Shown here: piece by piece, positions 1 to 64,000 of the stretch
Numbering within the stretch: position 1 is the first letter of the stretch
Layout: every line of letters begins with the position of its first letter
Assembly (NCBI RefSeq): GCF_041261205.1
Contig: NZ_JBGCCH010000018.1
Location: forward strand, 62,001 to 126,000
Source of the DNA: Catenulispora sp. MAP5-51
GTDB taxonomy: Bacteria; Actinomycetota; Actinomycetes; Streptomycetales; Catenulisporaceae
Length of the DNA: 64,000 nt
Reading direction: 5' to 3'
Program-made: the position numbers and the translations under genes
The notes under the pieces: model-generated
Database searches by the model: none
The model's input: the letters and a program-made list of their open reading frames with translations, nothing else
What the model was told of the DNA's origin: nothing

Positions 1-843
1 CGAGCCGTCGGAGAAGCTCGGGAACCGGCCGTCGCCGAACCCGGCTCGCGCCGGGAAGGCCGCGATCTCCCGGATCTTGGCGTCCAACAACAGATCCGGG
101 CCGCCCCGCTCGCGCCAGGCCTCGGCGAAGTAGGCGAAGTACCCGAAGCCGTAGACCCAGTAGTCCATACCCTCCGAGCAGCCGCCGTCGTCCGGGTAGT
201 GCTCGATGAAACGCCGCAGGGACTTCTGCGCGCGCTTCAGGATCATCGCCAGCCGCTTGGCGTCGTCCGGGAAGAAGGCCAGCGCGGCCATCCCGACGCC
301 GCCGGCGACCACGGCCAGCCAGTTGTTGGTCATCTTCTCGAACGCCATCGGCCGCTGGTCGTCGGCGAACGGGATGAAGACCCGGTCCAGCAGTTCCTCG
401 CGGCAGCGCATGGTGACGTCCTCGGGCAGCTGCTTGCCGAACCGCCCGATCAGCTCGGCCACGGTGTGCGCGGTCTCGGCCGCGAACAGGTCGACGCAGC
501 GCCGCATGTCGCCGTCCCGCGCGTGGTACTCGTGCGCGGGCAGGGCCCAGCTGTACTCGTCGCACACCCGCCACAGCTCGTCGGCCAGGACGCTCAAGAC
601 CTCGGCGCTGACGACGCCGTCGACACCGTCGGCGCGCACGTCGAACATCGCCGCCGCGCCGGCCGCGACCAGCCGGCCGCGCCGCTCGAAGTAGGGATGC
701 TCATAGCCGTAGCGGTGTCCGGTGTCGCCGAACTGCCGGTACAGCGTGTAGGTCAGCTCGGGCGCGGCGGACCCGGCCGCCTTCGCCACGACGTCACGGA
801 CCTCGTTTTCCAAAGCGGCCAGGTAGCTCATGCGCCCGATCAT
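1..843 (-). CDS. Heparinase II/III-family protein, N-terminal part (runs off the window)
   Basis: The reading frame starts at ATG 843 and stays open to base 1, so 281 N-terminal residues are visible and the C-terminus is missing. The segment around residues 195-260 (NNWLAVVAGGVG, then EGMDYWVYGFGYF) looks like the alpha/alpha-toroid catalytic half of heparinase II/III or oligo-alginate lyases, which cleave uronic-acid polysaccharides by beta-elimination. It begins 3 bases after the stop of the solute-binding protein gene, so it is the fourth gene of the ABC operon. That context supports degradation of an imported or surface-bound oligosaccharide. No signal peptide is seen, so a cytoplasmic oligosaccharide lyase is more likely than a secreted enzyme. 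The substrate cannot be told from sequence. Confidence 0.8.
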   Translation of the reverse strand, partial: MIGRMSYLAALENEVRDVVAKAAGSAAPELTYTLYRQFGDTGHRYGYEHPYFERRGRLVAAGAAAMFDVRADGVDGVVSAEVLSVLADELWRVCDEYSWALPAHEYHARDGDMRRCVDLFAAETAHTVAELIGRFGKQLPEDVTMRCREELLDRVFIPFADDQRPMAFEKMTNNWLAVVAGGVGMAALAFFPDDAKRLAMILKRAQKSLRRFIEHYPDDGGCSEGMDYWVYGFGYFAYFAEAWRERGGPDLLLDAKIREIAAFPARAGFGDGRFPSFSDGS

Positions 844-846
844 GCC

Positions 847-2538
847 TCAGCTGTGAGTCTTGCTGTATTCGGCGCCGAGCTCCGCGGCGATCTGGTCGCC
901 GCCGTTGCCCTTCCACTTCTTGATGACGTCGTCCCAGGACGACATCGACGCCTTCCCGGTGATGATCGCGTTCATCCCGTCCTGGATCTGCTGCAACAGC
1001 GTCGGCCACTGCTTGTTGCGGGTCGCCGACTGGATGCCCAGGCTCGGGTCCGGGACGCCGAGCGGCACGATGTCCACCTGCGCCTGGTAGCAGCGCTTGG
1101 CCGCCTCGGGCTCGCCGGCCAGGTAGTTCACCATCGGCGCGGCCATGACGTACTTGAACGGCACGTTCACCGAGTTCTCGATCTTGCCCAGGTCGGTCGG
1201 CTTCGACGGGCCGCCGTCCGCGCCGCGGGTGAAGTGCACGCCCTCGATGCCGTAGTTGATCAGCTCCCACTCCTTGGAGCCGAACGGCGCGGCCAGGAAG
1301 TTCAGCACGCCGAGCAGCATCTTGACCCGCTCCGGCGAGGCCTTCTTCAGGGCCGTGTAGCCGAAGTAGCCCGGGGTCAGCCACGGCGTCGCCTTGGCGC
1401 CGGCGCCGGTGCCGGCATCGTAGGGACGGACGAAGTCGACCTTCCACTTCTCGTTCACCGCGGTCGCGTAGCCGCCGAACCCGCCGAAGCCGTCGGTGGT
1501 GCTGATGTAGGTCCCGTTCTGGAAGTTCGTCTTGCACTGGGTGCTCGACACGGTCAGCGCCGCCGGGTCGTACAGGCCCTTGCCGTACCAGTCGGCCATC
1601 GTGGCCAGCGACTGCTTCATGTTGTCGGTGCCGTAGGCGGTGCTGAACTGGCCGTTCGCGAGCGACCACAGGTTGGGGGTGCCGTGCACACCGGAATGCG
1701 TCAGGTACCCGAAGGAGGCGACCTTGTTGGTGCCCAGGGTGAAGTGGCCCTGCGTGTTCAGCTTCACCAGCCCGGCGGTCAGGTCGGCCTTGCTCAGGCC
1801 GCCCGGCGTCGGGTTCCAGATCCCGGCCTGCTGGAACAGGTCGGAGTTCGCGAAGAACGAGTTCCCCAGCCGCGGCCGGTGGATCGGGATCGCGTAGAAG
1901 TCGCCGCCGACCCGGCCCACCGAGTCCCAGCTGTACGGCGGGATCGCGGCCAGGTTCGGGTAGGCCTTCGCGCCGGCGTCCCCGGACAGGTACTGGCCCA
2001 GCGGCTCGCACTTGGCCTGCAGGAACTGCGCCTCGTTCGGCAGCTGGTACAGGCCCAGCATGATGATGTCCGGCAGGTCGTTGCTCGCCATCATGGCGCC
2101 GAGCTTGGTCTGCCAGTCGGCGTCGGTGACCATCGTCAGGTCCAGGTCCACGCCGACCGCGTCGTTGACGGCCTTCCACAGCTGGTTCTGGTCCGGGCCC
2201 TTGGGCTGCGTGCCGTAGGTGACGATCAGGGCGCGCACCTTCGAGCCGTCGCCGGGCTTGGTCGGCACCGACTGGATCAGGTTCGCCGGGTAGCGCAGGA
2301 ACGTGTCCTGCACACCGGCCGCCGTCCCCGGCATGTCCGGGTGCAGGCCGGCCGCCGGGGTGTAGGTCGGCCAGGCCATCAGCTTCTTGTCGACGTTGGA
2401 CTGCGCGGCGCCCGAGGAGGTCTTGGACCCGCCGCAGGCCGCCAGGGCCGGGGCGGCGACGGCCGCGACGGCGGCGGCACCGGTGGTGCGCAGGACGGTC
2501 CTGCGGGATATCTGCTGCGCGGGGCTGGTGAACGACAT
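847..2538 (-). CDS. ABC transporter extracellular solute-binding lipoprotein (LplA/YtcQ type)
   Basis: The product is a 563-residue sugar-binding protein. The N-terminus has twin arginines at residues 12-13, a hydrophobic stretch and a lipobox LAAC with Cys35, so export by Tat and lipidation are likely. The large size matches LplA/YtcQ-type binding proteins of CUT1 systems for oligosaccharides, rather than the roughly 420-residue monosaccharide binders. The start ATG at 2538 has an AGGAG site and lies just after the second permease gene. The longer open frame upstream is the shadow of that permease. No ATPase gene is present, as is usual for CUT1 systems that share an MsiK-like ATPase encoded elsewhere. 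Confidence 0.9.
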   Translation of the reverse strand: MSFTSPAQQISRRTVLRTTGAAAVAAVAAPALAACGGSKTSSGAAQSNVDKKLMAWPTYTPAAGLHPDMPGTAAGVQDTFLRYPANLIQSVPTKPGDGSKVRALIVTYGTQPKGPDQNQLWKAVNDAVGVDLDLTMVTDADWQTKLGAMMASNDLPDIIMLGLYQLPNEAQFLQAKCEPLGQYLSGDAGAKAYPNLAAIPPYSWDSVGRVGGDFYAIPIHRPRLGNSFFANSDLFQQAGIWNPTPGGLSKADLTAGLVKLNTQGHFTLGTNKVASFGYLTHSGVHGTPNLWSLANGQFSTAYGTDNMKQSLATMADWYGKGLYDPAALTVSSTQCKTNFQNGTYISTTDGFGGFGGYATAVNEKWKVDFVRPYDAGTGAGAKATPWLTPGYFGYTALKKASPERVKMLLGVLNFLAAPFGSKEWELINYGIEGVHFTRGADGGPSKPTDLGKIENSVNVPFKYVMAAPMVNYLAGEPEAAKRCYQAQVDIVPLGVPDPSLGIQSATRNKQWPTLLQQIQDGMNAIITGKASMSSWDDVIKKWKGNGGDQIAAELGAEYSKTHS

Positions 2539-2552
2539 GGCGGTGCGGCTCC

Positions 2553-3452
2553 TTAGCTCTTGACGGCGCCGGTCATGACGCCCTTGGTGAAGTAGCGCTG
2601 CAGGAAGGGGAAGGCGGCGGCGATCGGCACGATCGCGATGACCACCAGGGCGGAGATCGCCTTCATCGGGGCGATGCCGGTGATGTCCACGCCGGCCTCG
2701 GCGTTGGGGTTGTTGCCGGCGATGACGAAGCCGCGCAGCACCGTGGACAGCGGGTTCAGCGAGCCGCCGTTGGTGTAGAGCATCGCCCGGAAGTAGTCGT
2801 TCCAGTAGCCGACGGCGTAGTACAGGCCGACCACCGCGATGATCGCCTTGGACAGCGGGAGCACGATCCTGAACAGGGTCCGCAGATCCCCGGCGCCGTC
2901 CAGGCGCGCCGCCTCGTACAGCTCCTCCGGGATGTTCTGGAAGAAGCCGCGCATGATGACCAGGTTGAAGACGTTGATCATCACCGGGACGAACAGCGCG
3001 GCCAGGTGGTCGAACAGGTGCAGGTCGGTGACCACCAGGAAGCTGGGGATCATGCCGGCCGGGAACAGGAACGTGAACAGGATCGCCAGCAGGATCGGCT
3101 TGCCGGCCAGCACGTTCGGCCGGGACAGCGCGTAGGCCAGGAAGGTCGTCGAGGCCAGGCTCGCCGCGGTGCCCAGCGCGGTCACCAGGACCGAGACCCA
3201 CAGCGCGTGGCCGATGGTCCCGCCCTCGAAGACGTTGGTGTACGCGGAGAAGTCCAGCTTGTCCGGCCACAGCGACCAGCCGCCGTTGGCGTTCACCTCG
3301 GCGTCGGAGGACACCGAGGTGGCCAGCACCAGCCAGAACGGCACGGCTATCAGGGCCAGGATGACCACGATCGTGGCGCCCTTGAGCGCGCTGACCGCCG
3401 GCTTTGGCCGGCCCATCCACGCCGGACGCAGGTTCGAGCTCTCGACGCTCAC
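2553..3452 (-). CDS. ABC transporter permease (LplC/YtcP type)
   Basis: This is a 299-residue inner-membrane permease with about six membrane segments and the EAA loop (YEAARLDGAGDLRTLFRIVLP, near residues 177-198) that contacts the ATPase. It pairs with the preceding permease to import a carbohydrate. The GTG start overlaps the upstream stop in a GTGA arrangement, implying translational coupling. Family: carbohydrate uptake transporter 1. Substrate is unknown; the neighbouring heparinase-type lyase suggests uronic-acid oligosaccharides (inference). Confidence 0.9.
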   Translation of the reverse strand: MSVESSNLRPAWMGRPKPAVSALKGATIVVILALIAVPFWLVLATSVSSDAEVNANGGWSLWPDKLDFSAYTNVFEGGTIGHALWVSVLVTALGTAASLASTTFLAYALSRPNVLAGKPILLAILFTFLFPAGMIPSFLVVTDLHLFDHLAALFVPVMINVFNLVIMRGFFQNIPEELYEAARLDGAGDLRTLFRIVLPLSKAIIAVVGLYYAVGYWNDYFRAMLYTNGGSLNPLSTVLRGFVIAGNNPNAEAGVDITGIAPMKAISALVVIAIVPIAAAFPFLQRYFTKGVMTGAVKS

Positions 3453-4411
3453 TGGTAGACCCCCTGTTCGCCGAGCTTGTGCGCGACCTTGTTGGCGCCG
3501 AACACCAGCACCATCGCCACCAGGCCCTTGAGCAGGCCGGCGACCGCCGCGACGGAGAACTGGCCGCTGCCGACGCCGTGGTTGTAGACGTAGGTGTCGA
3601 TCACCTCCGCCGCGGCCGGCGTGAAGGTGTCCCGCTGCTGCATGACCTGGTCGAAGCCGACCGACAGGACGTCGCCGACCCGCAGGATCAGCAGCAGCAC
3701 CAGGACCGGCCGGATCGAGGGCAGCGTGACGTGCCAGGTGCGGCGGGCCCAGCCGGCCCCGTCGAGCGAGGCGGCCTCGTAGAGCGCGTCGTCGACCTGG
3801 TACAGCGCGGCCAGGAAGATGATCGTGCCCCAGCCGCAGTCCTTCCAGATCAGCTCGATCAGCATCATCGGCTTGAACCAGGCCGGGTCCCGGAAGACGT
3901 TGACCACGACGTGGTGGCTGTCGTGCGTCAGCAGGTTGTTGACCATCCCGGAGGGGCCCAGCACCTGCACGAACAGCCCGACGACGACCACCCACGAGAT
4001 GAAGTGCGGCAGGTAGACGAAGCTGACCACCAGCTTGCGCACCCAGTTGCGGGTCAGGCTGAACAGGAACATCGCCAGCGCCAGCGGCACCGGGAAGTAG
4101 AAGACCAGCTGGATCAGGGCCAGCTCGAAGGTGTTCCGGACCGCGTGCCAGAAGTCGGGGTCGGCGAACAGCGTCGAGAACTGCTGGAACCCGACCCAGG
4201 CGCTGTCCTTGATGCCGACGAAGGGCACGTAGTCCTTGAAGGCGATGATGTTCCCGAGCTGCGCCAGGTACTGGAAGACCCCGAAGTACAGCACGCCGGG
4301 AAGCATCATCAGCAGCAGGACCTTGTCCCGCCGCAGGCGCACCCACCGGGTCCTGGCCCGGGGCTTGGCCCCGGCTGTCGCGGCGGCTGCGGCGGCCGTT
4401 GCGGCTGCCAT
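3449..4411 (-). CDS. ABC transporter permease (LplB/YtcO type)
   Basis: The 320-residue protein is the first gene of the ABC operon. It has an Ala/Arg-rich cytoplasmic N-terminus, about six membrane helices and an EAA motif (YEAASLDGAGWARRTWHVTLP) near residues 208-228. ATG 4411 was chosen because a GGGAGG site precedes it. A longer frame to 4525 would read through the tandem repeat and promoter described at 4451-4525 and is rejected. Its promoter carries a LacI-type operator, so induction by the transported sugar is expected. Confidence 0.9.
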   Translation of the reverse strand: MAAATAAAAAATAGAKPRARTRWVRLRRDKVLLLMMLPGVLYFGVFQYLAQLGNIIAFKDYVPFVGIKDSAWVGFQQFSTLFADPDFWHAVRNTFELALIQLVFYFPVPLALAMFLFSLTRNWVRKLVVSFVYLPHFISWVVVVGLFVQVLGPSGMVNNLLTHDSHHVVVNVFRDPAWFKPMMLIELIWKDCGWGTIIFLAALYQVDDALYEAASLDGAGWARRTWHVTLPSIRPVLVLLLILRVGDVLSVGFDQVMQQRDTFTPAAAEVIDTYVYNHGVGSGQFSVAAVAGLLKGLVAMVLVFGANKVAHKLGEQGVYQ

Positions 4412-4450
4412 GCGGTACCTCCCTGCCTTCGGCGAGCATCGGTGTTCATC

Positions 4451-4480
4451 GGTGTTCGGTGTTTCGGTGTTCGGTGTTTC
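4451..4480. repeat. Two perfect tandem copies of a 15-bp unit
   Basis: The unit GGTGTTCGGTGTTTC occurs at 4451-4465 and again at 4466-4480, with partial copies just upstream. It lies in the 5' untranslated leader of the ABC operon, between the promoter and ATG 4411. Confidence 0.9.
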
Positions 4481-4496
4481 GGGGTGATGGGACGCG

Positions 4497-4525
4497 AACC
4501 TAAAACGGTTACTGTCTCGCGTCAA
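4497..4525 (-). promoter_or_regulatory. Promoter of the ABC operon with overlapping LacI-like operator
   Basis: On the minus strand there is a -35 TTGACG (4520-4525), a 17-bp spacer and a -10 TAGGTT (4497-4502). The sequence GTAACCGTTTTA (4501-4512) overlaps the spacer and -10. It matches, in 10 of 12 positions, the second site at 4622-4633. This arrangement is typical of repression by a LacI-family regulator. No such regulator is encoded in the window. Confidence 0.6.
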
Positions 4526-4581
4526 GCCATCGACGTCGGCGTGGCCGACTTGTGATCTGGCGTGATGCCGACGTGGTGTTC

Positions 4582-4610
4582 TTGACCTCGGAAGCTGAGC
4601 CGCCTACAGT
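4582..4610 (+). promoter_or_regulatory. Promoter of the hydroxyacid dehydrogenase gene
   Basis: A -35 TTGACC (4582-4587), 17-bp spacer and -10 TACAGT (4605-4610) point rightward. The predicted start of transcription is near 4617. The gene-free stretch 4412-4719 is thus a divergent regulatory region holding two promoters, two operators and a tandem repeat. Confidence 0.55.
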
Positions 4611-4621
4611 CCCCATCCTAC

Positions 4622-4633
4622 GAAACCGGTTAC
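4622..4633. promoter_or_regulatory. LacI-type operator
   Basis: GAAACCGGTTAC contains the perfect 8-bp palindrome AACCGGTT and has the look of actinobacterial LacI-family operators. It sits just downstream of the predicted rightward transcription start, where a bound repressor would block elongation. Confidence 0.55.
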
Positions 4634-4719
4634 ATGACCCACGTCTCGGCGGGCGCCGAACGGGCATACCTGTACCGGCAGAACATCGCCCGACAGACAC
4701 CCGACAGACAGGGGAGCTC

Positions 4720-5742
4720 ATGGCCGGCCGTGCCGCCGCGTTGTTCGCCATGCGTCCGGACGTCGCCTCCACGGCGTTCCCGGCCACGCTGCGCACCCGG
4801 CTCGACGCCGTCGTCGAGATCGACCACGGGCTGGTCGTGACCGACTTCGGCGAGCCGCGCGCCCGGCGGGCGCTGGCCGGCGCCGAGGTCCTGCTGACCG
4901 GCTGGGGCTGTCCGCCGCTGGACGCCGAGGTCCTGGACGCGGCGCCGCACCTGCGCGCGGTGGTCCACGCGGCCGGATCGGTGAAACACCACCTGGGCCC
5001 GGACTTCTGGAGCCGCGGGATCCTCACCTCCTCGGCCGCGGACGCCAACGCGTATCCGGTCGCGCAGTTCACGCTCAGCGTGATCCTGCTGGCCGGGAAG
5101 CGGACTTTCTCGATGGCGCGGCAGTACGCCGAGGGCGTCTACAAGGCGTCCGCGACCTCGCCGCGGTTCGGCAACGTCGGCCGCACGGTCGGGGTGGTCG
5201 GCGCCTCCCGCATCGGCCGGCTGGTGCTGCCGATGCTGGCCCGCGAGGGCTTCGAGGTCCTGCTCGCCGATCCGACGCTGAGCCCGACCGAGGCCGCGGC
5301 GCTGATGCCGGCACCGTGGTCGGTGGAGCTCGTGGAGCTCGACGACCTGCTGCGCCGCGGCGACGTGGTGACGCTGCACGCGCCGTCGCTGCCGGAGACC
5401 CGCCACCTGCTCGACGACCGGCGGCTGGGGCTGATGCGCGAGGGATCGGTGCTCGTGAACACCGCCCGCGGCGCCCTGATCGACACCGAGGCGCTGGTGC
5501 GGCACTGCGCCGCCGGCCGGATCGACGCGTTCCTGGACGTCACGGATCCCGACGAGCCGCTGCCACCGGGGCATCCGCTGTTCCTGCTGCCGAACGTGGT
5601 CGTGACACCGCACCTGGCCGGCGCGATGGGCAGCGAGGTCGCACTGCTCGGCGCGTACGCGGTCGCCGACGTCGAGCGTTTCGTCGCGGGGCTTCCGCTG
5701 CTAGGCGCGGTTCGTGAGGATGATCTCGCGCGGATCGCTTAG
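4720..5742 (+). CDS. D-isomer-specific 2-hydroxyacid dehydrogenase family protein
   Basis: The 340-residue protein has the NAD-binding Rossmann motif GVVGASRIGR near residues 161-170. It also shows the family's catalytic positions: Arg in NTARGALID, an acidic position in VTDPDEP, and His in PHLAGAMG near the C-terminus. ATG 4720 has a GGGGAG site; an upstream in-frame start at 4552 would overlap the promoter and is rejected. Such enzymes reduce 2-oxoacids or oxidise 2-hydroxyacids with NAD(P). The shared operators with the ABC/heparinase operon suggest a step in breakdown of the imported sugar acid (inference). Confidence 0.85.
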   Translation: MAGRAAALFAMRPDVASTAFPATLRTRLDAVVEIDHGLVVTDFGEPRARRALAGAEVLLTGWGCPPLDAEVLDAAPHLRAVVHAAGSVKHHLGPDFWSRGILTSSAADANAYPVAQFTLSVILLAGKRTFSMARQYAEGVYKASATSPRFGNVGRTVGVVGASRIGRLVLPMLAREGFEVLLADPTLSPTEAAALMPAPWSVELVELDDLLRRGDVVTLHAPSLPETRHLLDDRRLGLMREGSVLVNTARGALIDTEALVRHCAAGRIDAFLDVTDPDEPLPPGHPLFLLPNVVVTPHLAGAMGSEVALLGAYAVADVERFVAGLPLLGAVREDDLARIA

Positions 5743-5765
5743 CCGGACCGGACATCAGGGGAGAC

Positions 5766-6614
5766 ATGAGCACTGCACGCACTTCACACGTTCTGGTCAT
5801 CGGCATCGACGGCACGCGCCTGGACTTCCTGGAGGCCGAGCCGACGCCGCACCTCGACCGGATCGCCGGCGAGGGTTTCCTGGCCCCGGTCCGGATCGAG
5901 GACGGCACGCCGACCGTCTCAGGGCCCTGCTGGGCCACCGCCGTCACCGGTACCACCATCGACCGGCACCGCATCGGCGGCAACGACTTCGCCGGGCACC
6001 GCCTCGCCGAGCACCCGGATTTCCTGACCGTGCTGACCCGCGACTTCGGCCTGCACACCTACCTCGCGGTCGGGGCCTGGCCGCCGTTGGCCACCACGGC
6101 CGACCACGGCCCGATGTTCGCGGCGCCGTCCCGGCTGAGCTTCGCCACCTTCGGACAGTCCGCGCAGGGCTGCGACCAGGGCGACGAGGCGGTCACCCGC
6201 GATGCCGAGCGCGTCCTGGCCGCCGAGGACGTGGACGCGGCGTTCGTCTACCTCGGCGTGAACGACGCCACCGGCCACGACCTGGGCTGCGGGGACGTGT
6301 ACCGGGCCGCGATCCGCCGCACCGACGCGCGGGTCGGGCGGCTGCTGGCCGCGGTGGCCTCGCGGGCGGAGCGGACGGCCGAGAACTGGACCTTCATCGC
6401 CGTCACCGACCACGGCCACGTCCCGGAAGGCGGCCACGGCGGCGACAGCCAGGCCGAGCGCACCGCCTGGATCGCGGCCTGCGGCCCGGGCATTGAAGGT
6501 GGTGCTGATTACGGCACGCTGCGGCACGTGGACGTCGCGGCGCACGTCTACGCGGCGCTGGGCGTCGAGCCGGAGATCGTGCTGGACGGCAAGCCCTTCG
6601 CCTCTGTGCTCTGA
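5766..6614 (+). CDS. Alkaline phosphatase superfamily / nucleotide pyrophosphatase-phosphodiesterase-like protein
   Basis: The 282-residue protein shows the metal site pattern of the superfamily: IDGTR near residue 15 for the first Asp, PTVSGPCWAT near residues 51-60 carrying the nucleophile-position Thr/Ser, and VTDHGH near residue 216. No signal peptide is visible, so it probably acts in the cytoplasm. It follows the dehydrogenase by 23 bases with its own GGGGAG site and is likely co-transcribed. The substrate is unknown; desulfation or dephosphorylation of the same carbohydrate would fit the context. Confidence 0.8.
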   Translation: MSTARTSHVLVIGIDGTRLDFLEAEPTPHLDRIAGEGFLAPVRIEDGTPTVSGPCWATAVTGTTIDRHRIGGNDFAGHRLAEHPDFLTVLTRDFGLHTYLAVGAWPPLATTADHGPMFAAPSRLSFATFGQSAQGCDQGDEAVTRDAERVLAAEDVDAAFVYLGVNDATGHDLGCGDVYRAAIRRTDARVGRLLAAVASRAERTAENWTFIAVTDHGHVPEGGHGGDSQAERTAWIAACGPGIEGGADYGTLRHVDVAAHVYAALGVEPEIVLDGKPFASVL

Positions 6615-6676
6615 CTGGCCCGACTGGCCTGGCTGGCCTGACTCGCCCTACTGGCCTGACTGGCCTTGCCGGTGTG
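6614..6676. repeat. Degenerate 9-bp tandem repeat, about seven units
   Basis: Units read ACTGGCCCG, ACTGGCCTG, GCTGGCCTG, ACTCGCCCT, ACTGGCCTG, ACTGGCCTT, GCCGGTGTG. The array starts on the last base of the phosphodiesterase stop codon and fills most of the gap to the convergent lipoprotein gene. Confidence 0.85.
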
Positions 6677-6691
6677 ACCGGCAGGCCGCGG

Positions 6692-7531
6692 CTACTTCGC
6701 GAGCTTGGCTATGTCCACGACCTGGCCCGGCGGCGGCGGGTTCAGCGTGACCTGGGAGTCGTAGTCCATGAAGTCCAGCGTCCCGCCGCCGGGCGGCAGC
6801 ACCCGCTCCAGGAAGGGCTGACCGTCGATGGCCACGTACACCCGGGTGTCCTTGGCGCCGGACAACACGATCGACTTGGTGCCCCGGATGTCCTTCTGGC
6901 CGTCCTTGCCCAGCGATCCGATGCCCTGCATGATCTGCGCCAGCAGCTGGCGCGGATCGGTCAGCGAGGCGAAGGTCTGGTACTGCGCGTCGGCCGGGCC
7001 GATGTGCAGGTAGTTGATCTGCATCGCGGTGACCGCGATGCTGTTGTCGGAGGAGCTCGAGCCGGGACTCGGGCTGCTCGCGGGCGAGGACGGCGCCGTG
7101 GACGGAGCCGATCCCGCCGAACTCGGCGCCGGGGCGGACCCGTCGCCGAGCCGGGACAGCACCGACTGGTAGAAGGCCTGGTCGCCCTTGACGTAGACGT
7201 CCGGCCCGACCCGCAGAAGCTCAAGCACCTCAGTGCCGATCGTCACCGTGCCGGAGGCCCCCTTGTCCTTCACCAGCCGCAGGTCCAGCGCGACCGGCTG
7301 GTTGCCGGAGGTGAACTGGCCCTGGATGTGGACGCTGCCGGCGTTCAGCACGGCGTCCTCGGCGGTGGCGACGATGGATCCGGCGCCCTTCTTGGCCACG
7401 CCGTTGGTGCCGGTGGAGCCGCAGCCGGCCAGCACCGCCGCGGCGGTCACGGCCGCGACGGCCGCGGCACCTGCGCGAACAGCGGTTCCTCGGGACGTGC
7501 GCACGGTTCTCCCGTCGATCGGTGACGCCAT
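6692..7531 (-). CDS. LppX/LprG-like (LolA-fold) lipoprotein
   Basis: The 279-residue protein has a signal peptide ending in the lipobox LAGC with Cys37, so it is a cell-surface lipoprotein. The body (SIVATAEDAVLNAGSVHIQG near the start, VGPDVYVKGDQAFYQ later) resembles the actinobacterial LppX/LprAFG family, which bind lipids or glycolipids in a LolA-like barrel. Residues about 150-180 form a Ser/Pro/Ala-rich insert. It is transcribed away from the MgtE-like gene. Function is inferred from family likeness only. Confidence 0.7.
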   Translation of the reverse strand: MASPIDGRTVRTSRGTAVRAGAAAVAAVTAAAVLAGCGSTGTNGVAKKGAGSIVATAEDAVLNAGSVHIQGQFTSGNQPVALDLRLVKDKGASGTVTIGTEVLELLRVGPDVYVKGDQAFYQSVLSRLGDGSAPAPSSAGSAPSTAPSSPASSPSPGSSSSDNSIAVTAMQINYLHIGPADAQYQTFASLTDPRQLLAQIMQGIGSLGKDGQKDIRGTKSIVLSGAKDTRVYVAIDGQPFLERVLPPGGGTLDFMDYDSQVTLNPPPPGQVVDIAKLAK

Positions 7532-7738
7532 GAGACTAGACGACGTGCCGACGGGGCGGGGACGGAGTAGCGGAGTCTGTCGCGCGGGGCCGGAACCGGT
7601 AGCCTGATCACATCATCGGACCTGGGGCGTCGCGCGGTCGGCGGCGTTTCGACCGGCCCGTGAGGCAGCACACTCATCTTGACCACCCGCGGCCGCCGGG
7701 AGCGTGCCGGCCGCGCTGACGACGATGCGGAGGATGAC

Positions 7739-9097
7739 GTGAGGGCCCTGTCCCGCGTATATGTCTCCCACCTCGCCGGCCGCTCTGTGTTCGACGCAGA
7801 CGGCGAACCGGTGGGCCGGATCCGCGACATCGTGGTCAGCATGGGCGCCGGCGACACCGCCCCGCGCGTGCTCGGCCTGGTCCTGGAGATGCAGATGCAC
7901 GGCCGGCGGCGGGTCTTCCTGCCGATCGGCCGGGTCACCTCGATCGAGAGCAACCAGGTGATCTCCACCGGCCTGGTGAACATGCGGCACTTCCAGCAGC
8001 GGGCCGGCGAGACCCTGGTGCTGGCCGAACTGCTGGACCGCCGGGTCACCCTGAAGGCCACCGGCGAGAACGCGACCGTGCGCGACGTGGCCCTGGAGCC
8101 CGAGCGCGCCGGCAAGGACATGGCGCTGACCAAGCTGTTCGTGCAGAAGGCGGCCAAGGGCGGGCTGCGGCGCCGCGGGGAGTCGCTGACCGTGGACTGG
8201 GACGCGGTCCAGGGCCTGGAGGTCTCCGGCGCGCAGGGCGCCGCCGAGCTGGTCGCGGCGCTGGACAAGCTGCACGCCGCGGACCTGGCGCACGTCATGC
8301 ACGAGCTCTCGCCCCGGCGGCGCGGCGAGGTGGCCGCGGCCCTGGACGACGAGCGCCTGGCCGACGTGATGGAGGAGCTCCCCGAGGACGACCAGGTCGA
8401 GATCCTGGGCGAGCTGGAGTCCGAGCGCGCCGCCGACGTCCTGGAGGCGATGGACCCCGACGACGCCGCGGACCTGCTCGGCGAGCTGAGCGCGGACGAG
8501 GCCGAGCGGCTGCTGGCCCTGATGGAGCCGCAGGACGCGAACCCGGTGCGGCGGCTGCTGACCTACCGCGAGGACACCGCCGGCGGCCTGATGAACTCCG
8601 ACCCGATCATCCTGCTGCCGAACGCGACCGTGGCCGAGGCCCTGGCGCTGGTACGGGACGAGGAGCGCACGCCGGCGAACGCCTCGCTGGTGTTCGTCAC
8701 CCGCGCGCCGACCGAGACGCCGACCGGCCGCTACCTGGGCGCCGTGCACATCCAGCGGCTGCTGCGCGAGCCGCCGATGGCGCTGGTGTCGGCGGCGGTG
8801 GACGTCGAGCTGGAGCCGCTGACCCCGGACACCATGCTGAACGAGGTCACGGCCTACATGGCGACCTACAACCTGGTCGCGGTGCCGGTGGTGGACGCCG
8901 ACGACCGGCTGCTGGGCGCGGTCACCGTGGACGACGTGCTGGACCACCTGCTGCCCGACGACTGGCGGATGCGGCCGGGCAAACACCCGCACGACGAACT
9001 GCCTCCGGAGGCCCGCGAGGTCGTGGAGCTGCTGGAGGAGCAGGACGCCGGGGCCGCGGGCCTGGAACGGACCGGCACCGAGGTGGGGGAGGGCTAA
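7739..9097 (+). CDS. PRC-barrel / MgtE N-domain / CBS-domain protein without membrane segments
   Basis: The 452-residue protein has three parts: a PRC-barrel-like N-terminus (VYVSHLAGRSVFDADGEPVGRIRDIVV), an MgtE N-terminal helical domain near residues 155-265 (repeated LADVMEELPEDDQVEIL, ADVLEAMDPDDAADLL), and a tandem CBS region near 280-400. The membrane channel of true MgtE is absent, so it is not a complete Mg2+ transporter. A cytoplasmic Mg2+ or nucleotide sensor is a reasonable inference. GTG 7739 was preferred over TTG 7679 because GGAGG lies six bases before it. It is followed without a gap by a DUF1003 membrane protein. Confidence 0.8.
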   Translation: MRALSRVYVSHLAGRSVFDADGEPVGRIRDIVVSMGAGDTAPRVLGLVLEMQMHGRRRVFLPIGRVTSIESNQVISTGLVNMRHFQQRAGETLVLAELLDRRVTLKATGENATVRDVALEPERAGKDMALTKLFVQKAAKGGLRRRGESLTVDWDAVQGLEVSGAQGAAELVAALDKLHAADLAHVMHELSPRRRGEVAAALDDERLADVMEELPEDDQVEILGELESERAADVLEAMDPDDAADLLGELSADEAERLLALMEPQDANPVRRLLTYREDTAGGLMNSDPIILLPNATVAEALALVRDEERTPANASLVFVTRAPTETPTGRYLGAVHIQRLLREPPMALVSAAVDVELEPLTPDTMLNEVTAYMATYNLVAVPVVDADDRLLGAVTVDDVLDHLLPDDWRMRPGKHPHDELPPEAREVVELLEEQDAGAAGLERTGTEVGEG

Positions 9098-9601
9098 GTG
9101 GCGCGCGAGTACACACCGCCGCGGCTGGACCAGCCGCGCGGCCGGCGGCAGGTCTCGCTGAAGCCGTCGTTCGACCCGGACGCCTTCGGCCGGGTCTCGG
9201 AGACCATCGCACGGTTCTTCGGCACCGCGCGGTACCTGGTCATCCAGACCGTGATCGTCATCATCTGGATCGCGCTGAACATCCTGGTGATCAGCAGGGC
9301 GATCCGCTGGGACCCGTACCCCTTCATCCTGCTGAACCTGGCGTTCTCGACCCAGGCCGCCTATGCCGCGCCGCTGATCTTGCTGGCGCAGAACCGGCAG
9401 GCCGAGCGGGACAAGGTGCAGGTCGCCGAGGACCGGAACCGCGAAGAGCTGTCGATCGCGACGATGGAGTACCTGACCCGGGAGATCGCCTCGCTGCGCC
9501 TGGCGGTGGGCGAGGTCGCCACCCGGGACTACGTGCGCGGCGAAATCCAGGGGCTGCTCAAGGAGCTGGAAGAACGGGCCCGGGAGCTGCCGGCGGAGTA
9601 G
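9098..9601 (+). CDS. DUF1003 membrane protein
   Basis: The 167-residue protein has two membrane helices (YLVIQTVIVIIWIALNILVI and FILLNLAFSTQAAYAAPLILLA) and a C-terminal cytoplasmic helix, the layout of DUF1003. The GTG start follows the TAA of the MgtE-like gene directly, indicating coupled translation. The pair is common in actinomycetes and probably forms a membrane-anchored complex; its role is not established. Confidence 0.85.
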   Translation: MAREYTPPRLDQPRGRRQVSLKPSFDPDAFGRVSETIARFFGTARYLVIQTVIVIIWIALNILVISRAIRWDPYPFILLNLAFSTQAAYAAPLILLAQNRQAERDKVQVAEDRNREELSIATMEYLTREIASLRLAVGEVATRDYVRGEIQGLLKELEERARELPAE

Positions 9602-9612
9602 CGGTAGCAGCG

Positions 9613-9969
9613 CTATTCCTGGATGAACTCCAGGCGGTTGCCGTGCGGGTCGAAGGTATGCAGCCGCCGTCGGTCGGGGATGCTCGTGTCCCACGTGTAC
9701 TCGTGGCCGGCCGCGGTGAGCGCCGCGGACAGCTCGTCGATGTCGGTGACCAGGATGCCCGGGTGCGCCTTGCGCGCCGGGACGAAGGGCTCCTCGACGC
9801 CGGTGTGGATCTCCAGGCCGCCGGCGGCGAACCAGCACCCGCCGCGCGCGGCCAGGACCGGCGGCTTGGGCAGCTCGGTCATGCCCAGGACGCCGACGTA
9901 GTAGGCACGCGAGATATCCTCCGCGCCCTTCGGGACCGCTACCTGGGTGTGATGGAGTGATGAGAGCAT
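9613..9969 (-). CDS. VOC family (glyoxalase-like) protein
   Basis: This 118-residue protein shows the vicinal-oxygen-chelate fold pattern: HHTQVAVP at the start, RAYYVGVLGM, and the terminal DPHGNRLEFIQE with the metal-binding Glu. It starts at ATG 9969 after a GGAGGGG site. Substrate is unknown; members include glyoxalases, dioxygenases and resistance proteins. It lies 26 bases downstream of tam, so co-transcription from the TamR-controlled promoter is likely. Confidence 0.85.
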   Translation of the reverse strand: MLSSLHHTQVAVPKGAEDISRAYYVGVLGMTELPKPPVLAARGGCWFAAGGLEIHTGVEEPFVPARKAHPGILVTDIDELSAALTAAGHEYTWDTSIPDRRRLHTFDPHGNRLEFIQE

Positions 9970-9994
9970 TTCTTTCCCCTCCGGGTGTGGTCGG

Positions 9995-10801
9995 CTAATG
10001 CGAGCGGCCGATGGCGAAGATCCGCCGATAGGGCAGCAGCTGGACGGTGTGGCCGCCGAGTTCCCGGATCGGGTAGGCCGCGCGGGCCAGGGTGTCGTAT
10101 TCGGCGACGAAGTCGGCGGCGTCGGTCTCGCTCAGGGCCTTGATCGCCGGGCGCAGGGCGCTGCCGCGGACGAACTCGGTGACGCCGCACGGCACGGACG
10201 GGTCCGGGTCGGCCGGGACCAGGTAGGTGTAGGTGGTCTCCCACACGTCCGGCTCCAGCCCGGCCTCGGCGAGCTTCTCCAGGTAGACCGCCGGGTCGTG
10301 GGACGCGGGCTTGACCAGGTCGTCCGGGACCCGGCCGGCCCACCGGCGCTTCATCTCGGCCAGCGCGAGGTGCGAGGGCGCCTCGAAGTTGCCGGGGACC
10401 TGGAAGCCGAACACGCCGCCGGGGGCGAGCTGCGCGGCCAGGTCCGGCAGCAGGTCCAGGTGGTCCGGCACCCACTGGAGCACAGCGTTGGCGAGCAGGA
10501 CGTCGACCTTGGCGTCCGGGTGCCAGTCGCGCAGGTCGCCGAGTTCGAAGTCGACCTGGCCGGGAACCTCCTGCCGCCGGGCGGCCTCGATCATCGCCGG
10601 GGAGGAGTCGACGCCCACGATCCGGGCGTCCGGCCACCAGTCGACCAGCAGCGCGGTCGCGTTGCCGGGGCCGCAGCCCAGGTCGACGACGGTGTGCACG
10701 TCGCCGTCCGCGTCGAGCTGAGTGACCAGGTCCAGGAAGGGGCGCAGGCGGTCGTTCTCGAACCGCAGGTACTGCTGGGCGTTCCAGATGTCGTCGGCCA
10801 T
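9995..10801 (-). CDS. tam: Trans-aconitate 2-methyltransferase
   Basis: The 268-residue SAM-dependent methyltransferase has the motif VVDLGCGPGNAT near residues 34-45 and a Tam-like N-terminus (DIWNAQQYLRFENDR). Tam methylates trans-aconitate, a spontaneous inhibitor formed from cis-aconitate. ATG 10801 has a GGGAGG site. The divergent MarR-family gene and the palindrome between them reproduce the tam/tamR arrangement known from Streptomyces coelicolor, where TamR responds to citrate and aconitates. That context supports Tam over a generic methyltransferase. Confidence 0.85.
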   Translation of the reverse strand: MADDIWNAQQYLRFENDRLRPFLDLVTQLDADGDVHTVVDLGCGPGNATALLVDWWPDARIVGVDSSPAMIEAARRQEVPGQVDFELGDLRDWHPDAKVDVLLANAVLQWVPDHLDLLPDLAAQLAPGGVFGFQVPGNFEAPSHLALAEMKRRWAGRVPDDLVKPASHDPAVYLEKLAEAGLEPDVWETTYTYLVPADPDPSVPCGVTEFVRGSALRPAIKALSETDAADFVAEYDTLARAAYPIRELGGHTVQLLPYRRIFAIGRSH

Positions 10802-10830
10802 GACGCCTCCCGGCAGGTCGGAGATGGGCA

Positions 10831-10854
10831 AAGTATCTCGACGTCGAGATACTT
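10831..10854. promoter_or_regulatory. 24-bp perfect palindrome, probable TamR operator
   Basis: The half-site AAGTATCTCGAC is followed exactly by its reverse complement. The centre is about 41 bp upstream of the tam start. Size, symmetry and position fit binding of a MarR-family dimer controlling both divergent genes. Confidence 0.75.
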
Positions 10855-10873
10855 AGAGTCTGCCCGGTCAAGA

Positions 10874-10889
10874 ATCTCGATGTCAAGAT
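10874..10889. promoter_or_regulatory. Second, imperfect TamR-like operator
   Basis: ATCTCGATGTCAAGAT is an inverted repeat with one mismatch per arm and shares the ATCTCGA half with the 10831-10854 site. It lies about 20 bp before a -10-like TAGGCT (10911-10916) for the tamR gene, so it would serve autoregulation. Confidence 0.55.
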
Positions 10890-10950
10890 GCTCGGTGCCG
10901 ACATTCCCGCTAGGCTGGGATCTCGGATCACGCTGAGGAGAAGGTACGCG

Positions 10951-11523
10951 GTGGAGACGCCACAGACGCAGGATTCAGCCCGCCTGGCGCCCCCCGCCGA
11001 GAACGGCACCGCCGCCTCCGCGGACCCCGGGGTCTGCCGGGACGAGGTGGACCGGCTGATCGAGGCCTGGCACCACGAGCGCCCCGACCTCGACGTGGCT
11101 CCGCTCGAAGTCCTCTCCCGGGTCTCCCGCCTGGCCCGGCACCTGGACCGGGCCCGCCGCACCGCGTTCGCCGAGCACGACCTGGAGCCGTGGGAGTTCG
11201 ACGTGCTCTCGGCGCTGCGCCGCGCCGGCGCGCCCTACCAGCTCACCCCCAGCAAGCTGCTGACCCAGACCCTGGTCACCAGCGGCACGATGACCAACCG
11301 CATCGACCGCCTCGCGGCCAAGGACCTGGTCAAGCGCCTGCCCGATCCCGGCGACCGGCGCGGGGTGCTGGTGCAGCTCTCGGACACCGGACGCGAGCGC
11401 GTGGACGGCGCGTTCGAGGGGCTGCTGGCGCAGGAGCGCGACCTGCTCGGCGGGCTGTCCGCCGAGGATCGCAAGGCCCTGGCCGGGCTTTTGCGGACGC
11501 TGGTCCTGCCCTTCGACAACTGA
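10951..11523 (+). CDS. tamR: MarR-family transcriptional regulator, TamR-like
   Basis: The 190-residue protein has a MarR winged helix (LTPSKLLTQTLVTSGTMTNR, then the wing DPGDRRGVLVQL) preceded by a long N-terminal helix (CRDEVDRLIEAWHHERPDLD), as in the HucR/PecS/TamR subgroup. GTG 10951 follows a GAGGAGAAGG site; the upstream frame would run into the operators. Divergence from tam and the palindromes between them make it the likely repressor of both genes. The effector is probably citrate or aconitate by analogy with S. coelicolor TamR. Confidence 0.8.
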   Translation: METPQTQDSARLAPPAENGTAASADPGVCRDEVDRLIEAWHHERPDLDVAPLEVLSRVSRLARHLDRARRTAFAEHDLEPWEFDVLSALRRAGAPYQLTPSKLLTQTLVTSGTMTNRIDRLAAKDLVKRLPDPGDRRGVLVQLSDTGRERVDGAFEGLLAQERDLLGGLSAEDRKALAGLLRTLVLPFDN

Positions 11524-11686
11524 CTCGGGCGACGTTCGGCAACCGACTTAAGCGGTCGTTCTCCTCGAATCACCCTCCCCTACCCCTGGCGGCTACCTAC
11601 CAGTAGCATCCAGGTGTTCGCCGCCACATGTATGTGCGATGGGGCCTTTGTGGGCGGCGCGATCTTCTTGGGAGGGGACCCACAGC

Positions 11687-12571
11687 ATGCACGTTCCCAA
11701 ACTCGGCCTGCGCAAGGCCGCCGCGCTCGCGGCCGCCGCGCTGTGCGGCCTGGCGGTCAGCGCCGGCCCGGCGAGCGCGACCGACGGCTGGAAGCACCAG
11801 CCGTACGACTACTACCTCGCCCTCGGCGACTCGCTCGGCGCCGGCTGGCAGCCGAACGCGGTGACCGGCCAGGGCTACATCAGCGGCCACGGCTACGCCG
11901 ACGACATCGCCGCCTCGCTGAAGGCCCAGGGGACCAAGTACGTGAACCTGGCGTGCCCCGGCGAGACCACGGGCTCGATGATCCACGGCGGCTGCCCGTA
12001 CCCGGAGCCGTACAAGAACCAGCTCGACGCCGCCGCCTCTTTCCTGAAGGCGCATAAGGGCGACCGGGTCCTGGTGACCCTCGACATCGGCGCGAACGAC
12101 GTCGACGGCTGCGCGAGCGCCACCGGCCTGGACATCCAGTGCGGTCTGAACGGGATCAAGCAGACCTCGCAGGACCTGCCGGTCATCCTCAAGACGCTGC
12201 GCTCCGCGGCCGGGCACAAGACCGAGTTCGTCGGGTCGACGTACTACAACCCGTTCCTCGCGTCCTGGCTCACCGGCTCCTCCGGCCAGAGCACCGCGAC
12301 GCTCTCGGCGGTGTTCCTGAACCTGTTCAACGCGGTCTTCGCGGTCGAGTACCCGGTGAACGGCGTCCGGGTGGCCGACGTCAGCGCGGCGTTCGACAGC
12401 AACGACTTCATCGACCAGGTGCCGCTGAAGCCGGGCGTCACCGTGCCGCTGAACGTGGCCCGCATCTGCCAGTGGACCTGGATGTGCGCGCCGGCCCCGG
12501 TCGGCCCCAACATCCACGCGAACGACGCCGGGTACGCCGTGATGGCGAAGGCCTTCGAAGCAGCTATCTGA
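11687..12571 (+). CDS. Secreted SGNH/GDSL-family hydrolase
   Basis: The 294-residue protein has a signal peptide with probable cleavage after ASA at residue 31. It shows SGNH blocks: LALGDSLGAG with nucleophile Ser49, the Gly block near CPGETTGS, IGANDV with the conserved Asn, and NIHANDAGY with His near 277. The usual Asp three residues before this His is Pro here, so a Ser-His dyad is likely. It contains several cysteines, as in secreted actinomycete lipases. Start ATG 11687 has a GGAGGGG site. Expected activity is an extracellular esterase or lipase. Confidence 0.85.
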   Translation: MHVPKLGLRKAAALAAAALCGLAVSAGPASATDGWKHQPYDYYLALGDSLGAGWQPNAVTGQGYISGHGYADDIAASLKAQGTKYVNLACPGETTGSMIHGGCPYPEPYKNQLDAAASFLKAHKGDRVLVTLDIGANDVDGCASATGLDIQCGLNGIKQTSQDLPVILKTLRSAAGHKTEFVGSTYYNPFLASWLTGSSGQSTATLSAVFLNLFNAVFAVEYPVNGVRVADVSAAFDSNDFIDQVPLKPGVTVPLNVARICQWTWMCAPAPVGPNIHANDAGYAVMAKAFEAAI

Positions 12572-12600
12572 CATACCGCTTTTCCCTGCCGCGCAGGTCA

Positions 12601-12633
12601 GCCGGGGCCGCCCTACTCGGGGTTGGCCCCGGC
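12601..12633 (+). terminator. GC-rich stem-loop after the SGNH hydrolase gene
   Basis: GCCGGGGCC (12601-12609) pairs with GGCCCCGGC (12625-12633) around a 15-base loop, 29 bases after the stop. There is no T-run, as is common for terminators in high-GC actinomycetes. Confidence 0.6.
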
Positions 12634-12657
12634 CGTGTTGTGGGGCAGGATGAGCCG

Positions 12658-14016
12658 GTGCCCGGTCCACTCATAAGTTCGACCGGACACGTGGGTCTGC
12701 GTGTCGAGACGCCGGATCTGCGGCTGCTGTGCGATCCGTGGGTTTCCCCGGGCGGGGCCTTCTTAGGGTCGTGGTTCCCTTTCCCGGACAACAGCCACCT
12801 GCATACGGTTCCCGGGCTTCTCGCTGCCGATTGGGTCGCGGTGTCGAGCGCGCAGGCGGACCACCTGGACCTGCCTTTTCTGTCCGGGCTCGACGAAGCG
12901 GTCCCGGTGGTGATCCCGGCCTATCCCTCCTCTGTTCTCCGCGACCAGCTGAGCGGGGCCGGGGTGAAGAACATCGTGGAAGTCGAAGGCTGGCAGCGGC
13001 TTCCGCTCAACGGTCGCGGTGACTGGTTGACGGTCGTGCCCGAGCAGTCGCCGATGGCGCATCGGGCCGCTTTTCTGGTCTTCGTAGACGGCGTTTCGGT
13101 GCTGCATTGCAATGATGCGCGGCTGTCCTTGGCGCAGGTGCGACGCGCCATGATCGAAGTCGGCGGCCCGTTGGACCTGCTGGCGGTGGATGCTTCGGAG
13201 CCGTGGTTCAGAGCCGTGAAACGGTTGGTGCGGACGGTGAAGCCGCGTTTGGTGCTTTCTTGTGGCGAGTCTGACGAACTGCCGGCCGAGACGCTGCGAC
13301 TGCTTCCAGGGGACGGCGTTCATATAACAGCTACCGACCATCAGGTCGTCAGGGATCCGCATTGGGAGGGGAACACCCATAGTGGCGCTGACTCCCGCGC
13401 GCAGGAGGCCGCCGACCTATGGGCTGCGTATCCCGATCCTGCTGCGGGCTCAGGCCTTGCGGACCGGTTCGCTGAGCACTTCGCGCGGCTTCGTTCCATG
13501 AGTCCGTACTTCCTGGAGCGGATCGCGATGACGGTCCGGTTCGAGGTGACCGGCGCAGATGGCGGGGTGTGGGACGTACACCTCGGCTCCGACGAGCCTG
13601 CGCAGTACACCTTCCGTGTCGAGGCGCGCTGGCTGGATGCAGTGCTTCGCGGAGACATCCGCTGGGACGACCTGCTTTTGTCGCAACGCTTCCAGACTCT
13701 GCATAGTCCGGACGTCGACAACGAATATCTCTTCGCTCTGCTTAAGCACGCCAACGCTGATGCGTTGCAAGCCATAGAGGACTACGACAAGCGCGAACCC
13801 AATGCCACCGTCACCCTTAGCTCCGGCGACCGGACCTTCGAAGTGACCCGCTACTGTCCGCACTCCGGTGAAGACCTCGCCGAGGGTGCCGTCATCGACG
13901 AGGCGCCGGAGGGTCTGGTTCTGCGCTGCTTGGCGCACAACTTCGACTTCTCACTCACCACCGGCCTGTGTCTGAACGCCCGGTGTGAGCCCATTGTGGT
14001 GGCGGCGCCTGTCTGA
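12658..14016 (+). CDS. Metallo-beta-lactamase-like protein with C-terminal Rieske [2Fe-2S] domain
   Basis: The 452-residue protein starts with a UlaG-like metallo-beta-lactamase segment (STGHVGLRVETPDLRLLCDPW). In its metal motif, residues 63-69, the usual HxHxDH reads SAQADH-like (S63 S64 A65 Q66 A67 D68 H69), so two His are lost. The C-terminus has Rieske ligands Cys400-Pro-His402 and Cys424-Leu-Ala-His427. CMP-N-acetylneuraminate hydroxylase combines the same two modules in the other order. GTG 12658 follows an AGGA site; the start is not certain. Codon use is visibly less GC-biased than in the neighbours, hinting at transfer. The reaction is unknown; electron transfer or oxygenation of a nucleotide sugar is a guess. 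Confidence 0.7.
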   Translation: MPGPLISSTGHVGLRVETPDLRLLCDPWVSPGGAFLGSWFPFPDNSHLHTVPGLLAADWVAVSSAQADHLDLPFLSGLDEAVPVVIPAYPSSVLRDQLSGAGVKNIVEVEGWQRLPLNGRGDWLTVVPEQSPMAHRAAFLVFVDGVSVLHCNDARLSLAQVRRAMIEVGGPLDLLAVDASEPWFRAVKRLVRTVKPRLVLSCGESDELPAETLRLLPGDGVHITATDHQVVRDPHWEGNTHSGADSRAQEAADLWAAYPDPAAGSGLADRFAEHFARLRSMSPYFLERIAMTVRFEVTGADGGVWDVHLGSDEPAQYTFRVEARWLDAVLRGDIRWDDLLLSQRFQTLHSPDVDNEYLFALLKHANADALQAIEDYDKREPNATVTLSSGDRTFEVTRYCPHSGEDLAEGAVIDEAPEGLVLRCLAHNFDFSLTTGLCLNARCEPIVVAAPV

Positions 14017-14023
14017 CCTTCCC

Positions 14024-15694
14024 TTATGCGGGTGCGGTTTCCTTTTCGGGAGCGGTGTCCGACAGGTAGCCCAGACCACCCGTGGACGGCGTCCGTCCGG
14101 ACCGCATGAAGTACGTGCCGACCAAGGCGATCGTGCCGGCGATCGCACAGGCGATGAAGATCTGCGTGTACGCGGTGTCGGTGAACACTCCCGCGCGCTC
14201 CGTCACCCCGGTCTTCGGGTCCGGGGTACCGGCGAACACCGTCTGTCCGGCCACGACCAGCCGCACAGGATGGGCCGCCTGGAAGGCCGCCGCTATAGCG
14301 GTTCCCACAGCGGTGCCGATGGAGTTGGACACGCCGAGCATGCCCGCTGTGATTCCCTGCTGCTCCGGCGGAGAGGCTTCCACCAACAGGTTCGGTGTTG
14401 TCGCGTAGTAGGCGCCGAACCCGACGCCGAAGACGATGCCGACGAGGGCCAGTGTCAGCGCGCCGTGGTGCGCGGCGGCGTACACACCGCTGGTGGCGGC
14501 GAAGGTGAACATCCCGATCAGCAACGGCTTGCGTGCGCCGATCTTCCCGGACAGCTGGCCGGAGGCCGCGCCGGAGAACATGGACACCGACGAGCCCCAC
14601 ACCTGGACGTGGAACGCCAAGCCCAGCAGCGTGAACCCGAGTCCGTAGCCGATGTCGCCGAGCACCTTCACCGGGATCTGGTTCGGCTGCACCAGCCCCT
14701 TGAAGCGGGCGGCAGCGCCCTGCTGGGTCAGGGCTATCAGGCCGTTGTGGCTCGGCGTGGACACCATGTACGGGATGGCGAAGGCCTGGATGCCGACCAC
14801 GATCGAGGCGAAGAAGGCGATGAACAGCACCACCGAGACCTTCGGCGAGAACAGCAGCCGCAGGTCGATGATCGGCTGGCTGACTCTGCGTTCCAACCCG
14901 ACGAAGGCCGCGACGAGCAGCACGCCGAGGACCAGGTAGCCCAGGTAGAGCGGGTCGGTCCAGCCGACGTTCGCACCGTTGGACACGTACAGCAGCGCGA
15001 AGCCCACGCCCCCGGCCAGCAGCAGCGCGCCGAACGGGTCGAGCTTCTGGCGGGCCCGGAACTTGGTCTCCGGGCACACGATGAACAGCAGCGGCAGCGT
15101 CACCAGGGTGTAGATCACCAGGAACCAGAACAGCGACTTGTAGCTCCAGCCGGCGGTGTCGGTCAGCACCCCGGAGAGCATGATCCCGCCGACCCCGGAC
15201 ACCCCGAGCCCGGTGGACACCAGCCCGATCGCCAGCGGCACGTACTTGCGTGGGATCAGGTCCCGGATCAGGCCGTAGGCCACCGTGGCCGCGGCGATGG
15301 CCACCGCCTGGAACGCCCGCCCGATCAGGAAGAGCGTCCAGTTGCTGGTGGTGGCGCAGATCAGCGACCCGATCAGGAACGACACCCCGACCGCCAGCAG
15401 CATGTTCCGCTTGCCGTACAGGTCGGACAGCTTGCCCAGGATCGGCGTCGCCGCCCCGCCGACCAGCCCGAAGACGATGGTCATCCACGCGATGTTGCTC
15501 CCCACCCCCGGGAAGCTGCGCCCGATCAGCTGCGCCGCCGGCGAGACCATCGTGTACTGCAGCGGCGCGACCTCGGCGAAGAGGACGACGACCACGATGA
15601 CGGCGAAGATGCGCCCGCGGGAGGCGTTGTCGAGGCGCCCCGTGTCGTTCTCGGGCGGAGGTGCGGCCGCTGTGCTCGATCCGGTATCGGTCAT
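14024..15694 (-). CDS. MFS transporter, 14-helix DHA2 type
   Basis: This 556-residue membrane protein carries the MFS motif GKLSDLYGKR after the second helix and has about 14 predicted membrane segments, the DHA2 drug/proton antiporter layout. An extra loop of about 60 residues (QTVFAGTPDPKTGVTERAG) lies before the last helix. The start ATG 15694 follows AAGGACG. It converges with the Rieske gene with only 7 bases between stops. Substrate is unknown. Confidence 0.85.
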   Translation of the reverse strand: MTDTGSSTAAAPPPENDTGRLDNASRGRIFAVIVVVVLFAEVAPLQYTMVSPAAQLIGRSFPGVGSNIAWMTIVFGLVGGAATPILGKLSDLYGKRNMLLAVGVSFLIGSLICATTSNWTLFLIGRAFQAVAIAAATVAYGLIRDLIPRKYVPLAIGLVSTGLGVSGVGGIMLSGVLTDTAGWSYKSLFWFLVIYTLVTLPLLFIVCPETKFRARQKLDPFGALLLAGGVGFALLYVSNGANVGWTDPLYLGYLVLGVLLVAAFVGLERRVSQPIIDLRLLFSPKVSVVLFIAFFASIVVGIQAFAIPYMVSTPSHNGLIALTQQGAAARFKGLVQPNQIPVKVLGDIGYGLGFTLLGLAFHVQVWGSSVSMFSGAASGQLSGKIGARKPLLIGMFTFAATSGVYAAAHHGALTLALVGIVFGVGFGAYYATTPNLLVEASPPEQQGITAGMLGVSNSIGTAVGTAIAAAFQAAHPVRLVVAGQTVFAGTPDPKTGVTERAGVFTDTAYTQIFIACAIAGTIALVGTYFMRSGRTPSTGGLGYLSDTAPEKETAPA

Positions 15695-15849
15695 GGCGCG
15701 TCCTTGAAATCTCGGGGAGATGTCTGATCGGCCTAATACGAACCCGACCTGTGAGGATGCTCACAGCCCGCGTTCGAGGCACCATGACACCGAGACCTCT
15801 AAGTCGCAAGAGTTATCGAGTCCGCGCTGTACCGCCGCGCCGTATGGCG

Positions 15850-16353
15850 CTACCCCTCGCGCGACCAGTCCCCTGAGACGCCGCCGGACTTCGTCTCCAC
15901 CTGGACCCGGGTCAGCACCGCGGCCGGGTCGACCGCCTTGACCATGTCGATGACGGTCAGCCCGGCGACCGCCACCGCCGTCAGCGCCTCCATCTCGACG
16001 CCGGTGCGGTCCGCGGTCTTCACCGTCGCGGCGATCGCGACGCCGGAGTCCTCGACCTCCAGCGCCACCTTCACGCCGCTGATCGCGATCGGGTGGCAGA
16101 GCGGGACCAGGTCGGGCGTCCGCTTCGCGCCCATGATCCCGGCGATGCGCGCGACCGACAGGGCGTCCCCCTTGGGCACGCCCTCGCCGCGCAGCAGCTC
16201 CACCACCTTCGGCGAGACCTCCACGAAGCCGGTCGCCCGCGCCTGGCGGGCCGAGACCGGCTTGGCGGTGACGTCGACCATGCGCGCGTCGCCGGCGGAG
16301 TCGATGTGCGTCAGGCGGTCGGACTTGCCGCCGGCCGGCTGTTCGGGGCTCAC
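15850..16353 (-). CDS. moaC: Cyclic pyranopterin monophosphate synthase
   Basis: MoaC converts the MoaA product to cyclic pyranopterin monophosphate in molybdenum cofactor synthesis. The 167-residue protein has the signature MGAKRTPDLVPLCHPI and KTADRTGVEMEALTAV, which hold the active-site Lys and Asp. Its GTG start overlaps the moeA stop by GTGA, so the two are translationally coupled. Length is normal for the family. Confidence 0.95.
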   Translation of the reverse strand: MSPEQPAGGKSDRLTHIDSAGDARMVDVTAKPVSARQARATGFVEVSPKVVELLRGEGVPKGDALSVARIAGIMGAKRTPDLVPLCHPIAISGVKVALEVEDSGVAIAATVKTADRTGVEMEALTAVAVAGLTVIDMVKAVDPAAVLTRVQVETKSGGVSGDWSREG

Positions 16354-17591
16354 CGGGGACCGCCGTCCAGCACGATCACCTCGACGTCGTCGCCGTCGAC
16401 GACCTCGGTCACGTACTCCGGCACCACTATCAACGCGTTCGCCAGGGCCAGGTCGCCGACCAGGTGCGAACCGTGGCCGCCGACCGGCCGGACGCTCAGG
16501 CCCTTCGGGTCGTAGACGCCGCGGGCGAACTGGCGCTTGCCCTCCGGGGAGGTGAAGGCGCCGAAGCAGGTCGCGGTGACGGTCTTGCGCGGCCCGGTCT
16601 CGATGCCCATCATCTTCTCGATCGCCGGGCGGATGTAGATCTCGAAGGACACGTAGGCCGAGACCGGGTTGCCCGGCAGCGTGAAGATCGGGATCCGGTC
16701 CTCGCCGACCGTGCCGAAGCCCTGCGGCATCCCCGGCTGCATCGCGACCTTGGCGAACTCCACGGTGCCCAGCGTCGAGAGCACCTCCTTCACCACGTCG
16801 TAGGCGCCGACCGAGACCCCGCCGGTGGTGACCACCATGTCGGCGCGGATCAGCTGGTCCTCGATGGCGTCGAGCACGCCCTGCGGGTTGTCGCCGACGA
16901 TGCCGACCCGGATGCCGGTGGCGCCCATGGCGTTCACCGCTGCGGTCAGCGCGGGGCCGTTGCCGTCGTTGATCTGGCCCGGGCCCAGCGGCGTGCCAGG
17001 CTCGACCAGCTCCGAGCCGGTGGACAGCACCACGACCCGCGGGTGCGGGTGCACCGGGGCGTGGACCTGGCCGATCGCGGCCAGCAGGCCGATCTGGCGC
17101 GGGCCCAGCCGGGTGCCGGCCTTGAGCACCACGTCGCCGGCGGCGACGTCGGAGCCCAGTACGCGGATGTGGGCGTTGCGCTCCGGGACCCGGGTGATGC
17201 GCACGCTCTCCGTGCCGCCGTCGGTCCACTCCACCGGCACGACGGCCTCCGCGCCGTGCGGCACCACCGCGCCGGTCATGATGCGCAGGCAGGTGCCCGG
17301 CTCCAGGATGCCCTCGGGAACGGAGCCGGCCGCGATGTCGCCGAGCACGCGCAGCTCCGCCGGGCTGTCCTCGGCGGCGCCCTCCAGGTCGGCCAGCCGC
17401 ACCGCGTAGCCGTCGACCGAGGAGTTGTCGAACGGCGGCAGCGAGATGGCCGAGACCACGTCGTCGGCGAGCACCAGCCCGTTCACGTCGGTGATCGGGA
17501 GCTCCATCGGGGCGAGCAGCTGCACGGTGTCGAGGACCGTCTTCAGGTGGTCGTCGACACTGCGCAGCGTCGCGTTCTCGGAATCGGACAT
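16350..17591 (-). CDS. moeA: Molybdopterin molybdenumtransferase
   Basis: The 413-residue cytoplasmic enzyme inserts molybdate into adenylated molybdopterin. Family hallmarks are PFDNSSVDGYAV, RIMTGAVVPHGAEAVVPVE, STGSELVEPG, TTGGVSVGAYD and LPGNPVSAYV. It heads a moeA-moaC unit downstream of galU, an order widespread in actinomycetes. The start is ATG 17591; the 12-bp repeat array lies directly upstream. Confidence 0.95.
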   Translation of the reverse strand: MSDSENATLRSVDDHLKTVLDTVQLLAPMELPITDVNGLVLADDVVSAISLPPFDNSSVDGYAVRLADLEGAAEDSPAELRVLGDIAAGSVPEGILEPGTCLRIMTGAVVPHGAEAVVPVEWTDGGTESVRITRVPERNAHIRVLGSDVAAGDVVLKAGTRLGPRQIGLLAAIGQVHAPVHPHPRVVVLSTGSELVEPGTPLGPGQINDGNGPALTAAVNAMGATGIRVGIVGDNPQGVLDAIEDQLIRADMVVTTGGVSVGAYDVVKEVLSTLGTVEFAKVAMQPGMPQGFGTVGEDRIPIFTLPGNPVSAYVSFEIYIRPAIEKMMGIETGPRKTVTATCFGAFTSPEGKRQFARGVYDPKGLSVRPVGGHGSHLVGDLALANALIVVPEYVTEVVDGDDVEVIVLDGGPR

Positions 17592-17628
17592 GCGTCCATC
17601 ATCCCTTATGCCACGGACGTGGAGGCCG

Positions 17629-17712
17629 AGCGCCTCAGTCAGCGCTTCAGTCAGCGCTTCAGTCTGTGCTTCAGTCTGTGCCTCGGTCTGTACCTCGGTC
17701 TGTGCTTCAGGC
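17629..17712. repeat. 12-bp tandem repeat, seven units
   Basis: Units (for example AGCGCTTCAGTC, TGTGCTTCAGTC, TGTGCCTCGGTC) run without gaps from 17629 to 17712. The last unit includes the galU stop codon (17707-17709), and the array ends 38 bases before the moeA start. Confidence 0.9.
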
Positions 17713-18627
17713 TTCGAAGCCGGCGCTCACGTATGCCGACAGCCAGTCACGGAACTCCCGGCCCAGATCGGGCCGGTCCACCGCGAGCTGGACCACGGTC
17801 TTCAGGTAGTCGATCGGGTTGCCGGTGTCGTACCGGCGCCCGGTGAACACCACGCCGTGGACCGGCCCGCCGATGTCCGGATCACTCGCCAGGGTGCGCA
17901 GCGCGTCGGTCAGCTGGATCTCCCCGCCGCGTCCCGGAGCCGTCTCGCGCAGGACGTCCATCACCGCCGGGTCCAGCACATAGCGGCCGATCACCGCGAG
18001 GTTCGACGGAGCCTGGTCGGCACTGGGCTTCTCCACCAGATCGGTGATCTGGATCAGGCTGGTGTGCTTCTGGTCCAGCTCCGGACCGTCCGCCGCCGGC
18101 TTCACCGCGGCACAGCCGTACATGTGGATGTGCTCTTCGGGGACCTCGATGAGCGCGACCACGGAGCCGCCGTAGCGCTGCCGGACCTCGATCATCGCCG
18201 GCAGCAGCGGGTCCCGCTCGTCGATGAAGTCGTCGCCGAGCAGGACGGCGAACGGTTCGCCGTGCACATAGGACTCCGCCTTGAGGACGGCGTGGCCCAG
18301 GCCCTTGGGGTCGCCCTGCCTGACGTAGTGGACGTTCGCCATCTCGGCGGACGCGCGGATCTGCTCCAGCCGGGCGTGGTCGCCCTTGGCCTGCAGCGCC
18401 TCTTCGAGCTCTGCGGCGCGGTCGAAGTGGTCTTCCAGCGGCCGCTTGTTGCGGCCGGTCACCATGAGGATGTCGGTCAGCCCGGCGGTCACGGCTTCCT
18501 CGACGACGTACTGGATCGTCGGTTTGTCGATGACCGGGAGCATCTCCTTGGGTGTCGCCTTGGTCGCCGGCAGGAATCTGGTGCCCAGACCCGCCGATGG
18601 GATGACTGCTTTGCGAACCTCCACCAT
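17707..18627 (-). CDS. galU: UTP-glucose-1-phosphate uridylyltransferase
   Basis: The 306-residue enzyme makes UDP-glucose from UTP and glucose-1-phosphate. The N-terminal nucleotide-binding motif KAVIPSAGLGTRFLPATKA and the following TPKEMLPV are intact, as is the substrate loop VEKPSADQAPSNLAVIGRY. ATG 18627 places this motif directly at the N-terminus as in homologues; a TTG start at 18657 is possible but would overlap the cyclase gene. The galU-moeA-moaC order supports the assignment. Confidence 0.95.
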   Translation of the reverse strand: MVEVRKAVIPSAGLGTRFLPATKATPKEMLPVIDKPTIQYVVEEAVTAGLTDILMVTGRNKRPLEDHFDRAAELEEALQAKGDHARLEQIRASAEMANVHYVRQGDPKGLGHAVLKAESYVHGEPFAVLLGDDFIDERDPLLPAMIEVRQRYGGSVVALIEVPEEHIHMYGCAAVKPAADGPELDQKHTSLIQITDLVEKPSADQAPSNLAVIGRYVLDPAVMDVLRETAPGRGGEIQLTDALRTLASDPDIGGPVHGVVFTGRRYDTGNPIDYLKTVVQLAVDRPDLGREFRDWLSAYVSAGFEA

Positions 18628-18641
18628 GAATCGGGACGCTA

Positions 18642-19328
18642 TCAGGTGATGCGCCAACTTCCATGAGAGTCACGTTTAGCTGCCATGAGTTGTTCATCAG
18701 CGACCCGCAAAAGCGTCGCGGCGTGCGTCCCGTGATCGGGGAAGATCACACCGCCGACGGAGATCGTCAACTGGAACGGACCCTGCTCCGGGTCCCCGTC
18801 CGGACCTGCGTCGAAAGTCAGTTTGCGGACCGCGTAGCAGAGCCGTTCGGCGACTTTCGCAGCGGTCTCGGCGTTGGTGCCGGGAATGATGAGGACGAAC
18901 TCCTCGCCGCCGTATCTGGCGAAAGTGTCGGCGTGTCGCACTTCCAGCGCCAAACGCTGCGCCAGCTCCCGGAGCACCGCGGAGCCCCGCTGATGGCCGT
19001 ATCCGGCGTTGACCTGGCGGAAGTCGTCGACATCGATCATCAGCAGCGCGCCGCCCACCCCGGTGGCCCGCGCGGCCTCGAGTTCCCGGGCCAGCGCGCC
19101 CTGCAGGTACCGGTAGTTCCACACCCCGGTCAGCGGATCGAGCGCGGACAGCCGCTCCAGGTCCTCCCGGCCCTGTTCCAGCCCGGTCACCTCGCTGGCG
19201 GCCTCGGCCAGCGCGGTGCGGGTGGTCTCCTCCAGGTGCTCCAGCCGCCGGCGCAGGGCCAGGTTCATGCCGGCCAACGCGACAGCGGCCGCGGCCAGCA
19301 ACACCAAGACCACCGCCGTGAGGGACAT
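18642..19328 (-). CDS. Membrane-anchored diguanylate cyclase (GGDEF)
   Basis: The 228-residue protein has one N-terminal membrane helix (about residues 3-24), a short coiled linker and a GGDEF domain. The active-site motif is GGEEF (RYGGEEFVLI). The inhibitory I-site RxxD (RHAD) lies exactly five residues before it, so it should synthesise cyclic-di-GMP with product inhibition. It precedes galU by 14 bases, so both may be co-transcribed, tying c-di-GMP to UDP-glucose supply (inference). Confidence 0.9.
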   Translation of the reverse strand: MSLTAVVLVLLAAAAVALAGMNLALRRRLEHLEETTRTALAEAASEVTGLEQGREDLERLSALDPLTGVWNYRYLQGALARELEAARATGVGGALLMIDVDDFRQVNAGYGHQRGSAVLRELAQRLALEVRHADTFARYGGEEFVLIIPGTNAETAAKVAERLCYAVRKLTFDAGPDGDPEQGPFQLTISVGGVIFPDHGTHAATLLRVADEQLMAAKRDSHGSWRIT

Positions 19329-19369
19329 CGGTGGGGCTCCTCTCCCGGCCTGGCATTCTTGAGCACAGC

Positions 19370-20017
19370 ATGACTAATCAATTCAACGACCCGGGCCTTG
19401 CCAAGGGCACGATCCGGTCACGGTTGCTGGCCGCACGGCGCGCGTGCGCCCCCGAGAGGCGTGCGGCGTGGGCGGCTGCGGCGTGCGAGGTGCTGGTGGG
19501 GCAGATGAGCGGGGCGGACGTGGTCGCCGCCTACGCCTCTTTCGGCACCGAGCCGGACACCGGCCCGCTGCTGGCGGGATTGCGCGGGCGCGGTATCCGC
19601 GTCCTGTTACCTATTCTAGAGAATGACATGGACCTGTCGTGGGGGTGGTTTTCCGACCCTGATTCACTCGTTCGAAGGATCCCGCCCGGCGGCTCCCGCC
19701 CCAGCCCCATCCCCGAGCCGGCCGAGTCCCTGGGCCGGGACGCCGTGCTGTCAGCCTCCTGGATCGTGGTGCCGGCCCTGGCCGTGTCCCCCGACGGCAT
19801 CCGCATGGGGCGCGGCGGCGGCAGCTACGACCGGGTGCTGACCAGGATCGAGGCGTCCCCGCGCGCCGCACGCCCCCGGGTGGCGGCGCTGCTGTATCCC
19901 GGCGAGCTCGACGTAGACCTCCCGGTCGAACCCCACGACCGGCCGGTCGACATGGCGGTCGCCGGGGAAAGCGTTCGCCACTGGGACGAATCTCCCGGCG
20001 GGGTTCTCTCGCGCTGA
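19370..20017 (+). CDS. 5-formyltetrahydrofolate cyclo-ligase
   Basis: The 215-residue enzyme converts 5-formyl-THF to 5,10-methenyl-THF with ATP. It shows the N-terminal KGTIRSRLLAARRA and the ATP/folate motif RMGRGGGSYDRVL. ATG 19370 was chosen because the folate-ligase N-terminal helix starts right after it; no strong ribosome site is seen. Divergent from the diguanylate cyclase. Confidence 0.9.
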   Translation: MTNQFNDPGLAKGTIRSRLLAARRACAPERRAAWAAAACEVLVGQMSGADVVAAYASFGTEPDTGPLLAGLRGRGIRVLLPILENDMDLSWGWFSDPDSLVRRIPPGGSRPSPIPEPAESLGRDAVLSASWIVVPALAVSPDGIRMGRGGGSYDRVLTRIEASPRAARPRVAALLYPGELDVDLPVEPHDRPVDMAVAGESVRHWDESPGGVLSR

Positions 20018-20028
20018 GGCCGCCGCTA

Positions 20029-22419
20029 GTGGCAGACTCGGCGCTTAAAGAACGTCAGGGTTCGGCAGAGCGGTTGGTACCTCACATGCGACGTCAGCCG
20101 GGGACCGGGGAACAGCTCCCGCATGCCCGGCCGCAACCACCGTCCGAACTGGTGCCCGCGAACAGCACCCAGACCTCGGCGATCTCGGTGCTCGAAGCCC
20201 TGCCCGACCCCGTGGTGGTGCTGAACCACCGGGGCCAGATCACCGGCTGGAACCCCGCCGCCGAGGAGCTCTTCGGCTGGTACGGCGAAGAGGTCCTGGG
20301 CCGGCCGTGGACCGAGTTCGTGGTCGCCGACGGCACCAACGGCAACGCTCTGTCACACCTGGACTCCATCGGGTCGACCGTCCAACGCGGGGGCACATGG
20401 GAGGGTTCCTTCCCGATCACCACGCGCAACGGTGACTCCCTGCTCGCCCGCGTGCGCGCCGCGCCGATGATGAACGGCGGCATGGTCACCGGGACCGTGG
20501 TGACCGCGATCGACCTGTTCGGCTCCGACGCCAGCCGCGACGACCAGCAGCGCGCCGCCGCGCGGGCCGCTGTGCGCGCCGCAGTGCTGTCGCGCGCGGG
20601 TATGCAGCTGGGGACCTCGCTGGACACCGGCCGGACGCTCGCCGCGCTGGCCGAGATCCTGGTCCCGGCGTTCGCCGACACCTGCGTCGTGGACCTGCTG
20701 GATGAGAACGGCGTCGCACAGCGTCTGGTGACGGTGCACAGTACGGACACCTCTCCGTGTCCCCCTATGCGCGCGGGTACGGAGATCCACTACCCGGCGC
20801 GCCATCCCTGTGACCGCGCGCTGCGGACCGGCCGGCCGGTCCTCATCCAGGGCGCGCCGAGGGTGAAGGCGCTGGACCAGGATGAGGAGTGCGACCGCAA
20901 GGCGCTCCTGCTGGACGCCAAGTCGCTGATCGCTGTGCCCCTTCTGGCACCCAGCGGTGTGCGCGGAGTGCTCGCCATCGCCCTGACCGAGGACGCGGAC
21001 CCGACACCCCGGTACGACACGGCGGACCTGGAGCTGGTCGAGGAACTGGCGGCGCGAGCCGGGCTGGCCCTGGAGAACGCGGCCATGTTCGACCGGCAGC
21101 GGACCCTGGCGCTGGCGCTACAGAAGTCCCTGCTGCCGACCGACCTACCGCTGCCCGACGGTGTCTCCATCCGCGTCGGCTATGCGCCGGGCGCAGCCTC
21201 CGAAGTCAGCGGCGACTTGTATGACGTCGTCGAGCTGTCGGCCGGACGGATCGGCGTGGTCATCGGAGACGTCCAGGGACGCGGTGCGCACGCCGCCGCC
21301 GTCATGGGACAGTTGCGCGCCGCACTGCGTGCCTACGCGGTGCTGGATGTGCAGCCCGGTCAGTTGCTGTCGTATCTGGACGAACTGGTCCGCGGGCTGA
21401 ACGAGGAGATCCTCGTCACCTGCGTGTACGCGATCTACGACCCCTTCACACGGCGCTGCGCTTTAGCCAACGCCGGACATCCGCCGCCCCTGTTGGCCTC
21501 CGCGCACGGCACGTATCCGATGGAAGTCCCGCCGGACGTCCCGCTGGGCATCGGCCCGCTGGGGCCCGGCGGCGGCAAGGGCGCCGTGCAGTTCGAGGAC
21601 CACATCTTCAGCATCCCCCCGGGGGACGTGCTGGTGATGTACACGGACGGGGTCGTGGAGCGGCGCGACCAGTCGGTGGACACCGGTGTGCGCACGCTGT
21701 GCCTGGCCATCGAGCGCGTGGTGCGCGAGCCCCGAGCGATCTGCCGGGCCGCGCTGCGCGCCGCAGGCAGCGAGGCGCACGACGACCAGGCGGTGCTCGC
21801 CATGGCGACGTCCACGGTCGACCTGCCGCTGTCGCGGCTCGCGCTGCCGGCGCGTCCGGAAGCTGCGTTCGCGGCCCGGCACCACACGCGGGCCGTGCTG
21901 CGCGAGTGGGGCCTGAGCGAGCACGCCGAGCTGGCCGAGCTGCTGGTCTCCGAACTGATCACGAACGCGGTGCGGCACGCCAGCAGCCCGCGGCCGACCC
22001 CGTGGGGGTCCTTCTCCGACTCCGACCAGTACCCGGAGCCCGAGCCGCCGCCGATGGCCGAGGACATGATGGAGCTGGCGGCGGTCCGGGAGTACGCCGA
22101 CCACCTCGGCGCCCTGGACGAGGACAACGAGATGGACCTGCTCGCCGAGCCCGGCCTGCTGGACGAGTTGGGGATGCTGGACGGCACGCTGGCCGCCCCC
22201 GGCGGCTCGCGGCGGCTGGACCTGGTGCTGCGCCGGGGTCTGCGGGCGCTGTGGATCGAGGTCCACGACCCGGACGTGCGGCTGCCGCGCATCCGGCAGG
22301 CCGCGGAAACAGATGAGGGCGGTCGCGGGTTGTATCTGGTGGACGCGCTGTCGGCGCGGTGGGGCGCGCGGCCCACCGACGCCGGGAAGTTCGTCTGGTT
22401 CGAGATCCCGCTGTTCTGA
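20029..22419 (+). CDS. PAS-GAF-PP2C phosphatase with C-terminal anti-sigma-type ATPase domain
   Basis: The 796-residue signalling protein has a PAS domain near 50-165 (SVLEALPDPVVVLNHRG), a GAF domain near 190-345, a SpoIIE/RsbU-type PP2C phosphatase near 370-595 (SGDLYDV, GDVQGRG, HDDQAVL metal sites), and an RsbW-like HATPase near 610-795 (LLVSELITNAVRHA; GGRGLYLVDAL). An acidic insert of about 75 residues splits the ATPase domain. Such proteins dephosphorylate anti-anti-sigma factors and may bind sigma factors. GTG 20029 gives the longest form; a start at ATG 20089 is possible. Confidence 0.85.
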   Translation: MADSALKERQGSAERLVPHMRRQPGTGEQLPHARPQPPSELVPANSTQTSAISVLEALPDPVVVLNHRGQITGWNPAAEELFGWYGEEVLGRPWTEFVVADGTNGNALSHLDSIGSTVQRGGTWEGSFPITTRNGDSLLARVRAAPMMNGGMVTGTVVTAIDLFGSDASRDDQQRAAARAAVRAAVLSRAGMQLGTSLDTGRTLAALAEILVPAFADTCVVDLLDENGVAQRLVTVHSTDTSPCPPMRAGTEIHYPARHPCDRALRTGRPVLIQGAPRVKALDQDEECDRKALLLDAKSLIAVPLLAPSGVRGVLAIALTEDADPTPRYDTADLELVEELAARAGLALENAAMFDRQRTLALALQKSLLPTDLPLPDGVSIRVGYAPGAASEVSGDLYDVVELSAGRIGVVIGDVQGRGAHAAAVMGQLRAALRAYAVLDVQPGQLLSYLDELVRGLNEEILVTCVYAIYDPFTRRCALANAGHPPPLLASAHGTYPMEVPPDVPLGIGPLGPGGGKGAVQFEDHIFSIPPGDVLVMYTDGVVERRDQSVDTGVRTLCLAIERVVREPRAICRAALRAAGSEAHDDQAVLAMATSTVDLPLSRLALPARPEAAFAARHHTRAVLREWGLSEHAELAELLVSELITNAVRHASSPRPTPWGSFSDSDQYPEPEPPPMAEDMMELAAVREYADHLGALDEDNEMDLLAEPGLLDELGMLDGTLAAPGGSRRLDLVLRRGLRALWIEVHDPDVRLPRIRQAAETDEGGRGLYLVDALSARWGARPTDAGKFVWFEIPLF

Positions 22420-22584
22420 CGTCCGGTTCTGTCGAGGATCGCGGCTGCGTCAGCGGTGGTTTTCCCGGTGCCGTGAGTGAGGTGTGTCACAGGGCCACCC
22501 CACCGCATTGGACAGTCCACGCGCCGATCCCGCAGAATTGGCAGTCTGGCGGCCAGAGTGCCAGGTCGATGAAGGAGATTCCCC

Positions 22585-22986
22585 GTGCCGACTTACCAGT
22601 ACCAGTGCAAGGACTGCGGTGAGGCGCTGGAGGTCGTGCAGAAGTTCACGGACGACGCGCTGAACGTCTGCCCGAACTGCCAGGGCGACCTGCGCAAGGT
22701 GTTCTCCGCTGTGGGCATCGTGTTCAAGGGCAGCGGCTTCTACCGTACCGACAGCCGGTCGTCGTCGAGTTCCTCCACGGCGCCGTCGTCGTCGAACGGC
22801 TCTTCCGGCGGTTCCGGCTCGTCCGCCTCCTCGGGGTCGGGGAGCTCGGGCGGTTCGGGCAGCTCGTCGAAGGGCGAGTCGTCGTCCTCGTCCTCGTCGT
22901 CCTCCTCGTCGTCGAGCGGGTCGTCCTCGGGCACGTCGTCCTCGTCGTCGTCAAGCTCGGGCTCGTCGTCGTCCACAAAGAGCTGA
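22585..22986 (+). CDS. FmdB-type zinc-ribbon protein with long serine-rich tail
   Basis: Residues 1-56 are an FmdB/putative regulatory zinc ribbon: MPTYQYQCKDCGE and NVCPNCQGDL give two CxxC pairs. Residues 57-133 are almost only Ser and Gly with a few Thr, Lys and Glu. The usual FmdB protein is 60-110 residues with a short tail. GTG 22585 has an AAGGAG site. Function of the family is poorly defined; it may bind DNA or a partner through the ribbon. Confidence 0.85.
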   Translation: MPTYQYQCKDCGEALEVVQKFTDDALNVCPNCQGDLRKVFSAVGIVFKGSGFYRTDSRSSSSSSTAPSSSNGSSGGSGSSASSGSGSSGGSGSSSKGESSSSSSSSSSSSSGSSSGTSSSSSSSSGSSSSTKS

Positions 22987-22997
22987 GCGCCGCCCGG

Positions 22998-23062
22998 TTG
23001 TCCACCGGGTTATCCACAGATCGTCTCTAGTTATCCACAGGTCGCCCACGACCGGTGGACAG
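22998..23062. promoter_or_regulatory. Cluster of DnaA-box-like sequences
   Basis: Two perfect TTATCCACA boxes (23010-23018, 23031-23039) lie beside TTGTCCACC (22998-23006). On the opposite strand there is CTGTCCACC (23054-23062). All four sit in the 136-bp gap between the FmdB and CpaB-like genes. They match the general DnaA box TTWTNCACA, the last two more loosely. Confidence 0.5.
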
Positions 23063-23122
23063 GCTTGACGACCCCCTCGGATCATTACTCCCCGAAGCGT
23101 TCCGACTACGCCAGGGGGAGCA

Positions 23123-23677
23123 ATGCCCACCGTCACCACCGCCCGCCCGAAGCTCGCCGTCCGCATGCCCGGCCGGCGCCACTGGTCGCGCACCCGGCGG
23201 CTGCGCGTCATCGGCGCCGCCGGATTCGCCGGCGTCTCGATGGCGCTGCTGACCTCCGAGCACTCCGTCCCACCACCGCGCCGGCCACCCCGCTTCGCGG
23301 CGGAATCCCTGATGAGCGGCCTGGTCGCGGTCCCGGTGCGGTTCGCCGACGCCGGCAGCACCGGATACCTGCGCCCCGGCGACCGGATCGACGTGCTCGC
23401 CGCCCGCGACGCCGGGCCGGGCGGTCCACCGGGCCCGCCGGACGCCGGCTCCAGCCCGCTCTCCGAGCCCGGCACCGACCCGCCACGGGGTGAGACGGCG
23501 GTCGCGACGGACGTCTCAGTCCTCGAGATCGCGCACGCCGCGGACGCCGGTTCGCTGACCCGCTCCGCCCCGGACGACGGCGGTCTGGTGTTCCTGGCTG
23601 TGGACAACGCGACCGCCGCCCGACTGGCCCGCGCCACCGTCGCGGACCGCCTGAGCTACGCGCTGCGCCATGGCTGA
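23123..23677 (+). CDS. CpaB/RcpC-like SAF-domain membrane protein
   Basis: The 184-residue protein has a basic N-terminus, one membrane helix near residues 29-45, and a segment (LVAVPVRFADAGSTGYLRPGDRIDVLA) typical of CpaB/RcpC, the SAF-like pilus-assembly proteins of Flp/Tad systems. A Gly/Pro-rich linker follows. No other pilus genes are nearby, so this is a stand-alone member. ATG 23123 is preceded by AGGGGGAG. Confidence 0.7.
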   Translation: MPTVTTARPKLAVRMPGRRHWSRTRRLRVIGAAGFAGVSMALLTSEHSVPPPRRPPRFAAESLMSGLVAVPVRFADAGSTGYLRPGDRIDVLAARDAGPGGPPGPPDAGSSPLSEPGTDPPRGETAVATDVSVLEIAHAADAGSLTRSAPDDGGLVFLAVDNATAARLARATVADRLSYALRHG

Positions 23678-23724
23678 GCGTGCTCTTGCCCCGGTGGGGG
23701 AAGAAATCTACCCTGCCGATCATC

Positions 23725-24396
23725 ATGGACATTTACGAAGCGCTCTACACCACCCGGGCCATGCGCCGGGTCAAGCCCGACCCGATCCCGGAGTCCGTCC
23801 AGGCCCGGATCCTGGACGCCGCGATCCGCGCACCCTCCGGGGGCAACGGGCAGAACTGGCGATTCCTGCTCCTGGACGACCCGGAGAAGAAGAAGCTGAT
23901 CGGCCCGCTCTACCGGGACGCCCTGGACCAGCTCTACAAGACCGTCTACGCGCCGATGCTCGCCGCCGTCGAGGCGGACCCGGACAGCCCCGAGTCGCGC
24001 CAGACGGCCAAGGTCACCAAGTCCTCGCAGTGGCTCGGCGAGCACTTCGAAGAGGTCCCGCTGTTCCTGTTCGCCTTCGTCCAGCGCGACCGCACCGGCG
24101 GCTCGATCTTCCCGGCGGTCTGGAACGCCCAGCTCGCCGCCCGCGGCCAAGGCGTCGGCAGCTCGCTGACCTCGATCCTCGGCCTGTTCCATGACGACCA
24201 GGTCAAGGAGATCCTCGGCGTGCCGGCCGAGGAGAAGTGGGTCCAGTCCTGCTGCGTGTCCTTCGGCTACCCGACCGGCCGCTGGGGCGTCGCCCCGCGC
24301 CGTCCCGTGCACGAGGTCTCGTACCGGAACAGCTGGGGCGAGCCGGTGGGCTTCACCGTCGACGAGCCGCTGTGGCAGCCGCCCGCCGAATCCTGA
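23725..24396 (+). CDS. Nitroreductase family protein
   Basis: The 223-residue FMN-dependent oxidoreductase has the family start (DIYEALYTTRAMRRVKPDP), APSGGNGQNWRFLLL for FMN binding, and a C-terminal GYPTGRWGVAPRRPVHEV. Such enzymes reduce nitro-aromatics, quinones or flavins with NAD(P)H. ATG 23725 matches the conserved N-terminus; the frame upstream to 23680 has no convincing ribosome site. It converges with the charged-protein gene, 4 bases between stops. Confidence 0.85.
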   Translation: MDIYEALYTTRAMRRVKPDPIPESVQARILDAAIRAPSGGNGQNWRFLLLDDPEKKKLIGPLYRDALDQLYKTVYAPMLAAVEADPDSPESRQTAKVTKSSQWLGEHFEEVPLFLFAFVQRDRTGGSIFPAVWNAQLAARGQGVGSSLTSILGLFHDDQVKEILGVPAEEKWVQSCCVSFGYPTGRWGVAPRRPVHEVSYRNSWGEPVGFTVDEPLWQPPAES

Positions 24397-24400
24397 CCCG

Positions 24401-24973
24401 TCAGCCCAGGGCCTTCTCCTGGATCAGGTCGGTCAGGGACCTGACGGCGTCCGCCTTGGCCGGCGACTCGGCCGCGTCGCGCAGCTCCGTGAGCCGGTCC
24501 AGGACGTCGTGCACGTCGGTGTCGGGGGAGGCGGCCTCGTCGAGGTCCACCACGACGACGGCGTCCGCGTCGGAGTACTGGACCCGGCCGTCCTTCAGGA
24601 CGACGAGGGTCTTGGTGCCGCCGGCGGCCTTGCGCGGGGCGCTCTTGCGCTTCGGCTTGGCCGCCGCCTTCTTCTCGTCCTTGTCGTCCTTCTCGTCCTT
24701 GTCGTCCTTCTCTTCTTTGTCTTCCTTCTCCTCGCGGGGCTCCTTCTCGCCCTTCTCGTCCTGCTCCCCGCTCGCCTCCCCGTCCAGCCCAGCCCCGCCC
24801 GCCGTTTCCTCGCCCGCGGCGACTTCCGCAGGGATCTCCCTCGCCGCCTCCGTCTCCGCCGGCGGTCCGTCATCCTGCTGGTGCGGGATGTCAACGACTT
24901 CCCCGGGTCTTTCCTGATCCTGGTTCTGCGGCATGGCCGGGGCAGACATCGGGGGCATGGTCGTGGCGTTCAT
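24401..24973 (-). CDS. Highly charged Lys/Asp/Glu-repeat protein of unknown function
   Basis: The 190-residue protein is not recognised. Residues about 70-108 are a charged stretch (EEKEDKEEKDDKDEK) with a K/D/E pattern, followed by a basic patch (KPKRKSAPRKAAGG). A small folded-looking C-terminal domain then begins (TKTLVVLKDGRVQYSDADAVVVVDLDE) and ends in amphipathic helices. The frame and third-codon GC suggest a real gene. The start is ATG 24973 or GTG 24979. It is divergent from the serpin gene. Confidence 0.6.
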   Translation of the reverse strand: MNATTMPPMSAPAMPQNQDQERPGEVVDIPHQQDDGPPAETEAAREIPAEVAAGEETAGGAGLDGEASGEQDEKGEKEPREEKEDKEEKDDKDEKDDKDEKKAAAKPKRKSAPRKAAGGTKTLVVLKDGRVQYSDADAVVVVDLDEAASPDTDVHDVLDRLTELRDAAESPAKADAVRSLTDLIQEKALG

Positions 24974-25067
24974 GACCACTTCAACGATCGACCCCGGACA
25001 CGGTCACCCCCGCCCGGCCGAGGCGATCCGGGGGAAACCAGATCGGCCCCGGCTGCGTCCAATCCGC

Positions 25068-26348
25068 ATGCCACGCAAGCAGATAGCCGCGATCGCCACC
25101 GCATCCCTGGCCGCCCTCACGGCATGTTCGTCCTCCGGCGGCACCTCGTCGGCGAGCGGTTCGCTGGTGCGCGCCGACGCCGCGCGGCCGATCGTCGGGC
25201 GGGCCGACGCGGGCGCCGCCTCGGCCGCCGTGAACAGCTTCGGGGTCGACGTCTTCCACTCGGTCGCGGACCAGGACGAGGGCGATGTCGTGATCTCCCC
25301 GGCCAGCCTGGCCACGGTCCTGACCATGCTGTTGCCCGGTGCGAAGGGGCAGACCGCGGACCAGATGGCCAAGGCTCTGCACACCACCATGCCCGCCGAC
25401 CAGTTCGCGAACGCGCTCGGCTCCCTGGACTCGGCCACCGTGCAGCGCGGACTCGCCGACAAGGCGGACCTGCAGCAGTTCGACACGGTGTGGGCGCAGA
25501 AGGGATACGGCATCCAGCAGCCGTATCTACGGACCCTGGCCTCGGCCTTCGACGCCGGCGTCCACGAGACCGACTTCACGAACCCGGAGAACGCACGCCA
25601 GACCATCAACAAGACGGTCGCGGACCAGACCAACGGCCTCATCAAGGAGCTCTTCGGCCCCGGCTCCATGTCCGCCGACACCCGGCTGGCCCTCACCGAC
25701 GCCCTGTACCTCAAGGCGACGTGGGCCACCCCCTTCGAGAAGTACCGGACCTCGGACAAAACGTTCCATCTGGCCGACGGCACGACCGCGAACGTCTCCA
25801 CGATGGGAAGCGGGCAAGACTTCGCCTACGCGCAAGGCAACGGCTGGCAGTACGCAGAACTGCCCTATCAGCAGGACCACCTGGCGATGGGCATCGTGCT
25901 CCCGGCCGCCGGGACCTTCGACAAGTTCCGCACAGCGCTGACCGCCGACCAGATCACCGCCATGACCTCCTCGGCCACGTCGGTCCCGGTCGACCTGGAA
26001 CTGCCGAAGTTCACGTTCGACACCAGCCGCCAGTTGAACGGCGCGCTGCAGTCCCTGGGGATGAAGTCGCTGTTCGACCCGAGCTCCGCGGACCTGAGCG
26101 CCATCCCGGCCAAGCCCGGACCGCTGTGGGTGGGCGCCGTCGTCCAGAAGGCCCACGTCGCCGTGGACGAGGACGGCACCACGGCGGCCGCGGCCTCGGG
26201 CGTCACGGTCATCGCCGGCGCCGCACCCGGGCAGCCGCAACAGCAAGCGGCCGAGATGCACGTCGACCGCCCCTTCCTCTTCTTGATCAGGGACACCGTG
26301 ACGGGCCAGATCCTGTTCCTGGGCCAGGTGAGCGACCCCCGCGGCTGA
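25068..26348 (+). CDS. Serpin family lipoprotein
   Basis: The 426-residue protein has a signal peptide with lipobox LTAC (Cys near residue 21), so it is probably anchored at the cell surface. The body is a full serpin: SPASLATVLTMLLPGAKGQT, VADQTNGLIKELF, LTDALYLKATW, and the C-terminal VDRPFLFLIRD. The hinge reads EDGTTAAAAS, matching inhibitory serpins (P17 Glu, P15 Gly, P14 Thr, then Ala). By counting, P1 falls at a small residue in VTVIAGAA, suggesting an elastase- or subtilisin-like target (inference). ATG 25068 is chosen for the signal peptide; no strong ribosome site is near. Confidence 0.9.
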   Translation: MPRKQIAAIATASLAALTACSSSGGTSSASGSLVRADAARPIVGRADAGAASAAVNSFGVDVFHSVADQDEGDVVISPASLATVLTMLLPGAKGQTADQMAKALHTTMPADQFANALGSLDSATVQRGLADKADLQQFDTVWAQKGYGIQQPYLRTLASAFDAGVHETDFTNPENARQTINKTVADQTNGLIKELFGPGSMSADTRLALTDALYLKATWATPFEKYRTSDKTFHLADGTTANVSTMGSGQDFAYAQGNGWQYAELPYQQDHLAMGIVLPAAGTFDKFRTALTADQITAMTSSATSVPVDLELPKFTFDTSRQLNGALQSLGMKSLFDPSSADLSAIPAKPGPLWVGAVVQKAHVAVDEDGTTAAAASGVTVIAGAAPGQPQQQAAEMHVDRPFLFLIRDTVTGQILFLGQVSDPRG

Positions 26349-26415
26349 CGCAGGCCTCGATCACGCCCGCCGTCTTGCTGGACACCCGATCGGCCGACAT
26401 TGGACAATCACTTCC

Positions 26416-26985
26416 ATGGGAGGTCCTCCGTTCGGGAACGCCAGATGGCAGCCGCCGGACTTTCGGCCGTCGGACGCCGAGCGCGACGAAGCCATCGACG
26501 CTCTGTCGGCCGGCGCCGAGGCCGGCCGCCTGTCCAGCGACACCTTTTCGCACCGCATAGACCAGGCCCTGGCGGTGCGCTCGCACAGCGAGCTGACCCA
26601 ACTCGTCTCCGACCTGCCGATCCCGGCCGAGGAGCCGGGCTTCGGCCAGCGCGTGGTCAACGCGGTCTCGGCCATCGCGCACTTCCGCTTCAAGGTCAAG
26701 GCGGCCTGGCGCGGCCCCTCCCTGCCGCGCCTGTCCCTCCCCGGCGGCCCGCAGGGCACCCTGCGCATCGGCCGCATGCCCGAATGCGACCTCCAGCTGT
26801 TCGACACCACGGTGTCCCGCTACCACGCCGAGTTCCGCCGCTCCCAGGCCGGCTGGGTCCTGGTGGACCTGGGCTCGACCAACGGCACCCGCGTCAACGG
26901 CTGGCGCATCACGGCCCCCACCGCGGTCCACCCCGGCGACGAGGTCTCCTTCGGCTCAGTGGTCTTCTCCCTGAACGGCCACTGA
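26416..26985 (+). CDS. DUF1707-FHA domain protein
   Basis: Residues 15-75 form a DUF1707 domain (RPSDAERDEAIDALSAGAEAG). Residues about 113-185 form an FHA domain with its signature residues (LRIGRMPECDLQLFDTTVSRYHAEF and GSTNGTRVNG). FHA domains bind phosphothreonine, so it is probably a target-recognition partner of Ser/Thr kinases such as the one at 40.8 kb (inference). No membrane segment is seen. Start ATG 26416. Confidence 0.85.
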   Translation: MGGPPFGNARWQPPDFRPSDAERDEAIDALSAGAEAGRLSSDTFSHRIDQALAVRSHSELTQLVSDLPIPAEEPGFGQRVVNAVSAIAHFRFKVKAAWRGPSLPRLSLPGGPQGTLRIGRMPECDLQLFDTTVSRYHAEFRRSQAGWVLVDLGSTNGTRVNGWRITAPTAVHPGDEVSFGSVVFSLNGH

Positions 26986-27055
26986 CCCCCACCGCCGTTC
27001 CCCTGTTCGGGGCAATCCACGTTTCCGGGACCCCACCCCGGCAACAGATGCGGGC

Positions 27056-27331
27056 ATGACGACCGACGCCCCCCAGCCCCCGCCGGCCCCGCAAGCCCCG
27101 CGCACCGCGGCCGACAAGGCCCAGCGGTCCCGCATGATCGGCGGCATCGTCATCGCCGTGGTGGCGATCTGGTTCATCCTGGCCAACACCCACAAAGCCA
27201 GCATCACCTTCTGGGTCGTCACGGTGACCAGCCCCATGTGGCTCACCCTCGCGGGCACCTTCCTCGCCGGCATGCTGACCAGCCTCCTGCTGACCCGCAA
27301 CCGCACCCGCAAACGCCAGAAGCAGCAGTAA
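27056..27331 (+). CDS. LapA family (DUF1049) small membrane protein
   Basis: The 91-residue protein has a Pro-rich N-terminus, two membrane helices (MIGGIVIAVVAIWFILAN and WLTLAGTFLAGMLTSLLL) and a basic tail, the normal plan of LapA/DUF1049 proteins. These are linked to lipopolysaccharide assembly in Gram-negatives. Their role in actinomycetes is unknown. Confidence 0.8.
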   Translation: MTTDAPQPPPAPQAPRTAADKAQRSRMIGGIVIAVVAIWFILANTHKASITFWVVTVTSPMWLTLAGTFLAGMLTSLLLTRNRTRKRQKQQ

Positions 27332-27332
27332 T

Positions 27333-27346
27333 ATAAGACGTCTTAT
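27333..27346. promoter_or_regulatory. 14-bp perfect palindrome ATAAGACGTCTTAT
   Basis: The palindrome starts two bases after the LapA-like gene's stop and lies 86 bp before the start of the SANT-like repeat gene. It is AT-rich against a GC-rich background, which fits an operator better than a terminator. Confidence 0.45.
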
Positions 27347-27431
27347 CCCGATTTTCCCAAAACACCCAAACCTGTCACACCCCTCTGCCACCCTGGTGAA
27401 ACCAGCCCGAAACCACCACAGAGGGGGACCA

Positions 27432-29027
27432 ATGCCCACCCAAACCCAACCCTGGCTCCGCGCGGAACTCATAGCCGCCCCCGAGACCACCCCCGGCGCC
27501 CAACTGATGATCCCCGCCGACGGCGTCGAGTTCCACGACGACCAACTCGTCTTCCACCACCAAGGCGACATCGTCTACGTGGCCCCCCAAGGCCAACTCC
27601 GCTCCATCACCTGGTTCGCCAAACAACCCAACCCCGAAACAGCCCGCCGCAAAGCCCAATGGCCCAAACACGGCACCCGCTGGACCGACGACGAAAGAGC
27701 GGACCTCCTCCGCCACCTCCGCACCGGCCACAGCTGGAAGGCCATCTCCCACGCCCACGGCCGCTCCTGCACCGGCTGCCAGCAGGAAGCGATCAAGCAG
27801 GGCTGGCTCGACCCGGAGACCCTGCAGCCAACAGCGGCGCTACTCCTCACCCAGCCGGACGCCACCTCTGACGCGCAAACCTCCGGCCCAGACCTCACTG
27901 CGCAGGCACCCACCCCGCCGCCGGCCCCCGAAGCCACTGCCATCAGCGAGGCAACGCAGGCTGCTGGATCGACGAACTCCGCGCCGGCCGACTCCCCCGG
28001 TTCGGAGCCGAGCGCTGCCAAGGCTTACGTGGTGCGGCAGTCAGTGCCCGCCGATACTGCGGCAAGCGCGCCGCCGAATGCCACACCCACACCGGTCCTC
28101 GCCGATCCGCCGCGCCAGCCTGCGCTCACCAATGCCGCCGCGAATTCGCCCCTGCATGCCACGCCCGCTGGTGCTTCCGCAGCCACGCCAGGCCTCGCCA
28201 ATCCGCCGCGCCAACCTGCGCTCACCAACGCTGCCGCAGACTCGCCGCCGAATGCCACACCCGCCGATGCTTCCGCACTCGCCAATCCGCCGCGCCGGCC
28301 TGTGCGCACCAATGCCGCCGCGAACTCGCCCCTGCATGCCACGCCCGCTGGTGCTTCCGCAGCCGCGCTGAGGCTCGCCGATCCGCCGCGCCAGCCTGGA
28401 CTCACCGCCGCTTCCGCAGGCCCGCCAACAGATGCCACACCCGCCGGCACTGCCGCTGACTCGCCGCACCTTGCCGCTGCCATACCGGCCCCTGCCAATC
28501 CACCTCGCCAGCCCCTGCTCAGCAAGGCTTCGGCAGAATCGCCACCAAACACGCCGCTCGCCGGTGCTTTCGCGGACTCGCCACCGATTGCCACACACGC
28601 CGATGCTTCCGCGGGCTCTCCGCCGATCTCCTGGCCCGCCGTCGATCGGCCGCCGATTCCCTCAGCAACCTCAAGCGCGGGCGCCGAACTCGTCGTCGCG
28701 TCTCCGCAGCCTCCCGCGGCCGATTCCCCTTCGTCCGCAACGCCATCGGCGACTCCCATCGCCCCCGATCCGCTCGCATCAGCTACCGCCGCGCCACAAC
28801 CGGACCGGCCTCGGATTCCGCCGCGCGTGCCGCGTCAGCGGACCAGCCCCGGCGTCGAGAATCTTCCCGCCAAGGGCGATGCCGACAAGGACCCTGATCC
28901 CGACTCCGGGCCCGGGCCCGGGTCGCGCTTTCTCTCGCGGGCGCAGTCCTCGCTGGCGCGGGCCACGCTCGGGGCGTACATGAACCCGCCGCGGGGGCAG
29001 TCGGGTGCGGCGTCCGGGGCGAGCTGA
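27432..29027 (+). CDS. SANT/Myb-like helix-turn-helix protein with Ala/Pro-rich repeats, function unknown
   Basis: The 531-residue protein is not recognised as a named family. Residues about 1-75 form a small beta-rich domain (DDQLVFHHQGDIVYVAPQGQLRSITWF). Residues 82-125 resemble a SANT/Myb helix-turn-helix (RWTDDERADLLRHLRTGHSW, then ISHAHGRSCTGCQQEAIKQGWL). Residues about 218-397 carry five repeats of 28-44 residues, each starting PPRQP or PPRRP. The tail is Pro/Ala/Ser-rich and probably disordered. ATG 27432 follows GAGGGGG. It might be a DNA-binding protein with a flexible arm. Confidence 0.65.
   Translation: MPTQTQPWLRAELIAAPETTPGAQLMIPADGVEFHDDQLVFHHQGDIVYVAPQGQLRSITWFAKQPNPETARRKAQWPKHGTRWTDDERADLLRHLRTGHSWKAISHAHGRSCTGCQQEAIKQGWLDPETLQPTAALLLTQPDATSDAQTSGPDLTAQAPTPPPAPEATAISEATQAAGSTNSAPADSPGSEPSAAKAYVVRQSVPADTAASAPPNATPTPVLADPPRQPALTNAAANSPLHATPAGASAATPGLANPPRQPALTNAAADSPPNATPADASALANPPRRPVRTNAAANSPLHATPAGASAAALRLADPPRQPGLTAASAGPPTDATPAGTAADSPHLAAAIPAPANPPRQPLLSKASAESPPNTPLAGAFADSPPIATHADASAGSPPISWPAVDRPPIPSATSSAGAELVVASPQPPAADSPSSATPSATPIAPDPLASATAAPQPDRPRIPPRVPRQRTSPGVENLPAKGDADKDPDPDSGPGPGSRFLSRAQSSLARATLGAYMNPPRGQSGAASGAS
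28086..28620 (+). repeat. Coding tandem repeats inside the SANT-like gene
   Basis: Five imperfect units of 84-130 bp begin with codons for (D/N)PPRQP. Two stretches, near 28130-28190 and 28306-28366, are almost identical over about 60 bases, which points to recent duplication. Confidence 0.8.
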
Positions 29028-29032
29028 GGTTC

Positions 29033-30769
29033 TCAGCGCCGGTTTGAGGTGCCGACCATCCGGAATCGGATTCCCGTTCCGGGCCTTGCTTGTCCGACGG
29101 CGTCCAGGTCCGCCGGGTGGGCACAGGCGATCACCGGGTATCCGCCGGTCACCGGGTGGTCGGCCAAGAACAGCACCGGGCGGCCGTCGTGGGGGACCTG
29201 GACCGCTCCCACGACCAGCGGCTCGCTCGCCGGCTCGCCGTCGCGGGCTCGCTGCACCATGGGCCCGTCCAGGCGTACCGCTGTCCGGTTCGACTCCATC
29301 CCGACCGTCCACTGCGCCGCGATCAAGTCGCGGACCGCGTCGTCCGTGAACCACTCGCTGCGCGGCCCCAAGACCAGCCGCACCACCACGGGATCATCGG
29401 CATCCCGCAGCGGTGCCAATCCCAGGCCCGGGATGTCCGGCGGCAGGCCCGTCGGATCGCCGAGCGCGACGCGTTCCCGCGCCGCCAAAGCCCGCCCACC
29501 AACCCCCGAAAGGAGGTCGACCGACCGGCTCCCCAGCACCCCCGCACCGCCCACACCCCCGGCCACGGCGAGGTAAGCGCGCACCCCCGCCGCGGCCGGC
29601 CCCACATCCACGACCGCACCGCCGGGCACATAGAACGCAGCGCCCGGCACGGTGCGCATGACCGTCTGCTGCCGAGAGCCCGCCCCGTCCCCGGCCCCTT
29701 CAGCAGCCCCGTCGTCGTCCCCAGCCCCATGCACCGACGCCGACACCGTGACCTCGCACCGGGCCCCCGCCACCGCGACCCAGCGCCCCACCTCGAGACA
29801 CACCGCCCCGCCGCCGAGCGTCAGCTCGAGCGCCGCGGCGCCCTCTTCGTTGCCCACCAAGCGGTTCGCGAGCTTCAGCGACGCCCGATCGACCGCACCC
29901 GAGCGCGGGACGCCGAGGTGCGCGAAGCCCGGCCGGCCGAGATCCTGCACCGTCGTCAGCGGTCCGGCGCGCACCACGCGCAAGCCGGGCCCGCCGGCTT
30001 CCGCCGTGGCCTCGTCGCGGTCGCCGGAGACGCCAGGAGCGCCGTCCGGGCCGCTTCGCCCCGCCGCGTCGCGGAACCGAACGCGGGTACCCGGTCGGAG
30101 CAGCGCCAGCGAGTCCCGGGTCTCGTCCCACAGCGCCGGGGCCCAGGCCGCCAGGCGCCCGATCAGTTGCCAGCCGCCCGGGGATTCCCGGGGATAGACA
30201 CCGCTGTACGGCCCGCCCAAGGCCACCGCTCCGGCGGGCACGCGGGTGCGCGGCGCGTCGCGGCGTGGCACGCGCAGCACGTCCGGCAATCCGGTCAGGT
30301 ACGCGAAGCCGGGGGCGAAGCCCGTGAACGCGACCGTGAATTCGGCCGCCGTGTGCAACGAAACGATCTCATTTGTGGCAAGGCCGGTCAGCCGCGCGAC
30401 GTCGTCGAGATCCGGGCCCTCGTACAGCACCGGAAGCTCGACGATCTCGCTCTGCGCGGACTGCGCCACGCCGCCACCAGCACTGTCACCGTCGCCATCA
30501 CCGGCGACGGACCAGTCCACATTCCCGACCGCCGCCACGAACTCCCGAAGCCCGCGCTGCCCCGCGTCGTCGAACGTCGCGATGGCCATCAGCGTCCGCT
30601 CGGCGGGCACCACATCGACCAGCACACCGGGCCGCGCCGCGCGCCAGCGCTCGGCCCAGGCGAAGCAGCGCTGAACTTTCTCCAAAGAATCGAACTCGAG
30701 CAGTACCGCGAACGGACCCGCAGGTCGGACCGATGCGGCACCGGCACCGGCGCCCGGGCCCTCGCTCAC
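29033..30769 (-). CDS. 5-oxoprolinase subunits B and C, fused (PxpBC)
   Basis: The 578-residue protein joins PxpB (residues about 1-240; [38 protein letters not shown]) to PxpC (about 265-578; [35 protein letters not shown]). With PxpA it hydrolyses 5-oxoproline to glutamate using ATP. GTG 30769 overlaps the pxpA stop as GTGA, showing coupling. The linker carries an Asp/Gly-rich insert. Fusion of B and C is known in other bacteria. Confidence 0.9.
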
Positions 30770-31530
30770 ACGAATGCCCCGACCTCGACCCCCGTCGACC
30801 GCAGGGCGTCTCGGACCGCGGCCGCCATGGCCACCGCGGAGGGCGTGTCCCCGTGCACGCACAACGACCGCGCCTTGATCTCCAGCAGCGTGCCGTCGAC
30901 GGCGCGGACCGTGCCGGACACGGCCATCTCCACCGCGCGTCCCGCGACTTCCTCCGGGCTCGTCACGACCGCCCCGGGCGCGGAGCGCGGGACGAGGGTG
31001 CCCAGGGGCGTGTAGGCCCGGTCCACGAAGGCCTCGGGGATCGTTGTAAGGCCCGCTGTGGACGCCAGTTCGAGAAAAACCGAACCGGAAAGGCCCAGGA
31101 CAGGGACATCCACGTCGTAAGCTGAGGCGAAAGCGGACACCGCGCGGACCACCGCCTCGGCTTGCACGGCGTCGTGCACGATACGGTTGTACAGAGCCCC
31201 GTGCGGTTTCACGTAGCGGACCCGGTCTCCGGCCGCTCTGGCGAAGGCGTCCAGGGCTCCGATCTGGAAGAGGACATCGTCAGCCAGTTCGTGAGGGTCG
31301 TACTCGATGTCGCGGCGGCCGAAGCCGGCCAGGTCGCGGTAGCCGACCTGGGCTCCGATCCGTACTCCGCGGCCGACGGCCGCCGAACAGACCCGGCGCA
31401 TGGTGGAAGGATCGCCGGCGTGGAAGCCGCAGGCGACGTTGGCACTGGTGACCAGCTTTAGGAGAGCGTCGTCGTCACCAAGTCGCCAACGCCCGAAACC
31501 TTCGCCCAGATCTGCGTTAAGGTCGATCAT
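30766..31530 (-). CDS. pxpA: 5-oxoprolinase subunit A (LamB/YcsF family)
   Basis: The 254-residue cytoplasmic protein has family motifs [29 protein letters not shown], and [10 protein letters not shown]. It works with the fused PxpBC encoded directly downstream. ATG 31530 gives the normal family length; AGG abuts it, and GTG codons at 31539 or 31542 are alternatives. It is divergent from the J-domain gene at 31630. Confidence 0.9.
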
Positions 31531-31629
31531 CCTGCGCACCACAGTACGCCCGAAGACGGAGCCGTCGCCCCCTGTCGCTCCTGTACCCTCTCTGCCGCAG
31601 TGCCCTGAGTAAATCTGTGAGGACCAACC

Positions 31630-32463
31630 GTGGAGACTGCCCAGGCAATGAGTGAGCCAGTGTTCCAAAGTCTGGAAGACGCCGTCGTGGTGGCCGAGAC
31701 GACCCTGCTGGACACGCAGGTGGCCGTCGAGTCCCTGCGTGCCGAGTTGGACCAGTTCACCCGGCTGCACCAGATCCAGTTGGGCCCGCTGTACGGCCGG
31801 CTCGACGAGCTGGACGCGCTCACCGCCGAGACCGAAGCCGCCATGACCGGCGACCCCGAGGCGATCCGCCGTGCGGTGGAGGCCCGGGCCCGGGTCGACG
31901 GCGAGGACCCGCTGCTGTTCGCCGCCGCGAACGCCGGGCTGCTCGACGAGGACGGGGAGGGCGGCGCGGAACAGGACCAGAAGCCGCCGCGTCCCCGCGC
32001 GGAGAGCGCGGCCCCGGCCGCCGACCCGGACGTGCCGGTGCGCCCCAGCAAGACCGCGCAGCGCCTGTACCGGGAGCTGGCCCGCCGCTCGCACCCGGAC
32101 CTCGTCCAGGACCCGACCGAGATCGCGCGCCGCTCGGCCTTCATCACCCGTGTCAACGCCGCGTACGAGAAGGACGACCTTCCCGCGCTGCAGAAGCTCA
32201 GCGAGGAGTGGTCGCTGACCTCGTCGGGCCCGGCGAAGGACCACCCGCAGCGCGAGTTGTGGCTGCGCGGCCGCCTGATCTGGCTGCGCGCGAAGCAGGC
32301 CGAGCTCGCCCTGGAGCGCCAGACGCTGATGGAGAACCCCATGGCGGACGTGCTCGCGGCCTACCAGTACGACTCGCTGACGGCGCTGCGCTCGATCTCC
32401 GAGCAGCTCTACACGGCGATCGCCGAGCGGGAGACCCTGCTGAACGCGCTCATCGGCTCCTGA
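31630..32463 (+). CDS. J-domain-containing protein
   Basis: The 277-residue protein begins with a coiled region (about 10-75), then an acidic/Pro linker, then a J-domain-like segment near 138-185: [17 protein letters not shown] has the HPD motif that stimulates DnaK, and [17 protein letters not shown] matches the following helix. A C-terminal coiled helix follows. There is no Gly/Phe or zinc domain, so it is a specialised DnaK co-chaperone rather than DnaJ. GTG 31630 follows a GAGGA site. Its 3' end overlaps pheA by 14 bases. Confidence 0.75.
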
Positions 32464-33394
32464 GGCCGGCCAGCCATTCGGCGGCCTCGCGGAAGTCCTC
32501 GTCGGAGGTCCCCTTGCGGATCTCCGCGGCGCGTCCGTCGGCGCGCGGGTAGCTGCCGAGGTACCGGACCTCGGCGGCGACCCGCCGCAGGCCGGTGAGG
32601 ACTTCGCCGACGCGGGCGTCGTCGAGGTGCCCCTCGCAGTCGATCGAGAACCAGTAGGTGCCCAGCTTCGACCGCGTGGGCCGGGACTCGATGCGCATCA
32701 GGTCCACGCCCCGGACGGCGAACTCCTCAAGGATCTCAAGGAGCGCGCCCGGGTGGTTGTCCCGCAGCACCACGGCGAGGGATGTCTTGTCCGCGCCAGT
32801 ACGGGCCGGCGGCGGGCCGGGCGGCACGACCATCACGAACCGGGTGACGGCCCCGCTGACGTCGTGGATGTTCTCGGCGAGCAGTGCCAGCCGGTAGAAC
32901 GGCGCCGCGAACGAACCCGCCAGGGCGGCGTCGTGCACACCCTCGGACACCAGCCGCGCCGCGTCGGCGTTGGACGACGCGGCGACCCACCGCGCGTCCG
33001 GCAGGTTCTCGGCCAGCCAGCGGCGGCACTGCGGATAGGCGTGCGGATGGCTGGACACCGTCTTGATGTCGGCGAGCGCCGTATCGGGACGTCCCATGAG
33101 CGCGAACTCGACCGGCAACAGGATCTCCCGCACGATGTGCAGCGGGGGTTCCTCAGTGGACAGATCGTCGAGCGTGGCCGGGACCGCGCCCTCCACCGAG
33201 TTCTCGAACGCCACGACCGCGCCGGCGACCTCGCCGCGCCGTACCGCGTCCAGCGCCGCCGGCACGGACTCATAAGGAACCCGCTCTGCATCCCGCGCGC
33301 CGGGAACGCTAAGAAGCGCCGCCTCCGTAAACGTCCCCGCCGGGCCCAGGAAGCCGTAACGAATGGGGACGGGAGGCGACGCAGTCTCGGTCAT
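32450..33394 (-). CDS. pheA: Prephenate dehydratase
   Basis: The 314-residue enzyme makes phenylpyruvate from prephenate for phenylalanine synthesis. The catalytic domain ([36 protein letters not shown] with the key Thr-Arg-Phe) is followed by an ACT domain with the ESRP motif ([11 protein letters not shown]) that binds phenylalanine for feedback control. No chorismate mutase domain is fused. ATG 33394 chosen; ribosome site weak. Confidence 0.95.
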
Positions 33395-33410
33395 GCGGCC
33401 TAGCCTACGG

Positions 33411-34571
33411 TCACTGTGGCGGCTGCCACGCGACCACCGGATCCATCGCGCGCAACGCCAGGTCCGGCACAAGGCGTCCGGCCAGGCCCATCACCAGGTT
33501 CCGCAAGGCCGCCTTGGGCCGCGACGTGCTCTGCGTCAGCGCGCCCATCCGATGCGAGCGACGCACCATGTCCGCTCCCCGAGGGGCCCGCAGGGCGGTG
33601 TACCGGGCGAGTGCGGTCACGACCTCCGCAGAGCCCTGAGCCGGTGCAACGAGCGCCGCCAGGGTGACCCCGTCCTCCATGGCCTGATTCGCCCCCTGGC
33701 CGAGATGCGGGGTCATGGCGTGCGCGGCGTCGCCCAGGATCGCGACCGCACCTCGGTGGTACGCGGACAGCGGCTCGGCGATCTCATAGATGTCGTTGTG
33801 CAGGATCGTCTCGGGGTCCGCCGCGGAAACGAGCTGGGGCACCGGGAAGTGCCAGTCACCGAAACGCCGTAGCAGTTCGGCCTTCTCGTCGGCATAGATG
33901 ACACCGGGCTCGGCGTGATCGGCGGCGTAGGCATAGGTCCGGCCGTCCGCCAACGGAGTGATCCCGAAGACCCGGCCGCCGTCCCAGACCTCGCCGGGCA
34001 GGAAGTCTCCCGCGGGTGTCGGGACCAGGATCCGCCACGCGGTGATACCGCTGTAAACGGGCCCCGGGTGTTCCGGGAAAAGCGCCTTGCGCAGTACGGA
34101 GTTCACTCCGTCGGCGGCAACGATCAAGTCCGCTTCAAGAGGGCCGGACTCCGTCAAGAGGCGCGGGAGCTGGGACGCGCTGCCCGCCTCGATACCTGTG
34201 GCCGCGACGCCCAGCTTGAACACGTCCGACGGCAGCACCGCGGTGAGCACGTCCATGACCGAGGAGCGCGTCGCCGGGATCACCGCGTCCCCGAACCGGC
34301 TGATCATGGCCTTGCTCGCCGTGCGGGCGATCACCCGGCCGTCCGAGCGGGTCACCGCTGCGTCCCCCTGGAACGCGGCCAGCTTCCGCACCGCGTCGCC
34401 GACGCCCAGCGTGTCCAGCGCCCGCAACCCGTTCGGCGCAACAGCCAGACCGGAGCCCACGGGCCGCAGCTCCGCGGCGCGCTCGACGACCGTCACGTCC
34501 CACCCGCGCTGGAACAACCCCGCTGCGGCAGTGAGCCCGCCAAATCCCGCCCCCACCACGATCGCCTTCAT
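33411..34571 (-). CDS. FAD-dependent monooxygenase (PHBH-like)
   Basis: The 386-residue flavoprotein has the N-terminal dinucleotide fold IVVGAGFGGLTAAAGL, the DG motif ADLIVAADGVNSVLR and the second FAD motif ILGDAAHAMTPHLGQGANQAMEDG, typical of class A aromatic hydroxylases. The divergent TetR gene with three operators between them makes a TetR-regulated oxygenase likely, perhaps for a xenobiotic or antibiotic. Substrate unknown. Confidence 0.9.
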   Translation of the reverse strand: MKAIVVGAGFGGLTAAAGLFQRGWDVTVVERAAELRPVGSGLAVAPNGLRALDTLGVGDAVRKLAAFQGDAAVTRSDGRVIARTASKAMISRFGDAVIPATRSSVMDVLTAVLPSDVFKLGVAATGIEAGSASQLPRLLTESGPLEADLIVAADGVNSVLRKALFPEHPGPVYSGITAWRILVPTPAGDFLPGEVWDGGRVFGITPLADGRTYAYAADHAEPGVIYADEKAELLRRFGDWHFPVPQLVSAADPETILHNDIYEIAEPLSAYHRGAVAILGDAAHAMTPHLGQGANQAMEDGVTLAALVAPAQGSAEVVTALARYTALRAPRGADMVRRSHRMGALTQSTSRPKAALRNLVMGLAGRLVPDLALRAMDPVVAWQPPQ

Positions 34572-34582
34572 GGTCGCTCCTC

Positions 34583-34636
34583 ACTACATCCGTAGTTCCA
34601 ACTACAGACGTAGTTCTACGCCACTACAGCCGTAGT
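34583..34636. promoter_or_regulatory. Three TetR-type operators between the monooxygenase and its regulator
   Basis: Inverted repeats with a 4-bp centre occur at 34583-34596 (ACTACatccGTAGT), 34600-34615 (AACTACagacGTAGTT) and 34623-34636 (ACTACagccGTAGT). Centres are 18 and 22 bp apart. They fill the 87-bp divergent promoter region and surely control both genes. Confidence 0.8.
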
Positions 34637-34658
34637 CGTCAACTGCTAGGGTCTGGCC

Positions 34659-35255
34659 ATGACCTCCCGTCCGGACCTCATCGGAGACACCGCGATCGCC
34701 CTGCTCGCCGAGCGGGGACTGCGCGGTCTCACCCACCGCGCGGTCGACGAGGCCGCCGGCCTGCCCGCCGGGTCCACCTCCAACCACGCCCGGACCCGCA
34801 GCGCCCTGCTGGAGACCACGTTCGCCCGGCTGTGCCGCCTGGAGGCCGAGGTCTTCGAGGACGCCGCGAACCCCGGCGGCCTGCTGGCGCTGGACGAGCT
34901 CACCCCCGAGACGGCCGCCGACCTCGTGGCCGCCCAGCTCCACGACACGCTCACGCACCGCCGGGAGCAGGCGCTGGCCCGCTTCGAACTCGCCCTGGAG
35001 GCGACGAGGCGACCGGAGCTGCGCGCCATCTATGACGACGCGGGCGTCACCTTCCGCGAGCCCGCACGCGGCCTCATGGCGGCTCTGGGCGCCGCCGACC
35101 CCGACCGCGCCGGGCGGACGTTCATCGCCTTCAGCGAAGGGATCCTGTTCGACTCGGTGGCCGGCGCCGGCAGCCGCGCCGTCCCGACCCGCGAGGAGAT
35201 CCGCGCCGGCCTCCTGGAGCTCTTTCGAGGAATGCTTATGGAGCCTGCGCTATAG
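34659..35255 (+). CDS. TetR-family transcriptional regulator
   Basis: The 198-residue protein has an N-terminal helix-turn-helix (GLRGLTHRAVDEAAGLPAGSTSNH) and a variable ligand domain. It is divergent from the FAD monooxygenase and next to three ACTAC-N4-GTAGT sites, so it is almost certainly the local repressor. Start ATG 34659. The inducer is unknown, probably the monooxygenase substrate. Confidence 0.9.
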   Translation: MTSRPDLIGDTAIALLAERGLRGLTHRAVDEAAGLPAGSTSNHARTRSALLETTFARLCRLEAEVFEDAANPGGLLALDELTPETAADLVAAQLHDTLTHRREQALARFELALEATRRPELRAIYDDAGVTFREPARGLMAALGAADPDRAGRTFIAFSEGILFDSVAGAGSRAVPTREEIRAGLLELFRGMLMEPAL

Positions 35256-35276
35256 GGAACCCGACATTTGGCGCTG

Positions 35277-35978
35277 CTACTGCGAACGCCCGGGAAGATG
35301 CCGGACCGCGAACGCCGCGGCCTGCGTACGCCGCTGCATGGCCAGCTTCGCCAGGATCCCGGTGATGTAGTTCTTCACCGTCTTCTCGGCCAGGTTCAGC
35401 CGTTCGCCGATCTGCCGGTTGGTCAGCCCCTCGGCGATCAGCTCCAGGATCCGCTTCTCGGAAGCCGTGAGCGACGCCAGTTTGGAGGCCGCGGCCTCAT
35501 GGTCGGCCTCCCCGGGCACGATGCCCACGCGCAGCCTGCTCAGCAGCCGCTCGGTGGCGGTCGGGTCGAGCAACGAGCCCCCGCGCGCCACGGTCCGCAC
35601 CGCGTCGACGAGCGCCGAGCCCCTGATGTCCTTCAGCACGTAGCCGGCCGCGCCGGCCATGATCGCTCCGAAAAGCGCGTCGTCGTCCGAGAACGAGGTC
35701 AGCATCAGGCAGCCCAGCCGGGGCATCCGCGACTTCAGCTCGCGGCAGACCTCGATCCCCGAACCGTCGGGAAGCCGCACGTCGAGCAGGGCGACGTCCG
35801 GCCGGGCCGCCTCGGCCGCGGCCAGCGCCTGCGCGACGGAACCGGCCTGACCGGCCACGTGGATGCCGGGTTCGGCGCTGAGCAGTTCGGCCACGCCGCG
35901 CCGCACCAGTTCGTGGTCGTCCAGCAGGAAGACGCGGATCGAGTCCGCTATGTCCGACTTCCCCGCATCAGCGTGCAC
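35277..35978 (-). CDS. NarL/DevR-type response regulator
   Basis: The protein has a receiver domain (IRVFLLDDHELVRRGV; phosphorylation Asp in LLDVRLPDG; Thr/Ser in LMLTSFSD; Lys in YVLKDI) and a LuxR-type DNA-binding domain (LTASEKRILELIAEGLTNRQIG). The end KLAMQRRTQAAAFAVR is like mycobacterial DevR/DosR. No histidine kinase is adjacent. The start is unclear: GTG 35978 (233 residues) or ATG 36029 are candidates, neither with a good ribosome site. It is divergent from the 2-oxoacid dehydrogenase operon, as in Streptomyces bkd loci, so it may regulate it. Confidence 0.85.
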   Translation of the reverse strand: MHADAGKSDIADSIRVFLLDDHELVRRGVAELLSAEPGIHVAGQAGSVAQALAAAEAARPDVALLDVRLPDGSGIEVCRELKSRMPRLGCLMLTSFSDDDALFGAIMAGAAGYVLKDIRGSALVDAVRTVARGGSLLDPTATERLLSRLRVGIVPGEADHEAAASKLASLTASEKRILELIAEGLTNRQIGERLNLAEKTVKNYITGILAKLAMQRRTQAAAFAVRHLPGRSQ

Positions 35979-36171
35979 ATCTACAACATAGCCACGCTCA
36001 CATGCTTTCGCGTGTTTGGCGTGGGGCATCGCCCGCGCATTCGGCACTGTAACGTGGCCTCTGCACGGCCGAGGGGGATCCACGTCACACCCCGACCCGA
36101 ACTCCACGGCCGCCGCAGCACCTCACCGACCGCGGCGGCGATCCCGCCGTACGTCCGTCTGAGTTACGTGT

Positions 36172-36188
36172 AGAGGAGACATGTAGTG
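36172..36188 (+). promoter_or_regulatory. Ribosome binding site with start-stop codon pair before the E1alpha start
   Basis: AGAGGAGAC is followed by ATG TAG (36181-36186); the TAG overlaps the GTG start codon (36186) by one base. The ATG is only about 3 bases from the Shine-Dalgarno core, whereas GTG 36186 is at ideal spacing. A ribosome loading on the ATG would stop at once. Confidence 0.6.
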
Positions 36189-37313
36189 GTGACCTCACGC
36201 AAGGGCGCGGGTGGCAAGACCGCTGCTAAGAAGAAGGCCGGGTCCGCGGGCCCGGACCTCGTGCAGCTGCTGACGCCCGAAGGGGATCTGGTCGAGCACC
36301 CCGATTACTCGATCGACCTGACGCCCGAGGAGTACCGCGGCCTGTACCGGGACATGGTCCTGGTCCGCCGCATCGACGCCGAAGGAACGGCGCTTCAGCG
36401 CCAGGGCCAGCTGGGCCTGTGGGCCCCGCTGCTGGGCCAGGAGGCCGCGCAGGTCGGCTCCGGCCGCGCGCAGACCGCCGAGGACTTCGCCTTCCCCACC
36501 TACCGCGAGCACGGCGTGGCCTGGTGCCGCGACGTGGACCCGGTGAACCTGCTCGGGATGTTCCGCGGCGTGAACAACGGCGGCTGGGACCCGAACGAGA
36601 AGAACTTCGCCCTCTACACGATCGTGATCGGCTCCCAGACGCTGCACGCCACCGGCTACGCCATGGGCATGCAGCGCGACGGCCGCGAGGCCGCCGTGAT
36701 CGCGTACTTCGGCGACGGCGCGTCCTCGCAGGGCGACGTCAACGAGGCGTTCGTCTTCGCCAGCGTGAACAACGCCCCGGTGGTGTTCTTCTGCCAGAAC
36801 AACCAGTGGGCCATCTCCGAGCCCAACGAGCGGCAGTTCCGCGTCCCGCTGTACCAGCGGGCCGCCGGCTTCGGCTTCCCGGGCGTGCGCGTGGACGGCA
36901 ACGACGTCCTGGCATGCCTGGCGGTCACCAAGGCCGCCCTGGAGCGCGCCCGCACCGGCAACGGCCCGATGCTGGTCGAGGCCTTCACCTACCGCATGGG
37001 CGCGCACACCACCTCCGACGACCCGACCCGCTACCGCGACTCCGAGGAACTGGAGGAGTGGAAGGCCAAGGACCCGATCCTGCGCATGCGGGCGTTCCTG
37101 GAGAAGAACAAGTACGCCGACGAGGCGTACTTCAAGGACGTCGACGCCGAGGCGGACACGGTCGCCGCCGACATCCGCGAGCGCTGCGTCACCATGCCGG
37201 ACCCGAAGCCGGTCTCGATCTTCGACCACGTCTACGCCGAGCCGCACCCCCTGATGGACGAGGAACGCGCAGAGTACGGGGCTTACTGGGAATCTTTCGA
37301 GGGTGCTCACTGA
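36186..37313 (+). CDS. bkdA: 2-oxoacid dehydrogenase E1 component, alpha subunit (branched-chain or pyruvate)
   Basis: The 375-residue thiamine-diphosphate enzyme subunit decarboxylates the 2-oxoacid. The ThDP/Mg motif runs GDGASSQGDVNEAF to QNNQWAISEP, and the phosphorylation-loop-like region YRMGAHTTSDDPTRYR is present. A Lys/Ala-rich N-terminal extension (residues 1-25) precedes the core. Similarity in layout to Streptomyces bkd clusters favours a branched-chain 2-oxoacid dehydrogenase, which supplies starter units for branched fatty acids; annotation as pyruvate dehydrogenase is possible. GTG 36186 is the first of two adjacent GTGs. Confidence 0.85.
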   Translation: MVTSRKGAGGKTAAKKKAGSAGPDLVQLLTPEGDLVEHPDYSIDLTPEEYRGLYRDMVLVRRIDAEGTALQRQGQLGLWAPLLGQEAAQVGSGRAQTAEDFAFPTYREHGVAWCRDVDPVNLLGMFRGVNNGGWDPNEKNFALYTIVIGSQTLHATGYAMGMQRDGREAAVIAYFGDGASSQGDVNEAFVFASVNNAPVVFFCQNNQWAISEPNERQFRVPLYQRAAGFGFPGVRVDGNDVLACLAVTKAALERARTGNGPMLVEAFTYRMGAHTTSDDPTRYRDSEELEEWKAKDPILRMRAFLEKNKYADEAYFKDVDAEADTVAADIRERCVTMPDPKPVSIFDHVYAEPHPLMDEERAEYGAYWESFEGAH

Positions 37314-37314
37314 C

Positions 37315-38310
37315 ATGTCCGACTCGACTTCCAAGACACAGCAGATCAGCCTCGGCAAGGGCTTGAACCTGGGCCTGCGCCGGGCCCTGGAGGACGACCC
37401 GAAGGTCCTGCTCATGGGCGAGGACATCGGCAAGCTCGGCGGCGTCTTCCGCGTCACCGACGGGCTGCAGAAGGACTTCGGCGACTCCCGGGTCGTCGAC
37501 ACCCCGCTGGCCGAGTCCGGCATCGTGGGCACCGCGGTGGGCCTGGCCCTGTCCGGCTACCGGCCGGTGGTGGAGATCCAGTTCGACGGGTTCGTCTACC
37601 CGGCCTTCGACCAGATCGTCACCCAGGTCGCCAAGATGCGCGCGCGGTCCCTGGGCAAGGTCAGCATGCCCATCGTGATCCGCATCCCGTTCGGCGGCGG
37701 CATCGGCGCGGTCGAGCACCACTCGGAGTCCCCCGAGGCGTACTTCGCCATGACGGCCGGCCTGCGCGTGGTCGCCGCCTCCAATCCGGTGGACGCCTAC
37801 TGGATGATCCAGCAGGCCATCGCCTCCGACGACCCGGTCGTGTTCTTCGAGCCCAAGCGCCGCTACTGGGACAAGGCCGAGCTGGACCCGACCGCTACGC
37901 CCTACCCGCTGTACGCCTCCCGCGTGGTGCGCGCGGGGACGGACGCGACGCTGGTCGCCTACGGCCCGATGGTGAAGACCTGCCTGGAGGCCGCTGCGGC
38001 GGCCGCCGAGGAAGGCCGCTCGCTGGAGGTCATCGACCTGCGCACGCTGAACCCGCTGGACCTGGAGCCGGTGTACGCCTCGGTCCGCAAGACCGGCCGG
38101 CTGATCACCGTGCACGAGGCCTCGGTCTTCATGGGCATGGGCGCCGAGGTCGCCGCCAAGGTCACCGAGAAGTGCTTCTACTCCCTGGAGGCGCCGGTCC
38201 TGCGCGTCGGCGCCCCGCACACCCCGTACCCGCCGTCGCGGGTCGAGGAGGAGTTCCTGCCGGACCTGGACCGAGTGCTGGACGCCGTCGACCGCGCGTT
38301 CGCGTACTGA
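37315..38310 (+). CDS. bkdB: 2-oxoacid dehydrogenase E1 component, beta subunit
   Basis: The 331-residue subunit pairs with the alpha subunit to form the E1 heterotetramer. Motifs: LLMGEDIGKLGGVFRVTDGL, DTPLAESGIVGTAVGLALSG, RIPFGGGIGAVEHHSESPEAYF. ATG 37315 follows the alpha stop by one base, with GAGGGTG upstream inside the alpha gene, so translation is coupled. Confidence 0.9.
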   Translation: MSDSTSKTQQISLGKGLNLGLRRALEDDPKVLLMGEDIGKLGGVFRVTDGLQKDFGDSRVVDTPLAESGIVGTAVGLALSGYRPVVEIQFDGFVYPAFDQIVTQVAKMRARSLGKVSMPIVIRIPFGGGIGAVEHHSESPEAYFAMTAGLRVVAASNPVDAYWMIQQAIASDDPVVFFEPKRRYWDKAELDPTATPYPLYASRVVRAGTDATLVAYGPMVKTCLEAAAAAAEEGRSLEVIDLRTLNPLDLEPVYASVRKTGRLITVHEASVFMGMGAEVAAKVTEKCFYSLEAPVLRVGAPHTPYPPSRVEEEFLPDLDRVLDAVDRAFAY

Positions 38311-38327
38311 GGGATCGGGAGCACATC

Positions 38328-39812
38328 ATGGGTGAGATCAAGAGATTCAACCTCCCGGACGTCGGCGAGGGCCTGACCGAGGCCGAGATCCTGGCCTGGT
38401 CGGTGAAGGTCGGCGACCTGGTCACGGTCAACCAGATCCTGGTCGAGATCGAGACCGCCAAGGCCGCCGTCGAGCTGCCCTCGCCGTGGGCCGGCAAGAT
38501 CGTCGAGCTGCTGGTGGAGGAGGGCGCGACGGTCGACGTCGGCACCCCGATCATCGGCATCGACACCGACCCGAGCACGCCGAGCACCGGCGGCGCCGCG
38601 GGCGGCGACGACATGACCGCGGGCGTGGCGGCCACCGCCGAGGCGAAGGCCGCGCCGGCGGCCGACAAGAGCGAGAAGCGCGAGCCGGTCCTGGTCGGCT
38701 ACGGCGTGAAGCAGGGCGCCTCCGGCCGCCGTCCGCGCAAGACCGCGGCGACGCCGTCGGCGGCCGACGTCATGGGCGCCACGGTCCGCGAGGAGCCGGT
38801 CGACGACGACCTTCCGGCCCCGGCGTACTACGGTCACTCCGCGGTGCGGGAGACGGCCGCTCCGGCGGTCCAGGCCGCCGCGCCCGCCGCTCAGGCCACG
38901 GCGTCCGCGCCGGTCGGCGCGAAGCCGCTGGCCAAGCCGCCGGTCCGCAAGCTGGCCAAGGACCTGGGCGTGGACCTTGCGCTGGTGGTCGCGACCGGCA
39001 CCAACGGCACCGTGACCCGGGAGGACGTCCACGCGGCCGCCTCCGGGCCGCAGACCGCGCCGGCCGTCAACGGCACCACCGGCACCGCCCCGGCGGCCGC
39101 CCCCTTCGTCAACGGCGAGCGCCGCGTCCCGATCAAGGGCGTGCGCAAGGCGACCGCCGCGGCGATGGTGCAGTCGGCGTTCACCGCGCCGCACGTCACC
39201 GAGTTCCTGACGATCGACGTCACCCCGACCATGAAGTTCGTGCAGCGCCTCAAGGAGATGCCGGACTTCAAGGGCGTGCGGGTGTCGCCGCTGCTGCTGG
39301 TCGCCAAGGCGTTCCTGGTGGCGATGGCACGGAACCCGGAGATCAACGCGCGCTGGGACGAGGCCAACGGCGAGATCGTCTACTTCGACCACGTCACCCT
39401 GGGCATCGCGGCGGCCACGCCGCGCGGGCTGATCGTGCCGAACATCAAGGGCGCCGACCTGCTGCCGCTGGTGGGGTTGGGCCGCGCGCTCAACAACCTC
39501 ACCGACGTGGCGCGGGAAGGCAAGACCTCGCTGGCGGACATGAGCGGCAGCACGGCGACCATCACCAACGTCGGCGTGTTCGGCGTGGACACCGGCACCC
39601 CGATCCTGAACCCCGGCGAGGCGTCCATCCTGGCGTTCGGCGCGGTGCGGGAGCAGCCCTGGATGCACAAGGGCAAGGTGAAGCCGCGCCAGGTGACCAC
39701 GCTGGCGCTGTCCTTCGACCACCGCCTGGTCGACGGTGAGCTGGGCTCCAAGGTGCTGCGGGACATCGGCGCGGTGCTCGCCGACCCGCTGAAGGCGCTG
39801 GCCTGGAGCTGA
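38328..39812 (+). CDS. bkdC: 2-oxoacid dehydrogenase E2, dihydrolipoamide acyltransferase
   Basis: The 494-residue E2 core has a single lipoyl domain (DVGEGLTEAEILAW; lipoyl-Lys in VEIETAKAAVELPS), a long Ala/Pro linker, a peripheral subunit-binding domain (PPVRKLAKDLGVDLALVVATG), and an acyltransferase domain ending in the active-site motif SFDHRLVDGELG. It transfers the acyl group to CoA. E3 is not encoded here. The operon ends at this gene, followed by 20-bp repeats and a strong hairpin. Confidence 0.9.
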   Translation: MGEIKRFNLPDVGEGLTEAEILAWSVKVGDLVTVNQILVEIETAKAAVELPSPWAGKIVELLVEEGATVDVGTPIIGIDTDPSTPSTGGAAGGDDMTAGVAATAEAKAAPAADKSEKREPVLVGYGVKQGASGRRPRKTAATPSAADVMGATVREEPVDDDLPAPAYYGHSAVRETAAPAVQAAAPAAQATASAPVGAKPLAKPPVRKLAKDLGVDLALVVATGTNGTVTREDVHAAASGPQTAPAVNGTTGTAPAAAPFVNGERRVPIKGVRKATAAAMVQSAFTAPHVTEFLTIDVTPTMKFVQRLKEMPDFKGVRVSPLLLVAKAFLVAMARNPEINARWDEANGEIVYFDHVTLGIAAATPRGLIVPNIKGADLLPLVGLGRALNNLTDVAREGKTSLADMSGSTATITNVGVFGVDTGTPILNPGEASILAFGAVREQPWMHKGKVKPRQVTTLALSFDHRLVDGELGSKVLRDIGAVLADPLKALAWS

Positions 39813-39819
39813 CATCCCG

Positions 39820-39879
39820 CACAGGGGTTCATCGATAGACGCAGGGGTTCACCGACAAACACAGGGTTTCATCAACAAA
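39820..39879. repeat. Three tandem copies of a 20-bp unit
   Basis: Units at 39820-39839, 39840-39859 and 39860-39879 share the pattern CRCAGGGKTTCAYCRAYARA; a fourth start (CACAG) runs into the hairpin. The array begins 8 bases after the E2 stop. Confidence 0.85.
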
Positions 39880-39881
39880 CA

Positions 39882-39918
39882 CAGAGGCGCACCGGTTCTC
39901 AGAACCGGTGCGCCTCTG
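39882..39918 (+). terminator. Strong 18-bp stem-loop after the E2 gene
   Basis: CAGAGGCGCACCGGTTCT (39882-39899) is followed by one base and its exact reverse complement (39901-39918). No T-run follows. It ends 14 bases before the ATG of the next gene, so it may also mask that gene's ribosome site. Confidence 0.75.
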
Positions 39919-39932
39919 GCACGATCGGCAGT

Positions 39933-40727
39933 ATGCGCGTATCGCTCATGCAGCTCGCCGTCGACGACGCGGAAGCGCCGGAGGACCGCTGGACCCGTGT
40001 GGTGAAGCTGGTCGAAGCCGAACGGGAGACCGGTGCGGAACTGGTCGTCCTGCCCGAACTGTGGGTGGCCGGCGGGTTCGACTACAAGGGCTGGACCGAC
40101 CACGCGGAGCCGATCGCCGACAGCAAACCGATCGCCGCGCTGGAGAAGGTGCGCACCCACGAGGGCTCCGGCCCTGAGATGTGGCTGCACTTCGGTTCCT
40201 ACGTAGAGCGCACCCCTGAGGGGATTCTCTATAACACCGCGGTACTCCGTGGGCCCGAGGGAAAGCAGGCGCAGTACCGGAAGATCCACCGGTTCGGCTT
40301 CAGCGAGGGCGAGGCGACCCTGATGGGGCCCGGGAAGGACATCGTCACCCTCTCCTCCCCTTGGGGAACGCTGGGACTGGCGACCTGTTACGACCTCCGG
40401 TTCCCGGAACTGTTCCGCCGTCTCCTGAATCAGGGCATGGAGCACATGGTGATGTGCTCTGCGTGGCCCGCTAAGCGGATCGAGCACTGGCGCGTGCTCC
40501 TCAAGGCCCGCGCGATCGAGAACCAGGTCTTCGTCTTCGCCACGAACTGTGTGGGGACGAACGGAGGCGTGGCCCTCGGCGGACACTCTGCGGTCATCGA
40601 TCCCTGGGGGAACGTCGTCGCCGAAGCGGGTACCGGTGAAGAGGTCCTGCGGGTGGACGTCGATCCGGCACTGGTCGCCCAGACACGTGGCGCGTTGCCG
40701 GTTCTCAACGATCGCCGTCTGCGCTGA
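39933..40727 (+). CDS. Carbon-nitrogen hydrolase (nitrilase superfamily) protein
   Basis: The 264-residue amidohydrolase has the Glu-Lys-Cys triad: Glu in VVLPELW, Lys in YRKIHRFGF, Cys in LATCYDLRFPE. A second Glu follows in the usual place. The family cleaves amides such as omega-amidodicarboxylates or deaminated glutathione; the exact substrate is not clear. Start ATG 39933 lacks a good ribosome site and lies right behind the hairpin. Confidence 0.85.
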   Translation: MRVSLMQLAVDDAEAPEDRWTRVVKLVEAERETGAELVVLPELWVAGGFDYKGWTDHAEPIADSKPIAALEKVRTHEGSGPEMWLHFGSYVERTPEGILYNTAVLRGPEGKQAQYRKIHRFGFSEGEATLMGPGKDIVTLSSPWGTLGLATCYDLRFPELFRRLLNQGMEHMVMCSAWPAKRIEHWRVLLKARAIENQVFVFATNCVGTNGGVALGGHSAVIDPWGNVVAEAGTGEEVLRVDVDPALVAQTRGALPVLNDRRLR

Positions 40728-40790
40728 GGGCCGGGGGGCCTCGAATCAATCTGCTGCCCCATAATGGCAGGACGCCATACAGGGGGAGGC

Positions 40791-42509
40791 ATGACGTTGG
40801 ATATGAACAGCAACGTACACAAGGGGGAATCCGCGGCCACGGACCGGATCGGCCCGTACCTGCTCGTCACACAGCTCGGCGCGGGCGCCATGGGCCGGGT
40901 CTTCCTGGGGACGGACGCGGCCGGACGGCAAGCCGCGGTCAAGGTGGTCCGCTCCGACCTGGCTGACATCCCGGCCTTCCGCAAGCGTTTCTCGCGGGAG
41001 TTGCAAGTAGCAGAGCGCGTACACAGCCCGCGTATCGCGGGGATCTACAACGCCGAGACCGACGGCATGCGTCCATGGCTCGCGACGGAGTATGTGCCCG
41101 GCCCGACCCTCCAGGACGCCGTCGAACAGGGCGGCGGCTTCGACAGCGCGCGCCTTCGAGCCCTGGCTTCGGCGATCGCCGAGGCCCTTGTGGTCATCCA
41201 CGCCGCGGACGTCGTGCACCGCGACCTCAAGCCGGCGAACGTGCTGCTCGGCCCGGACGGCCCCAAGGTCATCGACTTCGGTGTGGCCCGGGCCTTGGAC
41301 GCCTCACTGCTGACCAACACGGGCCAGACGCTCGGCACGCCGGCGTATATGTCCCCTGAGCAAGCCGACGGGCGCTCCGTGGAGAGCGCCTCCGATGTGT
41401 TCGCACTGGGCTCACTCCTGGTCTTCGCCGCATCCGGCCGCCTGGCCTTCGGCGACGGACCACCGCTGGCGATCCTGCATCGCGTCGTCAACAACGAGCC
41501 GGATCTGAGCGGCGTCGCCGAGGATGACGAGGAGCTGCGCGGCATCATCGAAGGCTGCGTGGCCAAGGAACCCACGGACCGGCCCACGCCGCAGCAGATC
41601 ACCGAGGCCTTCGGCACCGTCGTCTGGCTGCCGCTCACCGGCGTCGACTGGCAGCAGCCACCGCTCGGCGTCGGGCTGCCGGTGACCGCGAGCGACGTCG
41701 CCGACCAGCAGACGGTGGCGCTCGCGCCGAAGCGGGGAGGCAAGCGGGCCGCCGTGATCTCCGCGGCCACCGTCGGCGCGCTCATCCTGGCCGCCATCGC
41801 CGTCGTGGAGGGCGGGGGCGGTGGAAAGAGCAACACCTCGGCGGACAACCCGCGGGCCGGCAGCGCTCTGTCCAGCAGCCAGAACGGCGGCGCGTTTCCT
41901 CCCACCGCCGGCTCCGCCGCCAATACCACTACCACCACCAGCGGCAGCCCCGGCGGACAGACATCGACGAGCGGCGCTCCGGCTCCGAGCCCGAACAGCC
42001 CGGCGTCCGCGGTGAACCCCGGCGGCGGCAGCACGACCTCCGCCCAAGGCAGCTCCGCACCGGTCACGATCACGGTCGCGTCCGGCGGCCAGAACGGAAC
42101 ATCGGTATCGCATCCGCCGTCGACCACGTCGACGTCGACCAGCAAGCCGGTCTCACATCCCACGACGCACCCGACCACCGCTCCGCCGCCGGAGCACAAC
42201 CCGCCAGGCCCGATGGAGCCGGGCGACATCAAGTATCAGATCCCTGGCTGGGTCGGTATGGCCACCGTTGACTTGTCCTGGAAGGCACATTCCGATGCCA
42301 CGAGCTACAACCTGCACTACACGGTGAAGGGAACAGGTGTGAACTCCGACCAGACCGTGCCGGTGTCGGGCACCAGCTACTCGTATCAGATCCCCTCGGA
42401 CGGCACGACGTGCTTCCAGGTCCAGACGGTCAACCAGTACGGCTCCGCGGCCTTCTACCCCAGCCCGATGTACTGCGTGAACGCGTTCGGCCAGCAGGTC
42501 AGCGGCTGA
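40791..42509 (+). CDS. Membrane Ser/Thr protein kinase with extracellular Fn3-like domain
   Basis: The 572-residue protein has a complete kinase domain (GAGAMGRVFLG loop, AAVKVV Lys, HRDLKPANVLL, DFGVA, GTPAYMSPEQADG) in residues about 18-275. One membrane helix follows near 325-342, then a long Ser/Thr/Gly/Pro-rich extracellular linker of about 140 residues, and a C-terminal fibronectin-III-like domain (VDLSWKAHSDATSYNLHYTV; CFQVQTVNQYGSA) in the last 95 residues. There are no PASTA repeats. ATG 40791 is preceded by GGGGGAGG. Likely an environmental sensor. Confidence 0.9.
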   Translation: MTLDMNSNVHKGESAATDRIGPYLLVTQLGAGAMGRVFLGTDAAGRQAAVKVVRSDLADIPAFRKRFSRELQVAERVHSPRIAGIYNAETDGMRPWLATEYVPGPTLQDAVEQGGGFDSARLRALASAIAEALVVIHAADVVHRDLKPANVLLGPDGPKVIDFGVARALDASLLTNTGQTLGTPAYMSPEQADGRSVESASDVFALGSLLVFAASGRLAFGDGPPLAILHRVVNNEPDLSGVAEDDEELRGIIEGCVAKEPTDRPTPQQITEAFGTVVWLPLTGVDWQQPPLGVGLPVTASDVADQQTVALAPKRGGKRAAVISAATVGALILAAIAVVEGGGGGKSNTSADNPRAGSALSSSQNGGAFPPTAGSAANTTTTTSGSPGGQTSTSGAPAPSPNSPASAVNPGGGSTTSAQGSSAPVTITVASGGQNGTSVSHPPSTTSTSTSKPVSHPTTHPTTAPPPEHNPPGPMEPGDIKYQIPGWVGMATVDLSWKAHSDATSYNLHYTVKGTGVNSDQTVPVSGTSYSYQIPSDGTTCFQVQTVNQYGSAAFYPSPMYCVNAFGQQVSG

Positions 42510-42544
42510 CATCCGGCCCGGCCGACCCCTACCGCTCAGTAAGT

Positions 42545-42555
42545 TACCGGCGGTA
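42545..42555. promoter_or_regulatory. Short inverted repeat TACCGGCGGTA before the SDR gene
   Basis: A perfect 5-1-5 inverted repeat, extended by flanking T/G, lies 10 bases before ATG 42566. A related repeat is at 59665-59678. Both could be TetR-type operators, but no regulator is adjacent. Confidence 0.35.
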
Positions 42556-42565
42556 GGGTTTGGTC

Positions 42566-43534
42566 ATGGGAACCTGGGGACCGCAAGGCATCAGCGGAAA
42601 AGTCGTGGTCATCACCGGTGCGGCACGCGGGATCGGCGCGGAAGCGGCCCGCCGTCTGGCCCGTGGCGGGGCCAAGGTCGCGCTGATCGGCCTGGAGCCC
42701 GAGGAACTGCGCAAGACCGCGGAGTCCTGCGGCCCCGACGCGACCGCGTGGGACGCGGACGTGACCTCGTGGGAGCAGCTCGGCGCGGCGATCGACGGCA
42801 TCGTCGACCACTACGGCGGCATCGATGTGGTCGTGGCCAACGCCGGGGTCGCGCCGACCGGATTCATCCGCTCGATCGACCCGGCGGCGTTCGAGCGCAC
42901 CATCGAGATCAACCTGCTCGGCGTCTGGCGGACGGTCCGCACCGCGCTCCCGCATGTCATCAAGAACCGGGGATACGTCCTCGTGGTCTCCTCCGCGGCG
43001 GCCCTGATCCATCCGCCTGCGCTCGCCGCCTATACGGCGTCCAAGGCCGGCGCTGAAGCGTTCGGCGACAGTCTGCGCGCCGAAGTGAAGCACCTCGGCG
43101 TGGACGTGGGCGTCGCCTACTTCTCCTGGATCAAGACGGATCTGGTCACCAGCGCCGACGCGCATCCGGTGCTGGGCAAGTTCCGTAAGAGCGCGCCCGG
43201 ACCGGCGTCCCGCGTGTATCCCCTGGAGAAGGTCGGCCAGGCGGTCGCGGAGGGCATCGCCAAGCGCAGCCGCGTTATCTGTGTGCCGTCGTGGGTCAAC
43301 CACCTGCGCCGTATCCACGGGATGCTGCCGGCGATCGTGGAGAAGGCCAACGCCCGGGCCACGATCCGCGCGGACCGCGAGATGATCGCGGACATCGAGA
43401 AGCGCGGCGTCGAGGCTTCCTCGCGGCTGACCGGTCCTGGCGGTGCGGCCGCTCAAGCAGCCGCTCGACCAGCCGCACAGGCGACAGACAAGGGGTCGGC
43501 CGAAGTATCAATCGAGGCGTCAGCCGAGGAGTGA
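42566..43534 (+). CDS. Short-chain dehydrogenase/reductase
   Basis: The 322-residue oxidoreductase has the NAD(P) motif ITGAARGIGAEAARR, the NAG motif VVANAGVAPTG, catalytic Ser in VVSSAAAL and YTASKAG with catalytic Tyr and Lys. A 40-residue Ala-rich C-terminal tail follows the Rossmann domain. Substrate unknown; the upstream inverted repeat suggests local regulation. ATG 42566 chosen. It converges with the DUF3037 gene, overlapping its end by 15 bases. Confidence 0.85.
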   Translation: MGTWGPQGISGKVVVITGAARGIGAEAARRLARGGAKVALIGLEPEELRKTAESCGPDATAWDADVTSWEQLGAAIDGIVDHYGGIDVVVANAGVAPTGFIRSIDPAAFERTIEINLLGVWRTVRTALPHVIKNRGYVLVVSSAAALIHPPALAAYTASKAGAEAFGDSLRAEVKHLGVDVGVAYFSWIKTDLVTSADAHPVLGKFRKSAPGPASRVYPLEKVGQAVAEGIAKRSRVICVPSWVNHLRRIHGMLPAIVEKANARATIRADREMIADIEKRGVEASSRLTGPGGAAAQAAARPAAQATDKGSAEVSIEASAEE

Positions 43535-43900
43535 CCCGGCCAGCCGGTCCAGAGCGGCCGCGGGATCGGCGGTGAGACCCGTGTGCACCGGCCCCGGCTG
43601 CACCACGGTGGACCGCGGCGCGATCAGCCACCGGAACCGCCGGCCCAGTGCGTCCTGGCCGGCGGGACCGGAATCCGGACCGCCGCAGCAGACCTTCGTG
43701 ACGGCGCCGAGCAGAGCCTCGATCCCCTCGACATCAGCGGTGGGATCCAGGGCGCGCACCCGTACGGAGTCCAGCTGCGTCGCGCATCCGAGGAAGTCGA
43801 GCTGCTGGCAATAGAGCACCACGCCGATGTTGACGTACTCCCCGCGCTCCACACGGGGAACAGCCCGCAGTACCGAGTACTCGTAAGGCTGAACGCTCAT
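43520..43900 (-). CDS. DUF3037 protein
   Basis: The 126-residue protein starts QPYEYSVLRAVPRVERGEYVNIGVVLYC, the DUF3037 pattern. Its ATG overlaps the stop of the HipA-like kinase gene (ATGA), so both are made together. DUF3037 proteins are often found next to HipA-like kinases and probably act as partner or substrate-binding module; no activity is known. Confidence 0.8.
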   Translation of the reverse strand: MSVQPYEYSVLRAVPRVERGEYVNIGVVLYCQQLDFLGCATQLDSVRVRALDPTADVEGIEALLGAVTKVCCGGPDSGPAGQDALGRRFRWLIAPRSTVVQPGPVHTGLTADPAAALDRLAGSLLG

Positions 43901-44760
43901 TTCACCCGTCCCTGCATCCAGTTCGGGTGCTTCGCCTTGAGGCGCGCCTTGAGATCGGAGCTCTGCTGGGCCCGGGCGGCCTCCTGCGCGGAGCTGTCCA
44001 CAACCTGTGGAAACCACTCGCGCGGTCCGACGACACGCGTCAGCAGATAGCTGACGTACGCCTCGCGCACCGCGTCGGCGGACTCGAAGCCGGGCTCGTC
44101 CGCCAACCACTCGTCCGGCACGACCGCCACGACGGACCTGAGCAGCTCCTCGGTGACCAGCGGTGCGAGCGCGGCGTCGGCTCCTGGCATGTCCTTCGCA
44201 TAGGAGGCGAGCACATGGTCGCCCGCGTCGAACGGAGCCAGGGCGCCCTTCTGCGCTCCCGGCCAGTTGTGGTGGAAGATCAGCGAGGCGCCGTGGTCGA
44301 TCAGATAGAGCTTGCGATGCCACAACAGCAGATTCGGGTTCCGCCACGAGCGGTCCACGTTCCGCACCAACGCGTCGAACCACACGATGCGACTGGCCAG
44401 TTCCGACTCCACCGGAAACGCTAAGGGGTCATATCCCAGTGAACCCGGCAGATAGTCCATACCGAGGTTCAGTCCCTTGCTCCCCTTAAGGAGTTCCTGG
44501 ATCTCCTGGTCCGGCTCGGCGGCTCCGATCACCGGGTCCAGCTCGATCCCGACCAGCGCCGGCACCGGCAGGCCCAGGGCCCGGGCCAGTTCCCCGGCGA
44601 CGACCTCGGCGACCAGGGCTTTGCGGCCCTGGCCGGCCGAGCGGAACTTCACGACGTACGTCCCGAGGTCCGAGGCCTCGACCGGGCCGGGCAGCGAACC
44701 GCCCTCACGGAGCGGGGTCACGTACCGGGTGGCGGTGACGGTCGGCAAAGCGGCAGGCAT
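43897..44760 (-). CDS. HipA-family kinase
   Basis: The 287-residue protein has the HipA kinase core: YVVKFRSAGQGRKALVAE near the start (ATP Lys), then VWFDALVRNVDRSWRNPNLLLW with the Asn-x-Asp catalytic loop and the DHG (LIDHGASL) metal motif. Full HipA is about 440 residues, so this is a short version without the N-terminal HipA domain. Start is ATG 44760 or GTG 44769; no strong ribosome site. It lies downstream of clpB and forms a unit with DUF3037. A regulatory or toxin role is inferred from family only. Confidence 0.75.
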   Translation of the reverse strand: MPAALPTVTATRYVTPLREGGSLPGPVEASDLGTYVVKFRSAGQGRKALVAEVVAGELARALGLPVPALVGIELDPVIGAAEPDQEIQELLKGSKGLNLGMDYLPGSLGYDPLAFPVESELASRIVWFDALVRNVDRSWRNPNLLLWHRKLYLIDHGASLIFHHNWPGAQKGALAPFDAGDHVLASYAKDMPGADAALAPLVTEELLRSVVAVVPDEWLADEPGFESADAVREAYVSYLLTRVVGPREWFPQVVDSSAQEAARAQQSSDLKARLKAKHPNWMQGRVK

Positions 44761-44802
44761 GGAGTCCACGCTAGACGCCCCGCCGACCTTCGATCATCCC
44801 CA

Positions 44803-47418
<2,616 letters not shown>

Positions 47419-47449
47419 AGTGAAACCTCCAAGAGATCAGCCCCCCGAC

Positions 47450-47470
47450 ATTCAGTTGTCCAGCTTCGAG
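47450..47470 (-). promoter_or_regulatory. Weak HAIR-like site before clpB
   Basis: On the minus strand CTCGAAG and ACTGAAT are separated by 7 bases. This matches the HspR consensus CTTGAGT-N7-ACTCAAG in only 9 of 14 positions, so it is a tentative call supported mainly by position. Confidence 0.25.
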
Positions 47471-47518
47471 CGCCCGCGGGGCCGGCCTCGGTCGGCGCGC
47501 CGCGGGGCCGCGGAACGT

Positions 47519-47538
47519 TTCAGTTCACTTCAGTTCAC
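47519..47538. repeat. 10-bp tandem duplication at the hspR stop
   Basis: TTCAGTTCAC occurs twice in a row; the second copy covers the hspR stop codon (47535-47537), so the duplication created a second in-frame-like TGA behind it. Confidence 0.8.
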
Positions 47539-47993
47539 TTGCCCTGGGGCTTCCAGACCGCCAGGGCCGTGGTGAACGTCGCCGGCAGGGCCGGCAGCAG
47601 GTCGCCGCGGTACCCGGGCGGGGCCGGCGGCAGCGGCGAGACCGGCACCGCGGGCGCCACCGTGCTCTTCGGGGTCGGGTACAGGGTCACGGCCTCGAGT
47701 TCGGCGACCCGCCGGGACAGCGCCGCGACCTGCTCCTCGAGCTCGCGGATCCGCTTGATCCCGGCCAGGTTCACACCCTCGTCCTGGGACAGCCGCTGCA
47801 CCTCGCGCAGCGTGTCGATGTCGCGCGCGGAGTACCGGCGGCCACCGCCGCCGGTACGCTCCGGGCACACGATGCCGAGCCGGTCATACTGCCGCAGGGT
47901 CTGCGGATGCATGCCGGCCAGCTGCGCGGCGACGGAGATGACGTAGACGGGGGTCTCGTCGGTCAACGGCAGGAACGGGTTCTTGGAGGCCAT
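47535..47993 (-). CDS. hspR: Heat-shock repressor HspR (MerR family)
   Basis: The 152-residue MerR-family repressor has the DNA-binding region VYVISVAAQLAGMHPQTLRQYDRLGIV and RYSARDIDTLREVQRL, then a coiled coil (ELEEQVAALSRRVAELEAV). HspR binds HAIR operators with DnaK as co-repressor and so controls its own operon. It is the last gene of dnaK-grpE-dnaJ-hspR. The C-terminal tail is Pro-rich. Confidence 0.95.
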   Translation of the reverse strand: MASKNPFLPLTDETPVYVISVAAQLAGMHPQTLRQYDRLGIVCPERTGGGGRRYSARDIDTLREVQRLSQDEGVNLAGIKRIRELEEQVAALSRRVAELEAVTLYPTPKSTVAPAVPVSPLPPAPPGYRGDLLPALPATFTTALAVWKPQGK

Positions 47994-48000
47994 GGTGCCC

Positions 48001-49131
48001 TCACTCTCCCTTCGCGGCGTCCAGCAGCTCCGCCCGCGGGTGGTGGTTGCCGGTCGCCTCCTGGAACTTCTGCAGCGCCGCGCGCGCGTCCTCGCCGATC
48101 TCGGCCGGGACCGCGATCTCGAAACGCACCAGCAGGTCGCCCTTGGTCCCGTCCTTGCGCCCCGCGCCGCGGCCGCGCACGCGCAGCACCCGGCCGTTCT
48201 GGGAGTTGGCCGGCAGCTTCACCGTCACCGGCATGCCGCCCAGGGTCGGGACCTGGATCTCCGCGCCCAGCACCGCCTCGGGGAAGGTGACGGGCACGGT
48301 CACGGTCAGGTTGTCGTCCTCGCGTCCGAAGACGGCGTGCGGGCTCACATGGACCACCACATACAGGTCGCCGGCCGGGCCTCCGCGTTCACCGGAGGCG
48401 CCCTTGCCCTTGAGCCGGATGCGCTGGCCGTCGCGGACGCCCGCCGGGATGCGGGCCTGGATCGTGCGGGAGCTGGCGGCCCGGCCGGAGCCGTGGCACA
48501 CCGGGCAGGGGTCGTCGACCAGCAGGCCGCGGCCCTTGCAGTCCCGGCAGGGTTCGGAGAAGGCGAAGCCGCCCTGGTTCCGGCTCACCTGGCCGGTGCC
48601 CGAACAGGTCGGGCACACCCGCGGGGTGGTTCCGGCCTTGGCCCCGGTGCCCGAACAGGCCGAGCACGGGGTGTCCGAGGTCAGCCGGAGCGAGACGGTG
48701 GCGCCGTCGATGGAGTCGCTGAACTTCAGCGTCACCTCCGACTCCACGTCCGCGCCGCGCCGGGCCTGGCTGGTCCGGCCGGTGGTACCGGTGCCGGTAC
48801 CGGTGGTCGGCCCGCCGGTGCGGTTGAACAGACCGCCGAGCAGGTCGCCGATGTCGAAGTTGAACCCGCCGGGGGCGCCGCCGCCGGGGGCCCGGAAGCC
48901 GCCGTTGCCGAAGACCGAGCGCGAGTCGTCGTACTCCTTGCGCCGCTTGTCGTCGGACAGGACGTCGTAGGCCTCGGAGATTTCCTTGAACTTCTCCTCG
49001 GACGCCGCGTCGCCCTTGTTGGCATCGGGGTGGTACTGGCGCGCCAGCTTCCGGTAGGCCTTCTTGATGTCGGCAGCCGGCGCGTCCTTGGGGACTCCGA
49101 GGATCTTGTAGTAGTCCTTGTTGACGGCCAC
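48001..49131 (-). CDS. dnaJ: Chaperone DnaJ
   Basis: The 376-residue co-chaperone has a J-domain (YYKILGVPKDAPAADIKKAYRK; HPD at about 34-36), a Gly/Phe-rich stretch, four zinc-finger CxxCxGxG motifs (CSACSGTG, CPTCSGTG, CRDCKGRG, CPVCHGSG) and the substrate-binding C-terminus. GTG 49131 chosen. It presents clients to DnaK. Confidence 0.95.
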   Translation of the reverse strand: MAVNKDYYKILGVPKDAPAADIKKAYRKLARQYHPDANKGDAASEEKFKEISEAYDVLSDDKRRKEYDDSRSVFGNGGFRAPGGGAPGGFNFDIGDLLGGLFNRTGGPTTGTGTGTTGRTSQARRGADVESEVTLKFSDSIDGATVSLRLTSDTPCSACSGTGAKAGTTPRVCPTCSGTGQVSRNQGGFAFSEPCRDCKGRGLLVDDPCPVCHGSGRAASSRTIQARIPAGVRDGQRIRLKGKGASGERGGPAGDLYVVVHVSPHAVFGREDDNLTVTVPVTFPEAVLGAEIQVPTLGGMPVTVKLPANSQNGRVLRVRGRGAGRKDGTKGDLLVRFEIAVPAEIGEDARAALQKFQEATGNHHPRAELLDAAKGE

Positions 49132-49205
49132 CTAAACCCACGCCTCCCGTCCGGGTTGTGCCATGTCGTTCACGCCTCGCCCACGAGTTCGGCGGCCCGG
49201 GGTTC

Positions 49206-49889
49206 TCACAACCCCGAATCGTCGTCGTCGTCGACTTCCACCGCCGACTCGTCGGCCGGCTTCTTCTCCTCGGCCGATGCGCCGGCCCCGCTCTTGGCGG
49301 GCCGGGCCGCCGGAGCGGGCTTGGGCTTGGGCGCGGCCTCGGGGGCCGGCTCGGTCTCCGGAGCCGGTCCGGGCTCTGCGACCTGCACCTGCGCCGCGCG
49401 GACCACGCGCTCGCCGATCCGGTAGCCGGGGCGGAACAGCACCGCCACGGTCACCTCGTCCACGTCCGGGGACGTGGTGCTCATCAGGGCCTCGTGCAGA
49501 TTCGGGTCGAAGATCTCGCCGGCCGCGCCGAACCGGGCCAGGCCCAGCTTGGCCACCACGGCCTCGAACGCCTCGCCGACCTGGCGGAAGCCGCCTTCCA
49601 GCTCGCCGTGCTCGCGCGCCCGGCCGATGTCGTCCAGCACCGGAAGCAGTTCGGACAGCGCTCCGGCCACGGCGGTCTCCTTGACCACCTGCCGGTCCCG
49701 CTCGACCCGCTTCTTGTAGTTGCTGAACTCTGCCTGCAGCCGCTGCACGTCGTTGGTGCGCTCGGCCAACTCCGCCTGCACGCCCTGCAGCTCGTTGGTC
49801 CGCTCGGCGAGTTTGGCCAGCAGCTCGGTCACCGCGAGGTTGGCGCGCTCGCCCTCGCCTTCCCGCTCGGCCGTGTACTCGTCGCTCAC
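49206..49889 (-). CDS. grpE: Nucleotide exchange factor GrpE
   Basis: The 227-residue protein has a long coiled coil (ELLAKLAERTNELQGVQAEL) and the beta domain LPVLDDIGRAREHGELEGGF to VAVLFRPGYRIGERVVRAAQVQVAEP. It releases ADP from DnaK. The coiled coil shows an internal repeat (LAERTNELQGVQAE / LAERTNDVQRLQAE), and the C-terminal tail is an Ala/Pro/Lys-rich extension of about 60 residues. GTG 49889 follows AGGAGG. Confidence 0.95.
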   Translation of the reverse strand: MSDEYTAEREGEGERANLAVTELLAKLAERTNELQGVQAELAERTNDVQRLQAEFSNYKKRVERDRQVVKETAVAGALSELLPVLDDIGRAREHGELEGGFRQVGEAFEAVVAKLGLARFGAAGEIFDPNLHEALMSTTSPDVDEVTVAVLFRPGYRIGERVVRAAQVQVAEPGPAPETEPAPEAAPKPKPAPAARPAKSGAGASAEEKKPADESAVEVDDDDDSGL

Positions 49890-49952
49890 GAAAGGTCCTC
49901 CTGAACCCGCCGCTTCCCCATGGTCGGGAAGGCTTCAGTCTCGCTGGGGGTG

Positions 49953-50003
49953 GCGCCGCGCAGGGCCGTGACCATCATCGATGATCGGTGTCCCGCGCGG
50001 CGC
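49953..50003 (-). other. Long imperfect hairpin between dnaK and grpE
   Basis: GCGCCGCGC (49953-49961) pairs with GCGCGGCGC (49995-50003). Inside are GGG/CCC and, at the tip, the perfect palindrome ATCATCGATGAT (49975-49986). It lies in the 167-bp gap between dnaK and grpE and could be a partial terminator or an RNA-processing site. Confidence 0.6.
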
Positions 50004-50056
50004 CGTCTTGCCGTCGTGCTTCATCGTTCTTCAGGGAGAACCCGGGCGGTGCGGCC

Positions 50057-51928
<1,872 letters not shown>

Positions 51929-52005
51929 GGGGGTTCCTCCGCGAAGACGTTTCGTTGTCGCTGCCACGTGTCTGCTGGGTGTTGCGGTGGGGAGGCCCGC
52001 GGCAG

Positions 52006-52026
52006 GTTGAGTCGAGTTCGCTCAAT
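52006..52026. promoter_or_regulatory. HAIR operator 1 at the dnaK promoter
   Basis: GTTGAGT-N7-GCTCAAT matches the HspR consensus CTTGAGT-N7-ACTCAAG in 11 of 14 positions. It overlaps the -10 and start region of the dnaK promoter. Confidence 0.8.
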
Positions 52027-52054
52027 GATGCACGGTGCGGGTGCTCGAAGTCAA
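52025..52054 (-). promoter_or_regulatory. Probable dnaK promoter
   Basis: On the minus strand TTGACT (52049-52054) and CATCAT (52025-52030) are 18 bp apart. The promoter is framed by the two HAIR-like sites. The -10 is a weak match. Confidence 0.5.
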
Positions 52055-52057
52055 AAG

Positions 52058-52078
52058 GTTGCGCGGACTGCGCTCAAC
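52058..52078. promoter_or_regulatory. HAIR-like operator 2 upstream of the -35
   Basis: GTTGCGC-N7-GCTCAAC is an inverted repeat with one mismatch and the 7-bp spacing of HAIR. Its centre lies 52 bp, about five helical turns, from HAIR 1. Confidence 0.55.
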
Positions 52079-52233
52079 TTTGATGCGCAGGCGGGTTCTG
52101 ACCTGCTGGTATGTCGCACAAAATGCTCGACGCCCGCTGCGCCCAAACGGACGTGCGAACCCGCTGTCAAGGTGCACGGTACGGTTGTCCGTCCTACCGT
52201 CGGCCATAGGGGGCGGCGGAAGGAGCCTGCACC

Positions 52234-52974
52234 ATGAGGAACGCCCTTGGGAGCCTGATCGCACTGATCGGCGCGGCGGCCACGCTCGTCAGCCCCTGGA
52301 AGCCCTGGTACAACAACCGGCACGGCAGCGACTACAAGTTCTACGAGGTCTTCGGTTCCGGGATCACCGTCTCAAGGTCCGGAGTCATGGACTCGGTGTT
52401 CCTGGTCTTCCTGGTCACGGCCATCGTGGCCGTCGTCGGCGTGGTGCTGCGCTCGCGCGCGCTGGTGCTCGGCGCCGGCGTGGTCGCGTTCGGCTTCGCC
52501 ATCCTGTGGATGATCCGCCAGGGACAGGCCGCCGGCGAGCTGACCATCACCGGCGCGAACAACCGCGGGCTCGGAACCGGCCTGGCCTACGCGTTCGGCG
52601 GCGGACTGCTGATGATCATCGGCGCCCTGATGATGACCAGCCGGCCGAAGCGGGCCGTGGTGGCCCAGACGTCCGGCGGGTCGGCGTCGGTCGGGGCCGC
52701 GGATCAGGGTGCGTACGGCACCGCCGCGGCCACGTCGGCCGCCCCGGCCGCCTCGACCACGTCCGAACCGCCGGCGATCACGACGACAGCGCCGGCGGAC
52801 CGGAACCGCGCGGCTCAGCCCCCTGCCACCACGACGGCGCAGCAGCAGACTCCGGCTCCGGCCGAGACCGCGCCGTCCGCCGAGCGCACCGGCACGGAGC
52901 GGCTGAGCAAGGAGGAGCGCCAGATGCTGGGGCTGGACGAGGACGCTTCGGCCGAGCAGAAGAAGCAGAACTGA
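52234..52974 (+). CDS. Membrane protein of unknown function with disordered tail
   Basis: The 246-residue protein has four likely membrane helices (near residues 5-22, 49-70, 73-93, 113-133) and a 110-residue Ala/Thr/Pro-rich tail ending in a helical LSKEERQMLGLDEDASAEQKKQN. It is not recognised as a named family. ATG 52234 follows GGAAGGAG. It is divergent from dnaK and separated from its HAIR sites by about 155 bp. Confidence 0.7.
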   Translation: MRNALGSLIALIGAAATLVSPWKPWYNNRHGSDYKFYEVFGSGITVSRSGVMDSVFLVFLVTAIVAVVGVVLRSRALVLGAGVVAFGFAILWMIRQGQAAGELTITGANNRGLGTGLAYAFGGGLLMIIGALMMTSRPKRAVVAQTSGGSASVGAADQGAYGTAAATSAAPAASTTSEPPAITTTAPADRNRAAQPPATTTAQQQTPAPAETAPSAERTGTERLSKEERQMLGLDEDASAEQKKQN

Positions 52975-53017
52975 CGGCTCCGGGGCGAAGGTTTCCCGTG
53001 AAACCACGCCCCGGGGG

Positions 53018-54097
53018 TCACCCGGCCGGAGCAGGCGACGGCTTCGCAGCCGTCGCGGTGAAGCCCTGGTCCAGGAAGCTGATCACCTTCGGGAAGACCC
53101 CGGTGACGAAGTCGTAGGTGTGCCCGCCGGGCTCCAGATGCCAGGACAGGTCGACGCCGCAGTCGCAGGCCTGCAGCCGCTGCGCGAACTCCGCCGCCGC
53201 GCCCTTGATCAGCGGGTCGGTCTCGTCCTGGTCCTCCAGCAGCAGCACCCGCTTGCCCGCGGCCTTCTGGACCATGTCGTCCGGGGTGTTCGCGGCCTCC
53301 ACCGTGCTGTCCGAGCCGAACATCCCGTCCGGGTCGTCGACGTGGAAGTACCCGGCCAGCGAGGCGAACTGGCTGAACAGGTCCGGGTGCCGCAGGGTCA
53401 GGTTGGCCGCGCCGTAGCCGCCCATGGAGAACCCCACGATGGCGCGCATGCTCGCCGGCCGCGGCGTCTTGCCCTCGACCGCCGGGATCACGTTCTTGAC
53501 CAGGTAGGTCTCGACCATGTCCTTGCCGTCCTGGGCGTCGGCCCATTCGGTGTCGTCGTGCGCGGTGCCCTCCCCGGTCGGCGCGGCCACGATGAACGGC
53601 GCCTGGCCGCCGGTGGTGAACGCCTGGTCCAGGACATCCTTGACGGACCGCATTATGCGGTCCGGCTCGCCGGGCACCCCGTGCAGCAGGTAGACCACCG
53701 GCAGCACCACGTTCGCCGGCACGGCGGGCCGGTAGACGAAGACCGGCCGCGACTTCCAGTCGGTGTCCGCCGACGGCACGTTCAGTTCGGTGACCGTGCC
53801 CGGCCCGCTGGCCTTGATCACCGGATGCGAGCTGACCGGCGCGGAATCGGTCCCGCCGGAGCTGTCCGTGGTGGCTGTGGAGTCGTCGCTGGTGTCGGAC
53901 AACGGACCGGTCGGGGGAGCGACCACGCTGGCCGCGTCGGTGCTCGAATGCTTGCCGAAGTGGTGGGTGGCGTAGCCGAACGCCACACCGGAGCCCACGA
54001 CCAGCGCGGTGCTGGTGACGAACAGGGCTATAGCCCGCAGGGGGGACCGGCGGCTGCGCCTGGGCGCGCGGCGATGGCCTCTCGCGCTCGCCGCCAT
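53018..54097 (-). CDS. Membrane-anchored or secreted esterase (antigen 85 / esterase D-like)
   Basis: The 359-residue alpha/beta hydrolase has a signal anchor near 23-45 and a Ser/Asp/Thr-rich linker, then the domain: VVYLLHGVPGEPDRI, nucleophile Ser in IVGFSMGGYGAANL, acidic residue region near LLLEDQDETDP and His in WHLEPGGHTYDF. ATG 54097 follows GGGAGG; a longer frame to 54184 exists but is less likely. Expected to act outside the cytoplasm on an ester substrate. Confidence 0.8.
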   Translation of the reverse strand: MAASARGHRRAPRRSRRSPLRAIALFVTSTALVVGSGVAFGYATHHFGKHSSTDAASVVAPPTGPLSDTSDDSTATTDSSGGTDSAPVSSHPVIKASGPGTVTELNVPSADTDWKSRPVFVYRPAVPANVVLPVVYLLHGVPGEPDRIMRSVKDVLDQAFTTGGQAPFIVAAPTGEGTAHDDTEWADAQDGKDMVETYLVKNVIPAVEGKTPRPASMRAIVGFSMGGYGAANLTLRHPDLFSQFASLAGYFHVDDPDGMFGSDSTVEAANTPDDMVQKAAGKRVLLLEDQDETDPLIKGAAAEFAQRLQACDCGVDLSWHLEPGGHTYDFVTGVFPKVISFLDQGFTATAAKPSPAPAG

Positions 54098-54246
54098 AGC
54101 CCGTCCGCCTCCCCGCGCTCCGCGCTGTAGCGCGGGGCGTCTTGTCGCCCTGACGGACGACGCACCGGATGTCCACTGGTTCATTCGAGGCTAGTCAGCG
54201 CACATAAAGCGCAGGTTAAGGATGATCCGCAATGTAGAGTGCGCGC

Positions 54247-55347
54247 ATGCCGGGGACATCAGGGCCACTTCAGGCACTGTTTCTGCGGTTCGGGCTGCCC
54301 GCGCCGACCGCTTTCCGCCTCGTGGACAGCGGACTTCTCAACCGGTCCTATCAGATTACGTCCACGGATCGGCGCTACTTCCTCAAGCACTATCTGCCCT
54401 GGCGGGGAGTGGGCTCCGGGCTGCCGGACGCCCACGGCCGAAGGCGCTCAGCTGCTCAGACACTGCGCTGGCAGCACGAAGCCGTGATCCGATTACAGGC
54501 GGCGGGTCTCCCCGCAGTCGCCCCGCTCAGGGACCTCCGCGGCCGTACGGTCGCATATGTAAGGGGACGCCCCTTTGCGGTGTTCCCCTGGAACGACGGC
54601 GTGCACCGCTACGGCAAACATATGCAGGAAATCGACGCGTACCGCCTGGGCACCCTGCTCGCCGATATCCACACGGGTCTGACCCGAGTCCTTCCCCGGG
54701 TCCCCCAACCGCTGTTCGTCCCGACCACCTCCCAGCGCCGTGCCGTCGCCGAGGCCGAGCAGCTCCTCGCGGTGGTCGAGACCGGTCCGGGCCGGGACGA
54801 GATGGACGCACTGTCCGCGTACCGATTACGGGAACGCTTAGCGCTCATCCCCAAGGTCGCGCACCTCCGGCCGGCACCGGACGCCGTGGGGACCGTCGGA
54901 TACATCCACGGAGACTTCCACGCCGGGAACGTCATGTGGTCGGCTCTGGAGCCCGGAAGCAGGGTGACAGCGGTCGTGGACTGGGAGAAGACGGCCGTCG
55001 CGCCGTGTGGGGACGAAGTGGTGAGCACCGCTTTGGTGTTCTTCACCGGGGAGTACTCGGGTCAGCTCGACCTGGATCTGGTGCGTGCGTACATCGGGGG
55101 CTACGCCGCGGCGCGCCCCGAGTTCTCCGAACGGGAACTCACCGACTCCGTACGCCGCGTCTGGTGGGAGCGCCTCACCGACTTCTGGATCCTGACATGG
55201 CACTACCGCCACGCCGACCACCGGGCGGACTCGCTGTTCCCCGCCACCGCGGCCCTGGTGCCATGGTGGACGGAGAACTACGCGAAGGTCCTGGACGCCT
55301 TCCTGGAGGGCGCCGCGTCGGCTACAGGTACGGTCCCGCGCCGCTGA
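54247..55347 (+). CDS. Aminoglycoside phosphotransferase family kinase
   Basis: The 366-residue protein has the APH/choline-kinase fold: N-lobe SGLLNRSYQITSTDRRYFLKHY, catalytic loop GYIHGDFHAGNVMW with Asp and Asn, and VVDWEKTAVAP for Mg. Family members phosphorylate antibiotics, homoserine, sugars or lipids; the substrate cannot be predicted. Its end overlaps the bpa 3' end by 26 bases. Confidence 0.85.
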   Translation: MPGTSGPLQALFLRFGLPAPTAFRLVDSGLLNRSYQITSTDRRYFLKHYLPWRGVGSGLPDAHGRRRSAAQTLRWQHEAVIRLQAAGLPAVAPLRDLRGRTVAYVRGRPFAVFPWNDGVHRYGKHMQEIDAYRLGTLLADIHTGLTRVLPRVPQPLFVPTTSQRRAVAEAEQLLAVVETGPGRDEMDALSAYRLRERLALIPKVAHLRPAPDAVGTVGYIHGDFHAGNVMWSALEPGSRVTAVVDWEKTAVAPCGDEVVSTALVFFTGEYSGQLDLDLVRAYIGGYAAARPEFSERELTDSVRRVWWERLTDFWILTWHYRHADHRADSLFPATAALVPWWTENYAKVLDAFLEGAASATGTVPRR

Positions 55348-55921
55348 TCCGTCCCGGCTGCTGCTCGCCGTCCCCCGCCATGTTGGGCGGCACGGATCCC
55401 GGCGGCAGCGCGCGCCGGATCTGCTCCAGCTGCGCCCGCGCGGCCATCTGCTGCGCGAACAGGGCGGTCTGGATGCCGTGGAACAGCCCCTCCAGCCAGC
55501 CGACCAGCTGGGCCTGGGCGATCCGGAGCTCGGACTCGCTGGGGACCTCGTCCTCGGCGAAGGGCAGCGAGAGCCGCTCCAGCTCGGCCACCAGCTCCGG
55601 GGCCAGGCCCTTCTCCAGCTCGGCGATCGAGGAGCGGTGGATCTCGCGCAGGCGGGCCCGGGAGGCCTCGTCCAAAGGCGCGGCCCGGACCTCCTCCAGC
55701 AGCTGCTTGATCATCGAGCCGATCCGCATCACCTTGGCGGGCTGCTCGACCATCTCGGCGACGTTCATCGGGTTCTCGCCGGACTCGTCGTCGCCGCGCG
55801 CGCCGCCGGCGAGCTCGGCGGGCACCACGATGACCCGGCCGGCCATGTCGTCGTCGTGCTCGGGGTCGTTGTTCAGGCTCATGTTCATGGCTCCGAAGAT
55901 GTCGCCGTTCAATCCCGTCAT
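55322..55921 (-). CDS. bpa: Bacterial proteasome activator Bpa (PafE)
   Basis: The 199-residue protein closely follows mycobacterial Bpa, with conserved VEQPAKVMRIGSMIKQLLEE and ELRIAQAQLVGWLEGLFHG. These form the four-helix subunits of the ATP-independent dodecamer ring. The C-terminus GPYL is the GQYL-type (HbYX-like) tail that docks into the 20S proteasome. It feeds unfolded proteins to the proteasome, which fits the heat-shock cluster nearby. Start ATG 55921. Proteasome genes are not in the window. Confidence 0.95.
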   Translation of the reverse strand: MTGLNGDIFGAMNMSLNNDPEHDDDMAGRVIVVPAELAGGARGDDESGENPMNVAEMVEQPAKVMRIGSMIKQLLEEVRAAPLDEASRARLREIHRSSIAELEKGLAPELVAELERLSLPFAEDEVPSESELRIAQAQLVGWLEGLFHGIQTALFAQQMAARAQLEQIRRALPPGSVPPNMAGDGEQQPGRISGAGPYL

Positions 55922-55936
55922 AAATCCGTCCCTCGA

Positions 55937-56935
55937 TTAGCTGCTGCTGCGTCCCGCCGCCACGTCCAGCACGACCTTGCCGACGTGTCCGCTCTCCTCG
56001 ACCACCCGGTGCGCCTGGTCTGCCTGCTCCACCGGCAGCACCCGGTCGACGACGACCCGGAAACGGCCCTGCTCGATCAGCGGCCACACCGCTTCCCGCG
56101 CCGCCGCGACGATCTGCGCTTTCTCTTCAGACGGCCGCGCGCGCAGTGTGGTTGCACTGACGCTCGCCCGCTTGCGCAGCAGGGTGTTCAGGTTCACCTC
56201 GCCCTTGACGCCGCCCTGCAGACCGATGATCACCAGCCGGCCGCCCACCGCCAGCGCCTGGACGTTGCGGTCCAGGTAGGCGGCTCCCATGTTGTCCAGG
56301 ATCACGTCCACACCGCGGCCCTCGGTGACCTCCGCCACCCTTTCCACGAAGTCCTCGTCCCGGTAGTTCACCGCGACGTCGGCGCCGAGCTCGCGGCAGG
56401 CCTTCAGCTTCGCGGCGCTGCCGGCCGTGACGATCACCCGCGCGCCGAGCTCGTGCGCGAGCTGGATCGCGGTGGTCCCGATGCCGCTGGAGCCGCCGTG
56501 GACCAGCAGCGTCTGGCCGGCCTGGAGCCCGGCGAGCATGAAGACGTTCGACCAGACGGTGCACACCGTCTCCATCAGGCCGCCGGCGTCCAGCGCGCTC
56601 ATGCCCTCCGGCAACGGCGCGACCTGCCCCGCCGGCACCGCGACGAGCTCGGCGTACCCGCCGCCGGCCAGCAGCGCGACCACCTCGTCCCCGGCCACGA
56701 ACCCGCCGACCCCGGCGCCGACCTCGACGACCCGCCCGGAGCACTCCAGCCCCGGATAGGGCGAGGCTCCCGGCGGCGGCGTGTAGAAGCCCATGCGCTG
56801 CAGGATGTCCGCCCGGTTCACCGCGGTCGCGGTGACCTGGATCAGCACCTCGCCGGCCGCCACGACCGGATCGGGCACCTGTGCCCACACCAACTGCTCC
56901 GGTCCGCCCGGCTCCGCGATCGTGATGGCACGCAT
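55937..56935 (-). CDS. NAD(P)H:quinone oxidoreductase (zinc-free MDR, Qor/PIG3 type)
   Basis: The 332-residue oxidoreductase has the start MRAITIAEPGGPEQLVW, FYTPPPGASPYPGLECSG, LVHGGSSGIGTTAIQLA for NADPH binding, and lacks zinc-binding Cys. It reduces quinones or acts on electrophiles. It starts at ATG 56935 and ends 15 bases before bpa, so the two are probably one transcript. Confidence 0.9.
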   Translation of the reverse strand: MRAITIAEPGGPEQLVWAQVPDPVVAAGEVLIQVTATAVNRADILQRMGFYTPPPGASPYPGLECSGRVVEVGAGVGGFVAGDEVVALLAGGGYAELVAVPAGQVAPLPEGMSALDAGGLMETVCTVWSNVFMLAGLQAGQTLLVHGGSSGIGTTAIQLAHELGARVIVTAGSAAKLKACRELGADVAVNYRDEDFVERVAEVTEGRGVDVILDNMGAAYLDRNVQALAVGGRLVIIGLQGGVKGEVNLNTLLRKRASVSATTLRARPSEEKAQIVAAAREAVWPLIEQGRFRVVVDRVLPVEQADQAHRVVEESGHVGKVVLDVAAGRSSS

Positions 56936-57065
56936 GACTTCACCCTAGCGAGACCCGTGCACAAGGGACGGATCCGGGCGGGAGGACGGCTCTGGGCGGG
57001 ACGCCTGACCACGACTGGGGCCGGTGGGGACCTTGAGGCGCGATTGTTCCCCCATTCGGTCGACA

Positions 57066-57364
57066 GCGCGTAAAAACCGGCCAGTAGCACTTGGCACCGA
57101 CCTTGATCGGTCGTAGAAAGAAAGCAAGGCCCCGCGACCTCCCAACTCAAAGAGAAGGAATGGTTTGGCACAAGGCCGCTCGACCTCGACATCGATTCGG
57201 GAACCCACGCAAAGACCGACCCCTTAAGGGGCCAGCCAGCCAGGCAGACGGAGAGCAACAGCGAGGACCTGGAAGGCGACTACGGCGAACAGACGCTTGT
57301 TAACTCGTCCTCGGTGTCATTCATAACAGCGGTGCCGCTTGCGCAGCGGCACCGCTGACCTTTT
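57066..57364 (+). ncRNA. Candidate small RNA in a 450-bp gene-free stretch
   Basis: The gap 56936-57385 has no convincing protein frame and is more A-rich than its surroundings. It contains a small hairpin (ACCGA and TCGGT arms near 57096-57111), the perfect palindrome CCCCTTAAGGGG (57220-57231), and ends in a strong hairpin plus T-run at 57328-57364. This looks like a structured RNA transcribed rightward. It does not resemble tmRNA or RNase P RNA. A 6S/Ms1-like RNA is one possibility. The 5' end is a guess; no clear promoter was found. Confidence 0.4.
57328..57364 (+). terminator. Rho-independent terminator
   Basis: AGCGGTGCCGCT (57328-57339), loop TGCGC, and AGCGGCACCGCT (57345-57356) form a 12-bp stem followed by GACCTTTT. 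The T-run is on the plus strand, so it ends rightward transcription; leftward it may still serve the tetR gene. Confidence 0.8.
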
Positions 57365-57385
57365 CCCAGAATGTCCCGAAGGGGA

Positions 57386-57973
57386 TTATCTCTGTGAATC
57401 CGCGGCGGCCGCGACAAGTGCGTCGGCGAGTTTGTGCGCCGCCTCGTCGTCGAGCGGCCGGTGGCCGACCAGGCCGCGATACCAGAGCAGGCCGTAGGCC
57501 AGATCGGTGAGGAAGTCCAGGTCGGCGTCGGCCGAGACCTCGGCGCGGGCCGCGCCGCGTTCGAGCAGGACCCGCAGCGTCGCCCGCCGGCTGGCGAGGA
57601 AGTCGTGGAAGGGGCGCGCGGACTCGGGGTTCTCGATCGAGGCCACCATCATGCTCTTCAGCTCGCTGAGGACCTTGGGGTCCTCGGACTGCTGGAAGGT
57701 CGCCTTGAAGAACTCCGTCAGGTCGGCCGCCAGCGTGCCGGTGTCGGGCAGCGGGATGGTGTGCTGCGCGCGCGTCCCGACGGCCTCGGCGATCACCGCG
57801 GCCTTCGACGGCCACCAGCGGTAGACGGTCTGCTTGCCGACTCCGGCGTCGCGGGCCAGGCGCTCGATCGTGAAGCCCTCGTAGCCGACCTCCTGCAGCA
57901 GGCCGATCGCGGCGTCGATGATCGCCTCTCGGGCCGCCTCGTTGCGGCGTCTTCCGGTGTGCGGGCGCTCCAT
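57386..57973 (-). CDS. TetR-family transcriptional regulator
   Basis: The 195-residue repressor has the helix-turn-helix GFTIERLARDAGVGKQTVYRWW and a C-terminal TetR_C-like domain. ATG 57973 keeps the operators upstream; a frame to 58045 would cover them and is rejected. Divergent from the SDR gene with two 25-bp inverted repeats between, so it controls both. Confidence 0.9.
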   Translation of the reverse strand: MERPHTGRRRNEAAREAIIDAAIGLLQEVGYEGFTIERLARDAGVGKQTVYRWWPSKAAVIAEAVGTRAQHTIPLPDTGTLAADLTEFFKATFQQSEDPKVLSELKSMMVASIENPESARPFHDFLASRRATLRVLLERGAARAEVSADADLDFLTDLAYGLLWYRGLVGHRPLDDEAAHKLADALVAAAADSQR

Positions 57974-57992
57974 GCCCGGCAGCCTAGCGGAT

Positions 57993-58045
57993 TTGTCTAG
58001 ACGTGTCGTCTCGGCAATACTTGTCGAGACGGATCGTTTCGACAA
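57993..58045. promoter_or_regulatory. Two TetR operators between the regulator and the SDR gene
   Basis: Site 57993-58017 (TTGTCTAGAC-N5-GTCTCGGCAA) and site 58021-58045 (TTGTCGAGAC-N5-GTTTCGACAA) are 10-5-10 inverted repeats with 8/10 and 9/10 arm matches. Their centres are 28 bp apart. Confidence 0.8.
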
Positions 58046-58071
58046 AGAGTCATCCGACGGAGGGGACGGGT

Positions 58072-58812
58072 ATGTCCACCGAGCAGAAGTTCAGCGGCAA
58101 GACCGTGTACGTGATCGGCGCGAGCCACGGGATCGGCGAGGCGATCGCCGGCGCGTTCGTCGCCGACGGCGCCGACGTCCTGATCACCGGCCGCACCAAA
58201 GAGCGCCTGGACGCGGCCGCGGAGCGCATCGGCCACCCGGTGCGCGTCTTCCAGTCGGACGCGCGGCGGCAGGAGGACGTGGACACGCTCTTCGCGGCCG
58301 CGGGTTCCAAGATCGACCACCTCGTGCTCGCCGTCAGCGGCGGCATGGTGGGGCTGGGCACGCTGGCCGAGCTCACCGACGAGGCCCTGCGCGAGGGCTT
58401 CGAGGGCAAGGTGTTCGCCCAGCTCAGGATCCTGAAGGCGGCGCTGCCACACCTGGCCCCGGACGCCTCGGTGACCTTCATCGGGGCCGGCAGCTCGCGC
58501 GCGGCGTTCCCCGGCACCACCGCTCTGGCGGCGGCCAACGGCGCGCTGGACGCGGCGGTCCGCCCGCTGGCCGCCGAGCTGGCCCCCGTCCGGGTGAACG
58601 CGGTCTCCCCCGGCGTGATCGACACCGCCTGGTGGCACCCGCTGGGCGAGCAGCGCGACGGGTTCATGGAGCAGCAGGCCGCCGCCACTCCGGTGGGACG
58701 CGTCGGGCAGCCTCAGGACATCGCCGACGCGGTGCTCTTCCTGGCCGGGAACGGCTTCACGACCGGCGTGGTGCTGGACGTGAACGGCGGGACCACGCTG
58801 GCCAGGAGCTGA
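58072..58812 (+). CDS. SDR-family protein lacking the catalytic Tyr and Lys
   Basis: The 246-residue protein has a good Rossmann start (VYVIGASHGIGEAIAGAF) and end (VRVNAVSPGVIDTAWW). At the catalytic position YxxxK it reads Leu152-xxx-Asn156 (FPGTTALAAANGAL), and the NAG motif is SGGM. Ser141/142 remain. So classic SDR catalysis is unlikely unless another residue takes over. Strong ribosome site GGAGGGGACGG before ATG 58072. Controlled by the divergent TetR. Confidence 0.85.
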   Translation: MSTEQKFSGKTVYVIGASHGIGEAIAGAFVADGADVLITGRTKERLDAAAERIGHPVRVFQSDARRQEDVDTLFAAAGSKIDHLVLAVSGGMVGLGTLAELTDEALREGFEGKVFAQLRILKAALPHLAPDASVTFIGAGSSRAAFPGTTALAAANGALDAAVRPLAAELAPVRVNAVSPGVIDTAWWHPLGEQRDGFMEQQAAATPVGRVGQPQDIADAVLFLAGNGFTTGVVLDVNGGTTLARS

Positions 58813-58867
58813 CGCGAAGCAGAGCACGGACGGCGGGGCGCGGTGACGCGTCCCGCCGTCGGGCTGT

Positions 58868-59650
58868 TCAGCCGCGCATGATGGCTTCGCACACCGCCAG
58901 CGACTCGCGTGCCCCCAGCGCGACCGCCTCGGCGTACTGCGCGAGCCAGGCGGCCAGCCCTTCCTCCGTGCCGGTCGCGTAGCCGCGGGCGGCGTCCAGA
59001 TACGCCTCGACCCCGAGGTCCACATGCCCGGCCTCGACCACCGCCAGCGACTGCGGGTCCAGGCCGCGTTCGGCCAGGATCAGCCGGGACGCGGCGCGGG
59101 CCAGCAGCCCGTCGCCCCAGCCGAACGGCTCGTTCACCAGCAGCTCGGCGTGCACCGCCGCCGCGACCACCACGGCCGGCACGTCGGCGGCGGCCGGGTC
59201 GCGCAGGTCGTCGGCCAGAGCGGTGAGCACGGCCGCGGCCTCGGGATCGCGCGGCCGTCCCACCCGGTCCTGTTCCAGGTGGCCCGCGGCGGCGAGCAGG
59301 TGCATCCGGGACAGGGCCTGGATCGGGGACCGCTTCCACACCGGCGCGAGCGTGCCCAGCTCGCCGGAGATCCGCAGCGCCCCGCGCAGCAGCCCGGAGC
59401 CGTCCTCGTCGCCGAGGTCGGTGCGGCGGCGGACCTCCTCCAGCGGCCAGTCCGTGCCGGCCTCGCTCAGCGAGCCCAGGGCCGCCGAGGCCCGGGCGCC
59501 GCGCAGCTGCGACTCGGCGGTGACGCGGGCCGACTGGCTGCGCAGGACCTTGTGCTTGCGCACGCGGTCCACCGCTTCGCGGGCGGTCTCCGCGGCCTCG
59601 GCGGCGTTCGGGGCGGCGGCCAGGCGCCGGATCGGGGAGCGGGTGTCCAT
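58868..59650 (-). CDS. Fic/Fido-like protein with degenerate active-site motif
   Basis: The 260-residue all-helical protein contains VHAELLVNEPFGWGDGLLAR (about residues 165-184), which lines up with the Fic motif HPFx(D/E)GNGRxxR. The catalytic His is Glu, GNGR is GDGL, and only PF, G and the last Arg remain. AMPylation is thus unlikely; a non-catalytic or different role is inferred. The rest is not recognised. ATG 59650 has no ribosome site; a -10-like TAGAGT ends 7 bases before it, so it may be leaderless. Confidence 0.6.
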   Translation of the reverse strand: MDTRSPIRRLAAAPNAAEAAETAREAVDRVRKHKVLRSQSARVTAESQLRGARASAALGSLSEAGTDWPLEEVRRRTDLGDEDGSGLLRGALRISGELGTLAPVWKRSPIQALSRMHLLAAAGHLEQDRVGRPRDPEAAAVLTALADDLRDPAAADVPAVVVAAAVHAELLVNEPFGWGDGLLARAASRLILAERGLDPQSLAVVEAGHVDLGVEAYLDAARGYATGTEEGLAAWLAQYAEAVALGARESLAVCEAIMRG

Positions 59651-59664
59651 GCCCGGGACTCTAC

Positions 59665-59678
59665 CTACCGACTGGTAG
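59665..59678. promoter_or_regulatory. Inverted repeat CTACC-N4-GGTAG at the Fic-like gene promoter
   Basis: The perfect 5-4-5 inverted repeat CTACCGACTGGTAG overlaps the edge of a -10-like TAGAGT (minus strand) used by the Fic-like gene. It resembles TetR-type operators of actinomycete fatty-acid genes. Confidence 0.4.
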
Positions 59679-59758
59679 CGGGGACGCCACCCGATCGGAG
59701 GATGCATGGTTGACGCGCCGGGGCGGCGACGTCGAGACTCAGCGCGTACCTGTTTTAT

Positions 59759-59773
59759 TGAAAACGATTGTCA
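59759..59773. promoter_or_regulatory. Zur-box-like sequence
   Basis: TGAAAACGATTGTCA is a 7-1-7 inverted repeat with 5 of 7 arm matches and fits the actinomycete Zur consensus TGAAAATGATTTTCA in 12 of 15 positions. It lies 65 bp before the CooC-like gene. Confidence 0.5.
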
Positions 59774-59837
59774 TCAAGCGCGGCTCCCCTGAGAAGCCCG
59801 CGACTTGTTCCCCTTCCCAGCGCTTGGAGGCCCCGGC

Positions 59838-60815
59838 ATGCGCATCGCCATGGTCGGCAAAGGCGGCAGCGGCAAGACCACGGTCTCGGCCCTTCTGATC
59901 CGGCACCTGTCGGCCGGCGGCCGCCCGGTCGTCGCCGTGGACGCCGACATCAATCAGCACCTCGGAGCGGCGCTCGGCCTGTCCGATGAGCAGGCCGCGG
60001 CCCTGAGCCCGATGTCCGCCCACCTGTCGACGATCAAGGACTACCTGCGCGGCGACAATCAGCTGATCGCGGACGCCGAGTCCATGGTGAAGACCACGCC
60101 GCCGGGACGCGGCTCGCGCCTGCTGCGGCTGGAGGAGGAGAACGTCGTCCACAGCCTGTGCGCAACGCGGCTGGGCGGCGATCTGGAGAACGTCCGGCTG
60201 ATGGTGACCGGTGGGTTCGAGGAGAAGGACCTGGGCGTCTCCTGCTACCACTCCAAGGTCGGCGCCGCCGAGCTCTACCTGAATCACCTTGTCGACGGCC
60301 CCGACGAGTACCTGGTGATGGACATGACCGCGGGCGCGGACGCCTTCGCCTCCGGCCTGTTCACCCGCTTCGACCTGACCTGCCTGGTGGTGGAGCCGAC
60401 CCGCAAGTCGGTGTCCGTCTACCAGCAGTACCGCGAGTACGCCAAGGAGTACGACGTCACCATCCGGGTGGTCGGCAACAAGGTGACCGGCCCGGAGGAC
60501 GTCGCCTACCTGCGCGAGCACACCGGCGCCGACCTCGTGGCCTGCCTCGGCGCCTCGCACTACGTCCGGGCCCAGGAGCAGGGCCGGGACAAGGGCTTCG
60601 ACACCCTTGAGCCGGCGAACCGCACCGCTCTGGCGCGCCTGCAGATGGAAGTGGACACGGTGCCGCAAGACTGGGCCAAGTTCACCCGGCAGGCGGTCCA
60701 CTTCCACCTGAAGAACGCTCAGGCCTGGGGCGACCGCGCGACCGGCGTGGACCTCGGCGCGCAGGTCGACCCGGACTTCGTCATGGGACCGGGAGCGTTC
60801 GTGGCACCGAGCTGA
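59838..60815 (+). CDS. CooC/ParA-like P-loop ATPase
   Basis: The 325-residue ATPase starts MRIAMVGKGGSGKTTVSALL, the deviant Walker A of MinD/CooC/NifH-like proteins, and VVAVDADINQHL for the switch region. DEYLVMDMTAGADAF is Walker B, and VVGNKVTG specifies the nucleotide. CooC-type proteins insert nickel or other metals into enzymes. A Zur-like box upstream would link it to zinc or metal homeostasis (inference). ATG 59838 follows GGAGG. It overlaps the convergent hydrolase by 35 bases. Confidence 0.8.
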   Translation: MRIAMVGKGGSGKTTVSALLIRHLSAGGRPVVAVDADINQHLGAALGLSDEQAAALSPMSAHLSTIKDYLRGDNQLIADAESMVKTTPPGRGSRLLRLEEENVVHSLCATRLGGDLENVRLMVTGGFEEKDLGVSCYHSKVGAAELYLNHLVDGPDEYLVMDMTAGADAFASGLFTRFDLTCLVVEPTRKSVSVYQQYREYAKEYDVTIRVVGNKVTGPEDVAYLREHTGADLVACLGASHYVRAQEQGRDKGFDTLEPANRTALARLQMEVDTVPQDWAKFTRQAVHFHLKNAQAWGDRATGVDLGAQVDPDFVMGPGAFVAPS

Positions 60816-61707
60816 AGGCCGTCACCTTCCGCACCACGTCCGGGTCGGTCAGGATCCGGAAGTGGCCGAGGCTGGTCCAGGTGTCGAGTTCGGCCCCGGG
60901 CCACAGGGCGGCCAGGCGGTCGCCGCTGGCCACCGGGACCTCGCGGTCGCCGAGGTCGTGGACGATCAACAGCGGCGGCAGCCCGGCCAGGTCCGCGGTG
61001 CGCATCCGCTGCGGGATGTCGAACCGGTCCATGGACTCGCCCACGCGCTTCTCCAGAACCCTGAGGAAGCCCGTACGTATGCGTTCCCTGAAGCCGAGCA
61101 TCTTCGCGAACTCATAAGAGAACCCGATCGGATCGCTCACCGGCGCCACGACGGCCAGCCTCCCCACCCGGAGGCCGTCGAGAACCGACAGGACCACTGC
61201 CGCCGCGCCGAAGGAGTGCGCGATCACCGCATGCGCTTCGCCGAAGCGGTCCACAGCACAGGACAGAGCCTCTGAGAACTCCGGGAGCGTCGCGCGCCCC
61301 GGCCCCGCAAGACTCTGCGACGACTTCCCATGGCCGGGGGCGTCGAACGACACCACCCGGTGGCCGGAGGCCAGCAGCGGTTCCACGAAGGCGTCCAGCT
61401 GCTCGGCCACACCGCCCCAGCCGTGCACGAGATAGACCACCGGCCCCTCCGCGCCCCACACGGTGCCGCGCACTGTGCTGCGCCGCACGGTCATCGTGAA
61501 GGACTCGCCGGCGGACACCGCGACCGGTGTCCTCGGCCTCCAAGGCCTTTTGGGGACCGTGAGCCAGAGCCGCTCGGCCCAGCGGGCGCCCGGACCCGGA
61601 GCGACGATTTCCAGCACCCCGAAAGCGGTACGCAGCGAGCCGAGTGCGAGCGCCTTTTTAGCACGAACGGTCGTGCTTTTTTTGTGCGACGACGATGACG
61701 CGGTCAT
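60781..61707 (-). CDS. Alpha/beta hydrolase
   Basis: The 308-residue protein has a basic N-terminus, VVYLVHGWGGVAEQLDAF (oxyanion region), VVSFDAPGHGKSS, nucleophile Ser in VIAHSFGAAAVVL, Asp region in LLIVHDLGDREVP, and His in WTSLGHFRIL. It should be an esterase or lipase-like enzyme. ATG 61707 follows GAGGGGGTC. The TetR gene lies 14 bases upstream on the same strand, so the two form an operon. Confidence 0.85.
   Translation of the reverse strand: MTASSSSHKKSTTVRAKKALALGSLRTAFGVLEIVAPGPGARWAERLWLTVPKRPWRPRTPVAVSAGESFTMTVRRSTVRGTVWGAEGPVVYLVHGWGGVAEQLDAFVEPLLASGHRVVSFDAPGHGKSSQSLAGPGRATLPEFSEALSCAVDRFGEAHAVIAHSFGAAAVVLSVLDGLRVGRLAVVAPVSDPIGFSYEFAKMLGFRERIRTGFLRVLEKRVGESMDRFDIPQRMRTADLAGLPPLLIVHDLGDREVPVASGDRLAALWPGAELDTWTSLGHFRILTDPDVVRKVTAFSSVPRTLPVP
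61660..61683. promoter_or_regulatory. Intragenic palindrome matching the TetR promoter site; also terminator-like
   Basis: AGCACGA-ACGG-TCGTGCT is a 7-4-7 inverted repeat within codons 11-16 of the hydrolase gene. Read on the minus strand, its first 14 bases match the site at 62315-62328 exactly. On the plus strand it is followed by seven T, so it also looks like a terminator. Confidence 0.6.
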
Positions 61708-61721
61708 CTGGATGACCCCCT

Positions 61722-62303
61722 CTAGCGGTTGGATTCGATCAGTCGGGAGAACGCGTTGCGCGCCCTCGCCTCGGCCCTGGCGTCGCCGAGGAGCCGGTGC
61801 GCCTGGAAATAGATGAGCATGATCCCGTGCAGGTCGTGGGTGAACTGCTCCGGATCGGCGCCGGCGGCGAAGAAGCCCTCGGCGATCCCGGTCCGGAACA
61901 TCTGCGCCACCGCGTCGTTGAAGTCCAGGTGCATGCGGACCAGGCGGTCCCGCACCGGCCCCGGCTGGTCGTCGTACTCCCAGGCCGCCGAGACGAACAG
62001 GCACTCCGCGGTCCCGTCCCGCGACACCGCCAGCCAGCTCTCGAACAGCGTGGTGATCCGCTTCTCGCCGCGCGGGGCGCACAGCGCGGGCCGCACGACG
62101 TCCTCGACGAACGCCTCGCTGGCGAACTCCAGGACCTGGACCTGCAGCGCCTCCTTGGACTTGAAGTGCGCGAACAGGCCGCTCTTGGACATCCCGGTCC
62201 GCTCGGCGAGCGAGCCGATGGTGAGCGAGGCCAGCCCGCCGGAGGCCGCGACCTCGACCGCGGCTTCCAGGACCTGTCTGCGGGTCTCCTCGCCCTTGCT
62301 CAC
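61722..62303 (-). CDS. TetR-family transcriptional regulator
   Basis: The 193-residue regulator has the helix-turn-helix SLTIGSLAERTGMSKSGLFAHF and a TetR_C_6-like domain with AAWEYDDQPGPVRDRL. The GTG 62303 start is chosen because it directly precedes the conserved SKGEETRRQVLEAA. Its own promoter holds the operator at 62315-62328, so it is likely to repress itself and the downstream hydrolase. Confidence 0.9.
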   Translation of the reverse strand: MSKGEETRRQVLEAAVEVAASGGLASLTIGSLAERTGMSKSGLFAHFKSKEALQVQVLEFASEAFVEDVVRPALCAPRGEKRITTLFESWLAVSRDGTAECLFVSAAWEYDDQPGPVRDRLVRMHLDFNDAVAQMFRTGIAEGFFAAGADPEQFTHDLHGIMLIYFQAHRLLGDARAEARARNAFSRLIESNR

Positions 62304-62314
62304 CCCAGAAAAAT

Positions 62315-62328
62315 AGCACGACCGTTCG
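62315..62328. promoter_or_regulatory. Probable operator in the tetR promoter
   Basis: AGCACGACCGTTCG lies 12 bases upstream of the GTG 62303 and is repeated, base for base, inside the hydrolase gene. Confidence 0.6.
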
Positions 62329-62417
62329 GCGGGCGCGACCGCGAGCCCGTCACTCTCGGCGATCTCAGACCCCCGACACCCTCGACTTCGCCCTCCGACC
62401 GCATCAGACTGGGGCAT

Positions 62418-63620
62418 GTGGCATCCAACCCCGCCACCGTCGGCATCGTGGCCGCCCTGGTCGCCCCGGCGGTCGCGGTGTCCCGCGCCGTCCAGCGGCA
62501 CCGTTTGGCCGGCACGACGGCCGAGCGCGCCGCGTATGCCGCCATGCACGCCGTCGCCCTCGCCGGGCCCCCGCTGCGGGCCGGCCTGACCCCGGACGCC
62601 ACCCGCCGCGCGGCCCGCCACCTGCGGCCGCTGCTCGGCACCGCGGCGCTGGCCTTCAACGACACCGAGCGGAACCTCACCTGGGACGGTGCCGGACAGC
62701 ACCGGCATTCTCAGAACTCCTACGAGCTCTCCACGGCCGCGCTCAAGTCCGGAAGAGTGACCGTCCTCGGACCGGAGGACGTGCACTGCGACAGCGATTC
62801 CTGCATGATCCGCCACGCGGTCGTCGCGCCGATCATCCCGCCGAGCAGCATCGGCGGGATCCGCGACGACGGCGGCAGCACGGCGATCGGCACGCTGTCG
62901 GTCTACAGCTCCAGCACCTCCGTGGCTCTGGTGCGGGCCGTCGGCGAGGTCGCGTACTGGGTCGCCACCCAGATCGAACTGGCGGAGCTCGACCGGTCGC
63001 GAACCCTCCTCATGGAGACCGAACTCAGGGCACTGCGGGCGCAGATCTCGCCGCACTTTGTCTACAACTCGCTCACCGCCATCGCTTCCTTCACGCGCAC
63101 GGATCCGCAGCGCGCCAGGGAGCTCCTCCTGGAGTTCGCGGACTTCACCCGCTACTCGTTCCGCGCGCACGGCGAGTTCACGACGCTCGCCGAGGAGCTG
63201 CGCTGTGTGGACCGCTACCTGTTGCTGGAACGCGCCCGCTTCGGCGAACGCCTCCACGTGACCCTGCGGATAGCCCCTGAGGTGCTTCCTGTAGAGGTTC
63301 CCTTCCTATGCGTACAGCCCATAGTGGAGAACGCAGTACGGCACGGTCTGGAAGGCAAGCCCGGCCCCGGCCACGTCACCATCACCGCCGAGCCGACCCG
63401 GCACCACCACCGGATCACGGTCGCGGACGACGGCGTCGGGATCACCCCGGACATCCTGCGCGACGCCCTCGCCCCGGCCGAGCCGGGCACACGCACCTCG
63501 GTGGGGCTGTCCAACGTCCACGAGCGACTCCGCGCGGTCTACGGGACGGCCTACGGCCTGGCGATCGAATCCCAGCCCGGAGCGGGTACCACTGTGGTGA
63601 TCCGGGTCCCGAGGAAGTAG
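62418..63620 (+). CDS. LytS/YehU-type sensor histidine kinase
   Basis: The 400-residue kinase has an N-terminal hydrophobic helix (near 5-20), a GAF-like region with a Cys pair (HCDSDSCMIRHAVVAPI), the His-kinase motif ISPHFVYNSLTAIASF with phospho-acceptor His, and a HATPase (VENAVRHGLEG, VADDGVGI, SVGLSNVHERL). It lacks the five- to six-helix sensor of typical LytS. GTG 62418 chosen. It pairs with the LytTR response regulator downstream. Confidence 0.85.
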   Translation: MASNPATVGIVAALVAPAVAVSRAVQRHRLAGTTAERAAYAAMHAVALAGPPLRAGLTPDATRRAARHLRPLLGTAALAFNDTERNLTWDGAGQHRHSQNSYELSTAALKSGRVTVLGPEDVHCDSDSCMIRHAVVAPIIPPSSIGGIRDDGGSTAIGTLSVYSSSTSVALVRAVGEVAYWVATQIELAELDRSRTLLMETELRALRAQISPHFVYNSLTAIASFTRTDPQRARELLLEFADFTRYSFRAHGEFTTLAEELRCVDRYLLLERARFGERLHVTLRIAPEVLPVEVPFLCVQPIVENAVRHGLEGKPGPGHVTITAEPTRHHHRITVADDGVGITPDILRDALAPAEPGTRTSVGLSNVHERLRAVYGTAYGLAIESQPGAGTTVVIRVPRK

Positions 63621-63653
63621 CCACGAGAAGCACAGAAGCAGAGGGCATACCGC

Positions 63654-64000
63654 ATGACCATCGCGACGCCGACCGGCCTGCGCGTGCTCGTGGTCGACGA
63701 CGAGCCCCCGGCCGTCGCCGAACTCGCCTACCTCCTGTCCCGCGACCCCCGCGTCTCCTCTGTACGGACCGCCACGGATGGGGAAGACGCGTTGAGGGTC
63801 CTGAAGAACTCTCCTGTGGACGCCCTGTTCCTCGACATCCGCATGCCGGGCTTGGACGGTCTGGAGATAGCGGGACTCCTCAACCAGTTCGCCACGCCGC
63901 CGCAGATCGTCTTCGTGACCGCCCACGAGGAGTTCGCTCTGGAGGCGTTCGACCTGCACGCCTCCGACTACCTGCTCAAACCGGTCCGCGCCGAACGCCT
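63654..64000 (+). CDS. LytR/AlgR-type response regulator (cut by window end)
   Basis: The 115 visible residues form a receiver domain: LRVLVVDDEPPAVAEL (acidic pocket), phosphorylation Asp in ALFLDIRMPGLDG, Thr in VFVTAHEEFALEAFD, and Lys in YLLKPV. The sequence EEFALEAFDLHASDYLLKP is typical for LytTR-family regulators, whose DNA-binding domain would follow off the window. Start ATG 63654, 33 bases after the kinase; likely one operon. Confidence 0.85.
   Translation, partial: MTIATPTGLRVLVVDDEPPAVAELAYLLSRDPRVSSVRTATDGEDALRVLKNSPVDALFLDIRMPGLDGLEIAGLLNQFATPPQIVFVTAHEEFALEAFDLHASDYLLKPVRAER

Follow-up and report, generated by a model that had tools for sequence, protein, structure and literature searches.

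A candidate Ms1 RNA gene in Catenulispora, diverged in sequence and displaced from its usual neighbour

What does a gap of 450 bp between two bacterial genes contain, when no supported gene lies in it? The gap (56936-57385) lies in a window of 64,000 nucleotides, part of a 188-kb contig from Catenulispora sp. MAP5-51, which has a genome of 10.9 Mb. It runs from the start of a PIG3 oxidoreductase gene (56935) to the end of a TetR gene (57386). A sequence-only reading had described the stretch as free of genes, which our analysis bears out, and had placed in it a structured plus-strand RNA of up to about 300 nt, possibly of the 6S or Ms1 kind. Short ORFs are present within the gap. However, one-base indels between relatives disrupt the reading frames throughout the element, which speaks against a conserved protein frame, named in that reading as evidence against an RNA. 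An Ms1 gene would conflict with published work. A synteny survey from 2022 found no gap in Catenulispora able to contain Ms1, the gaps with Ms1 synteny being too short; it listed the genus among groups with Ms1 synteny but without Ms1, and tied some losses to small genomes (PMC9130861). Among the best literature matches for Catenulispora with Ms1 or small RNA, this survey alone was on the subject. Based on comparative sequence analysis and on analogy with studied homologues, we think it very likely that the element is the Catenulispora Ms1 RNA gene, homologous to scr3559 of Streptomyces coelicolor and Ms1 of Mycobacterium smegmatis, with a putative role at the RNA polymerase core. The features of the locus are collected in Table 1.

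Table 1. Features of the candidate Ms1 locus and its surroundings (window coordinates)
Feature	Position	Strand	Basis or remark
PIG3-family quinone oxidoreductase, left neighbour	55937-56935	-	TIGR02824, 455.8 bits
Predicted sigma-70-type promoter: -35 TTGGCA (57091-57096), 17-bp spacer, -10 TAGAAA (57114-57119)	57091-57119	+	conservation
Candidate Ms1 RNA gene	57126-57364	+	about 239 nt; match to model R1 at 57118-57375; 3' end at the T tract
Best-conserved part: ACCCACGC (57203-57210) with CCCC-TTAA-GGGG hairpin (57220-57231)	57203-57231	+	
3' arm of the long hairpin, conserved: GACGCTTGTTAAC	57292-57304	+	matches GACGCTTGGTAAC of Streptomyces Ms1
Predicted intrinsic terminator: perfect 13-bp stem with a loop of 5 nt, then four T	57327-57364	+	sequence; stem conserved in the genus
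TetR-family regulator, inserted, separating Ms1 from its usual 3' neighbour	57386-58045	-	PF00440, PF16859; unmatched in Ms1 loci of other genera
SDR oxidoreductase, second gene of the insertion	58003-58812	+	PF13561; unmatched in Ms1 loci of other genera
SCO3559-type gene (by position), homologous to the first gene after Ms1 in other genera	58868-59707	-	
MinD/CbiA-type ATPase	59805-60815	+	PF01656; 61-63% identity, same place

The identity of the RNA was addressed with covariance models. In S. coelicolor, scr3559/Ms1 lies in the gap beside a HAD-IB hydrolase gene (PMC9130861). We recognized Ms1 loci by this position, and took the gaps beside the HAD-IB hydrolase (TIGR01490) in Streptomyces and Actinospicaceae-type relatives, the genus labels being given by kinship; the S. 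coelicolor sequence itself is not among them. Model R1 was built from 16 such gaps of other genera and from zero Catenulispora sequences. It matches the element over the full model length with 46.7 bits. R1 gave one clear match per genome in all 10 Catenulispora genomes, with E-values of 1e-10 to 5e-14, which are rough because the calibration was shortened. The next best match in these 10 genomes had an E-value of 0.07, and the search thus found no second Ms1 in them. A reciprocal model, R2, built from Catenulispora alone, recovered Streptomyces Ms1. In 8 of 15 other genomes its top match at E <1e-3 was the Ms1 gap; it was not significant in the Actinospicaceae-type genomes. Class-wide, R1 found matches in 96 of 198 genomes. 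A SCO3559-type gene stood in the short flanks of 28 of the best 30 of these loci, and a HAD gene in those of 19 (11 were without HAD). These neighbours show that R1 reports true Ms1 loci. Further R1 loci linked to HAD occur in other families of the class, where the RNAs are longer (about 315 nt).

The window element also shares a series of ordered blocks with the Streptomyces and Actinospicaceae-type gaps: GTA[CG]AAAG, GGCCC.GCGA, ACCCACGC, CGACCC...GGGCCAGCC, GACGCTTG.TAAC and the terminal hairpin. Identity to other Ms1 sequences is about 50%, and several consensus pairs are lost in a sequence-only alignment. We consider the homology to Ms1 of other genera, as judged from sequence and structure by R1 and R2, to be well supported but distant. 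Within the genus the element is easily followed: BLASTN found it in all nine other genomes at 84-96% identity. Identity between about 57070 and 57360 is high, with a steep drop beyond on the 3' side and lower values in the 5' part of the gap. In a collection of named genomes, an exact 21-base pattern of the element matched only records of Catenulispora or Catenulisporales (C. rubra, C. pinistramenti, C. pinisilvae and three MAGs). Outside the genus BLASTN gave no real match; the matches in order-level relatives were short and none lay at Ms1 loci. The covariance search against Rfam that the sequence-only reading had suggested (release 15) returned no relevant match in the window. As a control, we scanned a Streptomyces Ms1 locus with the same release and again obtained no match. 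Thus, absence from Rfam is uninformative on the identity of the RNA, and an Ms1 covariance model could fill this gap in the database. The 6S family of Rfam gave no match up to an E-value of 10 in a lax scan of 56900-57450.

The RNA has a predicted promoter and terminator. In the 10 Catenulispora genomes the -35 hexamer is invariant, the -10 hexamer is nearly so, and the spacer is variable. The -10 hexamer occupies the position that a -10-like TACAAA has before scr3559 in Streptomyces. A promoter scan made no call at the locus because it requires T at the last -10 position. We put the 5' end of the RNA near 57126, to an accuracy of a few bases, by mapping the published 228-nt length of scr3559 on the Streptomyces loci. 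The RNA had previously been drawn from 57066; this start does not hold, because the first of its supposed inner palindromes (CCGACC...GGTCG, 57097-57113) is the spacer between the -35 and -10 boxes and lies outside the predicted RNA. As this palindrome is not conserved in the genus, we rejected it as an RNA element. Upstream of the -35 box lies a stretch conserved throughout the genus, GTAAAAACC.GCCAGTA (57070-57085), and GTAAAG is similarly placed in Streptomyces. It may serve as an UP element or bind a regulator.

At the 3' end, a 12-bp stem with a T-run had been described. The stem is in fact a perfect one of 13 bp (arms 57327-57339 and 57345-57357) and is almost invariant in the genus. The T-run is short: its four T (57361-57364) are separated from the stem by ACC, and the tract is variable and poorly conserved. 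A terminator scan did not call this hairpin. Perfect stems of at least 12 bp with loops of 3-8 are rare, as the window contains one further site (39885-39915), and among ten first-order random sequences with the same dinucleotide make-up nine had none and one had a single stem. The further hairpin lies between genes for a 2-oxoacid dehydrogenase E2-like and a nitrilase-like protein, is preceded by three near-repeats of CACAGGGGTTCATCGACAAA, and is probably a terminator. By sequence prediction, the element has its own housekeeping-sigma promoter, a 3' terminator and a length in the range of about 230-300 nt, as is typical of Ms1.

Folding of the isolated sequence, which had also been suggested as a check, gave a modest signal, with z-scores of -1.3 for 57066-57370 and -2.3 for 57126-57363. 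The strong evidence for the RNA is comparative. ACCCACGC is invariant in all Catenulispora and, apart from the following base, in the alignment of other genera (A1). In the CCCC-TTAA-GGGG hairpin, three of the four pairs are kept in 26 of 26 sequences, and the fourth shows a compensatory change. In the consensus, the ACCCACGC and GACGCTTGTTAAC strands are paired with each other. In a model-based alignment of the 26 sequences, which is itself fitted to the structure, 92.1% of cells pair, compared with 30-36% in slid controls, and the covariation score is 0.305, compared with 0.03-0.06. When the alignment was made from sequence only, 63% of the Catenulispora cells still paired (25-44% in slid controls), and comparison with one Streptomyces sequence showed eight pairs in which both partners had changed. 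Consensus folds and these pair counts predict a long interrupted hairpin flanked by short hairpins near the ends. In published Ms1, a bubble interrupts the long hairpin, short hairpins lie close to the ends, and the promoter is of the sigma-A type (PMC4191392). Likened by description, the predicted Catenulispora RNA resembles M. smegmatis Ms1 and M. tuberculosis MTS2823 in each of these features. It is also similar to scr3559 (Ms1, Str13) in length (about 239 nt predicted, 228 nt published), in conserved blocks and in fold class.

The neighbourhood of the RNA is partly the usual one. The gene at 58868-59707 is 39-55% identical to the one that directly follows Ms1 in 16 of 16 order-level loci, and has the convergent orientation found in Streptomyces. 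A homologue of the MinD/CbiA-type ATPase gene is the second gene after Ms1 in 8 of the 16, and a histidine kinase and a response regulator (61797-63620 and from 63654) match the next genes in four Actinospicaceae-type loci. As these downstream genes are homologous to those that follow Ms1 elsewhere, the 3' side of the locus is retained, and the TetR-SDR pair is an insertion within it. The real start of the SDR gene is probably near 58072. A different gene adjoins the element on its right in two relatives. Thus, compared with scr3559, the 3' genes and their orientation are the same, but the RNA has diverged, two genes have been inserted, the HAD gene does not adjoin and the left neighbour is another gene. 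On the left, the PIG3 gene, which reads away from Ms1, takes the place of the HAD hydrolase, and it does so at all loci of the genus. The HAD hydrolase gene (140645-141490 of the contig) is found on the right of the RNA, at a distance of about 21 kb. A relative, G004, has a similar spacing between HAD and RNA, with the two at 55.2 kb and 77.1 kb.

In four Actinospicaceae-type loci (L055-L058), the orientation of Ms1 relative to HAD is opposite to that in Streptomyces; the RNA has thus been inverted at least once. Farther to the left in the window, ARAGORN reported a 92-nt tRNA-Pro(tgg) on the plus strand (55256-55347), within the 3' end of an APH gene. Rfam has no tRNA there, and the call is probably false.

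Taken together, the genus-free covariance model, the reciprocal model, the ordered blocks, the covariation and the partial synteny support a structured plus-strand RNA of the Ms1 type, in line with the Ms1 half of the initial 6S/Ms1 guess; the 6S half is not supported. The Catenulispora RNA is probably orthologous with scr3559 and with M. smegmatis Ms1. Two other accounts of the gap were already disfavoured. A small RNA or 5' leader that has no kinship with Ms1 and only a chance likeness to it would fit the moderate stability of the single-sequence fold and the lack of a real BLASTN match outside the genus. However, such a likeness would have to yield, in each of the 10 genomes, a match over the full model at the whole-genome E-values given above, together with the result of R2 and the retained 3' neighbours; we regard it as very improbable. 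It is harder still to believe that the stretch codes for a small protein, or that it belongs to the neighbouring genes as an untranslated region or spacer. Its location in a 450-bp gap and the short ORFs would allow for this, but the promoter and terminator read on the plus strand, opposite to the two flanking genes, indels break the frames, and the right-hand gene is not constant.

The function of the RNA leaves more room for doubt. One could imagine a descendant of Ms1 with a changed role, such as 6S-like binding of the holoenzyme, or with other targets. The RNA resembles 6S RNA (ssrS) only in the way that it would work, through a polymerase-binding hairpin that resembles an open promoter; 6S targets the holoenzyme, whereas Ms1 targets the core. 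The degree of divergence and the new neighbours on one side are compatible with a changed role. Nevertheless, the core strands around the bubble are retained and the gene is present in every genome of the genus, and we think such a change quite unlikely. A related idea, that this diverged and relocated Ms1 is a functional variant whose polymerase target or regulation changed with its new neighbourhood, also seems unlikely to us.

Based on studies of its homologues, we propose that the Catenulispora Ms1 acts as follows. The RNA would be transcribed from its housekeeping-sigma promoter and fold so that a short hairpin at each end flanks a long one, which is opened by an internal bubble. In this form it may mimic an open promoter and bind RNA polymerase core that is free of sigma, mainly in late growth and stationary phase. 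The bound RNA could hold or stabilize the polymerase until growth resumes. The S. coelicolor homologue is found on the core in vivo (PMC9130861). It is enriched on RNA polymerase about 310-fold in exponential phase and about 1250-fold in stationary phase, and its association with HrdB is much weaker (PMC11077062). In M. smegmatis, the bubble of Ms1 matters for core binding (PMC4191392). As the central hairpin keeps its conserved strands, the same core-binding role is the most likely one in Catenulispora.

Why, then, was this gene reported as absent? Most likely, the survey (PMC9130861) missed Ms1 because the RNA no longer adjoins HAD. The gap beside HAD in G004 is about 100 bp, which is consistent with the survey's finding of a gap that is too short. 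If our assignment is correct, the published absence in Catenulispora is corrected, and Ms1 is present in a genus with genomes of about 10 Mb. The reported pattern of Ms1 loss rests in part on synteny with HAD, and thus other reported absences merit a search with covariance models. The SCO3559-type gene looks like a better anchor for Ms1 than HAD, judging by the best 30 class-wide matches (28 compared with 19). Additionally, the diverged Catenulispora sequence shows which parts of Ms1 are retained under strong change.

Two observations concern the region before the HAD gene in other loci. In Streptomyces (L059, L061, L063-L068 and L070), a conserved CAAACCCACGCGCC...CCTTACGCCGAATGG lies about 80-100 bases before the HAD domain, and the word ACCCACGCG is common to this block and to Ms1. 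A Catenulispora locus (L054, 4904-4979, minus strand) and an Actinospicaceae-type locus (L057, 3588-3664, minus strand) each carry a 6C RNA (RF01066) immediately 5' of the HAD-IB gene.
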